A stretch of 64,000 nt of DNA. Origin: Phycisphaerae bacterium (GTDB lineage Bacteria > Planctomycetota > Phycisphaerae > Sedimentisphaerales > Anaerobacaceae). The notes under the pieces are model-generated. The model saw nothing but the letters and a program-made list of their open reading frames with translations. It was not told the DNA's origin and did no database searches. The position numbers were made by a program, and so were the translations under genes. The stretch spans positions 1 to 64,000 of the forward strand of contig JADHXR010000014.1 of the NCBI GenBank assembly GCA_016782865.1, given 5' to 3'. This document shows, one piece after another, positions 1 through 64,000 of this stretch (its first letter is position 1; each line of letters begins with the position of its first letter).

Positions 1-54
1 TCCTGCCGTGTAGGTCGTAAAATCAGCTTCGGATTTCAGGTCTGCATGTGACAC

Positions 55-2124
55 TCAATAAGACTTTTGAGAGAGCCAGCAGACATTTCCCGTCGTATCC
101 CTGACGTGTAGTGGGTAAAATCGGCTTTGAATTTGGGACTTGAAGGCGCGCCCGTGCGTGCCGATCAGCACGTGGAGATAGCCTTTACTGTCGATGGTTA
201 TGCATGGTGAATTATGCACGTCGTTGGCCGGGGGGCCGTACCCGACAAGTGCAGGCGATCCGAGTTGGCCGGCTGAACGGTTGTATGTCGCCACGAACGT
301 AGGTACGCCGGGCGCTTTGGCCTCAGGAAGCGTCGCTTCGCCCCAGGTGATATGAACCTTATCTTCGCGCGATACGATCGTAGAGGGTATTCCCGAATGA
401 GCGGAAAGGCCGATACACTTCTTCGAGATGGCTTGCGCCTCGCCCATGACGATCGAGCCGTCAGGTTTCTTGGCCGGCAGTATCAAATCGAGGTCATTGA
501 TGCGACGCCATATCAATTTCGGATTGCTCGCCGTCTGATGGAAACGCGCCACCGGAGGCGGTCCGTTTATAATGTTGTGCCCGGAAAACTGCTCGATATC
601 GAAATTGCCCGAACCGGGAACAGGCCATGCGGTAAAGGTCGCACCCTGATCGGCGGAGCACAGAAGAACGGTCGAGCTTCCGTCTCGTCCCAACAAGTAA
701 ACATCGTTGTCGCGGTCGAAAGCTATCTTCGTGCCGAGAGGTAGGATCGGGATGACCCGGTCAGTATCGCCGCGATGTGCCTTGGCTGTTTTGACCCAGG
801 CCCCGCCGCGCAGGGCCAGCACGCCGTCGCCCGAAACGACGAAGGGTCGGTTCTTCATATCGAAATAGACCTGATTGTCCAGAGGGTACTCGGGCAGATA
901 CCCGAACTGCTCGTTTTCGTGTCGATACGGCTCAAGCTTGACAGGCACTTTCAGCGGCGACATCGCCGGAGCGACCCCGCGGCGCAATGTCACCGACGAC
1001 CATGTCGAGAATCCGGTTTCATCGAGAGCGGTCGCCCGGACGTAACATTTCCACTCGTCGCCTTTCGATGGCACTCTGTATTCAAGGGGCACCTGCGCCG
1101 AGGAGTTCGCCTTAAGTTCGACTTCGGTATTCGGCAATTCAGCCGGCCAGGCGGCATCGCCGTCAAACTCCAACGATAATTTCACTCGCTTTGGCGCCGG
1201 GCTGTTGTTGTGTAGAGCAAAGTTGACTCTGCCGGCGCTTGCGGCATCGGCATAGACTTTGCGGCTGTATGGAGTCAGCAGCCACCGGTTCTGATGAAAG
1301 GCAAACCATGAAGATAAATCCGGCGTCCACAAAGAAATATCTTCCCAGGCCTCGCCTCGTTGCCAGCGGGTTACACCGTCAATGTTGATTACGGCCTGAG
1401 CGTCATTCAAATGTAATCGCCACAACTTGGCCCTGCGTGATTTGTCGGCGTCGAAATCATGCCGCGCTTTTCCCTCGGCCGATACGGCAAGCGTCATCAT
1501 CTTCTTGCCGTCGGCGTCATAGACAGGTAATCCATCGACACCTTTTGCCAAACCGCTCACATCAATAGAGAACGCCCTTGCCGGCGGCATGAATCCGACA
1601 TCGCCCTGCCGCCCGGTGTTGCGCAAGACTATGGGCTCTTCGTGTCGCGCATCCTTGTGCCCTCGCGATGTCTCAATCAGGAATCTCGGGCAGTTGCTTT
1701 TGAATCCCCATGAAACATTCTCACCGTAGCGATCTTCAGTGACAGTAATGTTCAATCCATACACGCCGGGCCGCTCGACAGTTGTCCGCAGCAGCGCCCG
1801 TTGTACAGGTCCCGGGCCGCTTCTTGCCGCCCGTCCATCGTCGCCGATCCATGCCTCATCGACCACACTTCGGTCCGGGGCGAAGAGAAGAGCACGCAGG
1901 TGCGTCTTGTTCCCGCGTATATTGAGATCCTGTTTTTCCACCTCGACCCACAATTCACCCACCGAAGCATAGAAATAAACCCCTCCGCATCCGCCAAGCC
2001 GCAAAGTCATTGCATCCTTTTCTGCTGCATACCCTGCGGGACTCACCATCGCAGCCAACAGAAGTAAACCGAACGATATGGTCGTAGTATATTTCTTGCG
2101 TTGTGTGACATTTCGGAATCTCAT
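55..2124 (-). CDS. Secreted protein with C-terminal BNR-4-like propeller segment
   Basis: The 689-aa protein starts at an ATG with a good AAAGGAG site 7 nt upstream and opens with a signal peptide (hydrophobic stretch at residues 15-33, cleavage near AYA/AEK). Residues 45-150 look like a small beta-sandwich and the middle like CARDB-type beta-sandwich repeats. From about residue 430 the text resembles BNR_4 propeller proteins: the segment around 'DVHNSPCITIDSKGYLHV' is the typical conserved block of that family. BNR_4 proteins are exported and often lie beside polysaccharide lyases and sulfatases; no catalytic function is established for this one. The stop comes soon after the conserved block, earlier than I would expect for the family, and the downstream DNA is a diverged copy of the last coding stretch, so the 3' end may be truncated or frameshifted. 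Family call moderate, function unknown. Confidence 0.6.
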   Translation of the reverse strand: MRFRNVTQRKKYTTTISFGLLLLAAMVSPAGYAAEKDAMTLRLGGCGGVYFYASVGELWVEVEKQDLNIRGNKTHLRALLFAPDRSVVDEAWIGDDGRAARSGPGPVQRALLRTTVERPGVYGLNITVTEDRYGENVSWGFKSNCPRFLIETSRGHKDARHEEPIVLRNTGRQGDVGFMPPARAFSIDVSGLAKGVDGLPVYDADGKKMMTLAVSAEGKARHDFDADKSRRAKLWRLHLNDAQAVINIDGVTRWQRGEAWEDISLWTPDLSSWFAFHQNRWLLTPYSRKVYADAASAGRVNFALHNNSPAPKRVKLSLEFDGDAAWPAELPNTEVELKANSSAQVPLEYRVPSKGDEWKCYVRATALDETGFSTWSSVTLRRGVAPAMSPLKVPVKLEPYRHENEQFGYLPEYPLDNQVYFDMKNRPFVVSGDGVLALRGGAWVKTAKAHRGDTDRVIPILPLGTKIAFDRDNDVYLLGRDGSSTVLLCSADQGATFTAWPVPGSGNFDIEQFSGHNIINGPPPVARFHQTASNPKLIWRRINDLDLILPAKKPDGSIVMGEAQAISKKCIGLSAHSGIPSTIVSREDKVHITWGEATLPEAKAPGVPTFVATYNRSAGQLGSPALVGYGPPANDVHNSPCITIDSKGYLHVLIGTHGRAFKSQIQSRFYPLHVRDTTGNVCWLSQKSY

Positions 2125-2328
2125 TGTCGGCTCCTTTCTGAGAATATTGCCCCTGACCGAACACCGGACCGGATCCGGCTGGCCTGATCCAATCTCATAA
2201 TCAGTATATCCCCGCGGGCCCGGCTAAACAAGTCCTTCCAAAGCAGGTTTGTAGCGCTTGTCTGCGCGGGCGCGATATTGTAATATGGGGTGGTTTCAAG
2301 TTTGCCGCTTCGGATACAGGAGTTAAAG

Positions 2329-5300
2329 ATGAAGACCACAAACAATACTGCCGGATGCCCGCTTTTGTACATCATGCTCTTTCTGTCGGTATCGACGGTC
2401 CCGGATCTCAGAGCTTCGGATTGGCCCATGTACCGCGGCGATGCGGCGCGCAGCGGCTACAGCGCCGATCATCTGCCGGCCCGGCTGAAGGTCAACTGGA
2501 TCAGGAAGGCCGGCACCCCTCCGCAGCCGGCGTGGTCCGGGCGAGATACGCGAATGCCGTTCGATCTGGCCTTTCAGCCCGTGGTTTCAGGCGGCCTGGT
2601 CTTCTTTGGCAGTTCCTCCGATTGCACCGTTTATGCGCTCGACGCCAAGACCGGTCGCGAGAAATGGAACTATGTCACGGACGGCCCGGTGCGTTTTGCG
2701 CCCGCGGTTTGGCAGGGACGGCTCTTTGTCGTCAGCGACGACGGGCATCTCTACTGCCTCGCCGCCGGCGACGGAGAGCTGCTGTGGAAAAAACGCGGCG
2801 GACCGAATCCGGATATGGTCCTGGGTAACGACCGTCTGATTTCACGATGGCCGGCGCGCGGCGGGCCGGTCGTCCGCAGCGGCGTTGTCTACTTCGGGGC
2901 GGGGATCTGGCCGTCCGAGGGCATCTACCTGTATGCCGTTGACGCATCCACGGCAAGGACACTGTGGGTCAACGATTCATCCGGCAGTCTGGTTCTCGAA
3001 CAACCGCATGGTGGAAACCGAGCCCGCAGCGGAGTCTCGATACAGGGATACCTTGCCATTGCGGGCAATTCGCTGGCGGTCCCCACGGGGCGGGCCACAC
3101 CGGCGGTTTTCGATGGCGACTCGGGCCGGTTCCGGTATTTTCATCTGATGAAAATGGGCGCCGGATGGGGAAACAGAAAGGGCGCGGGGCCCTTTGTCAC
3201 ATTTATCGACGAGAATCTCTACGTTGTTGAAGACGATATCTTTCAGGCTTCGGACGGGCGCTTCATGGCGCGCGGATTGCCCATGTCTTCGGCCGCAGTC
3301 CTACCTGAGATTCTGGTGTTCACGCGAGGCCATGAAATCAGGGCCATCAAAAAGTCGTCACTGTGGATCGAAGAAAGAAAGGACCCCAACGCTCCTCCTG
3401 TGCGCAAACTGTCGCTCGATGGCATCGCCTGGAGCATCGCCTGTTCGGACCCGGTCGGCGCCTCGGTAGTGCGCGCGAGCGCTTCGAATGAAACGTCGGA
3501 TTGGCCGGCGGCAACGCAAGTGACAAATCCGCCTCTGGTGGTCGCCGGACGCACGATCATAGCCGGTACACTCAACAGCAAGATCGTCACCGCGGACACC
3601 GAGTCGAGGGCCGTTGTCACTACAACCGAACTTGACGGCCTGGCCCTCGCTCTGGCGGTTGCGGATCGAGCCCTTTACGTCGGTACGGACAAGGGCACGA
3701 TCTACTGTTTTGTTCCGGCAGACCGTGACGAGACCGGCCCGCCTGATGACCGGCAGGTGCACCGGGGCCCGTCGCGTTCGGCACCTAACAGAGTCAATAG
3801 ACTGTACCGCAATATGGCCCGAGAGATCATCAGAGCGGCTAGTACACCCAAGGGCTATTGTGTCGATCTTGCGTGCGCCGACGGGAGCCTGGCCCACGCC
3901 CTGGCCAACGCAAGTAAACTCCACATCATCGCCGTCGATGAGAATCCGCGCCAGGTCGCCCTGGCCCGCAGAAGGCTGAGCGAGGCCGGATTGTACGGCA
4001 CGCGGGTGACCGTCCTGCAAAGGGATCCTTCCGGCACAGGCCTGCCGTCGCGCTTCGCAAGACTCGTTGTGTCGGGACGTTCCGTGACCGAAGGCCCGCA
4101 GGCGGCGCCCGCAGAAGAAATGAGGCGGTTGCTCCATCCGTATGGCGGCACGGCACTGATTGGCAAATCCGGCAATATCCGGCGAACCATCGGCCAACCG
4201 CCGGTGGGCGCGGGCGAATGGACACATCAGTATGCCGATGCGGCAAACACCTTGTGCTCGGCCGATGAACTGGCGGCGAGCCCCCTGAAAATGCAGTGGT
4301 TCACTGACTTCGGGGTCCGGATGCCCAGTCGCCACGGACGCGGTCCGGCGCCGTTATGCAAGAACGGAATCATGATCATCGAAGCTCTTGACGGCCTGCT
4401 CGCCGTTGATGCCTATAGCGGGCGACGGCTTTGGCACTACGGCATGGAGAATATTCTCAAGCCTTATGATCAGGAACATCTCGTGGGAACATCGGGCACC
4501 GGAAGCAACATGTGCCTTGGCGACGACAGCGTGTTTGTTCGCCGAGGTGAGCGCTGTCTGCGCATCGGTATGAGTACCGGCAAGCTGATCCGCCAGTACG
4601 CCATGCCGGACAAAGACGGCGTCTGGGGATTTATTGCCTGCGCCGACGGGATTCTATACGGCACCAGCGCCGACCGGACACACGTTGTGCGACAGCTCTT
4701 CAGGGACGTATCAACTATGGAGGATCTGCTGACCCAGTCCCGCAGCTTATTTGCTCTGGACATAAAGACAGGCAAACCCCTCTGGGTTTATGAGGCCGTC
4801 GAATCCATACGCCACAACGCTATCGCCATCTGCGAGGGCAGGGTCTATCTGATAGACAAATCCAAGGAGATCGTGGATCTTCCCGACAAAGGCAAAGACG
4901 AAGACATCGCGAATCCCACAGCCGAACAGCCAGCGCTGTCCCGGCTGGTATGTCTTAACGCCGAGACGGGCGCTGTTCTATGGGAGCAGAGTAGTGACAT
5001 TTACGGAACCGCCCTCGCGGCGAGTTCGAGACACAACGTGCTGCTCATGAGTTATCAGTATGCGCAGCGCTCATACCAACTGCCGTCAGAGAAGGGAGAC
5101 CGGCTCACCGGATTTCGCACAAGCGATGGAAAACGCATGTGGGATACGATGCAGAGCTACATATCGCGCCCCATCATTAATGACTCGACCATCTATACGC
5201 AGCCATACTCCTTCGATCTTCTCACCGGAAAACACAACACGGACTTCGAGCTTAAAGGCCGCCAGCCCGGAGGCTGCGGGCCCATGACGGGGTCCACCAA

Positions 5301-5502
5301 CTTATTGCTCTATCGGTCGGGAACGTTGGGGTACACGGATCTGTCGAGCGGCTCGGCGACCCAAAACTACGGACCCGTGCGCCCCGGATGCTGGATCAAT
5401 GCCATCGTGGCCGGCGGTCTCGTACTGATGCCCGATGCCACCGACCGCTGTACGTGCAGCTATCTCATGAAAGCCTCTATCGCATTAGCTCCGGCAAATT
5501 AA
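2329..5502 (+). CDS. PQQ-like propeller / SAM methyltransferase / PQQ-like propeller fusion
   Basis: A 1057-aa exported protein. I chose the ATG at 2329 because AGGAG lies 6 nt upstream and a signal peptide follows directly (LLYIMLFLSVSTV...). Residues 30-480 form a PQQ/BamB-like beta-propeller ('DWPMYRGDAARSG', repeated 'LYALDAKTGREKW'-type blades). Residues about 485-625 are a class I SAM methyltransferase-like domain with motif I 'VDLACADGSLAHAL' near residue 510 and an acidic motif II 'VDENP'. From about residue 628 a second propeller begins with its own 'WTHQYADAANT' opening. The glycine-rich motif I is degenerate, so methyl transfer is not assured. A methyltransferase fold inside an exported propeller is unexpected, because S-adenosylmethionine is cytosolic. 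The gene stands alone, diverging from the BNR gene. Confidence 0.8.
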   Translation: MKTTNNTAGCPLLYIMLFLSVSTVPDLRASDWPMYRGDAARSGYSADHLPARLKVNWIRKAGTPPQPAWSGRDTRMPFDLAFQPVVSGGLVFFGSSSDCTVYALDAKTGREKWNYVTDGPVRFAPAVWQGRLFVVSDDGHLYCLAAGDGELLWKKRGGPNPDMVLGNDRLISRWPARGGPVVRSGVVYFGAGIWPSEGIYLYAVDASTARTLWVNDSSGSLVLEQPHGGNRARSGVSIQGYLAIAGNSLAVPTGRATPAVFDGDSGRFRYFHLMKMGAGWGNRKGAGPFVTFIDENLYVVEDDIFQASDGRFMARGLPMSSAAVLPEILVFTRGHEIRAIKKSSLWIEERKDPNAPPVRKLSLDGIAWSIACSDPVGASVVRASASNETSDWPAATQVTNPPLVVAGRTIIAGTLNSKIVTADTESRAVVTTTELDGLALALAVADRALYVGTDKGTIYCFVPADRDETGPPDDRQVHRGPSRSAPNRVNRLYRNMAREIIRAASTPKGYCVDLACADGSLAHALANASKLHIIAVDENPRQVALARRRLSEAGLYGTRVTVLQRDPSGTGLPSRFARLVVSGRSVTEGPQAAPAEEMRRLLHPYGGTALIGKSGNIRRTIGQPPVGAGEWTHQYADAANTLCSADELAASPLKMQWFTDFGVRMPSRHGRGPAPLCKNGIMIIEALDGLLAVDAYSGRRLWHYGMENILKPYDQEHLVGTSGTGSNMCLGDDSVFVRRGERCLRIGMSTGKLIRQYAMPDKDGVWGFIACADGILYGTSADRTHVVRQLFRDVSTMEDLLTQSRSLFALDIKTGKPLWVYEAVESIRHNAIAICEGRVYLIDKSKEIVDLPDKGKDEDIANPTAEQPALSRLVCLNAETGAVLWEQSSDIYGTALAASSRHNVLLMSYQYAQRSYQLPSEKGDRLTGFRTSDGKRMWDTMQSYISRPIINDSTIYTQPYSFDLLTGKHNTDFELKGRQPGGCGPMTGSTNLLLYRSGTLGYTDLSSGSATQNYGPVRPGCWINAIVAGGLVLMPDATDRCTCSYLMKASIALAPAN

Positions 5503-5515
5503 AGGATAGCGTGAC

Positions 5516-6856
5516 TTATTTGATCACACCCTTAACTTTGTCGTAGCTCACGCCACGGCCGGACTTCGGATACGAATCGAGCGCCGCCTGGAGTTTTTCC
5601 CGGGCAAGCCTCGCCTGCTCGTCGCAGTTGCTCCGAGCTATTACGCTTCGTTCCAGCACATCGGCAACGGTATCGTACAGATCGCCGTTGTCGTAGAGTT
5701 TATATCGCTTGTCGCGGGCGTAGCGTACCTCCCAGTGGTTGTACATGTCGTCGAACTTCTTGGCGTAGGGTCTCGGGAAATAATAGCCGTAGATCCACTC
5801 GCGCTTCACGCCTTTGCCCCCGCGACACTGCGGCCAGAAGCTCCAGCCGTCACCATCGGTGATTTTCTTCGGTCTCAGTCCCGCCGCTTCGACCATAGTC
5901 GGGAAGAAATCCGAGAAGCAGATGAGGTCGTCATTGACCTGCCCGGCGCCGATCCTCCCTGGCCAGTTGGCAATCAGCGGCACGTGCGTGCCGTAGTCAT
6001 GCGTGTAACCCTTGCCGCCGCGAATTTGCCGGCCCTTGAATTGCGATGTCAGCGTGCTGTTGGTCCCGTTGTCACCGGTAAAAATCACCAGGGTCTTTTC
6101 TCGAAGGCCATTCGTATCGAGCGCATCGACAATCCGCCCGACGCACTTATCCATGTAGTTGACCATGTCGATAAAGTTCTTCTTCTTGTCCGTTTCATTG
6201 CGGTCGGCGCTGTCGGGAGTCGGTGGAAAGGGACTGTGCACGAGATTCATGGGAAAATAAGCAAGGAACGGCCTGTCCTTGTTCGTTTCAATAAAGTCGA
6301 TCAGAAAGTCAGTAAGGACATCCGGCCCGTACGTTCCTTTCGCAAGCTTCATGATCTTTTCATTGCGCTTGAACGAGGGGTCCCAGTAGCGCTGGCGAGT
6401 GGTGCCGGGAATATTCCAGAGACAGTATGTATCGAAGCCCGCCTCCGTCGGAGAGATACCGTCATCGCCTTTCTGCAACTGCCACTTGCCCGCGGCGGCG
6501 GTCGCATAACCGAACTTCTTGAAGTAGTTAGCAAACGTTGGCTCTCCCCTGGGATATATGCCGAAATCCTGATAATTGAACACGTTGGATTTGCCGCTCA
6601 TCAGATTGACGCGGCTCGGCGTGCAGAGCGGAGTCGAGTGACAATTCTCGAACCGGATGCCCCCGGCCGCGAGGGCGTCAAGGCGGGGCGTCGAGTACTC
6701 ACGACTGCCGTAACTGCTGAAGCATTCGAAGCCAACATCATCGGCCATGATAAGCACAACATTCGGCGCCGAAGGCGCCGCGGCACGAGTCGAGGACAAC
6801 GCAGACGCCGAGACTGCGCCGGCTATTATAGATTTAAGGAAGTCTCTGCGGTTCAC
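5516..6856 (-). CDS. Tat-exported S1 family sulfatase
   Basis: A 446-aa sulfatase, complete for the family. The N-terminus 'MNRRDFLKSIIAGAVSASA' is a twin-arginine signal. Metal ligands are visible in 'VVLIMADDVGFECF' and the formylglycine signature is 'CTPSR' near residue 78, where the Cys would be oxidised to formylglycine. 'AAAGKWQLQKG' and 'VIFTGDNGTNS' are the later active-site blocks. It hydrolyses sulfate esters, probably of a glycan, in the periplasm. Maturation would need an anaerobic sulfatase maturase or a formylglycine-generating enzyme; neither is convincingly present in this window. It converges on the PQQ fusion gene with 13 nt between the stop codons. The substrate cannot be told from sequence. 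Confidence 0.93.
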   Translation of the reverse strand: MNRRDFLKSIIAGAVSASALSSTRAAAPSAPNVVLIMADDVGFECFSSYGSREYSTPRLDALAAGGIRFENCHSTPLCTPSRVNLMSGKSNVFNYQDFGIYPRGEPTFANYFKKFGYATAAAGKWQLQKGDDGISPTEAGFDTYCLWNIPGTTRQRYWDPSFKRNEKIMKLAKGTYGPDVLTDFLIDFIETNKDRPFLAYFPMNLVHSPFPPTPDSADRNETDKKKNFIDMVNYMDKCVGRIVDALDTNGLREKTLVIFTGDNGTNSTLTSQFKGRQIRGGKGYTHDYGTHVPLIANWPGRIGAGQVNDDLICFSDFFPTMVEAAGLRPKKITDGDGWSFWPQCRGGKGVKREWIYGYYFPRPYAKKFDDMYNHWEVRYARDKRYKLYDNGDLYDTVADVLERSVIARSNCDEQARLAREKLQAALDSYPKSGRGVSYDKVKGVIK

Positions 6857-7135
6857 TGCTGTAACCTTTCTTTCTATCTATCTTTTGGGGTGATCTATGC
6901 ATACGCTCCAAGTCCACCCATTATTCGAGCGTTGACCGAACTATGCGGACAACAATGATTATAGTCAATCCGCCGGCGATTCACAATGTATCTCGTATGG
7001 TCAATGCAGGGGCGGACGAAGGCGGCCCCAAGTTGAGCATTGTTATCGCTTGTGCCATGAGTGCACCAACAGTACAATTGCACGAATCAGTTTGGCAGGT
7101 CCTTTGCAGGCAACAAGCACGGAAAGGTATTTGAT

Positions 7136-8107
7136 ATGAAATTTCGAAGACTTGGGCGCACGAATTGGCAAATCAGCGAGATCGGATACGGCATGTGGGG
7201 CATGGGAGGCTGGACCGGCTCCGACGATGACGAGTCTCTGCGCAGCCTGCAACAGGCAGTCGATCTCGGATGCAATTTCTTCGACACGGCCTGGGGATAC
7301 GGCGCGGGCAAAAGCGAGAGTCTGCTCGGCAAGCTGGTCAGGGCCAACAGCGACAAGAAGCTCTATACCGCGACAAAAATGCCTCCCAAGAATATGAAGT
7401 GGCCGAGCAAACGCGAATATACGTTGGAAGATTGTTTTCCTGGTGATCATATCCAGCGGTATGTCGCGAAGAGTCTCAAGAACGCCGGGCTGGATTCCTT
7501 CGATTTGATGCAGTTCCATACATGGGAAGATTCGTGGCTCAAGGACGATCGGTGGTTCGCAAATATGACCGACCTCAAGGCCCAGGGGCTGTTTCATGCG
7601 ATTGGGATCAGCATGAATCGCTGGGAGCCCTGGAACGGAGTCAAGGCGGTCGAGAGCGGATTGATCGATGCTGTGCAAGTGATATACAACATCTTCGATC
7701 AGAATCCCAAATGCGAACTCTTCGGCGCCTGCCGCGAGCACAACGTAGGAGTTATCGCGCGTGTGCCGTTCGATGAAGGAACATTGACAGGGACGCTGAC
7801 AAAGGAGAGCCGGTGGCCGCGTGGAGATTGGCGCAACACGTATTTCGTCCCTGAGAATCTGAACTCGAGCGTAGAACATGCCGAGAAGCTCAAGCCGCTG
7901 GTTCCCGATGGCATGACGATGGCGCAGATGGCGCTGCGTTTCATTCTTGGCGAACCAACCGTAAGCACGATAATCCCCGGGATGCGCAAGGCCGGCCACG
8001 TCGAGATGAACATCGCCACGAGTGACGCAGGACCGTTGGATGCTGCCCTGATGAGTGAGCTGGCCAAACACCGCTGGGATCGAGAACCGACAGCGTGGTC
8101 GCAGTGA
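7136..8107 (+). CDS. Aldo/keto reductase
   Basis: A 323-aa cytosolic AKR. The ATG at 7136 is preferred over a longer in-frame start because GGAAAGG lies 8 nt upstream and the family N-terminus 'MKFRRLGRTNWQISEIGYG' begins there. The catalytic tetrad is visible: Asp in 'FFDTAWGYG', Tyr in the same block, Lys in 'YTATKM' and His in 'LMQFHTWED'. The C-terminal NADP-binding text 'STIIPGMRKAGHVEMN' is also typical. It reduces a carbonyl or sugar with NADPH, or runs the reverse reaction. Planctomycetes often carry such AKRs near sulfatases and oxidoreductases, which suggests a role in sugar catabolism, but no substrate can be assigned. Confidence 0.9.
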   Translation: MKFRRLGRTNWQISEIGYGMWGMGGWTGSDDDESLRSLQQAVDLGCNFFDTAWGYGAGKSESLLGKLVRANSDKKLYTATKMPPKNMKWPSKREYTLEDCFPGDHIQRYVAKSLKNAGLDSFDLMQFHTWEDSWLKDDRWFANMTDLKAQGLFHAIGISMNRWEPWNGVKAVESGLIDAVQVIYNIFDQNPKCELFGACREHNVGVIARVPFDEGTLTGTLTKESRWPRGDWRNTYFVPENLNSSVEHAEKLKPLVPDGMTMAQMALRFILGEPTVSTIIPGMRKAGHVEMNIATSDAGPLDAALMSELAKHRWDREPTAWSQ

Positions 8108-8125
8108 TTGTCCGAACCCGGACAA
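8108..8125 (+). terminator. Short hairpin directly after the aldo/keto reductase stop
   Basis: TTGTCCG and CGGACAA pair perfectly across a 4-nt loop, starting one base after the stop codon. There is no T-tract, so this is a weak candidate for an intrinsic terminator or 3'-end stabiliser. Confidence 0.3.
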
Positions 8126-8232
8126 ATTGCCCTTGTCAAGCCAAAATGTTGTCTGTCAGCCCAACTCCGGACAGCCTGCGAGATTAAGAACTGACCGGCC
8201 TCACAAGCCACACCATCCTGTGAAACCCGGTG

Positions 8233-8832
8233 TCAGTCCGTGTCTTTGCGTTCCATAAACCGATTGAACTTCGCATTGAGAACGAATACATAGTCACAAA
8301 TTGCCTGTGCAAAATCCAAGAGGTCTTTGGCGTCTTCTTTTGTGATTACATCTTCTGAGGCATGGGCACCAATGTTTCTATGTTTTCTCAATTCCTCTCC
8401 CCATTCATAGAGTCTGTCATCAATGATTCCTCCTTCCTTCAGCTCCTTTAAGCCGCCGGCGAGACGCCAGTCCTTTGTTGAATGATGTTGACATACGCCT
8501 TCCAATGTTCTGCCAGCCATGACTACACATGAATTATAGACTTTTGCTTTGTAGCACATTCTGGCCTCAATCAGGGAGTTTCTGGCGATGGCGGGTATTT
8601 CCCAGGCGATATGACTCTCTTGTTGCGGCCACAAGCGTGTCAATTCCGACCACTCCGCTATGTCGGGCCCGGTCTGCTCCCAGTCTGAGCCCCCCAGGAG
8701 AGCATTGGAACAAACGGGACATTTCAGAAGAACAGCTTTGAAAGGAGGACCCTCTTCAGGGTGGCAATATTCATGTTCGCCTTTTACTTCTCCGTCAACT
8801 TTGGCTTCACAATATGGGCACTCGATTATCAT
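8233..8832 (-). CDS. Zinc-ribbon DUF4145 protein
   Basis: A 199-aa protein. The N-terminus carries a zinc ribbon with two CxxC knuckles ('CPYCEA' at residues 5-8 and 'CPVC' at about 38-41). The C-terminal half matches the DUF4145 helical domain ('AIARNSLIEARMCYKAK', 'AGRTLEGVCQ', 'LRKHRNIGAHASED'). The 'RN.GAH' block is the family hallmark and resembles HEPN-type helical bundles. DUF4145 proteins often sit near restriction or other defence genes; no function is established here. The next minus-strand gene upstream is a second, diverged member of the same family, so this is a tandem pair. Family call firm, role unknown. Confidence 0.8.
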   Translation of the reverse strand: MIIECPYCEAKVDGEVKGEHEYCHPEEGPPFKAVLLKCPVCSNALLGGSDWEQTGPDIAEWSELTRLWPQQESHIAWEIPAIARNSLIEARMCYKAKVYNSCVVMAGRTLEGVCQHHSTKDWRLAGGLKELKEGGIIDDRLYEWGEELRKHRNIGAHASEDVITKEDAKDLLDFAQAICDYVFVLNAKFNRFMERKDTD

Positions 8833-8859
8833 TCAATTCTCCCTCAACATGAGAAGTGT

Positions 8860-9502
8860 TCAGCTCTTGGAACCAGAATCACCAATACCACGTGACACCT
8901 TCGTTGGAAGCACAAACAAATATTCGGCAAAAGCAATCGCAAAAGCGAATGCCAGTTTGGCATCCTTTTCATCGGGTAACTTGGCGTCTTTGTTTGCGTG
9001 CCTTTGATCGTTTGCATCCAGTCTGATCTGATGAGCCCACTTAGCCATTTCGCCAGTGATTAAATGGTGTTCTGCTGCTTTACCTATACGTGCGTATAAG
9101 GACCCGTCAGTATATCCTTTTTCCTTCAGCATAGCATCGACTGCACTTGCACAGAGCATAATCGCTCCGGCAGGTGCATGAAGGGAGGCTTGGGCCTGTT
9201 GTAAGAATTCACGTGGTTTCTCTGTGATATCGTCACTAATTACTACGATGTTCGGGTAAATCTCACTGATGCAATGTGTGCGAGGATTATTGTCTTTTGG
9301 AAGTGCTCTGGGGGCCGAAGCAGTAACGACCCCACCACAGGAATTACACTTGTAGACACCCCACCATCGCTCATTACTCCCTGCGTGGTTCCTTGTGGTA
9401 ATGAATTCACTGCCCCCCCTCTTTCACCAACGTAGGATGTGCCTTACCACAGTGAGGGCAAGAACTCATTTCTAAAACACTGCTCAAAAATATCGCACGC
9501 AT
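8860..9502 (-). pseudogene. Second DUF4145 zinc-ribbon gene, frameshifted at a G7 run
   Basis: Reading from the ATG at 9502 (GAGGA about 9 nt upstream) gives a zinc-ribbon start, 'SSCPHCGKAHP', then a stop just after a run of seven G (C on the plus strand) at 9413-9419. Removing one G restores a continuous frame through 'VYKCNSCGGVV' and into 'IMLCASAVDAMLKEKGY' and 'IRLDANDQRHANKD', which is DUF4145. The repaired protein would be about 213 aa. The lesion is a single homopolymer base, so a sequencing or assembly error and a phase-variable tract are both possible. It is a diverged paralogue of the neighbour at 8233-8832. Confidence 0.75.
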
Positions 9503-10489
9503 AGCTATTTATCCTCTATCAGTTTCACAGCATAGAGAAGCGTAGCTAATTCTCCAATTGTTGTCAAGGCATTTCTCCCGCACTCCATTGGTTAAGATTC
9601 TAAGGCGAGCGACCGGAACCTTCCCCCAGATGACATTCTCCGCTACGTTTTCAGATCTCGTCGCGGCAATTACAGACGTACGGCACATTTTCTCGCTCTC
9701 GGTTTCAGCATTGATCGCAGTTTCTTCTACTGGTTCGCACACGTCAATGCCATGTCGCTCGATCCGCAGCGGCTCCACGTGACAAAGGCCACGCAAGTCG
9801 CACGCTTTGTGTCATGGCCTTTGTAGACTCTCCGCCCAATGCTGGCGTAAATTGCTCATTGCACATATTTCCTTGCCTTGCCCATAGCAGTCGAAGGGCA
9901 AGGGAAAGAAATATCTTTTCCGTCATCTGGCTTCGGTTGGGGGGTGTTTCAGAAGCTTTTTGGACAGGATTTACGCAGGCAAGGACCATGCCAGATAACA
10001 ACAAGCTCCGCTCTACAATCCGTCAAGTTCTTGTTTTTTTTGCATGTCTTTCATGCGGCGATTTCCGTAAGTTCTTAAATGGCAGTGGCCTAGGCGGTGA
10101 TCCACCCGAATTCTGTTGCGATGGAAAAAATAATATTGCTTTGTGTGGAGCGTTCTGATATATTGATTGTCAGTTAAAGCACATTCACAGGGCTGGGGTA
10201 ATCTCGCTTTTTCCTCTCCCTCCGCACCTCAGCCCTGTATCCTCCTTTTATCAGCGGATCCAACTGAGGTTTTTTCTGCATCTTTTTGCTGCTGCAATTG
10301 CCTTTGCAGCTTGGCCTGTAAGCTCATCGCGCAGTCTGCGTAGAGGCGTACAATGTCGCACGGCCGCCAGCCCCAGCGAGGCTGCGCAATTGTTGAAAAT
10401 CAGGGAAGATTCTTGTATCATGTCGGTTGTTGCGTGCAGGAGTGCTTCAAGAAGACGCGCATGAGAAACCTCAGAAGGGATGGGCTGTC
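9503..10489. other. Gene-poor interval of about 1 kb
   Basis: Several short open frames lie here on both strands, the longest encoding 114 aa. None has a convincing ribosome site, signal or recognisable family, and the frames overlap one another. Apart from a long hairpin at 10187-10238 I see no feature. It may hold decayed genes or an unknown RNA. Confidence 0.4.
10187..10238. repeat. Long-stem hairpin (ACAGGGCT family)
   Basis: ACAGGGCTGGGGT at 10187-10199 pairs with ACCTCAGCCCTGT at 10226-10238: 13 bp including one G-T wobble, with a 26-nt loop that contains CTTTTTCC. The arm resembles the AGGGCTGG arms of the hairpins at 34852 and 38071. The role is unknown. Confidence 0.5.
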
Positions 10490-11332
10490 ATGAGAAGGAA
10501 GGTCGTCATTGCAGTTGCTCCGGTGAAGCATCCGGGCTCGGAGATGCCGGCAGGCTGTCGTAATCCTCAGTCGGCGGACGAGGTCGCGGCCGAGGTTGTG
10601 GCCTGCGCCCGGGCAGGTGCATCAATGGTCCATCTGCACGTCAGAGACGAGTCCGGTGTGCAGACGGCCCGGATGGATGTGTTCTCCCGTACGCTCGATT
10701 TGATTCGCGGCGAATCCGATATCATCATCCAGGGTTCGACGGGGGGGCTCTCAACCCTGTCGCTCGAAGAAAGGTGTGTGGTCCTCAACGACCCGCGCGT
10801 GGAGGTTGCCTCGCTGAACATGGGATCGAGCAACTTCGCCGACGATGTCTATATCAACACCCTTCCCGACATTCGATACTGGGCCGGGCGCATGGGGGAG
10901 ACTGAAACCGTGCCCGAGATGGAGGTCTTTGACCTGAGCATGATAGGAACTGCCCATAGAATCGCAGACGAAGGCGTTGTGTCACGTCCCATGCACTTCA
11001 ATGTGTGCCTTGGGTTTGAAAGTGCCCTCGAAGCGACGCCGGAGAATCTCTGCGCGATGCGGGCCGCCATTCCCGGCGGATCCACGTGGGGCATCACTCA
11101 CGACGGCATGAAGGACCTCCAGATTCTGGGCGGTGCCCTGGGTCTGGGCGCCTCGGCGATACGTGTCGGATTCGAGGACAGCTTCTATTACGCGCCCGGC
11201 AAGACTGCGACCACTAACGTTGAACTGGTAGCCAAGGCAAGGGCCCTGGTTGAGGCTATGGGGCTTGAGCCCATGACGCCTGGGGAGGCCCGCCGGACGT
11301 TAGAAATAAAGTCAAAAAGCCTGGACTCTTGA
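10490..11332 (+). CDS. BKACE (beta-keto acid cleavage enzyme, DUF849) family protein
   Basis: A 280-aa protein of the Kce/BKACE family. These are Zn-dependent TIM barrels that cleave a beta-keto acid with acetyl-CoA to acetoacetate and a new CoA ester. The zinc-binding 'MVHLHVRDE' block lies near residue 45, 'IIQGSTGG' follows, and the C-terminal 'GASAIRVGFEDSFYYAPG' matches the family. I chose the ATG at 10490 (GAAGGGA about 9 nt upstream) because the family N-terminus 'KVVIAVAPVKHPG' starts there, although the frame is open further upstream. No partner gene (CoA transferase, dehydrogenase) is adjacent, so the substrate remains open. Family call firm. Confidence 0.87.
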   Translation: MRRKVVIAVAPVKHPGSEMPAGCRNPQSADEVAAEVVACARAGASMVHLHVRDESGVQTARMDVFSRTLDLIRGESDIIIQGSTGGLSTLSLEERCVVLNDPRVEVASLNMGSSNFADDVYINTLPDIRYWAGRMGETETVPEMEVFDLSMIGTAHRIADEGVVSRPMHFNVCLGFESALEATPENLCAMRAAIPGGSTWGITHDGMKDLQILGGALGLGASAIRVGFEDSFYYAPGKTATTNVELVAKARALVEAMGLEPMTPGEARRTLEIKSKSLDS

Positions 11333-11360
11333 GATGAATTTGGTATTCTATTGGGAAGAA

Positions 11361-11539
11361 GGGCGCGCAAAACAATAAGTTGCCGAATTCTCCGCTCAGA
11401 TTTGGGTTGGATTTGGTCGTGATCGATTGAGCGAAACCGGAAGTCCGCCGAGGCGGATTGAGGATTTCGCGATTGAGGAACGGCCGAAGACAGCCTGAAG
11501 ATGAGATGGTGAATCGGTAAGTTATTGTTTTGCGCGTCC
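11361..11539. repeat. Inverted-repeat-bounded mini-element
   Basis: The 15-mer CGCGCAAAACAATAA starting at 11364 recurs in reverse complement at about 11523-11537, bounding roughly 180 bp. Inside is a strong hairpin, TCCGCC-GA-GGCGGA near 11443-11456, flanked by imperfectly paired GCGAAA/TTTCGC arms. There is no ORF inside. It looks like a MITE-type element or a structured leader just ahead of the PQQ gene. Confidence 0.55.
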
Positions 11540-11624
11540 TAAGGCTCTGCGGGTGGCGGAGCGAGGGGAAACACCAGGGTACGGAAGTTTTAACGACAAC
11601 TAAGAGAAAGAGAAAGAGAAAGGT

Positions 11625-13091
11625 ATGAAGAAGCTGTTCTTGGCTCAAGTCGCACTGATTGTCCTGCTTGGTGCGGGCGTGCACACAGCATCGGGCGGTG
11701 ACAATTGGCCCACCTGGCGAGGCCCCGATATTACGGGCATCTCCCCCGGGGGCAATCCACCCTCCGAGTGGAGCGAAACGAAGAACATCAAATGGAAAGT
11801 CAAACTCGAAGGGGATGCGTCCAACTCCTCGCCGGTGATCTGGGGGAGCAAGATATTCTTCCAGACGGCCGTCGATACCAAGATCAAAGACGATACCCCG
11901 ACGCCCGAGCCGGCTCCGATGCCAGGGCCCGGTCCCGGCGGCCGCGGAGACCGTCCCGGCGGTGGCCCACCCGGAGCCCGTCCTGGCGGTGGTGAGCGTG
12001 GAGGCTTCGGCAGCCGCCCGGGTGGTGGCGCACCTGGAGGACCCGGCGGCCGTCCTGGTGGCGGCAGAGGTCCCGGCGGGTCCGCTCCCACGACCCAGTA
12101 CAAATTCAACCTGGTCTGTTTGGATCGAAAGACCGGCAAGCTGCTGTGGGAAGAGACCGTTTGCCAGGTGAAGCCCCATCAGGGGCATCAGCGCGATCAC
12201 GGCTTTTCGTCGTTTTCTCCGGTCACCGATGGCGAGTTTGTCTGGGCCGCCTACGGATCCAGGGGTATCTACTGCTACGACGTCAACGGCAAAAAGATCT
12301 GGAGCAAGGAGTTGCCCATGATGAGCACAATGTTCGGCGAGGGCGGCTCACCTTCGCTGGCCGGCAATGCCGTTATTGTGCTGTCAGATCAGCGGGGCGA
12401 GTCGTTTATCTTCGCCTTTGAAAAGAAGACAGGCGAGCTTCTCTGGAAGAAGGCTCGTGATGAGGCGACTTCCTATGCCACTCCCATGCCGGTAACTGTT
12501 GACGGAAGACTGCAGGTGATAGTCAGCGCGACCAATTTTATCCGCAGTTACGATGCACAAACCGGAGATGTCATCTGGCAGTGCAGCGGACAGACGTCAA
12601 ATGTGATACCCACGCCGGTCGTCGGCTCCGGTATTGTATACTGCACCAGCGGATACAGAGGTAACGCACTCCAGGCAATCAAGCTGGGCGGGACTGGCGA
12701 TCTGAGCAATTCCGATGCTGTAGTCTGGCAGGTTAACGAAGCTACAACACCCTATGTACCCTCGCCTCTTCTTTATGACGGCAGGATTTATGTGTGCGCG
12801 TCTAACAAGGAAGACCTCTCCTGCTACGACGCCAAGACCGGAGAAGCCCACTTTGTTAAACAGACGATGGATGAAATGAAAGGCGTCTATGCTTCGCCCA
12901 CGGCGGCGGCCGGCCGGATATATTTTGTGGGCAGAAACGGTGTGAGTTACGTACTCAAACCCTCCGACAAATTCGAGGTGCTGGCCGTCAATACGCTCGA
13001 CGACAAGATCGATTGCTCGCCCGCGTTTGTCGGTGACGAAATGTATCTCAAGGGAAAGCAGAATCTTTACTGTATTGCAGTTTCAAAATAG
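11625..13091 (+). CDS. Exported PQQ-like beta-propeller protein with Gly/Pro/Arg-rich insert
   Basis: A 488-aa protein with a signal peptide ('MKKLFLAQVALIVLLGAGV') followed by the planctomycete PQQ opening 'DNWPTWRGPDITGIS'. Blades of the type 'YDAQTGDVIWQ' recur to the C-terminus. Between blades one and two, residues about 90-160 are a low-complexity G/P/R linker built from GGRPGG-like units. It probably folds as an outer-surface or periplasmic propeller; BamB-like scaffolding is possible, and PQQ binding or enzymatic activity is unproven. An AGAAAGGT ribosome site precedes the ATG. The next gene begins 38 nt after the stop, so the two probably share a transcript. Confidence 0.85.
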   Translation: MKKLFLAQVALIVLLGAGVHTASGGDNWPTWRGPDITGISPGGNPPSEWSETKNIKWKVKLEGDASNSSPVIWGSKIFFQTAVDTKIKDDTPTPEPAPMPGPGPGGRGDRPGGGPPGARPGGGERGGFGSRPGGGAPGGPGGRPGGGRGPGGSAPTTQYKFNLVCLDRKTGKLLWEETVCQVKPHQGHQRDHGFSSFSPVTDGEFVWAAYGSRGIYCYDVNGKKIWSKELPMMSTMFGEGGSPSLAGNAVIVLSDQRGESFIFAFEKKTGELLWKKARDEATSYATPMPVTVDGRLQVIVSATNFIRSYDAQTGDVIWQCSGQTSNVIPTPVVGSGIVYCTSGYRGNALQAIKLGGTGDLSNSDAVVWQVNEATTPYVPSPLLYDGRIYVCASNKEDLSCYDAKTGEAHFVKQTMDEMKGVYASPTAAAGRIYFVGRNGVSYVLKPSDKFEVLAVNTLDDKIDCSPAFVGDEMYLKGKQNLYCIAVSK

Positions 13092-13129
13092 TGGGGGCAG
13101 TTAAAACTATTTATTTGGAGGCAAGAATT

Positions 13130-14140
13130 ATGGAACGCAGAGCAATGTTAAAAGTCGTACTGGTCAGTTTGCTGGTTGTGGCGTGCGCCCTGCCTGCGGG
13201 CGTATCGGCTCAGTCGAGGTCCGGCAGAGGCGGACTGTACGGCGACTGGCAGATTAAAATGAAGTTCGGCGAAACGGAGTTCGAGTCGATCCTGGCGTTT
13301 TCCAGGAACCAGGAGGGCCAATACACCGGCCAATGGATCAGTTTCTGGGGAATGAATGAACTCAAGGATGTGAAGTTCGAGGACAATAAGCTCAGCTTCA
13401 CGCAAGTCACCAACTACGGGGGCGAAGAGAGAACGTCGAAGTTTACCGGCGCGATCGAGGAAGGCGAGATTTCAGGGCTTCTGGTAGGCAACGAGCGCGA
13501 AACGGAAATCAAGGGCAAACGTGCCCCGAGACCCCCCCGCGGAGTCGGAAGCTGGGACATGAAAATCAAGTTCGGCGAAACAGAGCGTACGGGGGTCCTG
13601 ACGATCACCGCCGACAAGGAAGGCAATCTCAGCGGCCTGTGGAAAAGCGCCCGAGGCGAGAGCAAGCTCACCGATGTGAAATATCAGGACCGCAAGCTGA
13701 CCTTCAAGAGAGTGACCGAGAGAGAAGGCAATCGAAGGGAAAGGGCCTTCGAAGGAACCCTCGGCTCCACTTCGCTCGAAGGAGTATTCAAGAGCGACAG
13801 CGGCGAATCTGCCGCCACGGGAACACTGGTTGGCGCTTCGGTTATCGGCACGTGGAATCTCGATATCGAATCCGAGCGAGGCGCTCGCAAGCAGAGGCTG
13901 AGAGTCAATTCGGACATGAGCGCGCTCTACGGGTCCACCCTCATCAAGAAGGTTAATCTCGATGGTGACAAGTTGAGCTTCAAGTACGTTATGACGTTCA
14001 ACGACCAGGATTACGAAACGAGCTTCGAAGGCAAAGTCGCCGACTCCAAGCTCACGGGCGAAGTGAAAACGTCCCGAGGCACGTCGAAAGTGACAGGCGC
14101 CAAGCGTGCGTCCAGAAGACCCGGATCCAGCCAGAGATAA
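13130..14140 (+). CDS. Secreted protein of three ~95-residue beta repeats
   Basis: A 336-aa protein. I start it at 13130 because TTTGGAGGC lies 8 nt upstream and a signal peptide follows ('MLKVVLVSLLVVACALPAG...SAQS'). The mature part consists of three homologous units, each opening with 'GxW.(I/L).(I/M)..E' (at 'YGDWQIKMKFGETE', 'GSWDMKIKFGETERTG' and 'GTWNLDIESERGA') and continuing with 'L.DVKF.D.KL.F..V', then 'F.G.(I/L)....L.G'. This predicts three small beta-barrel or lipocalin-like domains. The C-terminus is basic. I recognise no named family. Its position downstream of the PQQ gene suggests co-export or a joint function (inference). Confidence 0.75.
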   Translation: MERRAMLKVVLVSLLVVACALPAGVSAQSRSGRGGLYGDWQIKMKFGETEFESILAFSRNQEGQYTGQWISFWGMNELKDVKFEDNKLSFTQVTNYGGEERTSKFTGAIEEGEISGLLVGNERETEIKGKRAPRPPRGVGSWDMKIKFGETERTGVLTITADKEGNLSGLWKSARGESKLTDVKYQDRKLTFKRVTEREGNRRERAFEGTLGSTSLEGVFKSDSGESAATGTLVGASVIGTWNLDIESERGARKQRLRVNSDMSALYGSTLIKKVNLDGDKLSFKYVMTFNDQDYETSFEGKVADSKLTGEVKTSRGTSKVTGAKRASRRPGSSQR

Positions 14141-14181
14141 GCCCGAGTAGCCGGGGTTTTATCCAGAGAACATGCATTAAC

Positions 14182-14220
14182 GAGCCTGCCGGAGTGTTTT
14201 TGTGGCAGGCTCTTTCTCTT
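14182..14220 (+). terminator. Intrinsic terminator after the PQQ operon
   Basis: GAGCCTGCC (14182-14190) pairs perfectly with GGCAGGCTC (14204-14212), followed by TTTCTCTT. It lies 42 nt after the triple-repeat gene. Confidence 0.75.
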
Positions 14221-14337
14221 GGTATTCGGCGCGGGGCCGGCCGTTGCGGGCTTGCCCCGGATTTACTGTGCTGCTATCATATGCGAGCAGTTTGAGCATG
14301 TGCGACGGCAGGCATAAAAGGCAATGGATTCAAATTG

Positions 14338-17052
14338 ATGGCAAATGTAAAATCGCAGTCACAAGATGCGGCGGGTATCGCAGCGCCATGGGCTCACAGC
14401 AGCGAAGAGATTCTCGATCGATACGACGTAATCCGCGAAAAGGGATTGGATAAGCGGCGGGTCAGATCTCTTCTGAAAAAGTACGGGCCCAATCGCCTTC
14501 GCGAGGCCGAGAAGAAGAGTATCGCCAGGATGCTGCTCAATCAGGTCAAGAGCCTGATCGTTATTCTCCTCGCCGTAGCAGCCGTTTTGTCGTGCGCATT
14601 CGGCGAGTGGATGGACGGGCTGGCGATCGCCGGCGTTATTGTTATCAACACGGCAATCGGTTTCTTCATGGAACTCAAAGCGGTCCGCTCCATGGAGGCG
14701 CTGCACAGAATGGAAATGGTCACCGCCAGGGTCCGCCGCTCGGGACAGGTAAGGCAGGTGCCGGCGCGGCAGCTTGTCCCCGGTGATATCGTCGTGCTCG
14801 AAGGCGGAGACATCGTGAGTGCGGATATGCGCGTTGTCGTGGCCGGCAAGCTCCAGGCGGATGAATCTGTTCTCACAGGCGAGTCGCTGCCGGTCGGTAA
14901 ACAGACGCAAAAAGTCGATGCGTCGGCTTCGCTGGGCGACCGGACGAACATGCTGTACAAGGGGACCTCCGTCACGCGAGGATCGGGCGAAGCCGTCGTG
15001 GCCGCAACGGGGATGGCAACCGAACTGGGCAAGATCACCGACCTGGTCCAGAAAGCCGAAGATGAGGTGACCCCCCTGGAAAAGCGGCTGGATATGCTGG
15101 GCAGGAAGCTGCTCTGGGTGACATTCGTTCTGATCGCCGTGATCGCGGGGACCGGAATCGCCAGGGGAAAAGACACTATACAGATGATAGAAACCGCGAT
15201 TGCATTGGCGGTCGCCGCCATTCCCGAGGGGCTTCCGATTGTTGCTACACTGGCCCTGGCGCGCGGTATGATGCGCATGGCCCGGCGAAACGCGATGGTT
15301 AACCATCTCGCCGCCGTCGAGACGCTCGGCGGGGTCAGCGTCATCTGCACCGACAAGACAGGCACCCTGACAGAGAACAAGATGACCGTTACCGATATCA
15401 TTTTCTCAGATCGGCGCATCAAGATCGGGCGGATCGACGATCAAGGCCGGGCAGAGTTTTCGATAGACGGCCAACCGATTGATCCGGCACAAAACGGCAG
15501 ACTCATCAAGGCCCTCCAGATTGGCGTGCTCTGCAACAATGCATCTTTGGACAACCGCAGGGCCGATTCGACAGAAGGCGTGGGCGACCCGCTTGAAGTG
15601 GCCTTTCTCGTGGCGGCGCGGAAGGCGTCGATCGACTATGAAGAGCTGAACAAGGAGTTCCCCGAAGAACGTGAAGATGCGTTCGACTCGGACACCAGGA
15701 AGATGGCGACCTTCAATCGATCCGGCGACAATTACTGGGTCGCCGTCAAAGGAGCGCCCGAGGCTGTTCTCGATGACGCCGCGTGGGTTGCTGGCGAAAA
15801 CGGCCGCGAGCAAATGGACGACAAACAGAGGGCATTCTGGTTGCAGCAAAACGGTGAGCTGGCCGAGCAGGGCTATCGCGTCTTGGCGCTGGCCATGAAG
15901 GAGGGCGAGTCGCTCGAATCCGATCCGTACAGGGACCTGACATTTGTCGGCCTGGTCTGCATGGAGGACCCCGCAAGGGAAGATGTTTGCCGGGCCATAG
16001 CGGCCTGTCGAAGCGCAGGCATTCAGACGGTCATGATAACCGGAGACCACCCCAACACGGCTGCCAACATCGCATCGTCCATCGGTTTGATCGAAACCGG
16101 CCAGACAAACGTGATTGTCGGCAGGGACATCAAGGCGTTTGAAACGATGTCGCAGACCGATCGGGAAACCTATCGGCAGACGCCTGTCTTCGCAAGGGTC
16201 AGCCCGAGACAAAAGCTCGATCTGATTGCCGTTCATCAGCAGACCGGGGCTGTTGTCGCCATGACGGGTGACGGGGTCAATGACGCCCCGGCTTTGAAGA
16301 AAGCCGACATCGGCATCGCGATGGGCCTGCGGGGAACTCAGGTCGCCCAGGAAGCCGCCGACATGGTCCTCAAGGACGATGCCTTCTCCACGATCGTAGT
16401 CGCCGTCGAGCAGGGCCGCATCATTTTCGAGAACATACGAAAATTTGTGATCTATCTGCTGAGCTGCAATATCAGTGAGGTCATGATCGTCTTCGCCGCG
16501 TCGGTTGTTAACGCCCCGATGCCGATTCTGCCGTTGCAGATTCTGTTTCTGAATCTGGTCACAGACGTATTCCCGGCGTTGGCGCTCGGCGTCGGCAGGG
16601 GGGATCCCGCGATAATGCAGGCCTGGCCGCGATCTCCCGATGAACCCATCCTGCCGAAAAGCTACTGGCTTTCAATTTTCGGATACGGCATGTCGATGAC
16701 CTTTTCCGTACTCTTGGTTTTCGCCCTCGCCTTGAACAATATGCTGGGGACCGACGAGAGTCAGGCCGTGACGCTATCATTTCTGACGCTCGCATTCGCG
16801 CAATTGTGGCACATTTTCAACATGCGGGACCGAAACACGTCTCTGCTCAGGAACGATATCACGAGCAACCCATACGTCTGGGGGGCCCTCGGATTGTGTG
16901 TTGCGCTTCTTATCCTTTCGGTATATCTACCTCCTATGGCGGGGATATTGAAACTTGTCAATCCCGGATTCGGCGGATGGCTGCTCGTGCTGGCGGCAAG
17001 TTCATTTACGTGTCTCATCGGCCAACTGTTGAAGCTGCGGGCCAAAGATTAG
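14338..17052 (+). CDS. P2-type Ca2+-transporting ATPase
   Basis: A 904-aa P-type ATPase, full length for the P2A/PMR1-like group. The cation ATPase N-terminal domain ('LLKKYGPNRLREAEKKS') is followed by TM1-2, the A-domain 'LTGES', TM4 with 'IPEGLP', the phosphorylation site 'CDKTGTLTENKMT', the nucleotide-binding domain, the hinge 'TGDGVNDAPALKKADIG' and six C-terminal TM helices. TM6 'LFLNLVTDVFPALALG' keeps the Asn/Thr/Asp cation ligands of Ca2+ pumps, and TM5 has 'SCNISEV'. It would extrude Ca2+ (or Mn2+) from the cytosol at the expense of ATP. The ATG at 14338 is used; the TTG one codon before is less likely and no strong ribosome site is visible. It stands alone between terminator and relic. 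Confidence 0.92.
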   Translation: MANVKSQSQDAAGIAAPWAHSSEEILDRYDVIREKGLDKRRVRSLLKKYGPNRLREAEKKSIARMLLNQVKSLIVILLAVAAVLSCAFGEWMDGLAIAGVIVINTAIGFFMELKAVRSMEALHRMEMVTARVRRSGQVRQVPARQLVPGDIVVLEGGDIVSADMRVVVAGKLQADESVLTGESLPVGKQTQKVDASASLGDRTNMLYKGTSVTRGSGEAVVAATGMATELGKITDLVQKAEDEVTPLEKRLDMLGRKLLWVTFVLIAVIAGTGIARGKDTIQMIETAIALAVAAIPEGLPIVATLALARGMMRMARRNAMVNHLAAVETLGGVSVICTDKTGTLTENKMTVTDIIFSDRRIKIGRIDDQGRAEFSIDGQPIDPAQNGRLIKALQIGVLCNNASLDNRRADSTEGVGDPLEVAFLVAARKASIDYEELNKEFPEEREDAFDSDTRKMATFNRSGDNYWVAVKGAPEAVLDDAAWVAGENGREQMDDKQRAFWLQQNGELAEQGYRVLALAMKEGESLESDPYRDLTFVGLVCMEDPAREDVCRAIAACRSAGIQTVMITGDHPNTAANIASSIGLIETGQTNVIVGRDIKAFETMSQTDRETYRQTPVFARVSPRQKLDLIAVHQQTGAVVAMTGDGVNDAPALKKADIGIAMGLRGTQVAQEAADMVLKDDAFSTIVVAVEQGRIIFENIRKFVIYLLSCNISEVMIVFAASVVNAPMPILPLQILFLNLVTDVFPALALGVGRGDPAIMQAWPRSPDEPILPKSYWLSIFGYGMSMTFSVLLVFALALNNMLGTDESQAVTLSFLTLAFAQLWHIFNMRDRNTSLLRNDITSNPYVWGALGLCVALLILSVYLPPMAGILKLVNPGFGGWLLVLAASSFTCLIGQLLKLRAKD

Positions 17053-17089
17053 GAGTGACAACCTGCAGGTGAGAGTTGATCGTGATTAG

Positions 17090-17281
17090 CATCAGTGGCA
17101 GTTTTGTCCGGGCAAGGATTTCTTCATTCGGTATAATAAGCTGCGTTGGCAATTTCACAAACGAGCAGACAATAACATGAATCAAAGTCTCTACTTCAAG
17201 CATCCGGAGATTATAAAGGAGTTGAAATCGCAACTGGAGCAATACAAAGAGAGCGGCCACAGCGCACCGCTGCGCAATTGA
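17090..17281 (+). pseudogene. C-terminal relic of a sulfatase
   Basis: An open stretch ends in 'SLYFKHPEIIKELKSQLEQ' then 'YKESGHSAP', which is the usual C-terminal tail of arylsulfatases (a '..VY.KHPEIVK.L..LLE.YK' motif after the DP-E-NL block). Only about 60 codons remain and the catalytic domain is absent. The ATG at 17177 would give a 34-aa product. It lies directly upstream of a Tat protein/sulfatase pair, so it is probably the remnant of an older sulfatase copy. Confidence 0.6.
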
Positions 17282-17341
17282 GCCGATCCTCAGGGCACGC
17301 TCCGGTGAACATTTGTCCCTTTTGTCGCCAAGGAGATGAGA

Positions 17342-18166
17342 ATGAAAAGACGTGATTTTATGGCCCGCTCGATCGGGGCCTCATTGCTGGCGTTTCTGAC
17401 CGGACAAGAGATGATGGCGCGCGGCAGTGAAAGTGCCAAGGAGCAGACGTCCGGCAGGCTCTCGGCGCTAAATCCGGTTTCTGAGTACGTGAAGTCTTAC
17501 GTTCGACCCAAGGGCGTGCTCGAAGTCTCGCGGCGCCAGAGTCTGACATTCGACGTGATCGGCTGGAGAACCGGCAAGGGCCGGCAGATTGTATCGACGC
17601 CTGTACTGGGCGAGATAATCGTCAAGCGCAACCCGCTGGACGATGCCGTCGAGTACGAAGTGGCGCAGCATCTGGGCAAAACAGAGACGATGACCGGTAG
17701 TTTCCGTTGCCTGACGGATCGTCGGCACAGCCTTGAGCGGTGGCAGTTCGAATACGCGCTGGATTCCAATCGCAAGAACATTGCCAGCATGAGCCGGACA
17801 AGGCAGTCGGGCAGGCGAGAGGGTGACAAAATCGTTACGATTACCGACGGCGCTGAAACCGTTTCGACAAGTTCGGCTCCGCTGCTGTGCCGGTGGGGCC
17901 TGCTCGATGCGGCTTGCCGGATGGCCGAGCTGTGCGGGACGGACGATAGATTCACCGTGCTTCATGAGCCGGCCGGGCTGCGCCGGGATCAGTGTTTTCG
18001 CGAGGATCGCCGGGGTGTTCTCGGTCATGGGCAAGATGCTCCCATCCGAACGTTTCTGCAAACCGGACCGGCGACCGTGCCGACCCACTGGATCGTGGAT
18101 TCGCAGGGGCGTCCTCTGTTCGTGTCCGTTTTTCTTATGTCTCTCGCCCTCAAAGCGATCAGTTGA
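17342..18166 (+). CDS. Tat-exported protein of unknown function
   Basis: A 274-aa protein. The ATG at 17342 is chosen because AAGGAG lies 6 nt before it; an ATG at 17336 would abut the ribosome site. The start 'MKRRDFMARSIGASLLAFLTG' is a twin-arginine signal. The mature part is mixed alpha/beta with 'SLTFDVIGWRTGKGRQ' and a C-terminal 'VPTHWIVDSQGRPLFVSVF'. I do not recognise a family. A sulfatase starts 11 nt after its stop with its own strong ribosome site, so the two are almost certainly one transcription unit and the protein may assist or regulate that sulfatase (inference). Confidence 0.7.
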   Translation: MKRRDFMARSIGASLLAFLTGQEMMARGSESAKEQTSGRLSALNPVSEYVKSYVRPKGVLEVSRRQSLTFDVIGWRTGKGRQIVSTPVLGEIIVKRNPLDDAVEYEVAQHLGKTETMTGSFRCLTDRRHSLERWQFEYALDSNRKNIASMSRTRQSGRREGDKIVTITDGAETVSTSSAPLLCRWGLLDAACRMAELCGTDDRFTVLHEPAGLRRDQCFREDRRGVLGHGQDAPIRTFLQTGPATVPTHWIVDSQGRPLFVSVFLMSLALKAIS

Positions 18167-18177
18167 AGGAGGTAGTC

Positions 18178-19437
18178 ATGCCCGCGAGAAGTTCTGCGCC
18201 AAACATTGTTTTTGTCCACGTCGATCAGATGCGTCACGATGCGGTTTCCGCCCTGGGCAATCGGCACGTGAGCACACCCAACATAGATCGCCTGGTCGCC
18301 GACGGCACTTCGTTTCTGCGATCCTACTCTGCCAACCCGGTCTGCTGCCCGGCGCGGGCCAGTTGGTACACGGGCCGGGCGTCGAGCGAACACGGTGTAA
18401 TTCAAAATCAAAGGCCCCTGCTTGAGTCCGTGCCCGATCTCGGGCAATGGATGACGGCGCGGGGCTATGCGTGCTTCTATACGGGCAAATGGCATATCCC
18501 CAACCGGCGCGTGGACCAGAGTTTTACCCTGCTCCCCGGCGGCTCCGGTCACGGCGAAAGGGGCGATAGCGGGGTGGCCAGCGTCGCGGCCGGTTTTCTT
18601 CACAACTACGACAGGCGAAAGCCCTTCTTTCTGAACGTTGGCTTCCTGAATCCCCACGATTGCTGCTTTCTGACTTTCGCGCCGCAGAACCCGAGCATCA
18701 AGTTCGGCCTCTGCGGCCTCTTGCGCGATGAGCTGCCTCCGGCGCCGGGCAGTTTCAATACCGAAACCGGGGCCGCAAGCAGAGAAGGAGGCAAGTGGGA
18801 CACCGAGAAGGTGCGTCTTTATAATTACTATTACTACCGAATGGTGGAGATGGTGGACGCCGAGGTGGGGCGCGTCTATGATGCGCTGCGAGGCTCGCGG
18901 CATGCGGAGAACACATTGTTTGTCTTCACATCGGATCATGGCGAGATGGGCGGCCATCACAACCTCTTCAAGAAGAGCCAGTTCTACGATGCCGCTCTTC
19001 GTGTGCCGCTGGTGTGCGTCTTCGGCGGCCGGGCCGCGGCGGGCAGGCGCGACGGCGAGCACCTCGTTTCGGGCCTGGACATCCCCGCGACGATTCTCGA
19101 TTATGCGGGCTTGGAGCCTATGCCGCAGATGACAGTCGCCAGAAGTCTGCGGCCTCTCCTGGAGGCAAAACCGGCGAAGTGGCGCGATTATGTGGTGGCC
19201 GAATCGAACTCTGCTGGCGGTCCGCACCGCGCGGTTTGCATGAAGGATTTCAAGGCGATTCTCAATCGCCACGGCAGTGCCAGCCTTTACAGCGTAAAGG
19301 ACGATCCGCTGGAGATGCGCGACCTGGCCCGGGACCCGAAATATGCCGAGCCGCTCGGCCGCGCCCGCGCCTTTCACAACGAGTACGTCGACCGCATTGT
19401 CCTGCATCCCAGACTCAGATCGTTCGGGAAAGTCTGA
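18178..19437 (+). CDS. S1 sulfatase without signal peptide
   Basis: A 419-aa sulfatase. Start at 18178, where AAGGAGGT sits about 6 nt upstream; the longer in-frame frame overlaps the previous gene and is not used. The N-terminus 'MPARSSAPNIVFVHVDQMR' goes straight into the first metal-binding strand, with no Tat or Sec signal. The formylglycine signature is 'CCPAR' near residue 58; 'YTGKWHIPN', 'FTSDHGEMGGHHN' and 'LYSVKDDPLEMRDL' complete the family pattern. Unlike the other sulfatases in this window it would be cytosolic unless it leaves with the upstream Tat partner. A cytosolic sulfatase would act on imported mono- or oligosaccharides. Confidence 0.9.
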   Translation: MPARSSAPNIVFVHVDQMRHDAVSALGNRHVSTPNIDRLVADGTSFLRSYSANPVCCPARASWYTGRASSEHGVIQNQRPLLESVPDLGQWMTARGYACFYTGKWHIPNRRVDQSFTLLPGGSGHGERGDSGVASVAAGFLHNYDRRKPFFLNVGFLNPHDCCFLTFAPQNPSIKFGLCGLLRDELPPAPGSFNTETGAASREGGKWDTEKVRLYNYYYYRMVEMVDAEVGRVYDALRGSRHAENTLFVFTSDHGEMGGHHNLFKKSQFYDAALRVPLVCVFGGRAAAGRRDGEHLVSGLDIPATILDYAGLEPMPQMTVARSLRPLLEAKPAKWRDYVVAESNSAGGPHRAVCMKDFKAILNRHGSASLYSVKDDPLEMRDLARDPKYAEPLGRARAFHNEYVDRIVLHPRLRSFGKV

Positions 19438-19520
19438 ACAAGCAAAACCAGCCGGTTGGCCCGCGTTAACCGGGCGGGCAACCGAAGCACTTGCATGGGA
19501 ACGAATGAACGTAGGGAGCA

Positions 19521-19549
19521 GTAGGGTGTGCAACTTGTTGCACACGCGG
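19521..19549. repeat. Left REP hairpin flanking the RAYT relic
   Basis: GTAGGGTGTGCAA-CTTG-TTGCACACGCGG: an 8-bp perfect stem (GTGTGCAA/TTGCACAC) with a 4-nt loop. It is the inverted counterpart of the hairpin at 19842-19874. Confidence 0.75.
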
Positions 19550-19574
19550 ATTTATTCGCCAACAAAAACGTCGC

Positions 19575-19819
19575 CTACACGCTCTTGCATTTCTTCCAAG
19601 TCAACCTTTCCGTAACGGCCTGATTCAACATACAATGCAGGTGCTCCGGCAGAAGACAAACGCTATCGTTTTGAAATATCTTCTCGACCGTACTTTTTCA
19701 AACGCCTTGCGCAGGTGCTTTCGCGCAAGATCACCTACAACGATTTTGCGCCTTTTGTACGTGACGACTGTAAAGAAATAATATCCTCCACAGAATCTCG
19801 CTCGTCTGTAATGTGACAT
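19575..19819 (-). pseudogene. Decayed REP-associated tyrosine transposase (RAYT)
   Basis: From the ATG at 19819 the frame reads 'MSHYRRARFCGGYYFFTVVT', then 'KAFEKVRSRRYFKTIAFV', the standard N-terminus of Y1-type REP-associated transposases. A frameshift near 19655 then moves the HUH catalytic block into another frame, where 'LLPEHLHCM' is readable, and the frame ends soon after at 19575. About half of the usual protein is missing, including the catalytic Tyr. Flanking inverted REP hairpins (19521-19549 and 19842-19874) confirm the element type. It is not functional in cis. Confidence 0.8.
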
Positions 19820-19841
19820 GGAGTAATCATAAACATTTATC

Positions 19842-19874
19842 CCGCGTGTGCAAAATAAATTTTGCACACCCTAC
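19842..19874. repeat. Right REP hairpin flanking the RAYT relic
   Basis: CCGCGTGTGCAAAA and TTTTGCACACCCTAC form a 10-bp perfect stem (GTGTGCAAAA/TTTTGCACAC) around TAAA. The outer bases CCGCG and CCCTAC mirror those of the left copy in inverse orientation. Confidence 0.75.
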
Positions 19875-19893
19875 CGAGTGAAGTTGTCGTGGA

Positions 19894-20343
19894 TCACGGC
19901 CTCTCCTTCTCTAATCGATCCGCGTCAAGCCGATCCTTATCTCGGCCCGTCGCGCGTTTGTTTCGGATCAGATCGCCGAGAGACAGAATCGGGATCGACA
20001 GGCCTTCAATTTCGATGATTTGTCGTTGCTGATGAGCGTCGTCGAACCCGACGCCACTTATCGTGGTGATGATATCGATCCGGCGCGGTGCAATGCCGAT
20101 CTGGAAAACGAGGCCGGGTGTGGCAAACGTGGTCTCGTTAATCTCGTGGAGCGGGGCGCCGAATGCCGCCATTGAGCGATAGACCCGCGCAGAGTTCTCG
20201 GCGGACGCCTCGACCCAGATATCGATGTCGCCCGTCGCGCGAGGATATCCGTGCGCGCCCATCGCATAGGCGCCGACCAGGAGGAACTTAACGCCGTTTT
20301 CCGACAAGACTTGCAACATGTCTTTGTAGTCGCTGTTGAACAC
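19894..20343 (-). CDS. Nucleotidyltransferase-fold protein
   Basis: A 149-aa protein of the small nucleotidyltransferase (AbiEii/MNT-like) superfamily. The N-terminus 'LSENGVKFLLVGAYAMGAHG' is followed by the metal site 'RATGDIDIWVEA' (G..T.DID), with a third acidic residue in 'RRIDIITTI', and the C-terminus is the usual basic 'LIRNKRATGRDKDRLDADRL'. The ATG at 20343 matches the family start. Its 5' end overlaps the 3' end of a 65-aa minus-strand gene by 56 nt in another frame, so the two are probably translated from one mRNA. Related proteins act as toxins or antitoxins that modify RNA or a partner protein; which role applies here is unknown. Confidence 0.75.
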   Translation of the reverse strand: MFNSDYKDMLQVLSENGVKFLLVGAYAMGAHGYPRATGDIDIWVEASAENSARVYRSMAAFGAPLHEINETTFATPGLVFQIGIAPRRIDIITTISGVGFDDAHQQRQIIEIEGLSIPILSLGDLIRNKRATGRDKDRLDADRLEKERP

Positions 20344-20485
20344 ACTCTTGCCCTCGCAAAGACCACAGTTCGGCGGTCAGTTCCCAAATCATGCCCAGGC
20401 GCTCGGCTGGCGATGCATCCACAAAACCATCGTCCTCGTCGGTCAGCTTCCTTAGTCTGGTCCGGTCTTTCTGAAGTCGAATCAT
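20288..20485 (-). CDS. Small protein overlapping the nucleotidyltransferase gene
   Basis: A 65-aa basic protein with the pattern 'ERLGMIWELTAELWSLRG' then 'QRLQRHVASLVGKRR'. Small proteins of this kind commonly precede nucleotidyltransferases of the same type in planctomycetes (my recollection of gene neighbourhoods, not a search). The 56-nt overlap with the next gene argues for translational coupling. A toxin-antitoxin-like arrangement is plausible but unproven. No known domain recognised. Confidence 0.55.
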   Translation of the reverse strand: MIRLQKDRTRLRKLTDEDDGFVDASPAERLGMIWELTAELWSLRGQECVQQRLQRHVASLVGKRR

Positions 20486-20517
20486 CCCTGCATTATAGCA
20501 CAGATGTGCCGATTGTG

Positions 20518-20859
20518 CTAATCAAACCATTCGTCTTCGGGGTCGAAGGCAGGGATCGAGACGTTTACTATTTTCATTTTTCCTACGGCTCGATGCCGGC
20601 AGCCGGGTTTGATGAAGATTGCGGTCAAGGGCTTGATCGGTACCCTCTGGCCGTCGAGCTCCATTTCTCCGTTGCCTTCGAGGATGAAGTAGATCTCGGT
20701 CAGCTTCTTGTGATAATGGACTAGGGCATCCTGCTGGACGTCGACCATGTGCATCGTGGCTTTGGGATTGTCAGGGCTGACAAATCCTCTGCGCGAGAAC
20801 CCGCACGGGCACTCGACGGCCTCTATCTCATCGAATCTTGCGATCATGTAGTTTTCCAT
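20518..20859 (-). CDS. Cupin-domain protein
   Basis: A 113-aa single-domain cupin. The metal-binding motif 1 is 'HYHKKLTEIYFILEG' (two His and a Glu, followed by the family Gly) and motif 2 is 'PLTAIFIKPGCRHRAVG' with the final His. Small cupins of this kind act as sugar or sugar-acid isomerases, dioxygenases or sensory domains. It diverges from the sugar-acid cassette beginning at 20990, with a 130-nt shared promoter region, which suggests it is an enzyme or a ligand-sensing accessory of that pathway (inference). Confidence 0.82.
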   Translation of the reverse strand: MENYMIARFDEIEAVECPCGFSRRGFVSPDNPKATMHMVDVQQDALVHYHKKLTEIYFILEGNGEMELDGQRVPIKPLTAIFIKPGCRHRAVGKMKIVNVSIPAFDPEDEWFD

Positions 20860-20989
20860 ACGTTACTCCCAAATAGTCTCCGGCCGGCGGTCGCCGAGCC
20901 AAAAACTGTTGTGTTCTCAATCGGCTCGGTGTATATTCTCGTCGAACAGCGTGATTTTATCAACCTGTAAAGCATGAAGGATAAAGATA

Positions 20990-21808
20990 ATGAGCGACCT
21001 ATTCAATGTTAGAGACAAATCAATCGTAATCACCGGAGGAGGAGGCGTTCTTTGCAGCGCGATGGCTGTGGCGCTGGCCAGGGCGGGGGCGAGAATCGCC
21101 GTTCTTGACCTGGACGAAGTCGCCGCAGCCGAAGTTGCGGACGAAATCAAATCCAGTGGAGGCCTGGCCATTGCAGTCAAATGCGACGTGTTGAACAAAG
21201 AGAGTCTGGAATCGGCGAAAGAGCAGATTAATACCCTGTACGGCCGGATCGATGTGCTCATCAACGGCGCCGGCGGCAACAAGAAGGAAGCGACGACTTC
21301 GCCCGATATGCCGTTTTTCGATCTGCCGAAGGACGCCGTCCGGTTCGTTTTCGATCTGAATTTTCTGGGGACCCTGCTGCCGAGTCAGGTCTTCGGCAAA
21401 GAGATGGCCGAGAATGGCGCCGGCATCATCCTGAACATCTCCAGCATGTGCGCCTTCTCGCCCTTGACCAAGGTCGCTGCATACTCGGCGGCCAAGGCGG
21501 CGGTCAGCAACTTCACCCAGTGGCTTGCGGTGCACATCTGCCAGAACTATTCCAAGGACGTCCGCGTCAATGCGATTGCACCGGGATTCTTCCTGACCGA
21601 ACAGAATCGCTTCCTGTTGACAGACGAGAAAACAGGCGATCTGACGGCCCGGGGCAAAACGATTATCGACCATACGCCGATGGGAAGATTCGGCCGGGCC
21701 GAGGAGCTGATCGGAACGGTGACGTGGCTGCTGAGCGATGCGGCGAAATTCGTCACCGGGATTGTCGTCCCGATCGACGGCGGATTCTCTGCGTTCAGCG
21801 GAGTCTGA
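20990..21808 (+). CDS. SDR oxidoreductase, D-mannonate oxidoreductase-like
   Basis: A 272-aa short-chain dehydrogenase. The nucleotide motif is 'ITGGGGVLCSAMAVALA', followed by 'INGAGG', and the catalytic Ser-Tyr-Lys set lies in 'LNISSMCAFSPLTKVAAYS' and 'AAKAA'. The unusual GGGGVLC loop and the long insert after 'NGAGGNKKEATT' match the SDR branch annotated as D-mannonate oxidoreductase (fructuronate reductase). The reaction would be NAD(P)-dependent interconversion of fructuronate and mannonate. AAGGATAAAGATA precedes the ATG. First gene of a plus-strand run of five closely spaced genes, with LarA beyond. Confidence 0.82.
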   Translation: MSDLFNVRDKSIVITGGGGVLCSAMAVALARAGARIAVLDLDEVAAAEVADEIKSSGGLAIAVKCDVLNKESLESAKEQINTLYGRIDVLINGAGGNKKEATTSPDMPFFDLPKDAVRFVFDLNFLGTLLPSQVFGKEMAENGAGIILNISSMCAFSPLTKVAAYSAAKAAVSNFTQWLAVHICQNYSKDVRVNAIAPGFFLTEQNRFLLTDEKTGDLTARGKTIIDHTPMGRFGRAEELIGTVTWLLSDAAKFVTGIVVPIDGGFSAFSGV

Positions 21809-21857
21809 ACGAATGATTAGTGATTGGTGATAAATGATTATTGCTTTGGACAGTGAA

Positions 21858-22769
21858 ATGGCTGCTGTTGATCCGGCACAAGCGTTGAAGGATTTCAAGC
21901 CGAAACATGAGTTCTTCGTCGGCATCGACTCCGATGGCTGTGCCTTCGATACTATGGGGATCAAGCATCGCGAATGCTTCTGTCCGTGGCTGATTGCGTA
22001 TTTCGGCCTCCAGCCGGTAGCTCAGGCGGCCCGTGAGTGCAAGGACTTTGCGGACCTGTTTTCCAAAACGCGCGGCGGCAACCGCCATAAAACGACCAAG
22101 CGCATAATCGCGGAACTGTTGCCAAACCATCCGATGACCAAGGCCAGGGATTTTACCGTTCCGCAGTATCGGCACTACTTCGCGTGGGTCGAAGATCCCA
22201 ATAGCACGCTGAGCAACGATGGCTTACAGAAAGCCATCGAAGAGACTTCGGACCCCCAGGCCAAAAAGGAACTGGAGCTTGCTCTGGCCTGGAGCGGGCG
22301 TATCAACTGGGCTATCGAAGAAACAGTCAAGGCAATGCCGCCGTTTCCGTATGTTCGCCAGAGCCTGGAGAAGATCCAGCCGTCGGCGGATGTTTTCGTC
22401 GTCTCGGCCACGCCCGATGAGGCACTCAAACGCGAGTGGGAAGAGCACGATATCGCCAAATACGTGCAGGTCATCGCCGGCCAGGAGATGGGCAATAAGG
22501 CCCAGCACCTCGCCTACGCCACCACGGGCAAGTACCAGAAGAATCATGTCCTGATGGTCGGCGACGCACCGGGTGACATGGAGGCGGCCAAGAAGAACGA
22601 CGCTCTGTTCTATCCGATCAATCCGGGCGACGAAGCACAATCCTGGAAGCGGTTCGGCGATGAGGCATTCGACAAATTCACCAGCGGCCGGTACGCCGGC
22701 GAATACGAAGAGAAAGTAATAGCCGAATTCGACGCATACCTGCCGGAACTACCGCCGTGGGAAAAGTGA
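21858..22769 (+). CDS. HAD-family hydrolase
   Basis: A 303-aa HAD phosphatase. Motif I is 'GIDSDGCAFD' (nucleophile Asp and general acid Asp), motif II the Ser in 'VVSATPDEAL', and motif IV 'MVGDAPGDMEAA'. A long helical cap lies between motifs I and II. The start at 21858 ('MAAVDPAQALKDF') is preferred, with GGACAG upstream; an ATG at 21834 is possible. It is the second gene of the cassette, so the substrate is probably a phosphorylated sugar or sugar acid. It is larger than most HAD phosphatases, mainly because of the cap. Confidence 0.8.
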   Translation: MAAVDPAQALKDFKPKHEFFVGIDSDGCAFDTMGIKHRECFCPWLIAYFGLQPVAQAARECKDFADLFSKTRGGNRHKTTKRIIAELLPNHPMTKARDFTVPQYRHYFAWVEDPNSTLSNDGLQKAIEETSDPQAKKELELALAWSGRINWAIEETVKAMPPFPYVRQSLEKIQPSADVFVVSATPDEALKREWEEHDIAKYVQVIAGQEMGNKAQHLAYATTGKYQKNHVLMVGDAPGDMEAAKKNDALFYPINPGDEAQSWKRFGDEAFDKFTSGRYAGEYEEKVIAEFDAYLPELPPWEK

Positions 22770-22810
22770 AAATACATTCTTATCCGTAACGAAGATGAGG
22801 AGATGAGCCG

Positions 22811-23896
22811 GTGAAAGCGCTCGTTTTGAAATCCGCCGAGCAGCTCGAAGTAATGGACGTGCCGACCCCAGAGCTTTCCGCCGGGCAGGTGCTGATCAAG
22901 GTCTCCAAGTGCGGAATTTGCGGCAGCGACGTGCGTTACTTCCACGGCGAGAATCCATGGGCCAAACAAACTCTCGGGCGCCACATCGACAACCCGCCGA
23001 ACATCATCCTCGGCCACGAGTTGACGGGCGTCGTCCACGAGGTCTTCGACGAATCCGACGCCCATCTGCTCGGCAAGCGTGTCGGCATAAATACCTGGAT
23101 CACGTGCGGCCGATGCGACTTCTGCCGCAGCGGACAGGAGAATCTGTGCGACCAGACCAAACACCTCGGCCACGGACAAGGCTGGGGCAAAATGGATTTC
23201 TACCCAGGCGGCATGGCGGAGTTCTGCCCGGCGTTTGCGTCCCAGGTCTATGAGCTGTGCGAGAATGTGACAGACGAGCAGGCGACGTTTTTCGATCCAC
23301 TGATCGCCGCTATTCACGCCGTGGACGTCGGCGGACCCAAACCGCTGGATAAGGTCGCAATTCTCGGGGCCGGTCCTATCGGTTTGCTGATCGCACAGAT
23401 CGTCAAGGTTTACGGGGCAAGCCGAACGTTTATTACTGATATTGCCCCAGAGAATGTCACCATCGCCGGCAGGATCGGCGTCGATTATCCGCTGAAGATC
23501 AGTGACAGCTCGAACGACCTGCGCGACCTTGTCATGGAAAAGACGAATTCCCAGGGCGTCGATCTCGCCTTCAACACGGTCGGCACCTCGGCGAGTATTC
23601 TCGAATCACTGGAGATCCTCAAGAAAGGCGGTACGCTGGTTCTGATGGCCGCACGCCAGGACGAGCTTGGTTTGCCGTTGCTGCTGCTAAGCGCCGAAAG
23701 AACGATAAGAACATCCTCGAACGCGATGTACACCGATTTTCCAAAGGCCATTGAATTGGTGTCGACCGGACAGGTAAAGACCGAGCCGTTGATTACGCAT
23801 CGCTTCGCGTTGTCCGATGCCTTGAAAGCATTCGAGATGGCCTGCAACAAGAATAAAAGCGGAGCGGTCAAAATAATTATCGATTGTCAATTATGA
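22811..23896 (+). CDS. Zinc-dependent medium-chain dehydrogenase
   Basis: A 361-aa MDR alcohol/polyol dehydrogenase. It starts at GTG with GAGGAG 8 nt upstream. The catalytic zinc ligands lie in 'KCGICGSDVRYFHG' and 'LGHELTG'; the structural zinc loop has four Cys ('CGRCDFCRSGQENLC'). The Rossmann motif is 'AILGAGPIGLLIAQ'. The protein resembles sorbitol/threonine dehydrogenases and would oxidise a secondary alcohol of a sugar or sugar acid with NAD+. Its stop codon overlaps the next ATG (ATGA), which indicates translational coupling inside the cassette. Confidence 0.9.
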   Translation: MKALVLKSAEQLEVMDVPTPELSAGQVLIKVSKCGICGSDVRYFHGENPWAKQTLGRHIDNPPNIILGHELTGVVHEVFDESDAHLLGKRVGINTWITCGRCDFCRSGQENLCDQTKHLGHGQGWGKMDFYPGGMAEFCPAFASQVYELCENVTDEQATFFDPLIAAIHAVDVGGPKPLDKVAILGAGPIGLLIAQIVKVYGASRTFITDIAPENVTIAGRIGVDYPLKISDSSNDLRDLVMEKTNSQGVDLAFNTVGTSASILESLEILKKGGTLVLMAARQDELGLPLLLLSAERTIRTSSNAMYTDFPKAIELVSTGQVKTEPLITHRFALSDALKAFEMACNKNKSGAVKIIIDCQL

Positions 23897-24744
23897 ACGC
23901 ATTGATCAATGAAATTGACAAAACGCCCGTCGAGCAGGGCGCTCTTCGAATCTGGTGGATAGGCCAGGAGGGGTTCGTCCTCAAGTCAGCCGCACTGGTC
24001 ATCTATATCGATCCCTACCTGAGCACGTATGCCGAGAGAATCACCAGGGGAAGGCCCGACGAGCACGTGCGCATCAAGCCGGCGCCGATGCAACCCGAAG
24101 ACGTTGACCACGCAGATATCGTGTTCTGCACGCACGACCATGCCGATCATATCGACCCTGATAGCATCCCGGTCATCGCGGCCAAGTCATCCGGCGCTCA
24201 ATTTGTCGTCCCCGAATCGGCTCGTGAGACAATGCTGGGCTTTGGAATCGACGAAGGCCGAATTCACACGATGAAGGGCGACGATGATCTGCTCCTCAGG
24301 CAGATAAACGTTCACGCCATCCCGGCCAAGCACGAGGAATTCGACGAGCACCCCGAGAAGGGCTATCCCTATCTCAGCTACGTGATAGGCATTGATGGCA
24401 TCAACATCTTCCACGCCGGCGATACGATTCGATACCACGGCCAGGCCGAACGTCTCAGACAATACCGAATCGACCTGGCTTTTGTGCCTATCAACGGCAG
24501 GGACGACCTGAGGCACGGGCTGGACTTTGCGGGCAATTTCGACTGCGAGGAGGCGGTCCGATTCGCCCGTGACATCAATGCGGCTCTGACCATTCCGATG
24601 CACTATGATATGTTCGAGATCAATACCGCCGATATTAACGAGTTTCGCCGGATAGCTGACGGGCACGGCCTTCGCTGCCTTGTAATGGATCACGCCGGTT
24701 CTGTGGGATTTCCATTGGAGGCAACAAATGCAGCTCGAAGGTAA
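23893..24744 (+). CDS. MBL-fold hydrolase, UlaG (lactonase)-like
   Basis: A 283-aa metallo-beta-lactamase-fold protein. The ATG at 23893 overlaps the preceding stop. The metal motif 'CTHDHADHIDPDS' is HxHxDH, and later ligands lie in 'FHAGDTIRYHG' and 'IPMHYDMFEIN'. The long insert and 'PYLSYVIGIDGINIFHAGD' match the UlaG-like branch, whose founding member opens L-ascorbate-6-phosphate lactone. In this context it is likely to hydrolyse a sugar-acid lactone produced by one of the flanking dehydrogenases (inference). Cytosolic, no signal peptide. The last 17 nt overlap the next gene. Confidence 0.82.
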   Translation: MNALINEIDKTPVEQGALRIWWIGQEGFVLKSAALVIYIDPYLSTYAERITRGRPDEHVRIKPAPMQPEDVDHADIVFCTHDHADHIDPDSIPVIAAKSSGAQFVVPESARETMLGFGIDEGRIHTMKGDDDLLLRQINVHAIPAKHEEFDEHPEKGYPYLSYVIGIDGINIFHAGDTIRYHGQAERLRQYRIDLAFVPINGRDDLRHGLDFAGNFDCEEAVRFARDINAALTIPMHYDMFEINTADINEFRRIADGHGLRCLVMDHAGSVGFPLEATNAARR

Positions 24745-25492
24745 AACAGCATTGGTTACAGGATCGAGTCGAGGCATAGGAAAAACGATCGCCCGCGAAC
24801 TGGCCCACAGGGGATGCACGCTGATCGTTCACGGCTCGAAAGAGTCCGATGCCCTGCGAGATTCCTTCGAAGATGTCAAGAAGCTCAGTGGCGATTCGAT
24901 CATGGTCACCGCGGAGCTGTCGGAACCGGCCGGGATCGATAAAATGTTCTCTCACGTCGAGCAAAGCGTCACCAGGCTGGATATACTCGTCAACAACGCC
25001 GCAACTCAGAAACCCGGCCCTTTTCTGGAACTCGAACAGGAAGATTGGGACCGCGTGTTTTCGGTTAATCTCAGGGCGCCTTTTCTGTGCGCCCAGCGCG
25101 CCGGCAGGATCATGCGGGACAACAAGACCGGCGGCAAGATCATTAACATCAGCTCCGTTCACGCCTACGACGTCAGGCGATACTATGCCCACTACAGTGC
25201 CGCGAAGGGCGCCCTGGAAACGTTAACGAAATCCCTTGCCCTGGAGCTGGCCGAGTTCAACATTCAGGTAAATTCCGTCGTAGCCGGCGCGATCGCTACC
25301 GAGCTGACCCCATTGGACAGACAGGCGAGTTTCTTGACCTCCATTCCGGCGGGCAGGATCGGCACAACCGGAGAGGTAGCCCGCCTCGTAGCCTTCTTAA
25401 GCTCGAACGAGTGCGATTACATTACAGGCGCAAGTATCACCGTTGACGGTGGGCTGACGCTGGGATTCTGCGCGAGCCGGCCTGATCTGTAG
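24728..25492 (+). CDS. SDR oxidoreductase
   Basis: A 254-aa classical SDR. The motifs are 'VTGSSRGIGKTIA', 'LVNNAA', and the catalytic 'INISSVHAYDVRRYYAHYS' followed by 'AAKGAL'. The C-terminal 'ITGASITVDGGL' is standard. It resembles gluconate-5-dehydrogenase and glucose-1-dehydrogenase-like enzymes, but the substrate cannot be fixed. GGAGGCAA precedes the ATG inside the upstream gene. It is the fifth gene of the tightly packed cassette and its overlap with the UlaG-like gene argues for co-translation. Confidence 0.88.
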   Translation: MQLEGKTALVTGSSRGIGKTIARELAHRGCTLIVHGSKESDALRDSFEDVKKLSGDSIMVTAELSEPAGIDKMFSHVEQSVTRLDILVNNAATQKPGPFLELEQEDWDRVFSVNLRAPFLCAQRAGRIMRDNKTGGKIINISSVHAYDVRRYYAHYSAAKGALETLTKSLALELAEFNIQVNSVVAGAIATELTPLDRQASFLTSIPAGRIGTTGEVARLVAFLSSNECDYITGASITVDGGLTLGFCASRPDL

Positions 25493-25580
25493 CACAATCT
25501 TTCATCTTCTTGTTTGTTGTGCGTGTTTTTCAAAAGGCTATTTTCTAACTTGTTATGAAAGAGTATCTTATACGAAATAC

Positions 25581-25690
25581 TTAATCCGCGAAAATCCGCG
25601 TTAATCCGCGGTTTCAATTTGGTGTTCATTCGGGTTAATTCGTAGTTCGGAGTTCTTTGGTTGTGGCCAAAGGCTGCACTGTGAAGATGA
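25581..25690. repeat. Dispersed repeat: three AATCCGCG decamers plus GGCCAAAGG hairpin
   Basis: Three tandem decamers TTAATCCGCG, AAAATCCGCG, TTAATCCGCG lie at 25581-25610, followed by GTTTCA and, at 25653-25680, CTTTGG-TTGTGG-CCAAAG, a 6-bp hairpin. The same order (decamers, GTTTCA, CTTTTGG..CCAAAGG hairpin) recurs at 53904-53960, and the decamer array alone recurs inverted at 30491-30528. No ORF. Confidence 0.65.
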
Positions 25691-25762
25691 ACGGCGAATA
25701 CCACATCCGAGTATATGCATTAGGCAAACAACTGTTATGATATGCTTTGAGGCGACTGAATT

Positions 25763-27034
25763 ATGGTAATAGAACGACAAAACAAAGACGGTTGCGTTGA
25801 AAATGAGCAGGTGTGCGAAGCGATGGCCGAGTTCTTCGCACAAAACGACTGCACGGGCAAACGAATCCTGGTAATAATCCCCGACAATACCCGCTCGGGG
25901 CCGATAGGTGAGATGTTCAAGCTCATGTATGAGTTCCTGGGACCCAAGGCAAAGGCCGTCGATTGCCTGGTCGCGCTGGGGACCCATAAGGCCATGAGCG
26001 ACGAACAGATCTGCGTCAGACTCAGCATGACGCCTCACGAGCGAAGCAGCAAATACGCAGCGGTGAAATTCTTCAACCACGAATGGCAAAAGCCTCAGAC
26101 GTTCACTTCCATCGGGAAAATCACCGCCGACGAAATCGAAGAGATCAGCGACGGTCTGTTTCGTGAAGAAGTGGACGTCTCAATCAACAAGCTGATCTTT
26201 GAATACGATGAATTCTTTATCCTGGGTCCCGTATTTCCACATGAGGTAGTCGGCTTTTCCGGCGGACACAAATACATCTTCCCCGGCATCTCGGGCGATG
26301 AGATTATTCACTTCTTCCACTGGCTTTCCGGCGTGATAACAAGCCCGGCAATAATCGGCAACAAACGGACACCAACGAGAGCGGTCGTAGAGAAAGCCGC
26401 CTCGTTCATTAACATACCGCACAATCTGTTCGCCGTCGTGGCGCTGGAAAATGAGCTTAAGGGGATTTTTGTCGGGGACACACTTGAAGCCTGGGAAAGG
26501 GCCGCGGACTTGTCCGAGCAGGTCCATATCATCTACAAAGACAAGCCGTACAACACGATTCTCGGTATCGCCCCCAAAATGTACGACGACATCTGGGTCG
26601 CGGGCAAGGTAATGTACAAGCTCGAGCCGATACTCGCCGATGGCGGGACGTTGATCATCTATGCCCCGCACATTACTGAGATTTCCTACTCCCACCACGA
26701 ATGGCTCGACAAAATTGGGTACCACACGCGCGATTATTTCCTCAAGCGAATGGAACAGTTCGCGGGAATCCCCCGGGGGATTATCGCCCACTCGACCCAC
26801 GTCAAGGGTATCGGCACGTTCATAGACGGCGTGGAAGAACCACGCGTCAACGTCGTGCTGGCGACAGGCATCAGCAAGCAGCGATGTAAAAAGGTAAACC
26901 TTGACTATATGAATCCGGACGACATAAACATAGCCGACTACGAAAACAAAGAGGACGAAGGAATCCTCGTCGTCCACCACGCCGGCGAAGTCCTGCACCG
27001 TTTGTCAGATGGGACCATTCCCCGCATCCCCTAA
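25763..27034 (+). CDS. LarA-family (nickel-pincer) racemase/epimerase-like protein
   Basis: A 423-aa member of the lactate racemase family. The hallmark 'HEVVGFSGGHKYIFPGISG' keeps the His and the Lys that in LarA carries the nickel-pincer cofactor; 'VIIPDNTRSGP' corresponds to the substrate-binding D..R block. Known LarA homologues racemise lactate or epimerise other 2-hydroxy acids. No larB, larC or larE (cofactor synthesis) is in this window. It lies 270 nt downstream of the SDR cassette and is read in the same direction, so a 2-hydroxy sugar acid is a reasonable substrate guess. GAGG lies about 10 nt before the ATG. Confidence 0.82.
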   Translation: MVIERQNKDGCVENEQVCEAMAEFFAQNDCTGKRILVIIPDNTRSGPIGEMFKLMYEFLGPKAKAVDCLVALGTHKAMSDEQICVRLSMTPHERSSKYAAVKFFNHEWQKPQTFTSIGKITADEIEEISDGLFREEVDVSINKLIFEYDEFFILGPVFPHEVVGFSGGHKYIFPGISGDEIIHFFHWLSGVITSPAIIGNKRTPTRAVVEKAASFINIPHNLFAVVALENELKGIFVGDTLEAWERAADLSEQVHIIYKDKPYNTILGIAPKMYDDIWVAGKVMYKLEPILADGGTLIIYAPHITEISYSHHEWLDKIGYHTRDYFLKRMEQFAGIPRGIIAHSTHVKGIGTFIDGVEEPRVNVVLATGISKQRCKKVNLDYMNPDDINIADYENKEDEGILVVHHAGEVLHRLSDGTIPRIP

Positions 27035-27073
27035 GAATAGGTCTCCCTGTGTTCCTCATGGGTCATAAGCTGA

Positions 27074-28258
27074 TCAGACAGTTGTCTTTGGGATGAATAT
27101 CTCGGTGACGGACCGCACCGCAAAGCTGTCAGTCATGCCAGCGATGAAGTCCAGGACTATCAGTTCGTCTGGGTCGCTGGGATCATACACACCCTTCATA
27201 TCGCCACGGACAAAGAGTTGGAGAACTCTGTATACATCCGGGATTGACTTGTCCTTAGCCGGAGCAGGGTACTTGTAAGATCGAAATCTCTCTTTGTCCT
27301 TAAGTTCCTTCAGTAGGTCACTGAAGAGGTATCCAAGCATCTTCTTAGTTTGGGCCATATACCCTTCTGCCTGGTTGCTGTGGTAGATGTGCTCGCCATT
27401 GAAATCGATGAGTTCATGAAGCAGTTTACCTAATCCAGGTGATACAGCCACGTAGTCCTTGTCGTAGCTATTCTGAATCATGTCTTCGATAAACGTCCCA
27501 ATTATCATGCCATTTGTTTTCCCAAGCTTTCTCTTGAATTTCGCAGGAATTTGACTTTTTCTGATCACCCCAGCCTCGAGGGCGTCCTCCACATCTTTCC
27601 CAGCATAAGCAATCTTGTCAATCAGGCGGACAATGCATCCTTCGAGCGTCCCAGGGGCGCCAGCTTGTTGTTGTGCTCGAATTCGCTCAAGGGGCTTTTT
27701 CTTTGTTATAGGTTCAAGCCTGCAAGTCGTGAAGTCCTCGCCGCAGTGCGATATAATACCATCCCTAACCTCCCATGTAAGATTCAAGCCCGGGCGTTCT
27801 CGATCTCTTTTCGCGATATGATCGACGACTCTGAGTCCATAGATTTCATGAGAAAAGGTCGGCATAATCTTCTTTAGAGCCGGGTGGCCTTCTATGATGC
27901 TCTGAAGAAATTTCTCCCCCTGATGGCCGAAAGGCGCATGGCCAATGTCATGGGCCAACCCTATGGCTTCAGCAAAATCTTCGTTCAGTCCGAGGCAGCG
28001 AGCAACGGTGCGAGCAGCCGAGGCGACAAATCTGACGTGATCCATTCGCGTGCTGACATGATCATTCTGCGGAAAATAGAAGACCTGTGTCTTGTGTCTT
28101 AACCGACGAAAGGACTGAGAGTAAATTATTCGATGTGTGTCACGCTGAAACTCAGTACGAAAGTCATCTGGAGCTTGTTTAATCCTCCTTCCTTTCGTAC
28201 CTATTGCGGCGAATTCATTTGAGAACAACTCCCTCTCGGCTCTTTTGAAGCTTGACAT
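27074..28258 (-). CDS. dGTPase-like HD-domain triphosphohydrolase
   Basis: A 394-aa dGTP triphosphohydrolase family protein, which converts dNTP to deoxynucleoside plus triphosphate. The N-terminus 'RRIKQAPDDFRTEFQRDTH' and 'SQSFRRLRHKTQVF' is diagnostic. The HD metal site is His in 'STRMDHVRFV', His-Asp in 'GLAHDIGHAPFGH' and Asp in 'RLIDKIAYAGKD'. The start at 28258 is preferred because GGGAG lies 5 nt upstream; a longer start at 28279 exists. Its 5' end overlaps the deoxyribosyltransferase-like gene by 44 nt, so the pair is translationally linked. Convergent with larA, 39 nt apart. Confidence 0.9.
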   Translation of the reverse strand: MSSFKRAERELFSNEFAAIGTKGRRIKQAPDDFRTEFQRDTHRIIYSQSFRRLRHKTQVFYFPQNDHVSTRMDHVRFVASAARTVARCLGLNEDFAEAIGLAHDIGHAPFGHQGEKFLQSIIEGHPALKKIMPTFSHEIYGLRVVDHIAKRDRERPGLNLTWEVRDGIISHCGEDFTTCRLEPITKKKPLERIRAQQQAGAPGTLEGCIVRLIDKIAYAGKDVEDALEAGVIRKSQIPAKFKRKLGKTNGMIIGTFIEDMIQNSYDKDYVAVSPGLGKLLHELIDFNGEHIYHSNQAEGYMAQTKKMLGYLFSDLLKELKDKERFRSYKYPAPAKDKSIPDVYRVLQLFVRGDMKGVYDPSDPDELIVLDFIAGMTDSFAVRSVTEIFIPKTTV

Positions 28259-28871
28259 TTCCTCTCCCAAATAGGTCAATAAGCAAATCGGTTATATCTC
28301 TTGCGTCTTTCTCGGAAGCCAAGCAGCTACTGATTTCTTTCCCATTTTGCGTAGCTGCTTCAAAACGTGAATTTTGGAACTGGGGGAACTCATCTGCCCT
28401 GTTTGAGAACTTGGCGGAAAAAGCTGAGGGAACCTCTTCATACTCGCTCACGTACTCAAAGTTCGAGAGCCCCAGAACCATTGGGTTACAGTTGCCTTCG
28501 AGCAGGGATCTGTCATCATTCTTGAATATGACCAGCGTCTTGTCGTGTGCCCACGCAATTCCGGCTTCGACCATCGCACCTTCGTCGGGGACGCGGCCAT
28601 TCATGTTCAGTACCAAGCCGTGGCTATCAGTAATATGAAAGACATCCAAACAGAATATAGCATTGTTGAGTATTTTACTGGCGCCTTCAGACGACACATT
28701 CCGCCGCAAAAGGACTGGCAGAAGTCTGGCAAATTCAAGTCCATCTCTCTGAGGAAGAAATACAGCATAGCCCGCGCGTTCGAGGGAAACAGCAATATGT
28801 TCCATTTCCTCACGCTCTTTCGGATTAAACAACGGACCAGCGCAGTATATCTTGTATGGACGTTTGTTCAT
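28215..28871 (-). CDS. Nucleoside 2-deoxyribosyltransferase-like protein
   Basis: A 218-aa protein. I start it at 28871, where AAAGGAGG lies about 5 nt upstream, although the frame is open for a further 104 codons upstream. 'YKIYCAGPLFNPKEREEME' is the family N-terminus and 'DEGAMVEAGIAWA' carries the catalytic Glu of the D.G(T/A)..E.G motif. Family members transfer deoxyribose between bases or hydrolyse nucleosides and nucleotides. After the domain a C-terminal tail of about 60 residues runs to the overlap with the dGTPase gene. Together the pair would act on the dNTP/deoxynucleoside pool (inference). Confidence 0.8.
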   Translation of the reverse strand: MNKRPYKIYCAGPLFNPKEREEMEHIAVSLERAGYAVFLPQRDGLEFARLLPVLLRRNVSSEGASKILNNAIFCLDVFHITDSHGLVLNMNGRVPDEGAMVEAGIAWAHDKTLVIFKNDDRSLLEGNCNPMVLGLSNFEYVSEYEEVPSAFSAKFSNRADEFPQFQNSRFEAATQNGKEISSCLASEKDARDITDLLIDLFGRGNVKLQKSREGVVLK

Positions 28872-29600
28872 GAAGCCTCCTTTTGAAATTCTAAGTACGC
28901 CACAGTTTTCAGAAACACTCCCTGAGGAATAAACGGCAACGCACATGATGTCAAGCCTAAAACTCGCCAAAATTGGGCTCACAGCAAGAAAACCATGAGG
29001 ACCACCAATAAAATCCGTTGAATCTGCCAAGGTACAAGAAGCATCCTCGTGGGCCGAAAAGACCGAGACCCCAGCGTACGCATGATAAGAATCACACACA
29101 TGTTTCAACGTTTCGTTTGATCGCTGCTCGCAAATCCTAGCCTCAGCCGATTCAAGTAACAAGCTGCATTTGACTTTTTCCAAATCATTGTTATGTCATG
29201 TTGAATCTTCTGCCCATACTCACTTCATCGCTGGCCTATGAGCTTCCAATCACGTCACCAGTCTTCAAACACTGGACTCACAATCAGCGGGTACACTTAT
29301 TGGCATGCTGGAACAAAAGGCTGTCCTGCCTCTGGACGTTTAGCAGTTGACGAGCACCTTGAAAGGGTTGGTCTATACTACAAAGCGTTTGAGAAGATAA
29401 CGCTCACCGAATCGCTTCTGATTGATTCGAATCAACCACATTTGTTTTGGGAAAAAGTGAAAACGCTTTCTACTGGCGAACTTGGGTTAGAATTTCCGGC
29501 CGCAGGCTGGCGTGGGGCTTTTTTGTTGCAGAAGATTCCACGGGCCGATATGATTCTTGTGACTTGACTTTGTTGGCTCTTGGATATGCGGGAATCTGGT
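28872..29600. other. Interval without a supported gene
   Basis: A minus-strand frame continues upstream of the deoxyribosyltransferase start to 29183 without a ribosome site, and a plus-strand frame of 109 aa (29238-29567) has no recognisable domain and ends inside a dispersed hairpin repeat. The only feature I can support is the hairpin at 29491-29526. Confidence 0.4.
29491..29526 (+). repeat. Dispersed hairpin repeat, copy 1
   Basis: AATTTCCGGCC-GCA-GGCTGG followed by CGTGGGGCTTTTTTG. The stem CCGGCC/GGCTGG (29496-29501, 29105-29110 offset within the same copy: second arm 29505-29510) is 6 bp with one G-T pair. Other copies lie at 30444-30478 and 52600-52640. It is terminator-like in shape. 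Confidence 0.6.
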
Positions 29601-29873
29601 ATGATTTCATCGAATCTCATAGAAACCGTGAAAGCCTGTGCCGAGGACTTTGGCGTCGAATGCGTCTGGCTGTTTGGCTCGGCCCTGGAAGACGAGAGCA
29701 ACGCCACGGATATCGATCTGGCTGTTGAAGGACTGGCCCCTGAGAAGTTCTTCGACTTCTACGGCCGTCTTTTCTTCGAGTTGCCCAAACCGGTCGACCT
29801 TGTCGACCTGGAGCAGGAACCGCCCATCGCTGCTGTGATACGTGCAAGAGGAGTCCGCATTTATGAGCGCTGA
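29601..29873 (+). CDS. MNT-type minimal nucleotidyltransferase
   Basis: A 90-aa nucleotidyltransferase-fold protein of the kind that pairs with HEPN toxins. 'VWLFGSALEDESNATDIDLAVE' contains the GS motif and the D.D metal pair, and 'KPVDLVDLEQEPPIAAVIRAR' holds the third Asp and the usual C-terminus. The start at 29601 is chosen for length and the GCGGGAA upstream; a TTG/ATG start at 29580 or 29586 is possible. MntA-type antitoxins AMPylate their HepT partner (known for the family). The downstream partner here overlaps the 3' end by 11 nt but is only 33 aa long, so the module appears broken. Confidence 0.75.
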   Translation: MISSNLIETVKACAEDFGVECVWLFGSALEDESNATDIDLAVEGLAPEKFFDFYGRLFFELPKPVDLVDLEQEPPIAAVIRARGVRIYER

Positions 29874-29964
29874 AGCAGACTACATACTCGATGAAAACAG
29901 GCTACGGGAACTGGCCACGCCCATACCGGGACTATGCAAGAATTTCTTGGACAGCATCGACTGA
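29863..29964 (+). pseudogene. Truncated partner (HEPN-like?) of the MNT gene
   Basis: An ATG with a strong AAGAGGAG ribosome site lies inside the nucleotidyltransferase gene, exactly where a HepT toxin normally starts, but the frame runs only 33 codons ('MSAEADYILDENRLRELATP...') before a stop. The downstream DNA is repeat-rich spacer. The most economical reading is a HEPN toxin truncated by rearrangement; the fragment is too short to prove the family. Confidence 0.45.
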
Positions 29965-30272
29965 AACGCCCTACACATCCTTTTTCCTTTTACCTTCTTT
30001 AGCCCCGCCTTTCGCCTTCCCATGCTTTATTGTTCTCTTTCGCCTTTTGCACTTTGCTTTTCCCCTCGGGTCCCCGAACCGAATGGGCTGGCTGTCTTGG
30101 GGGGAGACACGGTGTTCGCATCGTCTGGCGACGTCGAATCCTGCTGCTGCGACCAAGAACGCATGACTCTGTTGAGTTGCTTCTTCGCTGTTTCCAAGAC
30201 TTCGGGCTCCATGCCCCACGTGCTGTTCTGACATTCGATCGGGATGCTGTTTGGCTTTGTTTCTTCACTCTT

Positions 30273-30350
30273 GGGTCCACAGGCACTGAGGCACGAAGGA
30301 ATACTTCGACATTGGATGTTCCTTGTTCGATATTCGATATTCCACTGCTG
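30273..30350 (+). repeat. Dispersed repeat 'TTCCTTGTTCGATATTC', copy A
   Basis: This 78-bp unit begins GGGTCCACAGGCACTGAGG, passes CGAAGGAATAC and ends GATATTCCACTGCTG. It is nearly identical to 30611-30713 apart from one insertion in that copy, and its second half matches 52699-52740. Confidence 0.75.
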
Positions 30351-30443
30351 TTTTCCTCCCGATTTCCTGCTATCCTGATTACCCGCCCCCTGCTATTTTG
30401 GTTTCCTGTTCGTCTGTCTTGTCCTGCATGCGGACTTGCCTGC

Positions 30444-30478
30444 AATTTCCGGCCATAGGCTGGCGTTTGGCTTTGTTC
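30444..30478 (+). repeat. Dispersed hairpin repeat, copy 2
   Basis: AATTTCCGGCC-ATA-GGCTGG (arms 30449-30454 and 30458-30463), then CGTTTGGCTTTGTTCC. It shares downstream text ending TTAACCGCGG with the copy at 52600. Confidence 0.65.
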
Positions 30479-30490
30479 CGCATTTCTCAT

Positions 30491-30528
30491 TAACCGCGGA
30501 TTACGCAGATTCACGCGGATAAACACGG
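30491..30528 (-). repeat. Decamer array (CGCGGATT), inverse orientation
   Basis: ACCGCGGATT, ACGCAGATTC and ACGCGGATAA follow each other with a period of 10, then ACACGG. It is the reverse-oriented, more diverged counterpart of 25581-25610. Confidence 0.6.
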
Positions 30529-30560
30529 TTTTTGTCCACCCCGGAGGTACGAAGAAGAAC

Positions 30561-30605
30561 AATAATCAATAGTTAATAATCAATAGTTAATAATCAATAA
30601 TCAAT
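30561..30605. repeat. AT-rich 14-bp tandem repeat
   Basis: The unit AATAATCAATAGTT occurs twice exactly, then twice in shortened form (AATAATCAAT, AATCAAT). There are no spacers, so it is not CRISPR. Confidence 0.8.
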
Positions 30606-30610
30606 TTCAA

Positions 30611-30713
30611 GGGCCACAAAGGCACGGAGGCGCGAAGGAATACCTTGACATTGGATGTTCCTTGTTCGATGCCTGTCCCGAGCAGGGTCGAGGGATTCGA
30701 TATTCCACTGCTG
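30611..30713 (+). repeat. Dispersed repeat 'TTCCTTGTTCGATATTC', copy B, with a 24-bp insert
   Basis: Aligns with copy A from GGGCCACA to CCACTGCTG, but 30671-30694 (starting GCCTGTCCCGAGCAGGG) has no counterpart in copy A and sits exactly between GTTCGAT and ATTCGATATTCC. The insert contains CCC-GAGCA-GGG and belongs to another dispersed family, with relatives near 53444 and 53975. Confidence 0.75.
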
Positions 30714-30827
30714 CTTGCCTGACTCTCGCTACCTGCTCAAACATGCGTGCGGGAAGCATTTGATCCTCGGCTTGTTCGGCGGTACAATGGCGGCACATCA
30801 TTGCCAGATCGATATCCGAGAACGAGC

Positions 30828-31406
30828 ATGAACGATGTTACACGAATCTTGAACGCCATCGAGCAGGGTGATCCCCGGGCTACGGAAGAGCTGCTTCCCC
30901 TGGTCTATGAGCAGTTGCGTCTTCTTGCCGCTCGGAAAATGTCGCAGGAATTGCCCGGTCAGACACTTCAGGCAACGGCGCTCGTGCACGAAGCATATCT
31001 CAGGCTTCTCGGGGCGCAGAATGAACAATGGGACAGCCGGGGCCACTTCTTCAAGGCTGCCGCCGAAGCGATGAGAAGGATACTAATCGAGAACGCCCGC
31101 AAGAAGAAGAGCCTCAGGCGCGGAGGCGACAGAAAACGGGTCGAACTTGACGAGGCCATACTTGTTACGCCGCAGGAGATTGCTCCCGAGGATCTGCTGG
31201 CCTTTGATGAGGCGCTTGAGAAACTTGGCGGAACGGACAGGACCAAGTCCGACCTGGTAAAACTACGGGTTTTTGCCGGGCTGACCGGTAAGCAGGCGGC
31301 CGAAATACTGGGAATATCACAAGCCAAGGCCTCTGAGGACCTCACCTACGCTCGAGCATGGCTCTGCCTGGAGATGAACAAGGACGAGCCGGGTTCGCAC
31401 AGGTGA
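30828..31406 (+). CDS. ECF sigma factor, planctomycete type
   Basis: A 192-aa sigma factor starting at the ATG at 30828 ('MNDVTRILNAIEQGDPRATE'). Region 2 is 'LPLVYEQLRLLAARKMSQE', 'ALVHEAYLRLLG' and 'GHFFKAAAEAMRRILIENA'; region 4 is 'LVKLRVFAGLTGKQAAEILG' plus 'KASEDLTYARAWL'. This text is characteristic of the Rhodopirellula/Verrucomicrobium ECF group (TIGR02999). These sigma factors are normally encoded next to a membrane Ser/Thr kinase, as here, which suggests that the kinase controls the sigma factor or its regulon. It begins after an 860-bp repeat-rich spacer. Confidence 0.92.
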   Translation: MNDVTRILNAIEQGDPRATEELLPLVYEQLRLLAARKMSQELPGQTLQATALVHEAYLRLLGAQNEQWDSRGHFFKAAAEAMRRILIENARKKKSLRRGGDRKRVELDEAILVTPQEIAPEDLLAFDEALEKLGGTDRTKSDLVKLRVFAGLTGKQAAEILGISQAKASEDLTYARAWLCLEMNKDEPGSHR

Positions 31407-31550
31407 AGTCAGAGATCAGGAGGGTTGTTCTCAAAATGAACCTTTTGGAAGACACTTTTCCTGTACACCATTCTCACTTTTTCCGAGGTTTTCCATTTTT
31501 CTGCGAATTTCGACGGCTCGGATTTCGCATTATGTTGTGGAGACCAATGT

Positions 31551-34500
31551 ATGTCGGACAAAGACAACAATGAAGAGGCAATTTTCAAAGCGGCGGTAAA
31601 ACTCAAGACCCCCGCTGAGCGAGAGGCCTATCTGGAAAACGCCTGTGGCAACGACAGCGAACTGCTGGCCAGGGTAACATCGCTGCTCGAGGTCAGCGGC
31701 AGCGAGAACAGCATACTCGACGTTCTCATCGCCGAGCCGGAGGTTACGCCCGACGATCATCCAATTGCCGAAGGCCCCGGCACGGTCATAGGCCGCTACA
31801 AGCTGCTGGAGAAAATCGGCGAGGGTGGTATGGCAGTAGTGTATATGGCCGAGCAAGGGAAGCCAATCCGCCGCAAGATCGCCCTGAAGATCATCAAGCT
31901 GGGCATGGACACCAAGTCGGTTATCGCAAGATTCGAGGCCGAACGGCAAGCCCTTGCCATGATGGACCATCCGAATATTGCGACGGTTCTCGATGCCGGC
32001 GCAACCGAGACGGGCCGGCCCTACTTTGTTATGGAGCTAGTCACCGGCATCTCTATTACCGAATACTGCGACAAGAACAATCTCAGCACCAAAGAAAGAC
32101 TTGCCCTGTTCATCCAAGTGTGCAAAGCCGTCCAGCACGCCCACCAGAAGGGAATCATACATCGCGATATCAAGCCAACCAACGTGATGGTAACGCAGCA
32201 CGAGGGCACGCCCGTTCCAAAGGTCATCGACTTCGGCATCGCCAAAGCCACCAACCAGCGGCTGACGGAAAGGACGCTCTTCACTCGCTACGCTCACATC
32301 ATCGGCACCCCCGCCTACATGAGCCCGGAACAGGCGGATATGAGCGATTTGGACGTCGATACCCGCTCGGACATCTACTCGCTCGGCGTGCTGCTCTACG
32401 AGCTTCTCACCGGTACGACACCATTCAGTGAAGAGAAATTACGTGAAGCAGGCTATCTTCAGATACAGAGGATCATCTGCGAGGAGGAGCCTGCCAAGCC
32501 ATCGACTCGGTTGCGAAGCCTGGGGCAGCAGCTTATGGACGTCGCACGAAGGCGACAAACTAGCGGCGAGGCCTTGCGCAAGCTGATCAGGGGTGACCTG
32601 GATTCTATTGCGATGAAATGTCTGGAGAAGGACCGAACCCGGCGATACATGACAGCGCACGAACTGGTCGAGGAAATCGAGCGTCATCTGAGGTATGAGC
32701 CGATACTGGCTCGCTCACCCAGCATTATCTATCGCCTACGGAAATTCACGCGAAAGTACCGATCGCGTATCGCCGTCGCTGCCGGAGGCACCGTACTCCT
32801 GGCCTGCTTTGTCATAGCGGTAGTGATGTATCGGCAGGCCGTGAACCTTCAGTGGGCTAAGGGCGAAGCGCTGCCGAAGATCGTTGAACTCGTCAAGGAA
32901 ACCGATTATCGTACAGCCTTCCCTTTGGCGCAGAAGGTCAGGAAGTATATTCCAGAAGATCCCACCCTTATCGAATTGTGGCCCCGCATCTGCAAGAACT
33001 ACTCAATTAGAACCAGTCCTGCCGGAGCGGACGTTTTCTGTCGGGAATACTCTGCGGCGGAAGAGCCCTGGCAATATCTTGGACGGTCTCCGCTGGAGAA
33101 CATTACCCTTCCGCAATGCATGTATCGTTGGAAGATCGAAAAGGAAGGATTTGCAACGCATGAATGTGTCACAGAAAGTTCATTCGATGTCCGACTGCAA
33201 GAAGAAGGCCATCTCGACGAGATGGTATGGATTGGGAGTTTTAAGATTAATTCTTCTTCCGATCAGACTATAACTGTCGAAGCTCCATCTTATCTCATTG
33301 ATAAATATGAAGTCACGAATGAGCAGTTCAAGCAGTTTGTGGATAACGGTGGATATGAAAATCGAGACTATTGGAGAGAATCCCAATTCCTGAAGGAAGG
33401 CCGCAAGCTTTCATGGGAGCAGGCCATTAGTGAATTCGTCGATAAATCAGGCCAACCAGGCCCGGCTACATGGGAAGAAGGAACCTATCCCGACGGGCAA
33501 GGCAAGCACCCGGTTTCCGGCGTCAGTTGGTTTGAGGCGGTTGCTTATGCCAGATTCGCCGGTAAGAGCTTGCCGACACTCTACCATTGGGAACAAGCGG
33601 CTTGCCTCTGGGAGTCCATAGTCATTGTCCCCTATAGTAACTTTGCTGTGAGCGGGACCGTCCCCGTGCGAAGTCATCCCGGCATGGGCCACACCGGATT
33701 ATATGACATGGCGGGCAACGTGAAGGAATGGTGCCTCAACGCGACTGACGATTCCGGCAGCCATCGATACATCCTTGGCGGCGGCTGGGGCGAACAGACG
33801 TATATGTTCATCGAAAGGGACTTTCGGTCACCGTGGGGCCGATCCGCCATCAACGGGTTTCGCTGTGTGCTATATCCGGATTCAGCAGAACAGGTAACGA
33901 ATGTATTTCTTAGCCCTATCGAACAACGCCCCGTGAAGGATTATTCAACGGCAGTGCCGTGTTCCGACGAAGAGTTCAGGATTATGTTGAACCACTTCGC
34001 GTACGACCAAACGCCGTTGAACGCTGTGGTCGAGCATATCGACGACCGGTCGCCGTTCTGGAATAGAAAAGAGAAGATCACCTTCGATGCCGCCTACGAT
34101 GGTGAGCGGGTGATTGCTTATCTCTTTGTGCCAACATCTGCTGAGCCACCATATCAGGCGGTCGTCTATTGGCCGGGGAGCAGTGCCTACGAAAGCAAGT
34201 CATTCCAGGACTTACCGGAAAGGCATTCCACGGAGCTTATCCTCACTTGTGGGCGAGCCCTGTTCTTTCCCGTGTACAAAGGAACGTACGAACGCGGCTT
34301 CGACGAGGTGGCCAGCATCCATGCGGGCCCCCTAACGTTTAGAGACATGTTCATCCGAATGGTCAAGGACTTAAGTAGATCGATCGACTACCTGGAAACC
34401 CGCAATGACATCGACAGTGAAAGAATCGCCTACTGCGGCATGAGTGCCGGGGCCACGTTCGGCACCCCCGTGCTGGCCGTGGAAGACCGTTTCAAGGCGG

Positions 34501-34805
34501 CCGTCTTGATTTCAGGAGGATTCCCTACCTGGGACGTGACGGCGCAGATACCTACTCTCGACCCGGTCAGTTACGCTGCCCGGGTCAAGACACCGGTTCT
34601 GATGGTCAACGGCAAAGAGGATTTCGTTTTCCCGTATGCAACCTCACAACTGCCGATGTACGAATTCTTAGGCACTCCAGAAGCACATAAGAAACACCAG
34701 GTGTATCCCGGTGGGCATGGACTCCTGGGTCTCTTTAGGAAGCAGGTTCGAGACGATGTCCTCGACTGGCTGAACCGCTACCTGGGACCTGCTGAATCAA
34801 GGTAG
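31551..34805 (+). CDS. Membrane Ser/Thr kinase fused to PEGA, FGE-like and alpha/beta-hydrolase domains
   Basis: A 1084-aa protein with GTGGAG upstream of the ATG. Residues 80-365 are a Hanks-type kinase: P-loop 'IGEGGMAVVYMAEQG', Lys in 'IALKIIK', 'IIHRDIKPTNVMV', 'VIDFGIAKA', 'PAYMSPEQ'. A single TM helix lies at about 404-425. Residues about 483-550 resemble a PEGA domain. Residues about 565-785 are an FGE/SUMF1-type fold ('YEVTNEQFKQFVDNGG', 'HPVSGVSWFEAVAYARFAG', 'GLYDMAGNVKEW'), but the Cys pair of true formylglycine-generating enzymes is missing from 'GGGWGEQTYMF...GFRCV'. Residues 800-1084 are an alpha/beta hydrolase with the triad Ser in 'GMSAG' (about 964), Asp in 'GKEDFV' (about 1022) and His in 'GGHGLLG' (about 1054). 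The extracytoplasmic part could sense or cleave a ligand. Confidence 0.9.
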   Translation: MSDKDNNEEAIFKAAVKLKTPAEREAYLENACGNDSELLARVTSLLEVSGSENSILDVLIAEPEVTPDDHPIAEGPGTVIGRYKLLEKIGEGGMAVVYMAEQGKPIRRKIALKIIKLGMDTKSVIARFEAERQALAMMDHPNIATVLDAGATETGRPYFVMELVTGISITEYCDKNNLSTKERLALFIQVCKAVQHAHQKGIIHRDIKPTNVMVTQHEGTPVPKVIDFGIAKATNQRLTERTLFTRYAHIIGTPAYMSPEQADMSDLDVDTRSDIYSLGVLLYELLTGTTPFSEEKLREAGYLQIQRIICEEEPAKPSTRLRSLGQQLMDVARRRQTSGEALRKLIRGDLDSIAMKCLEKDRTRRYMTAHELVEEIERHLRYEPILARSPSIIYRLRKFTRKYRSRIAVAAGGTVLLACFVIAVVMYRQAVNLQWAKGEALPKIVELVKETDYRTAFPLAQKVRKYIPEDPTLIELWPRICKNYSIRTSPAGADVFCREYSAAEEPWQYLGRSPLENITLPQCMYRWKIEKEGFATHECVTESSFDVRLQEEGHLDEMVWIGSFKINSSSDQTITVEAPSYLIDKYEVTNEQFKQFVDNGGYENRDYWRESQFLKEGRKLSWEQAISEFVDKSGQPGPATWEEGTYPDGQGKHPVSGVSWFEAVAYARFAGKSLPTLYHWEQAACLWESIVIVPYSNFAVSGTVPVRSHPGMGHTGLYDMAGNVKEWCLNATDDSGSHRYILGGGWGEQTYMFIERDFRSPWGRSAINGFRCVLYPDSAEQVTNVFLSPIEQRPVKDYSTAVPCSDEEFRIMLNHFAYDQTPLNAVVEHIDDRSPFWNRKEKITFDAAYDGERVIAYLFVPTSAEPPYQAVVYWPGSSAYESKSFQDLPERHSTELILTCGRALFFPVYKGTYERGFDEVASIHAGPLTFRDMFIRMVKDLSRSIDYLETRNDIDSERIAYCGMSAGATFGTPVLAVEDRFKAAVLISGGFPTWDVTAQIPTLDPVSYAARVKTPVLMVNGKEDFVFPYATSQLPMYEFLGTPEAHKKHQVYPGGHGLLGLFRKQVRDDVLDWLNRYLGPAESR

Positions 34806-34851
34806 CTAGTAAGATAGAGCATGTGAACTATCTTAGACATTTGAATTGCAA

Positions 34852-34894
34852 GGGCTGGCGAGTCGCTTGACTTGGCCGTCATCCTCGCCAGCCC
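34852..34894 (+). terminator. Hairpin after the kinase gene
   Basis: GGGCTGGCGAG (34852-34862) pairs perfectly with CTCGCCAGCCC (34884-34894), an 11-bp stem. There is no T-tract behind it, so it may be a 3' stabiliser rather than an intrinsic terminator. It shares its arm with the hairpin at 38071. Confidence 0.5.
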
Positions 34895-34973
34895 GGCCAT
34901 ACTCCGGGCGGTTAGTTTGCGCGCCCGGCATAGGCATTAATCATTATACCGCAAACAAGAAAGGATTGGAAAA

Positions 34974-36866
34974 ATGAAAACGCAAAGAACAACATGCAAA
35001 ACTAAATCTGCTGTTCACTCAGGCTTACCGGCCTTTACAATAGCAGGTATGATTGCCGTTGCCACGCTGGCGCTGCCTGCCGTGGTACACTCCCAGACAA
35101 CGGAGTGGACGGTTCATGACGTCTCCAACTCTCCTTTGCCCGACGACGGCATCGGTCCCCTCGTCTTTGATGCCCAGGGAAACCTGTGGATCGGCACTGG
35201 CGATATGGTCGGCGGTGGTAGAGGCTTGGCGAAGTTTGACGGAGAGAACTGGACGGTGTACAACACCTCTAACTCCGGGCTACCGTGTAATAACATTTTT
35301 GCACTTGTCCTTGATGCCCAGGAAAACCTGTGGATTGGTACAGGTGAGCCCTTTGGCGCCGGCGGCGGTCTGGCGAGATTTGACGGAGAGAACTGGACGG
35401 TATATAACACTTCGAATTCCGGATTACCCTGTAAGAATGTAATGTCTCTCGCATTCGATACCCAGGGTAATCTCTGGATTGGGACAGGTGACCCATTTTC
35501 TACAAGCAGCGGCTTGGCGAAATTTGACGGGGAGAACTGGACCATATATACCACCAAGAACTCCGGTCTGCCCTACCACATAGTCGATGCCCTTGCCTTT
35601 GATATCCAAGAGAACCTATGGATTGGTACAGTTGAGCCGGTTTGTGGTTCCGAGGCAGGTGGTTTGGCGAAGTTTGATGGACAGAACTGGACAGTTTACA
35701 ACAAGGCAAATTCAGGCCTGACTTCCAACGATGTCTGGGATTTACTCTTTGATGCGCAGGGCAATCTATGGGTCGGACACGGAGACGACTATCGTCCGGC
35801 GGGTGGGGGCTTGGCGAAGTTCGATGGAGAGAACTGGACGGTATATCATACATCCAACTCCCCGCTGACATGGCACATGGTTACTTCTCTTTCCCTCGAT
35901 GCCCAGCAGAACCTATGGATGGGGATGTGCAGTGCGCATACTTCTACCGGCGGGGTAGCGATGTTCGATGGAGAGAACTGGTTGGTCTTCAACGAGTCGA
36001 ATTCCGGACTTCCGCATGTCACTGCCACCGGTCTTGCCCTTGATCTGGAAGGAAACCTCTGGATTGGGACCTATGGCGGTGGCTTAGCTGTCTATCGTAT
36101 AGGACAGCAACTGCCCCTCGTCGACTTTAACGGCGACGGCATCGTGGACATAAAAGATCTCCTGAGACTTATTGAATCCTGGAGCCTGAACGATCCAACA
36201 GTTGACATAGCTCCTGCTTTTGGCGATGGAATTGTGGATGCTTTGGACCTGGAGCTTTTGATGAGCTACTGGGAACAACCTTTTGATGATCCTACATTGA
36301 TAGCACACTGGGCTTTGGACGAAGCAGAAGGTGCTGTCGCCTTTGACAATGCGGGTGTGAACGATGCGTTTGTTATTGGTGGTGCTGAGTGGCAACCCAA
36401 TGCCGGACAAGTAGATGGTGCGATCCAGTTGGACGGAGTCGATGGTTGTGCCGTTGCCGGCCCAGTCCTCAATCCGTCAGACGGTCCCTTCAGTGTTTTC
36501 GCCTGGATAAAGAGTGGTGCGCCTGGACAGGTCGTTGTGTCGCAACAGGGCGCGGCCAACTGGCTGACAGCGGATACCCACGGTAACTTGATAACAGAGT
36601 TGAAAAGTACTGGTCGCTCTGCAGGTCCTTTACTGTCTCAGACAGTCATCACCGATAGCCAATGGCACCGTGTCGGCTTCGTATGGGACGGTGCTAACCG
36701 GATTCTATACGTTGATGACGTCGCAGTAGCCGAAGACACACAGGATGGTCTGGAGAGTTCATCTAGTGGTTTGTACATTGGTACCGGAAAGGCCATGGAA
36801 TCCGGCACTTTCTTCTCCGGCCTGATCGACGACGTCCGCATTTATAACCGGGTCGTGAGCCCGTAG
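34974..36866 (+). CDS. Secreted seven-repeat propeller with dockerin-like and LamG domains
   Basis: A 630-aa exported protein (AAAGGATTGG before the ATG; signal peptide ending 'VVHSQ'). Residues about 42-380 hold seven repeats of about 48 residues with the pattern 'LAKFDGENWTVYNTSNSGLP' then 'LAFDAQGNLWIGTG', the two-component-regulator propeller repeat; seven units would close a seven-bladed propeller. Next comes a pair of EF-hand-like loops ('DFNGDGIVDIKDLLRL' and 'GDGIVDALDLELL'), i.e. a dockerin-like module, and finally a LamG/concanavalin-type domain ending 'GLIDDVRIYNRVVSP'. It is probably cell-surface or secreted and glycan-binding. The propeller is the sensor type but there is no TM helix or kinase here. 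Confidence 0.88.
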   Translation: MKTQRTTCKTKSAVHSGLPAFTIAGMIAVATLALPAVVHSQTTEWTVHDVSNSPLPDDGIGPLVFDAQGNLWIGTGDMVGGGRGLAKFDGENWTVYNTSNSGLPCNNIFALVLDAQENLWIGTGEPFGAGGGLARFDGENWTVYNTSNSGLPCKNVMSLAFDTQGNLWIGTGDPFSTSSGLAKFDGENWTIYTTKNSGLPYHIVDALAFDIQENLWIGTVEPVCGSEAGGLAKFDGQNWTVYNKANSGLTSNDVWDLLFDAQGNLWVGHGDDYRPAGGGLAKFDGENWTVYHTSNSPLTWHMVTSLSLDAQQNLWMGMCSAHTSTGGVAMFDGENWLVFNESNSGLPHVTATGLALDLEGNLWIGTYGGGLAVYRIGQQLPLVDFNGDGIVDIKDLLRLIESWSLNDPTVDIAPAFGDGIVDALDLELLMSYWEQPFDDPTLIAHWALDEAEGAVAFDNAGVNDAFVIGGAEWQPNAGQVDGAIQLDGVDGCAVAGPVLNPSDGPFSVFAWIKSGAPGQVVVSQQGAANWLTADTHGNLITELKSTGRSAGPLLSQTVITDSQWHRVGFVWDGANRILYVDDVAVAEDTQDGLESSSSGLYIGTGKAMESGTFFSGLIDDVRIYNRVVSP

Positions 36867-36969
36867 TCACGACGTTCCACAGGAATAAACTCAAGGGCTT
36901 GGCAGCTTGAAAGGCACATAATTATATTGCGTCTCGAGATTTTTCAAAGGACTGAAAGGAGAAGGTAAA

Positions 36970-37083
36970 GTGAGACTCCTATTTTATTCTCTTAGTTGTT
37001 GCAGTTCTTACAGTGGTATCTATGTACATCAGGTGCGCTATAAATATCAATTTTTTGGAGGAGGTAAATTTATGCCATATTAA
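36970..37083 (+). pseudogene. Possible broken small membrane protein
   Basis: A GTG start with AAGGAG upstream gives 37 codons, 'MRLLFYSL...'. Shifting the frame after 'LFYSL' instead reads 'LVVAVLTVVSMYIRCAINI', a hydrophobic helix like those of Flp-type pilins. The combination suggests a frameshifted small pilin-like gene, but the evidence is thin. Confidence 0.25.
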
Positions 37084-37207
37084 CCTGTATCCATTTAAAT
37101 CGGGCCTGTATCGCTGAATTTTCAGTAACTTTGGTGTTTGAAGTGCAGGTTGATTTCAAACACAACGATTTACTTTCATCTAAATCAAGCAAGAAAGGAG
37201 AAATGTT

Positions 37208-37867
37208 ATGAGCCTGAAAAGAAAAAGAAACGTTGGCCTCGTGGGGATCGTGGGGCTTGCGGCCGTGCTGCTTATGACGGCCTGGACGGTCATGGCTGAC
37301 TATGACTACGAGCAGGGCATTATTTGGACCCCTCCCGAGCAGGAAGAATCAATCGCAGGGGCATGGATACTCTCATGGCCCCCTGCCCCAGAATTCGGCT
37401 TGACTCAACCGCTGATTGTGCAAGAGACGTTAACGCCGTTGGATCCGTCTGGTAACAGGTTACTGCTTAGAAATACGGAATTCAATGCACCAAATGTCCC
37501 TCCCAGTACCGAGCCAATGTACAATTACAGCTGGTCCGATTTCGTTGGGGTGGCAGTGAAGACGGGTCGGAACACTTACGAGTATCGCGCGTACGCGTAC
37601 GTACAACACTATGATGGAACAGACCGTGGCAAAATCGTAGCCTATGGGGTGATGACTGGAAAGACGGAACTAATTGACCAAGACCATAGATACGATAGTG
37701 AGTTGTACGTGACTTACTACGGACCGGATTCTGACGTGAATCCGGCAAATGGGTTCCCTGATGAAGGTGCGCAACCACTTGTAGTTTTCGGGCCTCTCGA
37801 AGGCCAATGGTTTGAGCGCGTTCGACTCATGCCTGGCCCTGAACTACCCCCACCGCCTGAGGGTTAG
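37208..37867 (+). CDS. Secreted protein of unknown function
   Basis: A 219-aa protein with GAAAGGAG before the ATG and a signal peptide ('GIVGLAAVLLMTAWTVMA'). The mature part is beta-rich and acidic, with many Tyr and Pro residues ('YEYRAYAYVQHYDGTDRGK') and a proline tail 'ELPPPPEG'. I recognise no family. It follows the propeller/dockerin gene, separated by 340 nt with a possible broken small gene, and precedes a LamG relic, so this stretch appears to be a decayed array of surface-protein genes. Confidence 0.65.
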   Translation: MSLKRKRNVGLVGIVGLAAVLLMTAWTVMADYDYEQGIIWTPPEQEESIAGAWILSWPPAPEFGLTQPLIVQETLTPLDPSGNRLLLRNTEFNAPNVPPSTEPMYNYSWSDFVGVAVKTGRNTYEYRAYAYVQHYDGTDRGKIVAYGVMTGKTELIDQDHRYDSELYVTYYGPDSDVNPANGFPDEGAQPLVVFGPLEGQWFERVRLMPGPELPPPPEG

Positions 37868-37921
37868 TAAGGAGTGCAAGGTTACGCTCGTATATACCAC
37901 TTGGCGATACAGGCCTCATTC

Positions 37922-38032
37922 ATCGCGGTGCTCGAAAATGATTTGGATAGTTACACCTTTGGCTTCATCAATGACATCTGCATCTACAACGTGGCGCTAA
38001 ACTCAGAGGAAAGTGCGGTCCTGGCCCAGTAG
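37922..38032 (+). pseudogene. C-terminal relic of a LamG-domain gene
   Basis: The only readable frame ends 'FGFINDICIYNVALNSEES' then 'AVLAQ' and a stop, the standard C-terminus of planctomycete LamG proteins (compare 'GLIDDVRIYNRVVSP' in the neighbour). No start or preceding domain remains. Confidence 0.65.
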
Positions 38033-38070
38033 TCCACCGCACAGAGAAACCAAGCGCCCAATATAGTTGC

Positions 38071-38110
38071 AGGGCTGGCGGCTTGAGAAAGTTGCCAGCC
38101 CTGTTTTGCT
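38071..38110 (+). terminator. Intrinsic terminator-like hairpin
   Basis: AGGGCTGGC (38071-38079) pairs perfectly with GCCAGCCCT (38094-38102), followed by GTTTTGCT. It lies 39 nt after the LamG relic stop. Confidence 0.6.
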
Positions 38111-38310
38111 TTCAATGGCCACCACTTTCGTACCGATCCCTCAGGCGCAATTGAGCAAGGCCCGGCCAAGGGCCGTGCGCTCGCTCACCGATCCGATGGA
38201 ACCCAAAAAAGCACGGTGGCCCCACCGGGATTGTTGCATATTTAGGGCGGAGTTGATTTAATAGCCGCAGGTTGTTTGAACGAGCCTCTGGGAATTCACA
38301 GGGTGAATCT

Positions 38311-38368
38311 CGTATTGCGTATTGCGTCGTGCGTGCTACGCGATACGCAATACGCAGTACGCACGACG
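38311..38368. repeat. Nested palindrome of TATTGCGT units
   Basis: TATTGCGTATTGCGT (38313-38327) pairs with ACGCAATACGCAGTA (38345-38359) at 14 of 15 positions, and GTCGTGCGT (38326-38334) pairs with ACGCACGAC (38359-38367). The right part reaches to within a few bases of the next gene's ribosome site. Confidence 0.65.
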
Positions 38369-38387
38369 AACAAAGGAGTCCAAGAAG

Positions 38388-39953
38388 ATGAGTTACAAGA
38401 CAATGAGTTCAAGCGGGTTGACAATTCTAATCGTCGTTTCTGTCCTGCTGTCGGCGGGTGCGGCTTTCGCCGATGTCAGGCTGCCGGCGGTGATAGGCGA
38501 CAATATGGTCCTGCAGCGGGGCGAGAAAGTCTCGATCTGGGGCTGGGCGGACCCGGGCGAGCAAGTCACGGCCACCTTTAGCTGGAGCTGGATGAGGTTG
38601 ACCGTTGCCGCCGACAGTAAGGGCGAGTGGGAGTTCAAGATTCCCTCTCCGAAGGCGGGCGGGCCGTACAAAATGACCATCAAGGGCAAGAACGCGATAG
38701 ATCTCGAAAACATCATGTCCGGAGAAGTCTGGGTCTGCTCGGGTCAATCGAATATGCAAATGTCAGTGCGGTCTTCAGCGAACGCCGAGCGGGAGATTGC
38801 CGAGGCCGACTACCCGAACATTCGACTGTTCACTGTAACGCGGACGGTTGCGCAAAGGCCGCTGAAGGATTGCCAGGGCAGTTGGGCATCGTGCAGCCCC
38901 GAAACCGTGCCGGGTTTCTCTGCAGTGGGTTACTTCTTCGGAAGGGAACTGCACAAGCGGCTTGATGTGCCTATCGGTCTGATTCATACTTCGTGGGGCG
39001 GCACTCCCGCCGAGGCGTGGACCAGGCGCGAGGTGTTGGAGGCCGGCGCTGATTTCGAGCCGATTCTGACGCGACATGCCGAGATAATTGCCAAGTACCC
39101 GCAGGCCTATAAAGAGTATGAGCGGAAGGTCCAAGAATGGCAGAAGGCTGCGGAAGAAGCCAAGTCCGAAGGCAATAAGCCGCCGCGCAGGCCGGGCGCG
39201 CCGCGCGGGCCGGAGCATCCTCATTCACCGGCGGGTCTGTACAACGCAATGATCGCCCCGCTGATTCCGTACGGCATCCAGGGTGCGATATGGTACCAGG
39301 GCGAATCGAACGCCGGCCGGGCGTATCAATATCGCAAGCTCTTTCCTGCAATGATAATGAACTGGCGCGAGGATTGGGGCCAGGGCAATTTCCCGTTCCT
39401 GTTCGTACAGTTGGCCAATTTCATGGCGACCAAGGACGAACCGGACGAAAGCTCCTGGGCAGAGCTGAGAGAGGCCCAGTCGATGACGTTGTCACTGCCC
39501 AATACCGGGATGGCGACGATAATAGACATAGGTGAGGCCAAAGACATTCACCCGAAGAACAAGCAGGATGTCGGCAGGCGCCTGGCGTTGTGGGCTTTGG
39601 CGCGGACCTACGAAAAGGATATCGTCTACTCGGGGCCTCTGTACAAGTCGATGAAGGTCGAGGGCGGTAAAATCACCCTGAGCTTCGATCACGTCGGAGG
39701 CGGCCTCGTCGCTGCCGGCGGTAAGGCGTTGAAAGGTTTCGCAGTCGCCGGGGCCGACCGAAAGTTCGTCTGGGCCGATGCGAAGATTGATGGCGATACG
39801 GTTGTAGTCAGCAGCGAAAACGTCGCGCAACCCGTTGCCGTGCGCTATGCCTGGGCGGACAACCCTGTGTGCAATCTCTACAACAAAGAGAATCTGCCCG
39901 CCAGTGGGTTCCGCACGGACGACTGGCCCGGCCTTACCATCGATGCCAGGTGA
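38388..39953 (+). CDS. Sialate O-acetylesterase family carbohydrate esterase
   Basis: A 521-aa exported SGNH-type esterase. The ATG at 38388 has AAAGGAG 9 nt upstream and is followed by a signal peptide ('ILIVVSVLLSAGAAFA'). The family opening 'VRLPAVIGDNMVLQRGEKVS' and a beta-sandwich precede the catalytic domain. The nucleophile Ser is in 'VCSGQSNMQMS', block III is 'WYQGESNAG', and the catalytic Asp/His pair lies near 'EAKDIHPKNKQD'. It would remove acetyl groups from sialic acids or other glycans. A charged helical insert (about residues 230-275, rich in Lys/Glu/Pro) lies inside the SGNH domain. A nested palindrome sits directly upstream. Confidence 0.92.
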   Translation: MSYKTMSSSGLTILIVVSVLLSAGAAFADVRLPAVIGDNMVLQRGEKVSIWGWADPGEQVTATFSWSWMRLTVAADSKGEWEFKIPSPKAGGPYKMTIKGKNAIDLENIMSGEVWVCSGQSNMQMSVRSSANAEREIAEADYPNIRLFTVTRTVAQRPLKDCQGSWASCSPETVPGFSAVGYFFGRELHKRLDVPIGLIHTSWGGTPAEAWTRREVLEAGADFEPILTRHAEIIAKYPQAYKEYERKVQEWQKAAEEAKSEGNKPPRRPGAPRGPEHPHSPAGLYNAMIAPLIPYGIQGAIWYQGESNAGRAYQYRKLFPAMIMNWREDWGQGNFPFLFVQLANFMATKDEPDESSWAELREAQSMTLSLPNTGMATIIDIGEAKDIHPKNKQDVGRRLALWALARTYEKDIVYSGPLYKSMKVEGGKITLSFDHVGGGLVAAGGKALKGFAVAGADRKFVWADAKIDGDTVVVSSENVAQPVAVRYAWADNPVCNLYNKENLPASGFRTDDWPGLTIDAR

Positions 39954-40239
39954 GGGCCTCCGGCGGGGGTTTAGTCATCTGGATTCGGTGCGATGATGTT
40001 TTTTCGATTTGCGCTCGAATTTCATTTGACAAAGCCCCGCCGGATCATATCATTAGCCGTTTTTGGATAGAAATAGACGCGCAGCACGCCCGCCCGCTTA
40101 TCTTTCTGGCCGACGGCTTGTTATTAATTCTTTTCTGTTTGTTGTGAACGCCAATGAGCGTTGGTGCTCTTGCTACGACTTCGACGGAGACTGAGGAGCT
40201 TAACATTATCCTGTTGATCGAATATGAGGGGTAGCTCAA

Positions 40240-41052
40240 ATGAAACTGGCTGATGTCTTGCGTAAAGAGTGCATTGTGGCAAATGCCCGATTTGGCGACA
40301 AGGCCGAGGTGATACGAGAAGTCGCGCGGCTCGCCAAACAATGCAGCGTTCTTGAGAATGTTAGTGAGCAGGAGATTCTTGTGGGGCTCCAGGCCCGGGA
40401 AACGCTGGGATCGACAGGAGTCGGAAAGGCAGTGGCGATCCCCCATTGCCGTCTCAAGTCCGTTACGGAGTTTGTCGTGGGCTTGATCACAGTCCCATCG
40501 GGCGTCGATTTCGATTCTATTGACGCCGGGAAGGTGAAGCTCATTGTCTTTATTATAGCTCCCGAGGTGGAATCCAATAGGCACGTGAGGCTGCTTTCGG
40601 TCATTTCACAGATGCTTCTAACACCGAAGGTTCCGGAGAAAATCTTGTCGGAGCAAACGCCTGGAGGAGTGTACGAGACTTGCGTTCGAGATCGGGATGC
40701 AGATATAAGCGACAGAGAAGGACTCGCCAAGAGCCTCATCCATGTTTTTGTACAGAGCGAGGATGTGTTTAGGGATATTCTGCAGATTCTGACCGGCATC
40801 GAATCCAGCTCGCTTGTCGTGGTCGGGGCGGAAAATGCCAGTGTCTATCTCTCGAAGCTGCCTCTTTTCGCAAGTTTCTGGACAGATGAGCCGTCCAATT
40901 TCGGCAGGATCATAATCGCAGTTGTGGACAAGAAACTGTCCAACGAAACCGTCCGGCGGATTGAGAGTGTCGCCGGCGATCTCGGGAAGGTCGCAGGTGT
41001 AATGGTGACCGTCCAGGACATTACCTATTCAGCCGGATCGTTGGGAACATAA
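40240..41052 (+). CDS. PTS EIIA-like protein with C-terminal second domain
   Basis: A 270-aa cytosolic protein. Residues 1-150 are a fructose/mannitol-type EIIA (PTS_EIIA_2), with the phosphorylatable His in 'GKAVAIPHCRLKSV'. The C-terminal half (about 160-270) is an additional alpha/beta domain ('SSSLVVVGAENASVYLSKL') that I cannot name with confidence. No EIIB or EIIC gene is adjacent. Instead a CPA2 antiporter begins 17 nt downstream, and this pairing recurs in planctomycetes, so the EIIA probably regulates the antiporter rather than transporting sugar (inference). GAGGGG lies 8 nt before the ATG. Confidence 0.82.
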   Translation: MKLADVLRKECIVANARFGDKAEVIREVARLAKQCSVLENVSEQEILVGLQARETLGSTGVGKAVAIPHCRLKSVTEFVVGLITVPSGVDFDSIDAGKVKLIVFIIAPEVESNRHVRLLSVISQMLLTPKVPEKILSEQTPGGVYETCVRDRDADISDREGLAKSLIHVFVQSEDVFRDILQILTGIESSSLVVVGAENASVYLSKLPLFASFWTDEPSNFGRIIIAVVDKKLSNETVRRIESVAGDLGKVAGVMVTVQDITYSAGSLGT

Positions 41053-41069
41053 ACACAGGTACGACGAAA

Positions 41070-42344
41070 ATGGCTGTCCTTGCGATAACAACCGATCTCT
41101 CCTTTCTTCATCTTTCCGGGCTCACCCTTTTGGGTGCGGCGACGATAGTAGCTTTCTACGTGGGCCGAGTGGCGAAGTTTGCCAGGCTTCCCTCGCTGAT
41201 CGGCTATATGATTGTCGGCGTCATACTCGGCCCGTCGGCGCTGCATCTTTTTGACGAGCCTTCGATGGAGCGGCTTTCGTTTATCACTGAGATTGCTCTG
41301 GGATTTGTGGCCTTTAGCATCGGCTCCGAACTGAATCTGTCGTCGCTGAAACGTCTTGGTATGGGAATTATCTCCATAATTCTCGTGGAGTCTTTTAGCG
41401 CTTTTCTCGTTGTTGTCCTTGCGATGTACCTGTTGACCGGTGATTTGCCCCTGTCGCTGATTTTCGGGTCGATGGCGCCGGCCAGCGCTCCGGCGGGCAC
41501 TGTGGCGGTAATTCACGAGTGCAGGGCAAAGGGCAGCCTGACCACGACGCTGTACGCAGTGGTCGGATTCGACGACGGGTTGGCAATCATTATCTTCGGA
41601 TTTGCCGCGGCCCTGGCCAAGAATCTTCTGATAACGGAAGCTTCGGGTGTTTCCGAAGGTATCCTGCGAGCCCTGTTGGACCCGGCCAAAGAGATTGTCC
41701 TGAGTCTTGCTGTCGGCGGAGTCGCCGGGTTGTTGTTCTTTCGCATGGTGCGCGGGCTCAAGAACGGCAGAGATATTCTTATCGTTGTTTTCGGTATTGT
41801 CCTTGTGTGCGCGGGCTTGTCGATACGCTGGCATTTATCCCTGATCCTGACAAACATGATGGTCGGATTTGTCCTGGCCAACAAACGACACGAATCGCTG
41901 CTAAACCGGGTTACGAGTCCTTTGCTTGAGGTGATGCCGCTGTTGTTTGTGCTGTTCTTCTGCCTTGCAGGCGCTCACTTGCAGTTGTCGGTCCTGCCCT
42001 CGCTGGGAGTTGTCGGGATCGTCTATATTCTCGGCCGGTCGGCTGGGCTGATCGGAGGGGCTCGCCTTGGGGCGCTGTTCGGTCACGTCGAGGACAAGGT
42101 CAAAAAATATGTAGGCTTGGGGATTCTCTCCCAGGCCGGCGTGGCAATAGGCCTGTCGCTCATCGTCAAACACGAATTTACGCTGCTGGACGCCAAATAT
42201 AATGCGCCGCATGCCCTCAAGATCGGCTCTTCGGTGCTCGCCACTATTACCGCTACATGCATTTTCTTTGAGATCATCGGGCCGATTCTGACGAAAGTGG
42301 CACTCAAGAAAGCCGGCGAGATACCTGACGAGAAGCCGGGTTAG
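41070..42344 (+). CDS. CPA2-family Na+/H+ antiporter
   Basis: A 424-aa membrane protein with about 12-13 TM helices. 'LPSLIGYMIVGVILGPSAL' is the family signature in TM2 and 'VVGFDDGLAIIIFGFA' carries the double Asp that marks electrogenic exchangers such as NapA/NhaA. There is no C-terminal RCK/TrkA domain. It would exchange Na+ (or K+) for H+ across the inner membrane. The gene follows a PTS-EIIA-like gene with 17 nt spacing and is very probably co-transcribed with it. Confidence 0.9.
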   Translation: MAVLAITTDLSFLHLSGLTLLGAATIVAFYVGRVAKFARLPSLIGYMIVGVILGPSALHLFDEPSMERLSFITEIALGFVAFSIGSELNLSSLKRLGMGIISIILVESFSAFLVVVLAMYLLTGDLPLSLIFGSMAPASAPAGTVAVIHECRAKGSLTTTLYAVVGFDDGLAIIIFGFAAALAKNLLITEASGVSEGILRALLDPAKEIVLSLAVGGVAGLLFFRMVRGLKNGRDILIVVFGIVLVCAGLSIRWHLSLILTNMMVGFVLANKRHESLLNRVTSPLLEVMPLLFVLFFCLAGAHLQLSVLPSLGVVGIVYILGRSAGLIGGARLGALFGHVEDKVKKYVGLGILSQAGVAIGLSLIVKHEFTLLDAKYNAPHALKIGSSVLATITATCIFFEIIGPILTKVALKKAGEIPDEKPG

Positions 42345-42419
42345 GCGGTTCTTCCCATAGGCGCAGAAGTCGTGCATTATCTTGAGTCTTTTCCAACATC
42401 TGGTATGATACGACATGCC

Positions 42420-42815
42420 ATGAAGCTGCTTTCGTTTCCAAAAAATAAGAGGCTTGTCAGCAATAGACAGTTCAAGGCTGTCTTGTTCGACAAGCGGCGC
42501 CGACGGCGGAGCGATCGGTTGCTTACGCTCTATATCGCGGAAAATGACTGCGGTTATTCGCGGCTCGGTGTTTCCGTCGGTAAATCTTGCGGCAATGCGG
42601 TCGTGCGTAACCGGCTCAAGCGTCTGCTTCGAGAGGCGTTTCGCCAAAGCCAGGAATCCCGGCGCGCCGGGACCGGCTTCGATTATGTGCTCATGATTTC
42701 CCCTCGATGGACGAAGAAGTCACACGCGGGCGCTACAGCCAGCCTTCCAACATTCGAGCAGGTGAAGGCGTCGTTCCTGGCCCTGGTTAATGCGTCGCTT
42801 GAAAGGAAATCCTAA
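42420..42815 (+). CDS. rnpA: Ribonuclease P protein component
   Basis: A 131-aa basic protein. '[17 protein letters not shown]' is the RnpA N-terminus and '[19 protein letters not shown]' followed by '[10 protein letters not shown]' is the RNR signature block. It binds the RNase P RNA and supports tRNA 5' maturation. The ATG at 42420 fits the family; other in-frame ATGs lie upstream. Unusually, no rpmH (L34) precedes it and no yidC or dnaA follows; its neighbours are an antiporter and a URO-D family gene. The family is short and variable, but the RNR block makes the call firm. Confidence 0.9.
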
Positions 42816-42840
42816 TATCACGTTTTGTATGAGGTGATTT

Positions 42841-43863
42841 ATGACTCCGAAAGAAAGAATTTATGCGATCCTCGGTGGCGATTCTTACGATCGTCCCGCT
42901 GTTACTCCCATTTTCATGGCCTGGTCGGCCAATTTCGTCGGGCATACTTACAGAGATTACTACCTCGACGGAGACGTCCTGGTAGAGGCGCAGCTTGCTG
43001 TCACGCGGGCTTTCAACATCGACCAGATAAGCGCGATCAGCGACCCCTGGCGGGAAGCCTCGGCGTACGGGATGGAATTTGAATATCCACCGGATGGGGT
43101 GGGCAAACCCAAGGATGTGCTGATAAGAGCGCCCGATGATATATCACTGGTCAAGCCGCTCGATATTGAAAACGCAGAACGGACAAAACAGCGGATTGAA
43201 AGCGTGCAGAAGATGGCCGGCCAGGTGGGCCAGACCCACAGCGTCCTGGGATGGGTGGAAGGTCCGCTGGCCGAGTACGGAGACTTGCGCGGCGTAGAGA
43301 GCACGATGATGGATCTGATAGACAAGCCTGAAATGTTTGTCGAGGCGGCCGAAATAATTGTCCGCAATGCTATTGCCTTCGCGGTTGCCCAAGTCAAGGC
43401 CGGCGCCGACATGATCGGGATCGGCGACGCGGCGGCGAGTCTGGTCACGCCGAACATGTATACCGAGCTTGTGCTGCCCCTGGAAAAAAAGCTTATTGAG
43501 GCCATTCACGAAGCGGGGGCCGCCGTGAAGCTGCATATTTGCGGCAATATATCGAACATCGTGCAATTCATGCCCCAAAGTGGTGCGGACATCATCGACG
43601 TCGACTGGATGGTTCCTCTGGCCCGGGCCAGAGAGCTTGTCGGGCCCGAGGTAACACTGTGCGGGAATTTCAACCCGGCGGGGGCCCTGTTCGAGGGCAG
43701 TCCCGAGGAGGTTGCCGATGCAGCCAGAGATTGTCTCAAAGCCGTGCCGGACAGATTCATCCTGATGCCAGGCTGTGAAGTGCCGCCTGCCACACCTGAA
43801 GAGAATATTCGAGCTTTCTGCCCTTGTGACGGTTGCTTGATACCAGAAGAATTGAAGTGCTGA
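42841..43863 (+). CDS. Uroporphyrinogen-decarboxylase-family protein (methyltransferase-like)
   Basis: A 340-aa URO-D family TIM barrel starting 25 nt after rnpA with GAGGTGA just upstream. It lacks the haem-pathway N-terminal signature and instead resembles MtaA/MtbA-type corrinoid:coenzyme methyltransferases: a putative metal site is formed by His and Cys in 'VKLHICGNISNI' and Cys in 'LMPGCEVPPATPEEN'. 'TLCGNFNPAGALFEGSPEEV' is also typical. It probably acts on a methylated compound in the cytosol. No corrinoid protein or activase is next to it, so the substrate is open. True HemE activity is unlikely. Confidence 0.82.
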   Translation: MTPKERIYAILGGDSYDRPAVTPIFMAWSANFVGHTYRDYYLDGDVLVEAQLAVTRAFNIDQISAISDPWREASAYGMEFEYPPDGVGKPKDVLIRAPDDISLVKPLDIENAERTKQRIESVQKMAGQVGQTHSVLGWVEGPLAEYGDLRGVESTMMDLIDKPEMFVEAAEIIVRNAIAFAVAQVKAGADMIGIGDAAASLVTPNMYTELVLPLEKKLIEAIHEAGAAVKLHICGNISNIVQFMPQSGADIIDVDWMVPLARARELVGPEVTLCGNFNPAGALFEGSPEEVADAARDCLKAVPDRFILMPGCEVPPATPEENIRAFCPCDGCLIPEELKC

Positions 43864-43885
43864 AAGTCGGTTTTTCAGGTAACAG

Positions 43886-44749
43886 CTAATTGAATCGACC
43901 TATCCGCTGATTACCCACAGCCAACTCATCTATCCAGAACGTCTGTTCATGAGGAAGCAGCCCCGGGCCGAAGTACGGCGTCAGGAGGAACTGGTTGAAC
44001 TTCATCTCAGGGAAGTCGGTTGAGCGGAAGACAACATCATTGCGCTCGACGACCAGCTTGCCGTCAAACCAGCCTCGAAGCCGGCCATCACTGTTCGGTT
44101 TGTCGTTCTTCATATCCAGGCTGTTGAGCTTGAACATCGCTTCGACGCAGTGCCATTTGGCGTCGTCGAAGAGCACTTCCTCACTATCGTAGAATTTGCC
44201 GTTATAGCCGCCTCTGAGGGGGCCCTGTGTCAGCCCGTGAGGTGCATCCTTATTCTGGATGTCCGTGGCCGCAAGGCGCAGCTTCCCGTTGACCGGCTCG
44301 ATGTAAAGGGTAAGGTGGCTGGCAGCCGGGCCATGGTACCTGCTGTTTTCAGTGGTCAAAAAGTGCATCATATGAGGATGGTAAGCGCGGCCACTCCATC
44401 CCCAGCCATCTGATAGCTTGATGTAGAAGCGAAGGCACACCACCTCGGTAGGCTCAATGAGCCGCCGAATACCTGCGGAGGTTATGGGGTTGGTACTGTT
44501 CTTCTTCCAGCGGTACTCAATACAACCTTGGCCGGCGCAGGGATCCTTCTCAGAAATCTTGAACTTGTTGCCGTCGTACCATCCTCGACCGGCCAGATTG
44601 GGATCATCAAAACTTTCACTGAAAAAGAGCCCGTGAATGTTCTCTCCGGCGGCGATGTCCGCCCCCAACGACACATCGGTTCTGAGCATAGGGATTGACA
44701 ACGTAAAGACCAAAGCCGAGACTAAGAACGGAGTATTTCTTCTTTTCAT
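43886..44749 (-). CDS. Secreted concanavalin-A-like jelly-roll protein
   Basis: A 287-aa exported protein. The ATG at 44749 is preferred (AGGGGATC upstream, then 'MKRRNTPFLVSALVFTLS'); a longer start exists at 44776. The mature part is an all-beta fold with 'SESFDDPNLAGRGWYDGNKF', 'YIKLSDGWGWSGRAYHPHMM' and 'RLRGWFDGKLVVERNDVVF', ending 'FWIDELAVGNQRIG'. This layout resembles concanavalin-like lectins and polysaccharide-lyase folds. No catalytic residues can be assigned with confidence. It lies downstream of the debranching-enzyme gene on the same strand with a 170-nt gap, so it may be a separate unit. Confidence 0.7.
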   Translation of the reverse strand: MKRRNTPFLVSALVFTLSIPMLRTDVSLGADIAAGENIHGLFFSESFDDPNLAGRGWYDGNKFKISEKDPCAGQGCIEYRWKKNSTNPITSAGIRRLIEPTEVVCLRFYIKLSDGWGWSGRAYHPHMMHFLTTENSRYHGPAASHLTLYIEPVNGKLRLAATDIQNKDAPHGLTQGPLRGGYNGKFYDSEEVLFDDAKWHCVEAMFKLNSLDMKNDKPNSDGRLRGWFDGKLVVERNDVVFRSTDFPEMKFNQFLLTPYFGPGLLPHEQTFWIDELAVGNQRIGRFN

Positions 44750-44920
44750 AATGATCCCCTGTGACAAAAGTTGCATGTGTTCTGGTTGCCGATTTTAGCG
44801 GCATAAGCCATGCTGTTGCAACTTGTTTTTCCGTTTTGACAGGTTTCAATTGGCCGGCGCACACGGATTAGGGCGGAAGGTAGTTTGATTCGTGGCTTGT
44901 TATTCGTGGTTCTTCAACAA

Positions 44921-47038
44921 TCAACTGCTCACCAACTGATAAGCCCTTATGAGTTCGGCAACGCTCCACGCCTGGGCGATGCAGCCTTTTGGCAGTTGAG
45001 GGGCGTCGCCGTCGAATATCTCCGAGATACTCCCGAGGCAGGCGTCTTCGGTTAGATGTTGGAGTAAAGGCAGGATGAATTCGGCAGACTGTCTCTTACT
45101 TTCTGTGCTGAATTCATTGACCTTCAAGTACGATTCTACAAATGCCCCGATCAGGTAGGGCCAGACAGTGCCCTGGTGATAAGCCTCATCTCGATCTTGC
45201 GGTGAGCCTGTATATCTGCCCTTATAGTCCTCTGCAAGCGGATTCAAGGTTCGCAGACCGTAAGGTGTCAATAATTGGTCTTGTACGGCGTCCACCACCG
45301 ACTTCTGCTGCTGGGCCGACAAGGGTGAAAACTCAAGAGAAACTGCAAATATCTGATTCGGTCGAAGACTGTCATCAACCGATCCGTCCGGCAAGATGCA
45401 ATCGTTCAAGTAGCCTTTATCCTGGTTCCAGAACAGATCGCGAAAGCCGGCCCCGACCTTGTCGGCCATGGATTCATAGGATTGGGTCCCGGCGCGCCGG
45501 GACTCCGGTGGCGGTTCTAAATTCTTCATTTGCATCAGGCAGTTGTACCACAGGGCGTTAATCTCGACTGCCTTGCCAAATCTGGGCGTGAAAGCGACTC
45601 CGTCGTACTTGGCGTCCATCCAGGTAAGCTGCGTGTGATCGTTGCCTGCGGTTATAAGCCCGTCGGTGTCAGCCGAGATGCCGAACCGCGTGCCCCTGCG
45701 GTAAGATTCCACGATCCACCGGATTGTCGGCAGGAGTTGCTTTGTGAAGGTCTCTGAATCGCCGCTCGCTTGCAGATATTGAAACGCAGCGTTGATAAAC
45801 CATAGAGAGGCGTCGACGCTGTTGAAGTGCGCTGTCTCGCTCCTGTCGTCGAAACGATTCGGGATCATACCCTTGTCCGCCACTGCGGCAAATGTGGTCA
45901 GGACCGATTTTGCCTCGTCAAATCTGCCCGTGGCGAGAAGAAGGCCCGGCAACGCTATGAAAGCATCTCTGCCCCAATCGGCAAACCAGGGATAGCCGGC
46001 CAGGATGGTGGTTCTGGAGCCGTCATCTGTTTGACGTTCGGTAACAAAAGCTGCGGCAGCCAGGCAAAGTGTCTCAAAAAATCTTGGACTTGCGATTTCC
46101 AGATCTGAGTTCTTCAATCGACAATCGGCAATCGGAAATTGGAGATCGTGCCTTACCATTCTCGCTTTGCGTTTGAGGCTCTCCTGGTGTCTGTACAAAT
46201 CCCTACGGACTCTGTCGACGGAGTCCGGCGCAGGCTGTTCGATTTCTATTGTTCTTGCTATCGGCTCTGCGCTTTCGGCCAGGCGGGCCCAGAGGACGAT
46301 TCTGGCCGGTGAGTCTATCCGGCACTTGAAGAAACCGGGCGTCCACAGATCTTCCTTGAAATTCTGGCCTCTCTCCTTATCTCTTCGATAGACAAAATTG
46401 AACCACCACTGCCGGTCCTTCACAAAGCTCGCTCCCGGGCATCTCAAGAGCAGCTCACAACTGTCCGGCGTTTCATAGCGAACGATCAATCCGCCACCCT
46501 GCGATCCGACCCAGCGTGAACACAGCGTCACATAAGATTTTTGCAGCGTATGGAAATCTCTCAACCCGACAAACGGCCGGGAAACGAATTCCACAGGTTT
46601 GCGAACAGTGGTAAAATCATACTCGATGGCCACCCGGTTGGCATCGCGAAGAAGATATACAGACTTGGTTAGTCCGACGCTCTGAAGCTCAAAGTCATAA
46701 TGCACGCCTACGTCCTGGCGAAATTTCTTGAGAAAACCATAGCCTGCCGGGGCAAACTTGTCGGCGAATTCAAAGGTCGAAAGGTTGAAGATCTTCCCGT
46801 CGGATATTATCATTTCCAGACAGTTTGAAAACGCCATAACTCTGTTGGCGGGCGGCCTTAACGAACCTATGAGCAGGCCATGATAGGCCCTGGTGTTGCA
46901 GCCGGCAATCGTTGACGACGCATAGCTGCCGCGTCCGTTTGTCAAGAGCCATTCGGTTGTCAGCAGATTTTCAATAGCTTGATCGCCGGTTAGTACAGAC
47001 AAGCTCGTTCGGTCGCCGACTTGTTGCAGTGTTGACAC
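44921..47038 (-). CDS. Glycogen debranching enzyme (amylo-alpha-1,6-glucosidase type)
   Basis: A 705-aa cytosolic enzyme starting at GTG, with GGAG 8 nt upstream. Residues 1-290 are the bacterial GDE N-terminal beta domain ('EWLLTNGRGSYASSTIAG', 'RAYHGLLIGSL'). Residues 300-705 form the (alpha/alpha)6 barrel with the catalytic block 'WFADWGRDAFIALPGLLLA', 'LTWMDAKYDGVAFTPR' and 'DEAYHQGTVWPYLIG'. It removes alpha-1,6 branches from glycogen or related glucans. It is the third gene of a minus-strand GT4-GH57-GDE set, a known alpha-glucan gene cluster. Confidence 0.93.
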   Translation of the reverse strand: MSTLQQVGDRTSLSVLTGDQAIENLLTTEWLLTNGRGSYASSTIAGCNTRAYHGLLIGSLRPPANRVMAFSNCLEMIISDGKIFNLSTFEFADKFAPAGYGFLKKFRQDVGVHYDFELQSVGLTKSVYLLRDANRVAIEYDFTTVRKPVEFVSRPFVGLRDFHTLQKSYVTLCSRWVGSQGGGLIVRYETPDSCELLLRCPGASFVKDRQWWFNFVYRRDKERGQNFKEDLWTPGFFKCRIDSPARIVLWARLAESAEPIARTIEIEQPAPDSVDRVRRDLYRHQESLKRKARMVRHDLQFPIADCRLKNSDLEIASPRFFETLCLAAAAFVTERQTDDGSRTTILAGYPWFADWGRDAFIALPGLLLATGRFDEAKSVLTTFAAVADKGMIPNRFDDRSETAHFNSVDASLWFINAAFQYLQASGDSETFTKQLLPTIRWIVESYRRGTRFGISADTDGLITAGNDHTQLTWMDAKYDGVAFTPRFGKAVEINALWYNCLMQMKNLEPPPESRRAGTQSYESMADKVGAGFRDLFWNQDKGYLNDCILPDGSVDDSLRPNQIFAVSLEFSPLSAQQQKSVVDAVQDQLLTPYGLRTLNPLAEDYKGRYTGSPQDRDEAYHQGTVWPYLIGAFVESYLKVNEFSTESKRQSAEFILPLLQHLTEDACLGSISEIFDGDAPQLPKGCIAQAWSVAELIRAYQLVSS

Positions 47039-47237
47039 AGTCCTACTCCAAAAGACATAATAACGACAAGATCCAAGCCCTGCTCACGGGATGTTGCCCG
47101 CCGTGAAGTCTTCGATGGGGTGAAAACCAGTATCGCTTGAAGTAGTCGAGGATCCAGGGCATCTAATCTACTGGTTCTAAGTCACGTGGTCCATTATCCT
47201 GCGTTGCGGCACCTGAAATGCACTCTGGTGTGCTCGG

Positions 47238-48449
47238 TTACGGTGCGGAACATAATGCGCCCCCAATTGCCTGCTCGGAACACCGACCGTGCAGATTACC
47301 CAACACATTCATAAAGTTGATGTATGAGTCATAAGGTGAGTCATAAGGATTAAAGTATTTGTGTACGTCGCCGTCGGCAAAGTATTTTGTGCACATATAG
47401 TAGAAATGATCCGACGCCTGCAACTTTCGCCAGTCCGAGATGACCTTCTCGTCGTTCGTCTTCTTGACTTGCTTCTCGATTCGATAAAGCTCGTGAATCG
47501 CATTGGATTGCATTGCGTTTCCAAGCCAGGCGGAGAGGTCTCTTTCGGTATCGGCCCAGCTAATAATGTGCGGCACGTCAACAGAGTCGGCACTGCCGTA
47601 GCATTCCACTACCTCGCTTGGGGTTTTGAAGTTATTGTCCGGATGCCTGAGAATCGCCTCGGGTAGATGGCGGACGAAATCGAATATGCCCGTATCTTCC
47701 CATTGATGTTCGCCGAACGTTTCGTAGTCCATGAACAGATTGACGACGTTGCCGCAGCCGTTGACATTCCCCACCCAATGGGCGAACTTGTCAGCGGTCA
47801 GAGGCCACTGGGGCCAGTCACGGTTGGAAAACCTAAAGGCAATGTCGTCGCTGAGGGCATAGTTCTTGAGCAGGAGTTTGAGTCTGTCACAGCCTTTGGG
47901 CTGATAGACAAAATTAGGGCTTCTGTAGCCCAAAATGTGATCCGCTCCTTCGGTTATTATCGCATCGAAGCAGCCCATTGATTCGATCAGGGCGGCCAGC
48001 TCATTATTGTATATCAACTCTGTATTTCGAAAAACTCTGGGAGTCTGACCAAAGAAATATTTTATGGCCTCGGTGTGTTTGTGCACCTGCTCGACGAATT
48101 CATTGCGCGAGTACAGAAAACTCAGACTGTGATAATAGGTTTCCGCCAGAAACTCCACACAGCCTGTCTCGGCCAGAGCGTCGAAAGTGCTCATGACTTC
48201 CGGAGAGTAATGCTGGAGCTGCTCCAACAGCGTGCCGGTTATGCTATAGGCCACCTTGAACCTGCCGTCAAACCGGCGTATCAAATCCAATATCAGTCGG
48301 TTAGCGGGAAGATAGCATTTGTTTGCCACCTTACGGCAGATCGAGCCGTTCTTGTGATCGTCAAAATAGTGCTCGTGCTCGTCGAATACGGTGTAATGCC
48401 TCAACCGCAACGGCTGATGAACTTGAAAATAGAAGCATACCGAAGGCAT
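47238..48449 (-). CDS. GH57 family alpha-amylase/glucanotransferase-like enzyme
   Basis: A 403-aa GH57 protein. 'VCFYFQVHQPLRLRHY' is the family N-terminus with the substrate-binding His. The nucleophile Glu is in 'VFRNTELIYNNELA' and the acid/base Asp in 'NLFMDYETFGEHQW'. 'HIISWADTERDLSAWLGN' is conserved in the amylase branch of GH57. It would hydrolyse or transfer alpha-1,4-glucan in the cytosol. It lies 84 nt after the GT4 gene and about 200 nt before the debranching enzyme, all on the minus strand. No strong ribosome site is visible upstream. Confidence 0.92.
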   Translation of the reverse strand: MPSVCFYFQVHQPLRLRHYTVFDEHEHYFDDHKNGSICRKVANKCYLPANRLILDLIRRFDGRFKVAYSITGTLLEQLQHYSPEVMSTFDALAETGCVEFLAETYYHSLSFLYSRNEFVEQVHKHTEAIKYFFGQTPRVFRNTELIYNNELAALIESMGCFDAIITEGADHILGYRSPNFVYQPKGCDRLKLLLKNYALSDDIAFRFSNRDWPQWPLTADKFAHWVGNVNGCGNVVNLFMDYETFGEHQWEDTGIFDFVRHLPEAILRHPDNNFKTPSEVVECYGSADSVDVPHIISWADTERDLSAWLGNAMQSNAIHELYRIEKQVKKTNDEKVISDWRKLQASDHFYYMCTKYFADGDVHKYFNPYDSPYDSYINFMNVLGNLHGRCSEQAIGGALCSAP

Positions 48450-48533
48450 AGTCTCGTGTCTCGTACTGGGTATCCGCCGGACGCAAGTCCGCTCCGGTCA
48501 GATAGCATGTTGGGTTTCTTTCTTGCCTGAAAT

Positions 48534-49823
48534 TTAGACCGAAACCAGCGTCTCTCCATAGATCTTGGCACACTTGGCCGCGGCGTCCTTCCAACGCAGT
48601 CTTCTGACCTCAAAATTACCGTGGCTTCGCAGGGTCATCTGCAACGGTGGAAACTTCAACACTGCAATGATCTTGTTAGCGATTTCGTTGACATCCCAGA
48701 AGTCAACCTTAAGAGCGTGCGTCAGTACTTCCGCCACACCGCTTTGCTTGCTTATAATAACGGGTACATCGTTATCCAGGGCTTCCAAGGGAGCAATCCC
48801 GAACGGTTCCGACACGGAAGGCATTACGTACAGGTCAGCCATTCTGTAGATCTTTCGGACGTCTTCGCCTCGCAGGAAGCCCGTGAACAGCACCTTGTGT
48901 CCGATGCCGAGTTCTGCCGCCATCTCGATCGATCGGTGCATCAAATCCCCGGAGCCGGCCATGACGAATTTAACATTGTCCATTACTCCCAGGACCTTCT
49001 TGGCAGCCTGGAGAAAATACTCGGGGCCTTTTTGCATCGTAATCCGCCCCAGGAACAGGACGATTTTCTCATCTGTGGTTATGCCCGTTTCGTCCAAGGG
49101 CCAGCTTCCGTTGCGCTCGACACCGTTATACACGACCTCGACTTTGTCGCCGCTAATTCCGTATCGGCTGATAACAATATTGCGTGTGAAGTGGCTGACG
49201 GTGATCACTTTGTCGGCGCGCTCCATGCCTTCACGCTCGATATCGTATATCATCTGGTTTACATGTTCGCCGCTGCGGTCGAATTCTGTCGAGTGCACGT
49301 GCACGATGAGGGGTCTGCCGCTCATTGCAGCCACTGCGATCCCCGCCGGATACGTCATCCAGTCATGGGCGTGCACAACTTCAAACTGTCTGTCCTGAGC
49401 TAATTCGGCCGCCATCGCAGCGTAGCGGTGTACTTCCGCGTACATGTCTGTGCTGTAGTCTTTCGAGTCCATCAGCTGGCTTGCCGAACGAACATTGCCG
49501 CCGCCGATCAGATGCTTTTGTCGCAACGTTCCTTCGATTCGCTGATGGTATGTTTCAGGTGTGGAATATGGCTGAAGTGCTGAGCCGATGGTGCAGAATT
49601 TGACGTTCTTCAGATCATCGATTTTGAAGGACGCCGCCGATGTCCGCGAGTCGGGCGATAGCAGTTTGACGTGTGTTGCGTACGTTTGCTCGACCATCTT
49701 GGGCAGAACAAACGTAACTTCCATGCCAAGTTGATCCATCGCACGGGTAAGACCGTAACAGGCAGTGCCCAGTCCCCCACTGATGAATGGAGGAAACTCC
49801 CAGCCTAACATGAAAACTCTCAT
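48534..49823 (-). CDS. GT4-type glycosyltransferase (glycogen-synthase-like)
   Basis: A 429-aa GT-B enzyme. The start at 49823 ('MRVFMLGWEFPPFISGGLG') has AGGTGA upstream and matches the family, while the upstream extension lacks a site. The N-terminal domain holds the 'SGGLG' loop and 'VVHAHDWMTYPAG'; the C-terminal domain has 'VLFLGRITMQKGPEYFL' and the E-x7-E block 'SVSEPFGIAPLEAL'. Together with GH57 and the debranching enzyme it forms an alpha-glucan synthesis and remodelling unit. It could make a linear alpha-glucan from a nucleotide sugar or act as a maltose-type synthase; the donor cannot be fixed from sequence. Confidence 0.9.
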   Translation of the reverse strand: MRVFMLGWEFPPFISGGLGTACYGLTRAMDQLGMEVTFVLPKMVEQTYATHVKLLSPDSRTSAASFKIDDLKNVKFCTIGSALQPYSTPETYHQRIEGTLRQKHLIGGGNVRSASQLMDSKDYSTDMYAEVHRYAAMAAELAQDRQFEVVHAHDWMTYPAGIAVAAMSGRPLIVHVHSTEFDRSGEHVNQMIYDIEREGMERADKVITVSHFTRNIVISRYGISGDKVEVVYNGVERNGSWPLDETGITTDEKIVLFLGRITMQKGPEYFLQAAKKVLGVMDNVKFVMAGSGDLMHRSIEMAAELGIGHKVLFTGFLRGEDVRKIYRMADLYVMPSVSEPFGIAPLEALDNDVPVIISKQSGVAEVLTHALKVDFWDVNEIANKIIAVLKFPPLQMTLRSHGNFEVRRLRWKDAAAKCAKIYGETLVSV

Positions 49824-50136
49824 ACAATCACCTGTCAGATTAGTCCTATAATCGCCCGCCCAGAGACAGAACAACAAGGTTTTCTTCTCTCACGACACCA
49901 TCAAATAAACTTCACTTAGACGACACATGGCTTGCCAGCCAAAGTTGCAGGATGCCGTCCGACTCCTTTCATCGGCAACAAATCACCCCATCTTAAGCTG
50001 AAGCTCGCAAAAATACAGCGTTTATTCCAACACTATAATCTATAAATCGGGATTATAGCGAGGATAAGTTGAAAAAATCTTTAATAAAACCGAATCTTGG
50101 TGCTGATAAAGGCATTTTTTATAGGCCAGTGACCAA

Positions 50137-50174
50137 GGAAAAAAGCCGTCCCACCTTACGAAAAATGGAACGGC
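50137..50174 (-). terminator. Intrinsic terminator of the histone-fold gene
   Basis: On the minus strand GCCGTTCCA (50174-50166) pairs with TGGGACGGC (50153-50145) with one G-T pair, and is followed by TTTTTT. It lies about 108 nt after the stop of the histone-like gene. Confidence 0.7.
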
Positions 50175-50281
50175 CTGATTCACATATGATATCACTTCCA
50201 AGTTGTGCGATCAAAAGCTGTTCGGGCACAGGCCGACTGTCCGACTGGAAGTCAGGATACCAAGAGACTCACCTGCGAGAA

Positions 50282-50476
50282 CTAAACATCCTGTGCTTTG
50301 ACAGTGCTTCGCCGATTGGCCTTGGTTCGGGTCATTGCAGCATCAAGGACACTGTAGACGTTATCGCTGATAGCCTCGAGCGCATCGGATGAGGTCATCA
50401 TCTTCTTGCTCTTGATGTAGGCCTTTACCTTACTGGCCACAACCAAAGACTCCTTAGACTCCTTTTTCTTTGCCAT
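50282..50476 (-). CDS. Putative bacterial histone-fold DNA-binding protein
   Basis: A 64-aa very basic protein, starting 'MAKKKESKESLVVASKVKAY' at 50476 with GGAG 9 nt upstream. The pattern 'VVASKVKAYIKSK' then 'TSSDALEAISDNVYSVLDAA' and 'RTKANRRSTVKAQDV' matches the alpha1-loop-alpha2-loop-alpha3 layout of single histone-fold proteins found in bacteria such as Bdellovibrio and Leptospira: an RxTV loop before alpha3 and a terminal 'A.DV'. It would dimerise and bind or compact DNA. It has its own candidate promoter and a terminator, so it is a monocistronic gene. The family call rests on pattern memory only; no structure or search was run. Confidence 0.65.
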   Translation of the reverse strand: MAKKKESKESLVVASKVKAYIKSKKMMTSSDALEAISDNVYSVLDAAMTRTKANRRSTVKAQDV

Positions 50477-50557
50477 TCTCCAAATCTCCATATTGAAAGG
50501 TTAAAATGTAATAGGCCGGCAACAACTCCTCGAGTCCGGCACGGTTTCGATCACCTC

Positions 50558-50586
50558 TATATATACGTAACCGATGCGGTCTGCAA
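50558..50586 (-). promoter_or_regulatory. Candidate sigma-70 promoter of the histone-fold gene
   Basis: On the minus strand TTGCAG (50586-50581), a 17-bp spacer and TATATA (50563-50558) precede the start codon by about 82 nt. Consensus match only. Confidence 0.4.
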
Positions 50587-50851
50587 GAAAAAAAATACTC
50601 CAATGGCTAAATTTTTGCGGTTATAGGCTCGATACTTGAAAAAGCTGATTGCGAGAGCCGATACCTGCGAGCAAAGTTTTTCTCACGAGTTCGCAATTTT
50701 AAATTATTTGGTGGCTCTGATTTGACGAAAGTGTTCGTTGGACGAAACAGTTTTTGGAGGTTTGTCCCGGCGTAATGGGACAGATATAGCGAGACTCCCT
50801 TGACGAGGAGCAAGATTGTTGGGAAAGAAGAAGTTTGTTTGGAGGAATAAA

Positions 50852-51175
50852 ATGTCAAAGCGTTCCAAAAAAGGGCACAAGTCGCATGCCAAGCTGGAAG
50901 GGTACGTTGTGGTTGCCTTTTCCGAGGATATGGACCAGGCCAGAGAATACAAGACTCTGCTGGAGTCCAATGACATCCCTGCAACGATAGCCGATCAGGA
51001 CGAGCATGCAGTAGGCTCCAAGGAGATTGCCGTAATGGTTTCGGAGGAGTTTCTTGATGAGGCCCATGTGATTATCGAGTCGCAGCACACGTATGACGAC
51101 TTCTACGACTTCTCAATGGAAAATGAAGACGAGATTGATTTCGAAGGCGACTATTTCGACGAAGATGAGGGCTAA
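50852..51175 (+). CDS. DUF2007-like small protein
   Basis: A 107-aa protein from the ATG at 50852 (GGAGG 6 nt upstream); the longer in-frame start is not needed. After a basic N-terminus ('[14 protein letters not shown]') comes '[20 protein letters not shown]' and '[15 protein letters not shown]', the pattern of DUF2007 'putative signal transducing' proteins. The C-terminus is strongly acidic ('[15 protein letters not shown]'). The function of the family is unknown; it is thought to be a small ligand- or protein-binding ferredoxin-like fold. The next gene starts 1 nt after its stop, and the pair diverges from the histone-fold gene across a 375-nt region. Confidence 0.72.
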
Positions 51176-51176
51176 A

Positions 51177-51509
51177 ATGAGCAGAGAGAATTCTCCAGAA
51201 CGCCGGATCGGCGATGGTCGCAGGCATACTGTTGTTGACAGGCGATTGGGTCTGGACCGCCGACGAGGGCCGGGCAGACGGCTGACGGACGAGCGAAAAT
51301 CTGCTGAAGAAGGGCAAATGTCCGATGAGCAGTTCGAGTTTCTGATGGCCATCGACGAATACAAGCGAACGAATACCAGGCCCTTTCCGACCTGGACGGA
51401 AGTCCTGGAGGTAATGAAGGCATTGGGCTACCGCAAAGTGGCTGAACCGCAGTCGCTCGGGCAGTCCAAAGAAGATCCCAAGCCGGACAAAGTACCTTTG
51501 GGGACCTAA
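51177..51509 (+). CDS. Small basic protein of unknown function
   Basis: A 110-aa protein. The ATG lies one base after the DUF2007-like stop, so the two are translationally coupled. The N-terminal third is Arg-rich with repeated 'GxxRRxxxDRR' text ('[19 protein letters not shown]'); the rest contains '[19 protein letters not shown]' and '[17 protein letters not shown]', a helix-turn-helix-like segment. No named family recognised. The basic arm could bind nucleic acid (inference). Confidence 0.65.
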
Positions 51510-51820
51510 GTGGCCCAAGAGTAAACCGAGCGCCAAAACAGGCCCGCCGGACTTAGAGCGCCGAATCTCTAACTCATGCCTATGCCCTCTTGCTTCGCGG
51601 GGCCGGCAAGCAGGACCGAGCGAGCAGAACTCCGGCGCCCCACCGCGGCTGATGTTCACAGTGCGTAACTGCCTGGCCAGTGGTCCCTACGATTGAACAC
51701 CACCCTGAATTTGTAAAATCAATTCCAGAAAATCACCAATAGAATGCGTCAAGATGCGGTATAATGCGGTAATGACGCACCAATCGCATGATTCTTCCTA
51801 CAAGAACTGAATCGGAGTGA

Positions 51821-52440
51821 TTGTGTCCAGATATATTCAACAGGTGGGACCCCGATGTCTTCATTGATTTACACGCAACCAACAGCACGATTCACGGATA
51901 TCAATTGACGTATTCGCCGCCGCTGAATCCCAACACCGAAGAGGGCGTGCTGAATTTTACACGTGACGAGTTGCTGCCGAAAGTTCGCGGAATCCTGGAT
52001 CGTCAGTACGGGCCAAGACATTTGACTACGGCAACCTCCTGAGAAGCGGTGACGGACCCGCCTGGTATACGTACGGCCCCGATCCCCGTTACGCCACCAA
52101 TTATGTCGGCTTGCGAAATCGAATCAGCATTCTCTCTGAGGCAATGAGCTATTTGTCCTTTGAAGACCGAGTTGCAGCGACCTATCGTTTTGTCAATGCA
52201 ATCCTCGACCAAGTCGCCACCCAGGGTGCGAGAATACGAGACTGCGCCTCGCCGGCCATTTCGAACTCAAGCAATCCAGATTGTCTTCGGGGGACTACCT
52301 GGTCAGCACAGCCCAGCCTCTCGGTATTCTGATCTTTCAGTTGCTCGAACCGGAAGGCGCCGACGGTCTGGCTACATGGAATCTTCTTGATCCAAAGATA
52401 CGGCGTGGCAAGCACTATCCCGTCTTAAAAATACACAGTC
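51821..52440 (+). pseudogene. M14-type zinc carboxypeptidase pseudogene
   Basis: Three frames each carry part of one M14 peptidase. First 'DPDVFIDLHATNSTIHGYQL' (zinc His in DLH), then after a frameshift near 52013 'YATNYVGLRNRISILSEAMS' (catalytic Glu in SEA), then after another near 52222 'LKQSRLSSGDYLVSTAQPLG' and 'LLEPEGADGLATWNLLDP', the usual C-terminus. The N-terminal half, with the first zinc motif and any signal peptide, is missing. Each junction is consistent with a 1-nt loss. The gene is dead unless the assembly is wrong at both points. Confidence 0.75.
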
Positions 52441-52550
52441 CCCTGAATTGTCCCACCGATGTCGTTGATAATTGACGACAGAATAACCGAATGGGCTTTG
52501 TTCTTTCAAATCGTGTTCCATCGAGCCCGCCTGCTTTCCTCCGCCCCAAC

Positions 52551-52578
52551 TGTCATTCCCGCGAAAGCGGGAATCCAG
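52551..52578 (+). repeat. Palindromic repeat TCATTCCCGC-GAAA-GCGGGAATCC
   Basis: ATTCCCGC and GCGGGAAT form an 8-bp perfect stem around GAAA, within TGTCATT...ATCCAG. A second copy lies inverted at 53497-53523 with compensatory changes. Confidence 0.75.
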
Positions 52579-52599
52579 GATTTCGAGCTTCGTGCTTCG

Positions 52600-52640
52600 G
52601 ATTTCCCGCCGATGGCGGGCGATTGGCTTTATTTTTTCAA
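52600..52640 (+). repeat. Dispersed hairpin repeat, copy 3
   Basis: ATTTCCCGCC-GAT-GGCGGG (arms 52605-52610 and 52614-52619), then CGATTGGCTTTATTTTTTC. The stem is fully paired here (C-G), where the other two copies have a G-T pair. Confidence 0.65.
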
Positions 52641-52651
52641 TTCCCATTAAC

Positions 52652-52740
52652 CGCAGAGAGCACGGAGAACGCTGAGATGGGCACTGAGTTGCATTTCTAC
52701 ATTCGACATTCCTTGTTCGATATTCCATATTCCGCTGCTG
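52652..52740 (+). repeat. GAGCACGGAGAACGC decamer string plus 'TTCCTTGTTCGATATTC' copy C
   Basis: ACCGCAGAGAGCACGGAGAA has a 10-bp period. 52699-52740 then repeats the second half of the units at 30273 and 30611, ending GATATTCCATATTCCGCTG. A reverse-oriented decamer string lies at 53865-53900. Confidence 0.6.
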
Positions 52741-52935
52741 TTTCCTCCTGTATTCTGTATTCTACCCTTAAGCCTTTTCCTCGTAATCAGAAGCGAACTT
52801 CATACATGTACCAGTCAATCTCATCGAAGTTGGCAGGGTTCAACGCTCGGAGTGAGGCACTTCGGGTCGGCCGAAAAGCGAAGTGGCGCAGCTAATCTGA
52901 AGTCGCGTTCGACTCCATTGTTGGGCATCTCAGCA

Positions 52936-53385
52936 TCACCTTGACTCGGCAAGTTTATCGAGCAGTGTGTTAGTCAATGCCACAATCTGTTGGCGGAAGT
53001 TCCCATCCCTATCGAAATCCAGGCCACCACGTTCCCGAGTAGAGTCAAACATGGATGGCGGAGCATCTGAGAACCACACTGGTATGGCACTTCCATCGTT
53101 CAGGCGTTCCTTGAACGCCTCCGATTCGATCTTCGTCCAGATACGCTTCGGGTAATCCGGGCCTAGAAGCACGAGCACGAACTGCGCCTCTGATTGATAG
53201 ATGGGGCGCAGGCACTCCTCCACGTCTTCTGCAATGATCCTGTGTTGCTCATTCTTGTCGTAGAACACTTCTAACTCTGACTCTTCCAGAGCTGGGAACA
53301 GAGCTTCCGCAACATCTCGGTCAGGCCCAGCAAAAGAGAGGGCAAAATCGTAGGATGGGCAGGTTCTCCTGCCCATGCGGTTCAT
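52936..53385 (-). CDS. Orphan TIR-domain protein
   Basis: A 149-aa protein that is essentially one TIR domain: 'YDFALSFAGPDRDVAEALF' (strand A and helix A), 'ESELEVFYDKNEQHRI' (BB loop), 'SEAQFVLVLLGPDYPKRIW' and 'TKIESEAFKERLNDG', where Glu is the likely NADase residue. Bacterial TIR proteins cleave NAD+ or make signalling nucleotides, usually in anti-phage systems. No effector or sensor partner (Thoeris, CBASS, pAgo) is adjacent. Codons 4-11 are encoded by a perfect palindrome (53355-53376) and no good ribosome site is visible, so the native 5' end may have been lost. Conservation begins at residue 12. Confidence 0.75.
   Translation of the reverse strand: MNRMGRRTCPSYDFALSFAGPDRDVAEALFPALEESELEVFYDKNEQHRIIAEDVEECLRPIYQSEAQFVLVLLGPDYPKRIWTKIESEAFKERLNDGSAIPVWFSDAPPSMFDSTRERGGLDFDRDGNFRQQIVALTNTLLDKLAESR
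53355..53376. repeat. Perfect hairpin inside the TIR gene start
   Basis: ATGGGCAGG and CCTGCCCAT form a 9-bp stem around TTCT, within the first dozen codons of the TIR gene. Confidence 0.75.
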
Positions 53386-54237
53386 TTTTCTCTCATCACA
53401 ATTCTCTCTTTTTCAGCATGGGCAATCGGCCTGGCCCATTCGACAAGTTCAGGGCAGGCTCTGAGCGATGCCGAATGGGTTGCCCGTCGTAACCTCTGGA
53501 TTCCTGTTTCCACAGGAATGACAGCGGGGTTTCTGCCGGCGTGCAGAAAGGCGCCCCCTCTATAATTGGATCGACATGCATAATTTGACCGAAAATCTAC
53601 GAAATTGTTGGCGAAACTTTCACGGTAAATCTTTGTGTGGACAGGAATAACACTTTTTTTTCAACTTTTTTATTTTTGCTCCGAGGCACCGCCGCTCTTC
53701 GAGCGGAAATCCTAAGCACTAAATCCTAAGTCCTAAACAATGTCGAATTCTCAAAATACTAATGTTCAAAACGGAGGGTCGTGGTGGGGCGAGCCCCACC
53801 CTACGAAGCTTTGTGCCTTTGTGCCTTCGTGGCCCTTGTAATTGATTCCCGAAGTGTCGGGATCTTCAATATTTCTCTGAGTTCTCGGTGTCCTCTGTGG
53901 CCCAAAATCCGTGTTAATTCGTGGTTTCATTTCTTTTGGCTGCGGCCAAAGGCTCGGCTGTGTTCTCGGTGCTCTCCTTCGACTACGCTCAGGACGGCGT
54001 CTGTGGCCATTGTGCCTTTTGTGGTTCTCCTCTATCGCCGTCGGCGTCAGCAGGATAGCATACCATTGTTCGTTGGTAACTTCAATCGTCGACGCTTTGT
54101 TGCACGATTGTGTCCGACGAAGGCGCATTGTGTTAGCAATGCAGATTTGGTATCTTGGGATTACAGAGAAATCTGACAGCGTTGCCGAAAGCGTTAGATG
54201 GGCCTTGGAAGCTCAGTCAAAGAAAAGGGGACAACAG
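53386..54237. other. Spacer composed largely of short palindromic repeats
   Basis: About 850 bp without a supported gene. It holds the CCTGCCCTGAACTTGTCGAA-type unit (around 53444, minus orientation), the inverted ATTCCTGT hairpin (53497-53523), decamer strings (53865-53927), a CTTTTGG...CCAAAGG hairpin (53935-53952) and CCTTCGACTACGCTCAGGAC (53975-53994). The long frame open upstream of the GH116 start runs through these repeats and is not coding. Confidence 0.65.
53497..53523 (-). repeat. Palindromic repeat, inverted second copy (ATTCCTGT stem)
   Basis: ATTCCTGT (53500-53507), TTCC, ACAGGAAT (53512-53519), then GACA. The reverse complement aligns with 52551-52578, with two base pairs exchanged on both arms. 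Confidence 0.7.
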
Positions 54238-56883
54238 ATGAGAGAACAAGCGCGAGATATGAAGGTGTTGGCACTGATGTTCCTGGCTGCATCCTCTTCC
54301 CTTGTCTTTGCGGGCCAAACCGGCGAATTGTTTGTCCGAGGCCGGTCGCGAGTATATGCGGGAAAGTATCTTGACGCGATCAGCATGCCTCTGGGCGGGA
54401 TCGGCAGCGGTAATGTACAGATCAACGGCAAGGCCCAACTACGGTCGTGGCAGATTTTCAACAACTTCGATCCGCTGACTTTGCCGCATACTTTCTTTGC
54501 CGTGCGGGTTGCGCGCCAGGGAGCAAGGCCTGTCATTCGTGCGCTGCAAACCGAGGCTGTCGGGCCTTTCGCCGCGATGGAGAGCCTGACCTTTCGTGGG
54601 GAGTATCCTTTCGGGTGGTTCGAATTCGAGGACGGGGATTTACCCGTCAAGATTTCTCTCACGGCCTTCAGTCCGTTGATTCCGATGGATGCGAAGAACT
54701 CGGCGATTCCGTGCGCCGTATTCAGCATCACTGCGACAAACACATCCGACAAATCGGTGGAAGTCGCATTTCTGGCATCTCAACAAAACGGCGTTGGTTA
54801 TCGCACGCCTGCCGGCCGGATTACGTGGGGGCCGACGAAGCTGCGCGGCATAGAAGGCAGGAAATTCGAAACTTATGGAGGAAATCGCAACAATATCGTG
54901 AGGCGCGGGCGTGTGACGGTCTTGCACATGGCAGGCAATCCACCCAAGAACAATCCGGCCGATGGTGACATGGCGCTGGCGGTGCGAGGCGGTGACGTTA
55001 CGGCAGCCGCCTCGTGGGAGGACATAGAACGGCTTGCTAGGGATTTTGCCGACGACGGCAGGCTGGCGCCCAGCCGAAGGGCGGGCCCCAGTCCACTCGG
55101 TGAGACAATTGACGGAGCCATAGCCTCTAATCTCAGGATCGGGGCCGGGCAAGAAGAGACTGTGACGTTTCTGCTCACCTGGCATTTTCCAAACGGGACG
55201 GCCGCGCAGCAACCTTCTCGGGAGGACAAATGGTTCCGTGCTGGGCGCATGTACGCCAATTGGTGGTCGGACTCATTGGATGTTATTTCATACCTGGGCG
55301 AGAACCTGGATGAATTGACAAGCCTGACGCGGGCATATCACGATGCCCTGTATGAAACGAACCTTCCCTATTGGATGCTGGATCGCATCAGCTCGCAGGT
55401 TGCATGCCTCAGGAGCCAGACATGTTTCTGGGATGCCGATGGCTACTTCGGCGGCTGGGAGGGCTGCCGGGGCACGACCGGCTGCTGCATGGGCAACTGC
55501 ACACACGTCTGGCATTACGCCCAGGCCCACGCGAGACTCTTCCCGTCAATCGGGCGACGGATGCGCGAGGAATCGCTGTTCTATCAGAATAACGCCGGCG
55601 GCATTCCCATGCGCCACAGCACGAAGAAGGTTGCCTTCGACGGACAATGCGGCGAGATATTGGGGGCGTATCGCGAGCATTTGACCGGCGTCGACCGGGC
55701 CTGGCTGGACAAACATTGGCCCCAGGTGCGCAAAGCAATGGAATATGTCATCGTCACGTGGGACGCCGACGAAGACGGTGTCCCGATGGGCCAGCAGCAC
55801 AACACGCTCGACGCCGAGTTGAGCGGCAGCACATCCTGGCTCGGAACGTTGTATTTGGCTGCTCTGGCTGCGTCGGAGAAGATGGCCCTGTTGGAGGGGC
55901 AAACCGAACTGGCCCGCCGGTATCGGAAAATTCGTTTGAAGGGCGGCGAGAAGCAGGATTCGACCCTGTTCAACGGCGAATACTACATCCAGATTCCCAA
56001 CGAAATCAAAGGCGAAAACTATCTGACCGGGTGCCATACCGATCAGTTGCTGGGACAGTGGTGGGCCAATCAGCTCGATTTGGGCTGGTTATATCCGCCC
56101 GGCAATGTCCGGACAGCCCTGAAGTCGCTTTACAGATACAATTTCTTTACCGACTTCAAGAGCGTGAAGACCTTTGTCACCGGCGCGCCATGGAAGGGAT
56201 TCCCGCGAAAGTTCGTCCACGACGACGATCGTGGCCTGATCTTGACAACCTGGCCCAAAGGCGGCAGACCCGAGCCGGGCAAGCAGTTGAGATTCGCCGA
56301 TGAGGTTTGGACCGGCTTTGAGTATAGTGCCGCCGCGGCGATGATCACAAGCGGTTTGTTGAAAGAAGGTTTCGCTGTAGTCAAAGCGGCGGCGGACCGA
56401 TACGACGGCCAAATGCGCACAGGCCTGACCGACCGCGCGTGGGGCTACAGCGGCAATCCGTTCGGCGACGACGAGTGCGGCAAGTTCTACGCCCGCGCAA
56501 TGAGCAACTGGTCCGTGCTGCTGGCCTGCCAGGGGTTCATCTATGACGGCCCCGCCGGCCTGATAGGACTCAAGCCCGTATGGCGCCCCGACGATCACAC
56601 ATCGTTCTTTACCGGTGCCGAGGGTTGGGGAGGGTTCACTCAGCGTCGCTCAGGGAACATGCAATCTGAAGTGATCGCGGTTCGACATGGCAAGATCCGC
56701 GTAAACTCGCTAACTTTCCACGTTCCCGAGAAGACCAAACGGATAGTTGAAGTTGTTACGCACAACAGGCAAAGCATTCCGTCAGAATCCAACTCTGCTG
56801 ATGGTGACATAACAATAAGTCTCAAACAGCCTGTCGTAGTGAAAGCCGGCGAGTTTCTAGTGGTGATATTGCGCTGGCAATAG
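54238..56883 (+). CDS. GH116-family glycoside hydrolase, secreted
   Basis: An 881-aa protein from the ATG at 54238 (AGGGGA 7 nt upstream) with a signal peptide ('MKVLALMFLAASSSLVFA'). The N-terminal beta domain has 'ISMPLGGIGSGNVQINGKAQ' (the family G-G-I-G block). The catalytic (alpha/alpha)6 domain shows 'TCFWDADGYFGGWEGCRGTT', the nucleophile region 'QQHNTLDAELSGSTSWLG' (Glu) and the acid/base region 'GCHTDQLLGQWWANQLD' (Asp). GH116 enzymes are beta-glucosidases or beta-xylosidases related to human GBA2. The preceding 300 in-frame codons are repeat DNA. A DUF2961 gene follows 42 nt downstream, probably in one operon. Confidence 0.88.
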   Translation: MREQARDMKVLALMFLAASSSLVFAGQTGELFVRGRSRVYAGKYLDAISMPLGGIGSGNVQINGKAQLRSWQIFNNFDPLTLPHTFFAVRVARQGARPVIRALQTEAVGPFAAMESLTFRGEYPFGWFEFEDGDLPVKISLTAFSPLIPMDAKNSAIPCAVFSITATNTSDKSVEVAFLASQQNGVGYRTPAGRITWGPTKLRGIEGRKFETYGGNRNNIVRRGRVTVLHMAGNPPKNNPADGDMALAVRGGDVTAAASWEDIERLARDFADDGRLAPSRRAGPSPLGETIDGAIASNLRIGAGQEETVTFLLTWHFPNGTAAQQPSREDKWFRAGRMYANWWSDSLDVISYLGENLDELTSLTRAYHDALYETNLPYWMLDRISSQVACLRSQTCFWDADGYFGGWEGCRGTTGCCMGNCTHVWHYAQAHARLFPSIGRRMREESLFYQNNAGGIPMRHSTKKVAFDGQCGEILGAYREHLTGVDRAWLDKHWPQVRKAMEYVIVTWDADEDGVPMGQQHNTLDAELSGSTSWLGTLYLAALAASEKMALLEGQTELARRYRKIRLKGGEKQDSTLFNGEYYIQIPNEIKGENYLTGCHTDQLLGQWWANQLDLGWLYPPGNVRTALKSLYRYNFFTDFKSVKTFVTGAPWKGFPRKFVHDDDRGLILTTWPKGGRPEPGKQLRFADEVWTGFEYSAAAAMITSGLLKEGFAVVKAAADRYDGQMRTGLTDRAWGYSGNPFGDDECGKFYARAMSNWSVLLACQGFIYDGPAGLIGLKPVWRPDDHTSFFTGAEGWGGFTQRRSGNMQSEVIAVRHGKIRVNSLTFHVPEKTKRIVEVVTHNRQSIPSESNSADGDITISLKQPVVVKAGEFLVVILRWQ

Positions 56884-56925
56884 TGGTTATAGCTATGTCA
56901 ACTTTCACAAAGGGAGTACGAGAAG

Positions 56926-58544
56926 ATGAAAACCCAAAGCCCATTATCTTTGTTGTTACTTATCTGCTTAGTCTCGAACTTGGCGGCAGCCCTTGAGCAG
57001 TCGAGCGAACCTCCCACAATTCCTGTGGGCCTGGACGCCTATCGAATGTGGGACAAGCTTGCGTATCATCGCATCGGCATCCGCGCCTACATGCGCAGCA
57101 CCTACGACCGGGAGGGAAACAACCGAACCGCCGACGCCAGCCATTATCTCTACCAGGAATCGGATACGTTCAACGTGTCACTTGACGTGGAGGGTCCCGG
57201 CGTCTTGTACTTCAAGCGGACCAATCACTGGCACGGCAGCCCTTGGCATTACGAGGTCGACGGCGATGATTTCATAGTCAAAGAGACCGCTACCGACGAT
57301 CCGGTGGGTGCGAAGAAGAGATTCGAGAAGACAACGTTCATCCCCGAGGAGCTTTTTCCGAATCCGCTTACATGGACCTGGTCGACGACAAAAGGCGCCG
57401 ATCTGATGTGGGTGCCTTTGCCTTTTGAAAAGAGTTTTCGTATGGCCTATTCCCGCACGTTTTATGGCACGGGTTACTACATTTACCATGTTCTTTCGCC
57501 GGGCATGAAGAATATTTCCCAACCACTCCAGTCGTGGGACAAAACGCCGCCGGATCCCAAAGTGCTCGATTTGCTCAATCGTGCCGGGACCGACATTGCG
57601 CCGAAAGGGTCGGCTGTCAAGACCATCGGCGGCAAGCTGAGAGTGAGCCCCTATGAATGGATAACAGTGGCGGAGCTGAATGAGGCGCCCTCCAGCATTC
57701 GAGCGCTTAAGTTAACCGTGCCGCGGGATAGAGCCTATGATTTCGGCAAATGCCGCCTGCGCATCACCTGGGACCGACGCTGGCATGCGTCGATCGACGC
57801 TCCAATAGATCTGTTCTTCGGCGCTGGACATCTTTACAACAGCAATAATCGCGAGTACCTTGTCAAAGGCTTTCCTCTGGTGATTCGCTACGACGATAAG
57901 AACGTTTATCTGTCCTGCTACTGGCCCATGCCCTTTTTCCGTCATGCGAAGATTGAGGTTCAGGAACGACAAGGTCAGAGTACAAATCTCCTACGGCGGG
58001 CGAGCCCTATCTGCTGACCTCACGCTACGAGTTGGGTCCGGATCATCACGGCGCGCGAATGCACTTTGCCGCTGAGCAGGACCGGGTGCGAATCATGAAG
58101 GGGACATCGCAGTTCAAGATGCGCCTCGATCCCAATAACCTGGGCGTGATGCTGCGTCGCAAGTTCGATTACCTTTATCCGAACCAGCGCGCCAATGTAT
58201 GGGTCAGACCCGACAAGTCGGACGCCGCGTGGAACTATGTGGGACAGTGGTACACGGCGGGCAGCAACACCTGCGTGTACAGCTACCCCCGGTCCGAAGG
58301 AGAGCTTGGCAAGACCCAGCACACCGTCATAACAGGCAATCGCCGCTGGCGCGAAGAGGAGTTTCTCATTCCGCGTCACCTGACCGAAGGAGTCAAACGA
58401 CTCGCAATCAAAATCCAGCATGTGCCTGACAACAGAGAGCTTTTCCCGGGCCGGCCCTTCGAAGCCGAGTCGGCCTGGAGCGAGTCTCGGTATTGGGCCT
58501 ATTGCTACAAGATGCCCGAGGTCAAACTTACACAGCGGCATTAA
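56926..58544 (+). pseudogene. DUF2961 family protein, frameshifted near 57970-58010
   Basis: The first frame (56926-58017, 363 aa) begins with a signal peptide ('PLSLLLLICLVSNLAAA') and carries DUF2961 text: 'SDTFNVSLDVEGPGVLYFKR', 'IDLFFGAGHLYNSNN', 'VYLSCYWPMPFFRHAKIEV'. It then stops, and the family continues in another frame as 'GEPYLLTSRYELGPDHHGAR' through 'DSAAWNYVG'-type text to 58544. Between the two, the third frame reads 'KVRVQISYGG', so two single-base shifts may lie close together. Repaired length would be about 540 aa. DUF2961 proteins are exported, jelly-roll-like and include glycan-cleaving enzymes. Broken gene or assembly error. Confidence 0.75.
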
Positions 58545-58638
58545 GCCCGGACCCGTTGGCAAGCGGGACCCGCACCGAGCTAATCGGCGCAGGCCCCTAA
58601 CTTGTGCAAATCCTGATCGTCAGACAACACTCAAATTA

Positions 58639-58814
58639 AGGCACTCTAACAAAACTAGGTTCGTCACGAGGTCGAGCGAAAAGCCCAAGGCCAAGGCGGC
58701 AGGCGGAAAAGGCCCGGAGGCGTGCTGAGGCACGTTGAGGACGTTTTCCGCCGACAACGCGGGCCTTGGGCTTTGTAGCCGACCGTAGTAGATCATGGTT
58801 TTGTTAGAGTGCCT
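58639..58814. repeat. 176-bp nested palindromic (MITE-like) element
   Basis: The ends are perfect 17-bp inverted repeats, AGGCACTCTAACAAAAC (58639-58655) and its reverse complement (58798-58814). Inside, AAGCCCAAGGCC pairs with GGCCTTGGGCTT, and GGCGGAAAA pairs with TTTTCCGCC, around a central GAGGCGTGCTGAGGCACGTT hairpin. The whole unit can fold as one long stem with interior bulges. There is no ORF. It separates the DUF2961 and LamG genes. Confidence 0.8.
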
Positions 58815-58836
58815 AAGGCTGCGGCTGCTCGTCTGG

Positions 58837-60978
58837 TCAATACAGCCGGATGTCATCGAAGTACATCGTCCCTGTGCCGCCGGCCGCCGGACTGCCCTTG
58901 GTGCCAAAACCAATGGCAATCGTATTGACATTGGCAAGGTCAACGCCCTGGTCGGCGGACGTTTGCAGGTCGATGCTCCATTCGGTCCATTTGCCTACCT
59001 GCGTCGCCGCAGGATCGTCGTGATAGACCACCGAGTTACCGTTGAGAGCGACAAACATCTGCTCGGCGGCGTTAGCCGAATCGCCTCTAAACCATAGTGA
59101 CAATCGCGTAACGCCCTCCTGGGTCCAGTCTTTCGGGTCAACCAGCGTCAGGGTCGCCTCTGAAGTCTTCAGATTATTGTCGAAGAAATATGGCATCGAC
59201 TGAGCGCCGCCGTGAACGACAGTCTGTTCGGCATAAGGAGGAAGGTCGTTGCCGACAAGAGCGCCATTCGTAGTGGTTCCAAAGCCGTCGATCCATTTGT
59301 CGAATATTCTATTGCTGTTGGGATCAGGTGGATCGACATCATTGTAGGCCTCGAAATCGTCCACTCCGACGAAGTCGGCGGTCGCAAAACTCCAGAGTAG
59401 GCCCTTGACCGTCTCGTCCGCGTAGACGGCATCCACACGCCAGTAGTAATTCGCATTCAATACGAGCTTGCCGGGATCATAGCTTTCCGAGCCGAGTGCT
59501 TTGTTGCCTATGTACTCAGGCGAGGCCGCGGTGGCATTTTCAACAGCATCGGCATCGGTGCCGAAGTACAGATCGCTCGAAGCGGCGGTGTCCGCTGGCG
59601 TCCAGCTAAGAGTTGTCAATATCTGTACGTCCACAGCGCCGTTAGCCGGCTGGGAATTGCCCACGGCGCCCGGCGTCGTGAAGCTCCAAACATCGCCTTT
59701 GTGCGTCGCCACGATGTCAAATTCATCGACGCGCCAGTAATAAACCTTCTCCGATTCGAGCGGGCTGGCCGGCTTATAGCTTGCAGTTCCCAGTTGAGAT
59801 CCTCCGGTGGCGTTGTTGACATCTTCGAAACTGTCGCCCAGATATACGGTGTGTAACTTGGCGTCGAAACCCGGTGTCCAGTTGAGCGTGGCATCGAGGT
59901 CTACGAATTCGGCGCCGTCAATCGGGTCGGGGAAATACGCGGTTCTGGGCGGAACCATGAAGCTCCAGATGTCGCCCTTCCAGGGGCTTGCCGCGTTGGC
60001 GTCGTTGACCTCGTCGACTCTCCAGTAGTAGGTCGTGCCGGGTTGCAGGCCGTCAGGAAATGGAAAACCGGGGAAACCGACCACCTGGAAGACGGCTCCA
60101 GTGCTGCCGACAAATGTATCTTCGGCGCCGGTGTTGACGTCGTCGAAGTTCGTGCCGAGATGCACATCGTGCGAGGCGGCAAAAGCTCCGGCTTTCCAGC
60201 GCAGATTGGCCCAGTTGTTCTCATACAGGGCACCGTCTTCCGGCTCGGGACGCGAAGCGCTCGGATTTGCTCCGCCGAGATGACCGTCCATCGCGGCGAG
60301 TATCTCGTCCTCAGCCATTACATGATCCCAGATAGCGACCTCATCCAACGCCCCGGTGTAGGCCTCGCCGGCTCCGGTATTGCCGAGCCGCAGATCGCTT
60401 GGAGCCGGATAGATAGCACGGCCCGCCTCGCAGATCTTCGAGGCTTTCAGCTCGCCGTTATAATAGCCCTTGAGTTCACGGGTCTCGCCGTCGAAGGTGA
60501 ACGCCAGATGATACCACTCGTCTTTGGACAGATTGTCGCCGATAATTATATCGCCGCCGTTCCATGCGTCATCGGCGCCGTGGACCCTAAACCAGACTCC
60601 GCCCTCGCCCTCATCTCGCGAATATACGGCCCAGCCGGGAACGGTTGTGTAGTTGCCCGCCTGCTGGCCGAGCGGCCTCTCAAAAGTCTTTGCGGCGTTG
60701 AAGCACCAGTAGGACAAGGTCATGGATGGGCCTATCTCGACGTTACCGAAATTCACGTAGTTGTTACCGCCCGGGAAATCCAGCGCCATCCCCTGGTGGC
60801 CGTCGATCCATGTGACATCACCGGTGATGGTCCCATCCCACACCCCCATAGCGTCACCGACCGTCGTGCCGGAACCCTCATCCATAGACCAATATGCCAC
60901 CAGGTCCGCCCTGGCGGCACCTGCCGTCACACACAGCAGCAAGCCAAGAGAAACGAGAAGAAGCGTTCGTCTACACAT
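58837..60978 (-). CDS. Secreted LamG / FN3-like repeat / CBM-like protein
   Basis: A 713-aa exported protein with a signal peptide ('LLLVSLGLLLCVTAGAARA'). Residues 25-230 are a LamG domain ('LVAYWSMDEGSGTTVGDAMG' ... 'GALDEVAIWDHVMAEDEI'). Three FN3-like repeats follow, each with '(D/L)xYLG..(F/A)(E/D)(D/A)V..A' and 'YYWRVDE....GDVWSF'. Residues about 560-713 are a C-terminal beta-sandwich ('VDDFEAYNDVDPPDPNSNRI' ... 'GTMYFDDIRLY') of the carbohydrate-binding type. It is likely a surface adhesin or glycan-binding protein. The short 3' region ends 23 bp from the palindromic element. Confidence 0.85.
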   Translation of the reverse strand: MCRRTLLLVSLGLLLCVTAGAARADLVAYWSMDEGSGTTVGDAMGVWDGTITGDVTWIDGHQGMALDFPGGNNYVNFGNVEIGPSMTLSYWCFNAAKTFERPLGQQAGNYTTVPGWAVYSRDEGEGGVWFRVHGADDAWNGGDIIIGDNLSKDEWYHLAFTFDGETRELKGYYNGELKASKICEAGRAIYPAPSDLRLGNTGAGEAYTGALDEVAIWDHVMAEDEILAAMDGHLGGANPSASRPEPEDGALYENNWANLRWKAGAFAASHDVHLGTNFDDVNTGAEDTFVGSTGAVFQVVGFPGFPFPDGLQPGTTYYWRVDEVNDANAASPWKGDIWSFMVPPRTAYFPDPIDGAEFVDLDATLNWTPGFDAKLHTVYLGDSFEDVNNATGGSQLGTASYKPASPLESEKVYYWRVDEFDIVATHKGDVWSFTTPGAVGNSQPANGAVDVQILTTLSWTPADTAASSDLYFGTDADAVENATAASPEYIGNKALGSESYDPGKLVLNANYYWRVDAVYADETVKGLLWSFATADFVGVDDFEAYNDVDPPDPNSNRIFDKWIDGFGTTTNGALVGNDLPPYAEQTVVHGGAQSMPYFFDNNLKTSEATLTLVDPKDWTQEGVTRLSLWFRGDSANAAEQMFVALNGNSVVYHDDPAATQVGKWTEWSIDLQTSADQGVDLANVNTIAIGFGTKGSPAAGGTGTMYFDDIRLY

Positions 60979-61238
60979 AGTAATCCTCCTTTAAGAGATA
61001 ATGGAATTGAAATGATCGACAATGGTCTGTGCCTTCGCCTGCCTCCTACTTCTTGACGCCCAATCTAGGCAGCCGGCCAAGAATGAGCATTTTACCTTAC
61101 CGGGAGCCCGAGAATTCATGCTCCAACTCTTGTATTTATACCAGTTTGGCCACCCTGCCGTCAAGAAGAATCCGCAGACGAGATTGCTTGTGCTGTCCAA
61201 ACAGTGGCGTAAGAACGGCCATCACGCTAATGACCGGC

Positions 61239-62054
61239 CTAACTCCTCGATGTCGGCCTGGGGCCGTCAAAAAATCTTGCGCCGCTGCCGACCGTTTCGT
61301 GGTCGCCCAGATCTTCGCGGGCTCTGTCGATCAGCTTGGTTAACCGAGCCACGATCTGCGGGTGTTGCTCGGCCAGATCGTATCTCTCCTCGATGTCCGC
61401 CTCCAGATCGTATAGCTGGGTATTTTCGACGGCATCGATCATGCGCCCGGACCAGCCGGTTCCCGCAGGTTTGGCCGGGCGAGGGGGCACGAGTTTCCAT
61501 TTGCCGCTGCGAACCGCGTTCAAACGCAGGTAGTTGTAGAAATAGTCAAACCCCTGAGCATTCGGCATCAGCTTCGGATCGTACTTGTTCTTACGCCCTC
61601 CGGCCAAGTGCCACTTGCCAACCATAGCCGTGGAGTATCCGGCGCCCTTGAGCACCTCGGCGATGGTGATTTCCTTCGGGTGCAGCACGGTGTGCTGGTT
61701 CTTCTTGTTCTGCGGTTCGCCCACCCGTATGGGATAGCACCCTGTCATAAGGGCGGCGCGTGAGGGACCGCAGACAGGCTGCGCATAGAAGCTCGTGAAC
61801 TTCATTCCTTCGCGGGCCATCCTGTCAAAATTGGGCGTGCGAATAAAAGGCGAGCCGAAACAACCTACGTCGTTGTATCCCTGATCGTCCGTGAAGAAGA
61901 TAATGAAGTTGGGTCTGTTGTCCCATGATCCGGCGGCTCGCAGGCTCTCTTGCCGCACAACGCCCCCCCATGTCGCCGCAGTGATGGTGGCCCTGAGAAA
62001 GCTGCGCCGAGATATCCCATGCGGTTTCGTTCGATAGTAATCCATAGCCACCAA
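61239..62054 (-). pseudogene. Internally deleted sulfatase
   Basis: The 271-aa frame starts with a Tat signal ('RRSFLRATITAATWGG'), contains the first metal block 'FIIFFTDDQGYNDVGCFGSP', the signature 'CGPSRAALMTGCYPIR' and 'STAMVGKWHLAGG', then jumps at 'GFDYFYNYL' (about 61525) directly to the C-terminal 'RLNAVRSGKWKLVPPRP' and 'LYDLEADIEERYDLAEQHP'. The middle of about 200-230 residues, including the 'F.SDNG' metal ligands, is absent while the frame is kept. It would be expressed but inactive. It diverges from the intact sulfatase at 62203. Confidence 0.85.
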
Positions 62055-62202
62055 TCCTTTTCAAGGTTTGAGGCGATTGTAGCTGGTCGCCGCACAAATG
62101 TCACACTTTTCATTTCTTTACAATCAAACGAATCCTCGGTTAGAATAACCGGACTCAAGAGTCGAACGAGCAGGCTTCTTTTTTCAGCAGGAGACAACGA
62201 CC

Positions 62203-63738
62203 ATGACTGACAACGATAATCCACAGAGGGTATCCTTCAACAGGCGAGATTTGCTCAGGTCAGCCTGCCGCGGCACGGCTGCATTGGCCTTCCTTGGCGC
62301 CGCGGGGCAATCTCTGCACGCTGCGCGCCGCGGCAAGTCGCAAGGGCGGAATATCGTCTTCGTCCTCAGCGACGATCATCGTTACGACTTTATGGGGTTC
62401 ATGGAAGACTCGCCGGCTTTTCTTCAGACGCCGAACATGGATCGCATGGCGCTACAGGGTGCGCACCTGGCCAACGCATTCGTGAGCACGTCACTATGCT
62501 CGCCGAGCCGGGCGTCGATCCTCACCGGACAGTACATGCACCACCATCGCATCGCCGACAATCAGCGGCCGGAGCCCGAAGGCACGGTGTTCTTCCCACA
62601 GTATCTGCAAAGGGAAGGCTACCAAACCGCCTTCGTCGGCAAATGGCACATGGGGCACGAGCACGATGCGCCCAGACCCGGCTTCGATCATTGGGTCAGC
62701 TTCAAGGGCCAGGGCGTGTATTTCGACCCCACGCTCAACATCAACAATAAGCGCCGGACGTTCGAGGGATACACCACCGACGTCCTCACGGACCAGGCGC
62801 TGGCCTGGCTCAAGGACGGTCGAGACACCGACAAGCCGTTCTTTCTCTATCTCTCGTTTAAGGCGGTCCATTATCCCTTCCAGCCCGCCAAGCGGTATCA
62901 AGGGCGCTACGGCAAGGACAAGGTCAAACGCCCCGAGACGATGGCCAACACCGAGCGCAACTATCAGACGCAGCCGCACTGGGTCCGCGAGCGGCGCTAC
63001 AGTATCCACGGCGTGGACCACATGGAAACAGGACAGTACGACAACGATCCCGTGCCTTCGTTCGACGAGTTGTACAAACAGTACTGTGAGACCGTGCACG
63101 GGCTCGACGAGAACCTCGGCCGCTTGCTCAACTACCTCGACGAAACGGGCCTGAGCAAATCGACGCTGGTCGTTTACATGGGTGACAACGGCTTCGAACT
63201 CGGCGAGCACGGCTTCTACGACAAACGCGATGCATTCGAGGAGTCGATCCGCGTGCCGATGCTTGCGTACGCGCCCGGGATGATCGAGCCGGGGACGAAA
63301 GTCACGCAGATGGTGCAGAACATCGACATCGCGCCGACGCTGCTGGCCGCCGCGGGCGTGCAGCCGCCCAAGGCGGCAAAGATGGACGGGCAATCCTTTC
63401 TGCCCCTGCTGCGCGGCAAATCCGCCCGGTGGCGCGATCACATCCTGTATGAGTACTACTGGGAGTGGAACTTCCCCGCGACGCCGACGGTGTTTGCTAT
63501 TCGCTCCGACCGGTACAAGTACATCTTCTATCACGGAGTCTGGGACCACGACGGTTTCTACGACCTGCAAACCGATCCGCACGAGCGGCACAATCTGATC
63601 AATGTCCCTGCTTACGTCGAGAAGATAGAAGCCATGAAAAAGCAGCTCTTCGACGAACTGGAGGCAAGCGGTGCGTTGGACATTCCCGTACGCCGTCCCC
63701 TCGGCGAGCGACTCGACCAGCGTAAGAACCGACGTTAG
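62203..63738 (+). CDS. Tat-exported S1 family sulfatase
   Basis: A 511-aa complete sulfatase. 'FNRRDLLRSACRGTAALAFL' is a twin-arginine signal; the ATG has GCAGGAG upstream. 'NIVFVLSDDHRYDFMGFM' holds the first metal ligands, 'LCSPSRASILTGQYMHHHR' the formylglycine Cys, 'FVGKWHMGHEHD' the active-site Lys and His, and 'VVYMGDNGFELGEHGFYDKR' the second metal site. The C-terminal 'YDLQTDPHERHNLIN' is canonical. Substrate unknown; the YMHHHR variant after the signature occurs in several glycan sulfatase subfamilies. Its stop overlaps by 4 nt the convergent oxidoreductase. Confidence 0.94.
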   Translation: MTDNDNPQRVSFNRRDLLRSACRGTAALAFLGAAGQSLHAARRGKSQGRNIVFVLSDDHRYDFMGFMEDSPAFLQTPNMDRMALQGAHLANAFVSTSLCSPSRASILTGQYMHHHRIADNQRPEPEGTVFFPQYLQREGYQTAFVGKWHMGHEHDAPRPGFDHWVSFKGQGVYFDPTLNINNKRRTFEGYTTDVLTDQALAWLKDGRDTDKPFFLYLSFKAVHYPFQPAKRYQGRYGKDKVKRPETMANTERNYQTQPHWVRERRYSIHGVDHMETGQYDNDPVPSFDELYKQYCETVHGLDENLGRLLNYLDETGLSKSTLVVYMGDNGFELGEHGFYDKRDAFEESIRVPMLAYAPGMIEPGTKVTQMVQNIDIAPTLLAAAGVQPPKAAKMDGQSFLPLLRGKSARWRDHILYEYYWEWNFPATPTVFAIRSDRYKYIFYHGVWDHDGFYDLQTDPHERHNLINVPAYVEKIEAMKKQLFDELEASGALDIPVRRPLGERLDQRKNRR

Positions 63739-64000
63739 CTCGACAAATCCGGCACGGTGTACGGCTCACGGTAAAATCCGCGAACCAGACGATTGGCCCG
63801 CTTGTTGTCCTTGAAGCATTCGTTCTCTCTATCGATCTGGAGCCAGGGGCCAAGTGTCACCGTCTTTGCGCCAGCGTCGATTTCGTGTGCCGAGAGGTGC
63901 TCCAGCAGCCGGTCATACATTTCATCAAACAGCGGAACGTCACGGACTGCTCTACGCATCTGTCGCTCAGACGCTTTTGTGCCCAGACGATACGAGATAT
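63735..64000 (-). CDS. Gfo/Idh/MocA family oxidoreductase, C-terminal part
   Basis: The frame is open to the window edge, so the gene is partial at its 5' end. The visible 88 residues read 'ISYRLGTKASERQ', 'LLEHLSAHEIDAGAKTVTLG', 'PWLQIDRENECF' and 'ANRLVRGFYREPYTVP', which is the C-terminal tail of planctomycete Gfo/Idh/MocA oxidoreductases ('LGPWL..D..NE.F....AN.L..R.YR.P..VP'). The NAD-binding domain lies outside the window. Such enzymes oxidise sugars or inositols and are frequent near sulfatases. Confidence 0.75.
   Translation of the reverse strand, partial: ISYRLGTKASERQMRRAVRDVPLFDEMYDRLLEHLSAHEIDAGAKTVTLGPWLQIDRENECFKDNKRANRLVRGFYREPYTVPDLSS

What the first reader, a model, noticed from the sequence alone, without database searches (positions are those of the whole stretch)
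58639..58814. 176-bp element with perfect 17-bp ends and nested internal pairing
At least three concentric pairs of arms (17, 12 and 9 bp) and a central hairpin occupy almost the whole unit. There is no coding capacity. It is the most regular unexplained structure in the window and could be a MITE, a structured RNA or a recombination site.
Basis: seen in the sequence. Interest (0 to 1): 0.6.

Follow-up and report, generated by a model that had tools for sequence, protein, structure and literature searches.

The report
Transposon hairpin with a portable core
This 174-base hairpin is a small non-coding mobile DNA element whose ends match an identified transposon, but its folded middle part recurs, with its base-pairing preserved, between the ends of several different transposons in distantly related bacteria, which suggests a transferable folded RNA or DNA module.

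Summary
The strict element is window 58640-58813 (174 bp): perfect 16-bp terminal inverted repeats (GGCACTCTAACAAAAC) flanked by a TAA/TAA target duplication. The genome has three copies (95-100% identical) at unrelated sites. Relatives carry a 903-904-bp IS5-family insertion sequence with exactly these ends, so this is a MITE (a small non-autonomous transposon) almost certainly moved in trans by that IS.

The unexpected part is the interior. It is not a deletion remnant of the IS but a ~140-nt structured core found in 28 of 294 sampled genomes of the phylum, and in Nitrospirae and Desulfobulbus-type records. It occurs between at least five different end sequences, with 3-bp TWA, 4-bp CTAG-like, 4-bp non-specific or (few copies) 6-bp duplications. 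Over 37 diverse cores, 43 of 46 pairs show compensatory change (covariation 0.69 versus 0.19 shuffled) and internal-loop motifs are conserved. Conversely, the same ends carry unrelated hairpins in relatives. Ends and core are separable modules.

No Rfam family matches. A possible relative is a Geobacter "short RNA element" family. The core's function is unknown; selection on a folded strand (RNA slightly favoured over single-stranded DNA) is inferred.

The parts
58637..58639 (.). left copy of the 3-bp target-site duplication (TAA)
   Evidence: sequence; duplication rule from other copies
58640..58655 (+). left terminal inverted repeat GGCACTCTAACAAAAC, identical to both ends of the IS5-family ISs L450, L451 and L563
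58658..58795 (+). structured core module (match to covariance model R1, of which this copy is a member)
   Evidence: 146.8 bits; homologues
58673..58679 (+). conserved loop motif CGAGCGA, left side of an internal loop (opposite AGCC around 58777-58780)
58680..58692 (+). 13-nt arm AAAGCCCAAGGCC, pairs with 58762-58774
58692..58696 (+). most conserved loop motif CAAGG (37-core alignment)
58702..58710 (+). 9-nt arm GGCGGAAAA, pairs with 58744-58752
58713..58741 (+). central conserved hairpin CCCGGAGGCGTGC-TGAG-GCACGTTGAGGA; tip stem 58719-58725 with 58730-58736 covaries
58753..58760 (+). conserved loop motif GACAACGC
58762..58774 (+). 13-nt arm GGCCTTGGGCTTT, partner of 58680-58692
58798..58813 (-). 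right terminal inverted repeat (reverse complement of the left one)
58814..58816 (.). right copy of the target-site duplication (TAA)

Best explanation
It is a MITE. An IS5-family transposase, made by a 903-904-bp IS with the same ends, recognises the GGCACTCTAACAAAAC ends in trans, excises or copies the element, and inserts it at TTA/TAA, duplicating three bases. SHOWN: multiple copies, ends identical to the IS, TWA duplications, interior not derived from the IS. INFERRED: the trans-mobilisation step. Between the ends sits a portable ~140-nt hairpin module. The same module is found between ends that match or resemble other transposases, so it has repeatedly been joined to new ends. SHOWN: shared core, different ends and duplication types, same ends with other interiors, one MITE inserted inside another. 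INFERRED: the joining route, most simply nested insertion or recombination between palindromes. The module is kept because its folded single strand matters to the element. My most likely reading is folding in read-through RNA, with the conserved loops contacted by a host or element protein, making insertions tolerated or mobilisation efficient (about 0.45). A folded single-stranded DNA intermediate is next (about 0.3). The confidence given is for the MITE-with-IS-partner-and-portable-core claim, not for the function of the core.
For: Copies and duplications: (IS5-type ends: 14 of 20 elements with a 3-bp TTA/TAA repeat). IS partner: 16/16 at both ends in L450 and L451; PF13340 2.7e-27, PF01609 7.4e-20; NF033580 IS5 family; third IS, 904 bp, L563; ends present in 22 of 89 family genomes, reversed-pattern control near zero. 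Core homology; sequence-only profile with reversed decoys, (no decoy hit). Structure: (90.7% of cells paired, 43/46 pairs with two-sided change, covariation 0.690 versus 0.185 shuffled, at most 0.123 slid). Module swapping: many ends; 3-bp TWA; 4-bp CTAG-type 6/8; 4-bp non-specific 11/15; 6-bp in 2 copies; same ends, unrelated hairpins; IS1380 IS L458 shares CCCGCATTTCTCAC with a core-bearing MITE in L574; IS1182 IS L466 resembles the MITE ends of its own genome, 15/17.
Against: No autonomous IS with these ends is in the window's own assembly, which is 84% complete and fragmented at repeats. Trans-mobilisation was not observed. The strand signal for RNA is weak: G-T versus A-C mismatches 45:24 (p 0.015) and 82:54 (p 0.02), with the end repeats showing a similar lean. 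No promoter or terminator was found. No bias in flanking-gene orientation, so no evidence of a host role.
Confidence: 0.85

Rival explanations
1. Ordinary MITE whose interior has no function. The palindrome is kept by hairpin-templated correction and by survival of recently amplified copies; resemblance across phyla reflects recent horizontal spread.
For: Copies are multi-copy and recent within genomes; no flanking-gene orientation bias; the same ends also carry unrelated hairpins; hairpin correction is known to perfect palindromes (general knowledge).
Against: Correction would remove the mismatched internal loops, yet these are the most conserved positions. Arms differ freely between families while pairing is kept. 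Families with different ends and duplication types share the core.
Confidence: 0.2
2. Folded single-stranded DNA module: the hairpin extrudes on single-stranded DNA (lagging strand, conjugation) and helps a transposase or host factor bring the ends together.
For: Near-complete palindrome with ends at the stem base; association with several transposases; end repeats show the same mild strand lean as the core.
Against: DDE transposases of the IS5 and IS1380 type are not known to need a folded interior (general knowledge); the IS itself lacks the core; a G-U wobble is conserved at one pair (30 of 37), which fits RNA better.
Confidence: 0.3
3. Host-serving cis element: 3'-end stabiliser, terminator or insulator of neighbouring genes.
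For: The window copy lies 3' of the flanking genes on both sides, 95 bp after one stop codon and 23 bp from the other; comparable MITE RNAs are reported to affect neighbouring mRNAs in Neisseria and Yersinia (cited in PMC10969869, PMC2229807).
Against: Among 56 copies with called neighbours: 13 convergent, 15 divergent, 12 co-directional, 16 opposite (crude ORF calls); no terminator signal.
Confidence: 0.1

Closest known systems
IS5-family insertion sequences (NF033580 type; L450, L451, L563) and MITEs derived from such ISs
   Same: identical 16-bp ends and the same 3-bp TTA/TAA duplication
   Different: the interior is not an internal deletion of the IS but an unrelated structured core
Chunjie MITE of Geobacter uraniireducens (178-235 bp; described in PMC10969869)
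   Same: multi-copy bacterial MITE of similar size, with TIRs and duplications
   Different: its sequence could not be obtained here, so homology of the core is untested
Family of 24 'short RNA elements' in Geobacter metallireducens with central palindrome GRCGTAGCGCTGCTACGCC (PMC2700814)
   Same: the central palindrome resembles the tip hairpin of several cores here (e.g. GCGTAGCGGCGCTACGTT in L184); also reported in other deltaproteobacteria
   Different: not described there as mobile, nor linked to different transposon ends; only the printed palindrome could be compared
ERIC, NEMIS/Correia, RUP and other small bacterial mobile repeats with structured transcripts (PMC2229807)
   Same: 100-200-bp elements with inverted repeats whose transcripts form long stem-loops
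   Different: to my knowledge each has its own ends and a narrow host group; here one core is combined with several end types across phyla

Membership tests
MITE (miniature inverted-repeat transposable element) | short (<500 bp), with terminal inverted repeats | tested here: met
   174 bp, perfect 16-bp TIRs
MITE (miniature inverted-repeat transposable element) | target-site duplication | tested here: met
   TAA at the window copy; TTA/TAA in 14 of 20 elements with these ends
MITE (miniature inverted-repeat transposable element) | dispersed copies at unrelated sites | tested here: met
   3 copies in the genome with unrelated flanks; copies in relatives
MITE (miniature inverted-repeat transposable element) | ends shared with an autonomous element that could move it | tested here: met
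   IS5-family ISs L450, L451, L563 in related genomes; none found in the own incomplete assembly
MITE (miniature inverted-repeat transposable element) | no transposase or other coding capacity | tested here: inconclusive
   only short overlapping ORFs; no codon-level test was run
MITE (miniature inverted-repeat transposable element) | demonstrated mobility in trans | not testable with these tools
   needs a transposition assay
Internal-deletion derivative of the IS5-family IS | interior homologous to the IS interior | tested here: not met
   R1 finds no match in the 904-bp IS L563; the DNA search with the window element did not list the IS loci of G031 or G034
Rfam structured RNA families | match to any of 4227 families | tested here: not met
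   nothing above a gathering score in the element region or in 12 diverse loci
Functional structured RNA (as a kind, not a family) | covarying pairs with conserved loops | tested here: met
Functional structured RNA (as a kind, not a family) | transcription and action as RNA | not testable with these tools
   only a weak strand asymmetry
REP/RAYT palindromes | 20-40-bp palindrome with a tagging tetranucleotide and a RAYT transposase | not tested
   size, long TIRs and target duplications already point to a different kind

The most novel reading that the evidence does not exclude
The core is a previously unrecognised, transferable selfish module: a folded RNA (or single-stranded DNA) of about 140 nt with conserved protein-binding-like internal loops that has repeatedly been joined to the ends of unrelated transposons (IS5, IS1380, probably IS1182 and others) and so spread through several bacterial phyla, independently of any one transposase.
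Probability: 0.4. Interest if true: 0.78.

Novelty: new variant of a known kind. Interest (0 to 1): 0.57.

Why it matters
Bacterial MITEs are usually regarded as decayed versions of one parent IS, with a meaningless interior. Here the ends and the interior evolve as separate modules: one structured core is served by several transposases with different target rules, and one set of ends carries several unrelated hairpins. If the core has a function, it would be a new class of structured element spread by borrowed transposons, and it is directly testable with a two-plasmid transposition assay and RNA-seq. If not, the family is still a clean system for studying how hairpin MITEs acquire new ends.

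Tried and rejected
Rfam families: nothing above threshold. Autonomous partner through unpaired ends in Desulfobulbales/Nitrospirae genomes and in G036/G031: only solo or truncated ends, plus an IS630-like element inserted inside a MITE (L433), which I rejected as the driver because it has its own ends. IS1380 transposases in G104 and other genomes with CTAG-type MITEs: found only in the own genome, without matching ends. Plasmid and phage collections: no match. Viral contigs by pattern: mostly chance matches in coding sequence; only L285 and L335 hold likely cores. Gene-orientation bias as a sign of host function: none. Intrinsic terminator or sigma-70 promoter: none. The IS5-type group was first guessed to be IS1031-like from memory; I keep only 'IS5 family, NF033580 type'. 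The suggested empty-site comparison for the window copy was not run; target duplications across copies were used instead.

Full report
OBSERVATION. The unit is present as described and folds far better than shuffled sequence: DNA z = -9.75; RNA z = -10.2 and -10.7 on the two strands. Comparison of copies places the true ends at 58640 and 58813, with perfect 16-bp inverted repeats GGCACTCTAACAAAAC and a TAA duplication on each side.

COPIES. The genome (7.25 Mb, 240 contigs, 84% complete) holds three copies at 100, 98 and 95% identity with unrelated flanks. It also holds two further families with different ends but a related interior: one with ends GAGGGTGTTTCAAAAGTTG and one with ends GGTGCCTCTAATAATTGC.

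AUTONOMOUS PARTNER. Searching DDE transposases in related genomes and scanning their flanks gave two 903-bp ISs, L450 and L451, whose ends match the window element at 16 of 16 positions on both sides, each flanked by TTA/TTA. A third, 904 bp, is in L563. L450 and L451 encode an IS5-family transposase in two overlapping frames (PF13340 and PF01609; NF033580). The end sequence occurs exactly in 22 of 89 genomes of the taxonomic family, against almost none for the reversed pattern. Of 20 elements with these ends, 14 have a 3-bp TTA or TAA duplication. This makes the window element a MITE of that IS. The autonomous copy is not in the window's own assembly, so present-day mobility in this organism is not shown.

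THE INTERIOR IS NOT FROM THE IS. Model R1, built from 17 cores, finds nothing in the IS L563. In relatives the same ends carry quite different interiors: the IS itself; the window core (L559, L560); a short core variant (L558, L561); and unrelated hairpins containing GTCATTCTGAGCGnAGCGAAGAATCT or similar (L554-L557, L562, L564 and others).

THE CORE HAS MANY ENDS. R1 finds the core in 28 of 294 sampled genomes of the phylum. An exact-pattern scan plus R1 also finds it in records labelled Nitrospirae, Nitrospira, Desulfobulbus, Desulfurivibrio and other deltaproteobacteria. A profile without any structure also recovers most families at significant E-values (own second family 6.5e-7, own third family 1.8e-9, Desulfobulbus 1.8e-14, Nitrospira 3.3e-16), with no hit among reversed decoys. 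Some, such as the IS1380-ended group, rest mainly on the covariance model (L574: E 0.0015 by sequence; the same stretch, held as L569, 55 bits by model). End sequences differ widely, and so do the duplications: 3-bp TWA for three end types; 4-bp CTAG-like for the CCCGCATTATTCACGAG type (6 of 8); 4-bp non-specific for the GAGCCTCTTGCAAAATGA type (11 of 15); TA for a small group (4 of 4); 6 bp in two copies of the own third family. Different duplication lengths imply different transposases. Independent pairings support this: an IS1380-family IS (NF033539) shares CCCGCATTTCTCAC with a core-bearing MITE, and an IS1182-family IS (NF033551) in G006 resembles that genome's MITE ends at 15 of 17 positions. 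The IS1182 link is suggestive only, because the flanks differ (CTAG versus TWA).

STRUCTURE. In 25 close relatives, 20 of 47 predicted pairs show compensatory change. In 37 diverse cores 90.7% of cells pair, 43 of 46 pairs change on both sides, and covariation is 0.690 against 0.185 shuffled and at most 0.123 for slid structures. That alignment was fitted to the model and leans towards it, but the size of the effect and the sequence-only control make an artefact unlikely. The internal loops contain the most conserved motifs: CAAGG, CCGgAgGCG, CGTtGAGGA, GA..ACGC, GAGCGA, GCAGCC; averaged over all columns, paired and unpaired positions are about equally conserved (0.67 and 0.66).

RNA OR DNA. 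If the + strand acts as RNA, G-T mismatches in stems should exceed A-C. Counts are 45:24 in a strand-neutral hairpin alignment of 40 cores (p 0.015) and 82:54 within families (p 0.02). The end repeats show a similar lean (25:12), related copies are not independent, and copies found by a model that tolerates G-U are biased towards it. I treat this as weak evidence for RNA. One pair is a G-U in 30 of 37 cores.

HOST ROLE. With crude gene calls there is no preference for convergent, divergent or tandem neighbours and no terminator or promoter signal. Nothing indicates a service to the host.

HOW ENDS COULD BE EXCHANGED. L574 shows a core-bearing MITE with IS1380-type ends inserted in the interior of a MITE with the window's ends, and L433 shows an IS630-like element (named from its protein sequence by eye, not by a family search) inside another copy. 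Nested insertion with later loss of the inner ends is a plausible route; it is inferred.

KNOWN WORK. Bacterial MITEs with stable stem-loop transcripts are well known (PMC10969869, PMC2229807). [quoted passage not shown] an exact-string search of the held library found only that paper. I could not compare full sequences. I found no description of one structured core shared by MITEs of different transposases, but the literature available here is incomplete.

LIMITS. Most genomes are metagenome assemblies; some low-copy occurrences could be mis-binned, though several genomes have tens of end pairs. Taxon names come from record titles. Duplication classes assign elements by end similarity with a few mismatches allowed.

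Noticed in passing
L554-L557, L562, L564, L568, L570, L572, L573: The window's ends also flank unrelated hairpins (GTCATTCTGAGCGnAGCGAAGAATCT or GTCATTCCGAGCG type, 108-184 bp), a second interchangeable interior.
   Followed up: partly
L433:252-1560 (G036:C223): An IS630-like element with its own ends (ACAAACTAGTACTCC) is inserted inside a core-bearing MITE.
   Followed up: partly
L442:777-809 (G036:C200): A collapsed copy consisting of the two end repeats joined head to head (AGAGCCTATCCGGTTATTCGGATAGGCTCT), a deletion remnant of the hairpin.
   Followed up: no
L574:158-510 (G368:C306): Nested elements: a MITE with the window's ends is interrupted by a core-bearing MITE with IS1380-type ends; the outer right half seems lost.
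   Followed up: partly
L147-L150 (own genome, contigs C57, C43, C9, C106): A third core-bearing family in the same genome with ends GGTGCCTCTAATAATTGC and, in two copies, 6-bp duplications (CACAAG, CTCAAG).
   Followed up: partly
window 56926-58544, + strand: A DUF2961 gene seems split into two frames (ends at 58017, may continue at 58032), by frameshift or assembly error.
   Followed up: no
window 35160-36067: At least six imperfect tandem repeats of about 144 bp, perhaps coding for a repeat protein.
   Followed up: no
window 30290, 30629 and 52680: A dispersed 64-bp repeat containing ACATTGGATGTTCCTTGTTCGATATTCGATATTCC.
   Followed up: no
L285 (9079, 13679) and L335 (745, 5418): Two contigs catalogued as viral each carry two core-like hairpins; they may be proviral or misassigned.
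   Followed up: no
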